A DNA stretch of 6,073 bases from a bacterium. GTDB lineage: Bacteria; CAIWAD01. Every line of letters begins with the position of its first letter. Positions within the stretch are counted from its first letter, which is position 1. Made by a program: the position numbers and the translations under genes. This document shows positions 1 to 6,073 of the stretch, in pieces. The notes below the pieces were generated by a model. It made no database searches. It saw nothing but the letters and a program-made list of their open reading frames with translations, and was not told the DNA's origin. The stretch covers positions 1 through 6,073 of the forward strand of contig JAUXWS010000098.1 of NCBI GenBank assembly GCA_030685015.1, read 5' to 3'.

Positions 1-60
1 CGCGCTACGCGCTCCTTCCGGCGCTCCGGGCGCGGGTGGCGTGAACCTCTCGATGGGCAT
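1..60 (-). CDS. 5' end of a truncated unknown gene
   Basis: A start codon (ATG, 60-58) opens a frame that stays open to the left edge and gives only 20 residues, beginning MPIERFTPPAP. A purine-rich Shine-Dalgarno (AAGGAGAGGAG) lies just upstream, with one GGAG six bases from the ATG, which makes the start credible. The residues are Pro/Ala/Gly-rich and no family can be recognised. The gene points the same way as the main operon but is about 480 bp beyond it, behind a terminator-like hairpin and several palindromes, so it probably has its own promoter. The reading rests on the ribosome binding site and an open frame, not on homology. Confidence 0.5.
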   Translation of the reverse strand, partial: MPIERFTPPAPGAPEGARSA

Positions 61-74
61 GCGGCTCTCCTCTC

Positions 75-111
75 CTTGGACCATGAGATTTACCTCACTT
101 TTGTGTCCAAG
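75..111 (-). repeat. Inverted repeat in leader of left gene
   Basis: The arms CTTGGAC (75-81) and GTCCAAG (105-111) are perfect complements. Inside them a second pair, TGAG (84-87) and CTCA (94-97), can extend the structure across an uneven internal loop. The left arm touches the Shine-Dalgarno of the gene starting at 60, so folding of the mRNA leader could affect its translation. The long asymmetric interior makes this a moderate structure at best. Confidence 0.35.
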
Positions 112-132
112 AAAACTGGGGGCGAGTCACGA

Positions 133-153
133 ACTGTAACAGGCTGTTACAGT
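133..153. promoter_or_regulatory. Perfect 21-bp palindrome, probable operator
   Basis: ACTGTAACAG (133-142) and CTGTTACAGT (144-153) are exact inverted copies around one central G. Ten-base-pair arms with a one-base centre suit a dimeric DNA-binding protein rather than an RNA hairpin, which needs a loop. It lies about 75-95 bp upstream of the truncated gene starting at 60 and about 390 bp beyond the operon end, so control of the left gene is the simplest reading. The binding protein is unknown, and no other copy is visible in the window. Confidence 0.55.
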
Positions 154-174
154 ATGGTCGACCCAGGAAAAGGG

Positions 175-199
175 GCGGCCGCGGCGGTCGCCGGGCCGC
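175..199 (-). terminator. GC-rich hairpin, weak terminator candidate
   Basis: GCGGCC (175-180) pairs with GGCCGC (194-199), and CGG (182-184) with CCG (191-193) above a single-base bulge, leaving a six-base loop. On the minus strand the hairpin is followed by CCCCTTTTCC, a poor U-tract. It could be a second, distal terminator for the operon ending at 541, or simply a by-product of GC-rich sequence. Confidence 0.3.
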
Positions 200-356
200 G
201 CACGCGGCCACCACCGTCCCTCCTCCAACCGCCAAATCCGGGATGCGCCGCCCACTCCCAGCCAACCGGCCTCGCCGTGCCGACACGAACGAGCAGGGGG
301 TGGTGGGGACACGCCGGGACTTGTCACCTACCCGCCAGGGTTCCCTTCTCATTGCT

Positions 357-376
357 ACAGAAGAAGCTTCTCTTGT
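357..376. repeat. 20-bp near-perfect palindrome
   Basis: The core AGAAGCTTCT (362-371) is a perfect 10-bp palindrome. It extends outward to ACA (357-359) and TGT (374-376), with two mismatched pairs on each side of the core. It sits alone in the non-coding spacer. A dimeric protein site is possible, but there is no contextual support. Confidence 0.3.
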
Positions 377-438
377 GAGGCATGGCTCGGAATCCTCGAA
401 ACGGGTTCCGCCATAGGGCTCCACCGAGATCTGCCCAA

Positions 439-466
439 GGGGAAGGGTTCTTAGGGTGCGTGAGGG
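439..466 (+). other. G-quadruplex motif, looser
   Basis: Four runs of three or more G on the + strand (439-442, 445-447, 454-456, 464-466) have loops of 2, 6 and 7 bases, which just meets the usual four-tract rule. It is the outermost of three such motifs downstream of the operon end. The + strand is the template for the minus-strand operon. Confidence 0.4.
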
Positions 467-475
467 CCTGAAGAT

Positions 476-495
476 GGGGTGGGAGGGGAAGCGGG
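476..495 (+). other. G-quadruplex motif, compact
   Basis: G-tracts at 476-479, 481-483, 485-488 and 493-495 are separated by loops of 1, 1 and 4 bases. Loops this short predict a stable quadruplex. The motif starts two bases beyond the 497-529 hairpin, on the strand that serves as template for the operon, where a folded quadruplex could stall RNA polymerase. Confidence 0.5.
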
Positions 496-496
496 T

Positions 497-529
497 CCGC
501 GCCCCGAGGCGTAAGGTCCCGGGGCGCGG
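497..529 (-). terminator. Operon-end hairpin without U-tract
   Basis: CCGCGCCCCG (497-506) and CGGGGCGCGG (520-529) form a perfect 10-bp GC stem with a 13-base loop. It begins 11 bases after the TGA (543-541) of the last operon gene, where an intrinsic terminator is expected. The minus-strand sequence that follows is C-rich (ACCCGCTTCCCC) with no U-run, so it is not a textbook intrinsic terminator. It may protect the mRNA 3' end or act together with the adjacent template-strand G-tracts. Confidence 0.5.
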
Positions 530-540
530 GCAGGGGTGGG
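521..540 (+). other. G-quadruplex motif next to operon stop
   Basis: G-tracts at 521-524, 528-530, 533-536 and 538-540 have loops of 3, 2 and 1 bases. The motif ends directly against the stop codon at 541 and shares bases with the right arm of the 497-529 hairpin, so in DNA the two structures would compete. Confidence 0.45.
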
Positions 541-1143
541 TCAATTGGCCGGGGCGGGAACCGGTTCGGATGTCGCCGTGACCATGGGCAGTCCCGCCAG
601 GCGGCGCACCAAGGCGATGAGCGAGCGGTCCTCCACCTCCGGATCCGGTGGGCAGGCAGGCACGCCCGCGGTGTCCAGCAGATCGTGTCCCTCTTGGATA
701 ATGCGGTGGATCTCCTTGAAGTCGCGCTGGGCGTCCTGAAGCGGTTTGGCCAGACTGTCCGCGGCTTCCATCACCGCATCGTAGCCGTCGCTGAAGGCCG
801 TCCCCACGAAAAGCAGGCGCTTCCGTGCGTTGTACTCGGCCAGGGCCGCGGCTTCCGCGCGGGGCAAGTAGCGCGTCACTTGGTCAAGGGCGCATTCGGC
901 TCCCTCCTTCCACCGGGTGGCATGGTCGTTGCGCACCCTCTGCAGTTCATCCGGATGGACCTTCCCCTCCTGCATTCGAGTGCGTGCCTCCTGCAATCCA
1001 TCCTGGAAAGCCAGGCGGTAAGTGTCGTCGACATGGGCGTCGATCAGGGGCGGCACGCCAACATGGGTACCTTCGAGCCCCTGACGGTAACCGGCCAGAC
1101 AGGCCTTGCTGATCTGGTGGACGAGGATCGGGTCGCGGGTCAT
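541..1143 (-). CDS. Unknown 200-residue helical protein, last gene of operon
   Basis: The chosen start (ATG, 1143-1141) overlaps the upstream TGA as ATGA and has AGGAG seven bases upstream; an in-frame extension further upstream lies inside the previous gene. The product begins MTRDPILVHQ. It is soluble, rich in charged and Ala/Leu residues and probably mostly helical, with a Pro/Ala tail ending PVPAPAN. There is no signal peptide or membrane segment. A short motif, aromatic-x-(Asp/Glu/Gln)-Gly, recurs as YRQG (19-22), FQDG (46-49), WKEG (78-81) and FSDG (117-120), each in a similar helical setting, which suggests degenerate internal repeats. No family was recognised. Translational coupling to the HU-like gene suggests it works with the DNA-handling proteins of this operon. 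Confidence 0.85.
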   Translation of the reverse strand: MTRDPILVHQISKACLAGYRQGLEGTHVGVPPLIDAHVDDTYRLAFQDGLQEARTRMQEGKVHPDELQRVRNDHATRWKEGAECALDQVTRYLPRAEAAALAEYNARKRLLFVGTAFSDGYDAVMEAADSLAKPLQDAQRDFKEIHRIIQEGHDLLDTAGVPACPPDPEVEDRSLIALVRRLAGLPMVTATSEPVPAPAN

Positions 1144-1574
1144 TGGGCGTCTCCTGGTTGGGGCGGATCCGCCGGCACGCACAGCGTGCCGGGGGACTCC
1201 AGCGGAATTGGTTGCATCGTGGGTCGTGCCAAGGGCTCATGGGGAACGCTCGCTCCGGGACGCGACCCTTCCCGCATGCCCAGGCGCGCGGCGAGGCTGG
1301 CTCGGCGCTGGGCATTGGCATGGAATCGAAGAGAGGGCCGATCTGGCAGGGTCATGGGCTCCCGGCCATGCAGGCCGTGGCGCAAGCCCCCCTTACGCAG
1401 GTAGCACTCGAAGTGACCCAGGTACTTCAGCGTGAGCCGGTCGCCCAGGTTCAGCTGGTCAAGCAGATCGGTGAGCGCGCTGGTCACGTCGTGCACGGCC
1501 CGCCGGGCCTCGATCAACGTGAGGCCGTGGGTGGAGCGCAGGCGGCGCACCAGGTCGGATTGGGTCAACGTCAT
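1140..1574 (-). CDS. HU/IHF-family DNA-bending protein, divergent
   Basis: The first ~100 residues follow the HU/IHF layout. An N-terminal helical pair (TQSDLVRRLRSTHGLTLIEA, about 4-23, then to ~40) leads to the strand region LTLKYLGHFECYL (47-59), matching the HU GFGTFEV signature. A basic, glycine-rich arm follows (RKGGLRHGLHGREP, 60-73), then SLRFHANAQRRASL (81-94), matching the final strand and helix. By hand alignment the conserved Arg-Asn-Pro arm tip, whose proline intercalates in DNA, is not kept, so bending may differ. Residues ~100-144 are a Pro-rich tail absent from the ~90-residue HU proteins. Its start overlaps the upstream stop as ATGA with AGGAG five bases before it. HU relatives are common in plasmid, phage and ICE replication modules. 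Family call good; role inferred. Confidence 0.82.
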   Translation of the reverse strand: MTLTQSDLVRRLRSTHGLTLIEARRAVHDVTSALTDLLDQLNLGDRLTLKYLGHFECYLRKGGLRHGLHGREPMTLPDRPSLRFHANAQRRASLAARLGMREGSRPGASVPHEPLARPTMQPIPLESPGTLCVPADPPQPGDAQ

Positions 1575-2224
1575 CTTGTCTCCTGTGGATTAGGGGCAGG
1601 GCTGTCGGGGAATGGGGTTGGAGATTGCGCATGCTCGAGAACCAGGCCCAGCACCCATGCCAGATGATCGGTCTGGGCCTTGGGGGGCCGCCGGCACAGG
1701 GACGCCTCGGATGAGGTCGGCTCCATCAACCGCGCGCGGACACGCTCCACCAAACCCCGGTCCACTTCCAACAGCCGCCTGACGCGCACGTCCAGGGGCT
1801 GCGGACAGCCCGCCACGTCCAGCACTTGGTTGGGGGTCAGTTGTCGCCATCCAGGATGCTCGGGTGGCCGGGCGGCCAGGGACCGCCGCACGTGTTCGGC
1901 TTCTCGCTCCTTTCGCATGGCTTCGTCGCGAAGCCAGAGACGGTCAAAGGCGCGGCGCAGGTCCTTGCGGATTTGGATGCGTTTGGCACGGCCGGCGTCG
2001 TCCCCACCCAGGAGGAGATCGCGACGTTTCAGCTGGTCGAGATCGCGGGTGAGGAAGTAGGCTCCCCGCACATCGCGCAGCGAGGCGGCCTCCAGCGCCC
2101 TTTGCACGTCCGGCCCATAAGAACTCGACCGGCCCAGCAAGTCCAGGAGACCCCAGGCGCCCGGGGTGGCGAAGTAGACGGGCCGTTCTCCACTGGGCCA
2201 GCGGTCGATGCGTTCTCCTGTCAT
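1571..2224 (-). CDS. Unknown 217-residue charged protein
   Basis: The start (ATG, 2224-2222) has AAGGAG upstream with GGAG five bases from it, in the 14-bp gap after the preceding TGA. Its own TGA overlaps the HU-like start. The product is soluble. Residues 1-65 (MTGERIDRWP, then PVYFATPGAWGLLDLL and RGAYFLTRDLDQL) mix aromatic and hydrophobic residues and may form a small fold. Residues ~76-116 are a strongly charged Arg/Lys/Glu helix that could be coiled coil. QLTPNQVLDVAG (128-139), with the helical stretch after it, resembles a short HTH-like or structural segment. The tail (~200-217) is Pro-rich. No family was recognised. Position between a replication protein and an HU-like protein suggests a replication or partition accessory role, by context only. 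Confidence 0.82.
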   Translation of the reverse strand: MTGERIDRWPSGERPVYFATPGAWGLLDLLGRSSSYGPDVQRALEAASLRDVRGAYFLTRDLDQLKRRDLLLGGDDAGRAKRIQIRKDLRRAFDRLWLRDEAMRKEREAEHVRRSLAARPPEHPGWRQLTPNQVLDVAGCPQPLDVRVRRLLEVDRGLVERVRARLMEPTSSEASLCRRPPKAQTDHLAWVLGLVLEHAQSPTPFPDSPAPNPQETR

Positions 2225-2238
2225 GGTGGCTCCTTGGG

Positions 2239-2664
2239 TCAGAAGGGGATGTCATCGGTTCCGGTGGGACTGGGCGCCGTCTGCGCGCCACTTCCTCCGG
2301 CGGGCACATGCAAGGATTCCAAGAGGGCCGTCGGGAGGGTCTCCTCACCGCCATCCTGCGGCACGGACAGTTTGCGCAGGGCCGCCTGCAGCCTCTCTTG
2401 CGGGATGTGGAAACACTCCTCATTCTTCGACGGCCCAGCGCCACGAAGCACGCGCTGCTGCTGGCGCGTCTTGGACTCGGTGACCCCCATTTCGAACAGG
2501 GACGCGCGCAACCACTCCACCTCATGGTTCACATGGGCAGGCAGCATGCGCTGTTCGTGCAACACCTTTTCGATGCAGGTCAGCAGTTCGGCCGCGGGAT
2601 ACCAGTCCTGCCGCCGCCCCGACTGGTTGAAGGCCATCAGGATAGGGCCCTTCTCCTCCAGCAC
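2239..2664 (-). CDS. C-terminal part of primase-helicase after in-frame amber; SSB-like tip
   Basis: As an independent gene it would start at GTG (2664-2662), which has no clear Shine-Dalgarno, or at ATG (2637-2635) with AAGGG about ten bases upstream. The frame is the same as the primase-helicase, and the codons between TAG and GTG already read NPKALYLQVLAD. That fits directly into the following helix (VLEEKG) and WYPAAELL (21-28), so the domain seems to begin before any start codon. LHEQRMLPAHV through VEWLRASLFEMGV (~35-61) resembles the winged-helix-like end block of DUF3631-type helicases. Residues ~102-134 are a flexible Gly/Pro/Ala/Thr linker. The protein ends TDDIPF, a near match to the SSB tip DDDIPF that recruits replication and repair enzymes. 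Most likely the true C-terminus of the upstream protein, made separately, by readthrough, or cut off by mutation. Confidence 0.7.
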   Translation of the reverse strand: MLEEKGPILMAFNQSGRRQDWYPAAELLTCIEKVLHEQRMLPAHVNHEVEWLRASLFEMGVTESKTRQQQRVLRGAGPSKNEECFHIPQERLQAALRKLSVPQDGGEETLPTALLESLHVPAGGSGAQTAPSPTGTDDIPF

Positions 2665-2700
2665 GTCCGCCAGAACCTGCAGATACAGGGCCTTGGGATT

Positions 2701-2703
2701 CTA
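2701..2703 (-). other. In-frame amber (TAG) codon inside primase-helicase frame
   Basis: The codons read GAG-TAG-AAT, between residues EAE and NPK of one 998-codon frame (5235-2239). Coding character continues on both sides without a shift. It is the only TAG among the stops of this operon; the five other complete frames end in TGA. One base change would restore Gln, Glu, Lys, Leu, Ser, Trp or Tyr. The surrounding sequence does not match the known CARYYA readthrough context. Confidence 0.75.
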
Positions 2704-5235
2704 CTCGGCTTCCAGCGCCTTGTGCTCCACCTCTTTCACCTGACGCAGTTCCATCAGCGTGGCCTCCAGGATGGAGCCTTCCCCGCGCTCCACGTCCAGG
2801 TGTCGGGCAATGGTCAACGGTGGCAGCCAGAGCTCCCGATCGCGGCTGCCCAATCGCCTGCGGTCCACGTTGCGCATGTCATGGGTGACCCGTTCGTGGA
2901 GAGCCAGGCCGTTGCGAAGGCTCCAAACATGCAGCTGGTTGCGCAGGACCCGGGAGGTGATCGCCGCTTCGCGGGCGTCATGGTTCATATCCCCTTCGGG
3001 CAAGTGGTCCGCATCCGCCTCCTTGGTGTGGATGGCCAAGCAGCGGCTCCTCAGGACGTGCTGGATGCGGCCAATGGATCCAAGGCATTTGGGACCGAAC
3101 ACGCAGCGCTCCACGGGCTGCTGGCTCTCGGCATCGCCTTTGGGTAGGATCGCCCCCGCCTGGTACCCGATCAGCAGGATCAGCATCAGGAACTCCTCGC
3201 GTGACCCGGGCCGCGGATTCAGTAGACGCTCCGCCTCATCGATGATGAGCGTGCCCGACGTGTTGGCCACATGCATGCTGGCAGCCGCCTCCGTGGGCCC
3301 GGCACATTTCATGGCGTTGAAGGCCAAGCGCGACACGAAGCTCAAGGCGGTCGTCTTGCCCGATGCCTTGCTGCCATGGAAATGCAGATAGGGCACGGCG
3401 TTGAAGGCGGGAAACACGTAGGTCATCAGGATCCACGTGGCCAGCAAGTCCAGATCCCGGGGATCGGGAAACCAGAGGAAGCGGGTGAGCAGCCGCTTGA
3501 CCTCGTCAAAGAGGTGGCAGCCGGACACGGGTGGGCACTGGTTGTCCAAGAACAAAAACATGTTGTGCGCGAAGGCAGATTCTTGGTCCCAAACGGGGTA
3601 CTTGCGCCCTGGAAAGCGCTTGTATTCCTCTTCATCCTGGGCAAAGAGCGAGTACGGCTCGGTACTCACGTTGAGGCCATCGGGCAGGTTCTGGACGATG
3701 ATCAACTCTTTGTTGACCACATGCACCGGAGTCCCGTCCGATGCCGACATGGGTTCCGTGCGTTGGATATGGACGCCCATGCGCCACGTGGGGACATCGC
3801 CATCGTGCCAGAGACAGAGTCCTGGCTGGAGGATTTGCCGGACCAAGGGGACCTTCGTGCCCGGACTTGTCGACCCTGCGGCATCCGGTCCCGATCCAGT
3901 GGGGGTGGTACGGTTCTGCGGCGAAGACCCGCTTGAGGAACTGGCAGCCAGACGGCTCTGCAGTTCAGCAAGGGGTGTGGGCACGTGTTTCGTCACTCGT
4001 TTGAGCAGGGCCTTGTGTCCCAGGCTGGAGCGCATGCGGATCACGTCAAACACGGGCTCCAGATCGCTTTCCTTCAAGCATTCCGCTTCCTTCGGCAAGC
4101 GGGCGATCAGCATGTCGAGGAGATCCGGCGCTTGCCGCAGCAGGTCCAGGAATTCCTCTTTCGTACCGCCGGCGCGTGCCCAGTCGTTGATGTCCTTGGC
4201 GCCTGGCATGTGCAGCACATGCACATCGCCGTCCTTCATGACCGCCTGGATGGCCATGGCGCTCTTCAGCGCTCGACCCCTTCCTGCCGAATCGTTGTCC
4301 CATGCCAACGTCACGCGCTTCAAATGGGCAAAGCGATGGGCGTTCTTCGCGGTTTCGAGACCCAGGTTGCCCACCGCCGGAATGCCAAAGGCGGCCACCT
4401 GCAAGGCATCCGGAATCCCTTCCGCCAACACGACGGATCGGTCCGGATGGCGCAGGGCGTCCTCGTTCCAGAGGCCGGCCGCCAGGCCTGCCAAGTGCAC
4501 GAACTTCCGCTTGTCACTGGAATCGGGCAGTGCGCGAAACGACATGCCGACGGTGCGACCCCGACTCAGAAGAGGAAACAGGATTCGCGTGTCGTGGAAC
4601 AGGAAGCCCCCACGAGCCGCACGCAAGCCTGCCGCTTCAAAGTCCGTCTGGCTATAGGTTGCCAAGACGGGATGCTTGGCTAGGATTCTGTAGAGCCCTT
4701 CCAGGTTGATCAAGCCCAGCTGGTGCTCACGCATCAGATCCTGGGAAAAACCCCGCGCTTCCAAGTAGGCTCGCGCTTGGCGGGCCGGATCCGTGTCTCC
4801 CATCAACCACCCGTGGGTCGCTCGGGTCAGGGCGGACAGGGTCTCTTCACGCTTATGTCGGGCTTCCTGGGCCGCCACCTCTTCCTGGGTCGGGGGCTTC
4901 AGCGGGATGTTGAGCATGTTGGCACCCAGGCGCAGGGCCTCTTTGAAGTCTACGCCGTTCATGAGCATGAGAAGGTCCAGCACGCTTCCACCCGCACGAC
5001 CACCCGGATGGCTCCAACAGGTGAACGTGTTTCGCTGCAGATCCACATCGCATGAAGGATTCTTGTCCTCGTGGCCGGGAAGAGGGCAGCGAATCTTGCC
5101 ATTGGCAGGAATCGGCCGACCCAGCACCATGCCGATCGTCAGGTCCTGTTTGACCCGATCGATCACGTCCTGATACACACCCACAGAGCCTCCCAACGTC
5201 TGTCCCGGGCTGGCGGCACCATCCGCCAGCCTCAT
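2701..5235 (-). CDS. Primase-helicase: zinc-binding, TOPRIM and Walker ATPase domains
   Basis: A replication-initiation type fusion of 844 residues to the TAG. Residues ~20-112 match a CHC2-type primase zinc domain (C50, H55, C73), with H76 where the last Cys is usual. Residues ~265-330 are TOPRIM: VVLAEGIPDA (E272) and LAWDNDSAG (D313, D315) supply the metal-binding acidic residues of DnaG-like primases. A Ser/Pro/Gly linker (~429-462) leads to a P-loop ATPase: Walker A GSKASGKT (621-628), Walker B TLIIDEAE (662-668), and a likely sensor/arginine region, LRSRCLAIHT (728-737). It should synthesise primers and unwind DNA for the element. The ATG at 5235 has a poor ribosome binding site; GTG codons at V18 or V20 follow GGGAGG (5194-5189) and may be the true start. 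The frame continues past the TAG. Confidence 0.93.
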   Translation of the reverse strand: MRLADGAASPGQTLGGSVGVYQDVIDRVKQDLTIGMVLGRPIPANGKIRCPLPGHEDKNPSCDVDLQRNTFTCWSHPGGRAGGSVLDLLMLMNGVDFKEALRLGANMLNIPLKPPTQEEVAAQEARHKREETLSALTRATHGWLMGDTDPARQARAYLEARGFSQDLMREHQLGLINLEGLYRILAKHPVLATYSQTDFEAAGLRAARGGFLFHDTRILFPLLSRGRTVGMSFRALPDSSDKRKFVHLAGLAAGLWNEDALRHPDRSVVLAEGIPDALQVAAFGIPAVGNLGLETAKNAHRFAHLKRVTLAWDNDSAGRGRALKSAMAIQAVMKDGDVHVLHMPGAKDINDWARAGGTKEEFLDLLRQAPDLLDMLIARLPKEAECLKESDLEPVFDVIRMRSSLGHKALLKRVTKHVPTPLAELQSRLAASSSSGSSPQNRTTPTGSGPDAAGSTSPGTKVPLVRQILQPGLCLWHDGDVPTWRMGVHIQRTEPMSASDGTPVHVVNKELIIVQNLPDGLNVSTEPYSLFAQDEEEYKRFPGRKYPVWDQESAFAHNMFLFLDNQCPPVSGCHLFDEVKRLLTRFLWFPDPRDLDLLATWILMTYVFPAFNAVPYLHFHGSKASGKTTALSFVSRLAFNAMKCAGPTEAAASMHVANTSGTLIIDEAERLLNPRPGSREEFLMLILLIGYQAGAILPKGDAESQQPVERCVFGPKCLGSIGRIQHVLRSRCLAIHTKEADADHLPEGDMNHDAREAAITSRVLRNQLHVWSLRNGLALHERVTHDMRNVDRRRLGSRDRELWLPPLTIARHLDVERGEGSILEATLMELRQVKEVEHKALEAE
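5189..5194 (-). promoter_or_regulatory. Shine-Dalgarno that may set a later primase start
   Basis: GGGAGG on the minus strand lies four bases before GTG codon 18 (5184) and ten bases before GTG codon 20 (5178) of the primase frame. The annotated ATG (5235) has only an AAGG one base away. Starting at codon 20 gives MYQDVIDRVKQDL, close to the usual primase N-terminus, so the first 17-19 residues may not be translated. Confidence 0.4.
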
Positions 5236-5319
5236 GCCTTGTCTTGCGCCTGTCGTGGCCCAGGAGCCACCACTGCAGCGTGCTTCGGGTCACGAGACGG
5301 GCCGAGCCGGTTCACGGTC

Positions 5320-5338
5320 CCCCGGCCCCCGCCCGGGG
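5320..5338 (-). terminator. GC hairpin just after HTH gene, possible attenuator
   Basis: CCCCGG (5320-5325) pairs with CCGGGG (5333-5338) around a seven-base loop. It begins three bases after the HTH stop codon, in the 106-bp gap before the primase start. No U-tract follows on the minus strand, so full termination is unlikely. It could reduce read-through into, or stabilise mRNA for, the two differently needed products. Confidence 0.3.
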
Positions 5339-5341
5339 CCC

Positions 5342-5668
5342 TCAGGCCCTGGACAACATGAAGTCCACCACATCCAGCGGCTCGTACAAGACCATGCGGC
5401 CCACCACCACGTGGCGGGGCACGGGCAGGCCGGCCCAGCGCCGGTTGCGCAGGGTACCCACCGTCCGTTTGAGCACACGGGCCACCTCGACCTCGGTCAA
5501 GAGGGCCGGCTGCCGAGCGGGCGCGTGGCCCAGCTCCCGGTGGATGGCCTCCACCAGGCGCCGGCGGCGCTCCTCGTCGGGCAGGTCGCGGAAGGCCGTG
5601 TGGGCCTGGGACACCGTGGTCTGGCGCGCGGGGCGCTCGTGGATGAGGGGCGAATGGGTGTGTCGCAT
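5342..5668 (-). CDS. AlpA/excisionase-type winged-HTH DNA-binding protein
   Basis: Residues ~57-104 fit the small winged-HTH of AlpA, excisionases and MerR relatives. LLTEVEVARVLKR is the first helix pair, TVGTLRNRRWAG the recognition helix, and PRHVVVGRMVLYEPLDVVDF the wing and final helix. Residues 1-50 are basic and charged (DEERRRRLVEAIHREL, 31-46), probably an extra helix for dimer or partner contacts. The start (ATG, 5668-5666) has GGAG nine bases upstream (5681-5678) and is the only good one. Proteins of this type control gene expression or excision of mobile elements. Being first in the operon, next to the divergent control region, suggests it binds the inverted repeats there and may autoregulate. 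Whether it is a regulator or an excision factor cannot be told; no integrase is in view. Confidence 0.85.
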   Translation of the reverse strand: MRHTHSPLIHERPARQTTVSQAHTAFRDLPDEERRRRLVEAIHRELGHAPARQPALLTEVEVARVLKRTVGTLRNRRWAGLPVPRHVVVGRMVLYEPLDVVDFMLSRA

Positions 5669-5700
5669 GAAATTCGACTCCGTATGTTTTGGGACTCTTG

Positions 5701-5729
5701 CTGGTAGCCCATATGACGTTCTTTGTCAA
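5701..5729 (-). promoter_or_regulatory. Candidate sigma70-type promoter for the operon
   Basis: A perfect -35 box, TTGACA (5729-5724), is followed after 17 bases by TACCAG (5706-5701), a poor -10. An overlapping CTGACA 10 bases upstream offers another -35 with CATATG as -10. A weak core with half-sites of an inverted repeat immediately upstream is what an activator-dependent promoter looks like. It lies 33 bp from the HTH start. Confidence 0.4.
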
Positions 5730-5731
5730 TC

Positions 5732-5789
5732 TTGTCAGGCCGTCCAGCGCTACACGCGCGATCTCTGAAAGCCTTCCCTGGCCTGACAA
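5732..5789. repeat. Split inverted repeat TTGTCAGGCC, 38-bp spacer
   Basis: TTGTCAGGCC (5732-5741) and GGCCTGACAA (5780-5789) are perfect 10-bp inverted copies. The inner arm ends two bases from the operon's TTGACA -35 box. The spacer is nearly four helical turns, so both copies face about the same side of DNA, as expected for paired or looped protein binding. The HTH protein encoded next door is the natural candidate to bind it. Confidence 0.5.
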
Positions 5790-5903
5790 CCTTACGATCC
5801 CTCGCATGAGAGGAGAAGTCAACCACTTTCTACAAAATTCTTTCATTCACATTTTCACTCATTTCTTGAGCATGATTCTCCTACATAATCTTGACACATC
5901 TTG

Positions 5904-5932
5904 TTGTGATGATCATTCATCACATTCATAAT
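5904..5932 (+). promoter_or_regulatory. Candidate promoter for the right-hand gene
   Basis: TTGTGA (5904-5909) and CATAAT (5927-5932) are 17 bases apart. They match the sigma70 -35 at four of six and the -10 at five of six positions. It lies in the AT-rich block and would give a leader of about 105 bases before the start at 6044. A perfect TTGACA also occurs at 5891-5896 and another at 5988-5993, but neither has an acceptable -10. Confidence 0.45.
5905..5924. promoter_or_regulatory. Operator-like palindrome over rightward promoter
   Basis: TGTGATGA (5905-5912) and TCATCACA (5917-5924) are perfect inverted arms around TCAT. The palindrome covers most of the candidate -35 box and the spacer of the rightward promoter, so a protein bound there would block RNA polymerase. 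It does not resemble the TTGTCAGGCC repeat or the 133-153 palindrome, so a different regulator is likely. Confidence 0.5.
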
Positions 5933-5951
5933 CCCGATTACGCAGCAGTTT

Positions 5952-5969
5952 CAGCTACCGAAGTGGCTG
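5952..5969 (+). repeat. Leader stem-loop
   Basis: CAGCTAC (5952-5958) and GTGGCTG (5963-5969) form a 7-bp stem with one G-U pair and a CGAA loop in the rightward transcript. On the other strand the loop would be the stable C(UUCG)G with one C-A mismatch. It lies within the predicted leader of the right-hand gene and has no U-tract, so it is not a terminator. Confidence 0.35.
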
Positions 5970-5978
5970 CTGATCAAG

Positions 5979-5992
5979 GTCAATGAGTTGAC
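5979..5992 (+). repeat. Short inverted repeat GTCAA-TGAG-TTGAC
   Basis: Five-base perfect arms with a four-base centre lie between two larger leader hairpins. It also carries one of the TTGACA sequences of the region. Chance occurrence is quite possible at this size. Confidence 0.25.
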
Positions 5993-6013
5993 ATGTCCCA
6001 CCCCGGGCCGATC

Positions 6014-6032
6014 TTCGTGACGCATTCACGAA
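6014..6032 (+). promoter_or_regulatory. Hairpin abutting the ribosome binding site of right gene
   Basis: TTCGTGA (6014-6020) and TCACGAA (6026-6032) form a perfect 7-bp stem with a five-base loop. The AGGAG Shine-Dalgarno (6033-6037) begins at the very next base, six bases before the ATG at 6044. The stem leaves AGGAG exposed but could hinder or help ribosome docking, or serve as a protein-binding site for translational control. Confidence 0.4.
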
Positions 6033-6043
6033 AGGAGCCCATC

Positions 6044-6073
6044 ATGCCGTCCTCACTCAGTATCCAGTTTCAG
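6044..6073 (+). CDS. 5' end of a truncated unknown gene, divergent
   Basis: Only ten codons are in the window (MPSSLSIQFQ). The ATG (6044-6046) follows AGGAG with a six-base gap, an excellent site, and lies downstream of a candidate promoter and a structured leader. Too little protein is visible to name a family. Its position, divergent from the HTH-primase operon and sharing its control region, suggests a regulator or another element gene, but that is inference. Confidence 0.6.
   Translation, partial: MPSSLSIQFQ

Follow-up and report, generated by a model that had tools for sequence, protein, structure and literature searches.

A bacterial primase-helicase gene interrupted by a single in-frame amber codon ahead of a predicted winged-helix tail

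Gene content and reading frame of the window

The window, i.e., the whole stretch of DNA analysed here, is one entire contig, C98 (6073 bp), from a genome of 3.6 Mb in 105 contigs with an estimated completeness of 97%. The gene order between its edges is an HTH/excisionase-like gene (5345..5668), the primase-helicase, a gene for a 217-aa protein (1574..2224), a gene for an HU-like DNA-binding protein (1143..1574; PF00216), and a gene for a 213-aa protein (544..1182), all on the minus strand, so that the HTH gene lies upstream of the primase-helicase in the same run and the 217-aa gene downstream. Relatives of the HTH gene are found in two further elements of the same genome, on contigs C100 and C58, and also beside a homologue of the primase-helicase in the bin G001; the C100 and C58 elements also contain homologues of the 217-aa gene, and one of the 213-aa gene follows the primase in G001 (27%). 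The rest of the gene run shows no obvious decay. At the right edge begins an IS1595-family insertion sequence (5932..6073, plus strand), a repeat common to contigs C37, C39, and C13. The left edge is a 129-bp repeat (1..129, plus strand), common to the contig ends of C99 and C9 and probably an insertion-sequence end, for which Pfam gave no identification.

The minus strand from 5235 to 2239 contains one internal stop, the TAG at 2703-2701, and a terminal TGA at 2241-2239; translation thus agrees with the sequence-only reading, which had described an in-frame TAG and no other stop in this interval. But for the TAG, no stop interrupts the frame between 5289 and 2242. It consists of the 5' part of the primase-helicase gene (2704..5235, minus strand; 844 codons from ATG 5235), assigned by Pfam, NCBIfam, and PHROG matches, structure, and homologues; of the TAG itself as codon 845 (2701..2703, minus strand); and of a separated 3' part of 153 codons (2242..2700, minus strand). 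The HTH, 217-aa, 144-aa, and 213-aa frames and the tail frame all end in TGA, as had also been noted from the sequence.

The start of the gene is more likely GTG 5187 than ATG 5235, because GGGAGG is located just upstream of the former, while ATG 5235 has a weak Shine-Dalgarno match, and because the protein would then begin with VGVY, similar to VGHY at the beginning of the C100 and C58 proteins.

The DNA is 64% GC, and plus-strand frames of 340–410 codons are also open across the same stretch. Long open frames are cheap in such a window, hence, homology is needed to decide between one gene and two. The codon-usage score of the tail is 0.31 (GC3 0.81) vs. 0.23 (GC3 0.76) for the upstream part, and the remaining same-strand frames score negatively; this signal is only supportive, since one opposite-strand frame scores 0.29, nearly the same.

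Domains on the two sides of the TAG

The first 844 codons encode, in this order, a CHC2 zinc ribbon, DNAG_N, TOPRIM, and a P-loop ATPase. PF01807 (32.1 bits), PF13362 (33.9 bits), and PF08275 (29.6 bits) all score above their gathering cut-offs, and the CHC2 zinc ribbon together with the TOPRIM core makes this a DnaG-type primase module. The ATPase motifs, SGKT and DEAE, are read directly in the sequence, and the catalytic motifs are intact. The predicted model of the full-length protein has a mean pLDDT of only 52 and was used only for the zinc ribbon, TOPRIM, and C-terminal parts; in it the zinc ribbon matches 1d0q (Z 11.2), and two helices, 822–845 and 847–866, meet at the TAG.

The 153 codons after the TAG encode a putative winged helix of about 112 residues, a flexible linker, and an acidic DDIPF tip (2242-2256), followed by TGA. 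Modelled alone, the tail has pLDDT mostly 70–88 over residues 1–112, with a predicted fold of helix, strand, helix, helix, two-strand wing, and helix, i.e., the three helices and beta wing of a winged helix. Winged-helix proteins dominate its structure matches (best Z 7.3); among them are, at Z 5–7, Cdt1, the Cdc6/ORC complex, TubR, TcpK, and replication terminator protein, and in the predicted model this range reflects a common fold rather than kinship. According to the prediction, a complete winged-helix domain thus begins right after the TAG, and the earlier suggestion that the residues following the stop open such a block is borne out by homologues, a tail profile, predicted models, and structure matches alike. 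From the fold only, the winged helix likely holds the DNA of the element.

The domain order and the DnaG structure matches are shared with DnaG-type primases (TIGR01391; CHC2, DNAG_N, TOPRIM). Housekeeping DnaG carries a DnaB-binding domain after the primase core; the window protein instead has the P-loop ATPase and the winged helix there, and its TIGR01391 score of 115.8 bits is below the cut-off of 283.6 for the housekeeping DnaG equivalog. With primase-helicase fusions of the T7 gp4 type it shares the primase and the ATPase in one chain and TOPRIM matches to 1nui and 1q57, although the C-terminal winged helix and the acidic tip are additional here, and the ATPase part gave no sequence match with the T7 helicase. 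An ATPase followed by a winged helix is also seen in replication initiators of the SaPI and P4 type, and the SaPIBov1 initiator (8tch) matches the tail at Z 5.4; this likeness is limited to the common winged-helix fold, with no sequence similarity shown, and the primase here is of the DnaG type.

An acidic tip ending in PF is present in all copies of the primase and resembles the C-terminal tip of SSB; some neighbouring genes end in a similar way (EDPFA, DDDDPFS). Searching the literature for primases with a tip of the DDIPF type found nothing.

Homologues across the TAG and its decoding

Eight homologues were compared over the junction: four further copies in the same genome (C93, C22, C100, and C58), three in the bin G003, and one in G001. 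The C93, C22, and C100 copies are uninterrupted frames of 960–974 codons; the lengths are 986–994 codons in G003 and about 975 in G001. The C58 paralogue is split in another place, between its primase and ATPase halves (L036:4440-4500, G000:C58), where TAA is followed by an ATG that lies in another frame, 11 nt downstream of GGAAAGG; this is either fission or a frameshift. All eight homologues have a sense codon in the TAG column and remain in frame there; six encode Glu and two Thr. None ends at the TAG ahead of a second, independent gene, the outcome that the sequence-only reading had set against itself. Since all eight run through this column, the comparison shows that the 844- and 153-codon halves are one gene, and the earlier claim of a primase-helicase gene cut by a single amber codon holds.

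The tails of the homologues end in EDLPF, DDLPF, EPLPF, DDVPF, or DDIPF. A profile built from these eight tails aligns with the window tail over position 5 to the end, scoring 10.3 bits, vs. 8.2 bits for the best of 2000 shuffles (hhalign P 5e-4). The tail is 17–22% identical to its relatives, which agrees with how divergent the window copy is overall and is slightly below the expectation from the helicase part (z from -0.3 to -1.2), a difference too small to put a date on the lesion. C58 is the nearest copy to the primase half (59%), whereas identity in the ATPase half is about 33%; likewise, the HTH gene and its counterpart before the G001 homologue share 81% identity, yet the next gene only 38%. 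These uneven identities point to a mosaic origin. No close relatives were returned by pattern-based searches of IMG/VR or by a single-protein search of genome contigs, and an alignment query returned only the two known bins and a weak match. Phage and plasmid records gave partial matches only, over the primase part, and searches with the tail alone found nothing related among 193 genomes, and neither Pfam nor PHROGs assigned it to a family.

Stop codon usage was taken from a 369-kb sample of the genome with 237 genes, which end in TGA (164), TAG (45, about 19%), or TAA (28). A coding-like continuation of at least 60 codons follows 4 of 44 TAG stops and 18 of 190 other stops (p = 1), and in one such case after TAG, the stop simply separates a sugar transferase gene from a gene for a polysaccharide biosynthesis protein. 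Rfam finds 42 tRNA genes in the genome, and ARAGORN reports ordinary anticodons and one tRNA-SeC (UCA); no tRNA with the UAG-reading CUA anticodon is among them. RF1 is present (507.9 bits) and PylS, searched for in the genome, is absent. The stop codon of the XPB-like helicase gene aligns across the sister elements; it is TAG in C100, C22, and C93, and TAA in C58. Given RF1, the tRNA set, the stop usage, and these gene ends, TAG is a terminator both in the host and in the sister elements. The reassignment of TAG to Gln or pyrrolysine, in the genome or in the element, is therefore barely credible, its only attraction being that the frame stays open across the TAG; of the signs that had been suggested for it, no suppressor tRNA and no PylS were found, and TAG is an ordinary stop in the 369-kb sample.

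Programmed or leaky readthrough of the TAG, yielding a short form without the winged helix and a long form, would agree with the position of the TAG at a domain boundary and with the coding-like tail. It was proposed that in-frame stops in prokaryotic genes are often short-lived, and that low-level readthrough of them may occur (Belinky et al., 2021, PMC7918605); the window gene resembles those cases in having a single stop in an otherwise coding-like gene, but that study rests on stops common to several species, whereas the stop in the window is found in one copy only and in none of the eight relatives. RNA folding of the 104 nt beginning at the TAG is no better than that of shuffles (z +0.39), although not every readthrough site has structure, and no suppressor tRNA was found in the genome. 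We consider readthrough improbable; programmed readthrough, as raised by the sequence-only reading, gains no positive evidence from the relatives or from the 3' RNA. More improbable again is an amber codon leaky by design, such that mostly the short primase-helicase without the DNA-binding domain would be made, together with a little full-length protein targeting the DNA of the element itself.

Gene fission would leave a functional 844-codon protein and a tail made separately by restart at one of the first start codons after the TAG, GTG 2664 (12 codons) or ATG 2637 (21 codons). The second of these (2635..2637, minus strand) is preceded by a strong Shine-Dalgarno-like GGAGGAGAAGG, with an anti-Shine-Dalgarno duplex energy of -9.3 vs. 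-8.4 at the 5th percentile of the background, and the C58 copy suggests that splitting does occur among these primase-helicases. However, the spacing from GGAGGAGAAGG to this ATG is long, about 11 nt or more, and the first helix of the tail covers residues 2–22, so that GTG 2664 is within this helix and ATG 2637 at its end; by the predicted fold, a restart at these codons would remove much or all of it. Together with the absence of a split at the TAG site in all eight homologues, this makes fission rather unlikely.

Origin of the interruption and the sister elements

Among the options that had been listed for the TAG, a nonsense mutation and a base-call error stand, while reassignment, pyrrolysine, and programmed readthrough find no support; one such change or error, in one of several divergent copies, accounts for all the observations. 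As judged from the sequence, an error in base calling or assembly would fit the data equally well: the lesion affects one codon of a gene that is open otherwise, the short contig has repeats at its ends, and the contig titles of the related bin G003, a MAG, give a low coverage of 1.5–1.75. However, contig C98 itself shows no direct sign of poor quality, and overall we regard a consensus or base-call error, with the real gene uninterrupted, as unlikely.

We consider it probable that the TAG is a recent nonsense allele in the remnant of a mobile element bounded by insertion sequences, and that it removes the winged helix and the acidic tip. A single nonsense change would have created the TAG right where the ATPase part gives way to the winged helix; a TAG precisely at the domain boundary would also suit a protein with two forms. 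Translation would end there, and the product, at most 844 codons long and presumably truncated in the cell, would keep the primase and ATPase motifs but lack the winged helix and the DDIPF tip, and with them probably its function. The change appears to be recent, since the tail has kept its coding look and carries no second lesion. The nonsense allele is also supported by the C58 copy, the second in this genome to be interrupted, albeit elsewhere. The element, lying between two repeat edges of which one is an insertion sequence, is probably a decaying remnant. More generally, when a single in-frame TAG is followed by a convincing continuation, this is what a fresh nonsense allele or a base error should look like, and paralogues within one genome are enough to demonstrate this.

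A by-product of the analysis is a set of multi-copy elements in one bacterial lineage with a common primase-ATPase-winged-helix protein. In addition, DinG-like and XPB-like helicases and a Rad50-like ATPase are encoded on C100 and C58, which suggests that these are replication modules of mobile elements. In five elements, the XPB/RuvC-like helicase and the primase share one frame with a single stop between them (TAG; TAA in C58), located at L035:6628-6630, L036:5860-5862, L037:3730-3732, L038:3949-3951, and L039:3170-3172, and the primase starts about four to five codons past the helicase stop. Separately, the tRNA-SeC gene reported by ARAGORN is at L085:10051-10134, and hence some in-frame TGA codons of this genome may encode selenocysteine.
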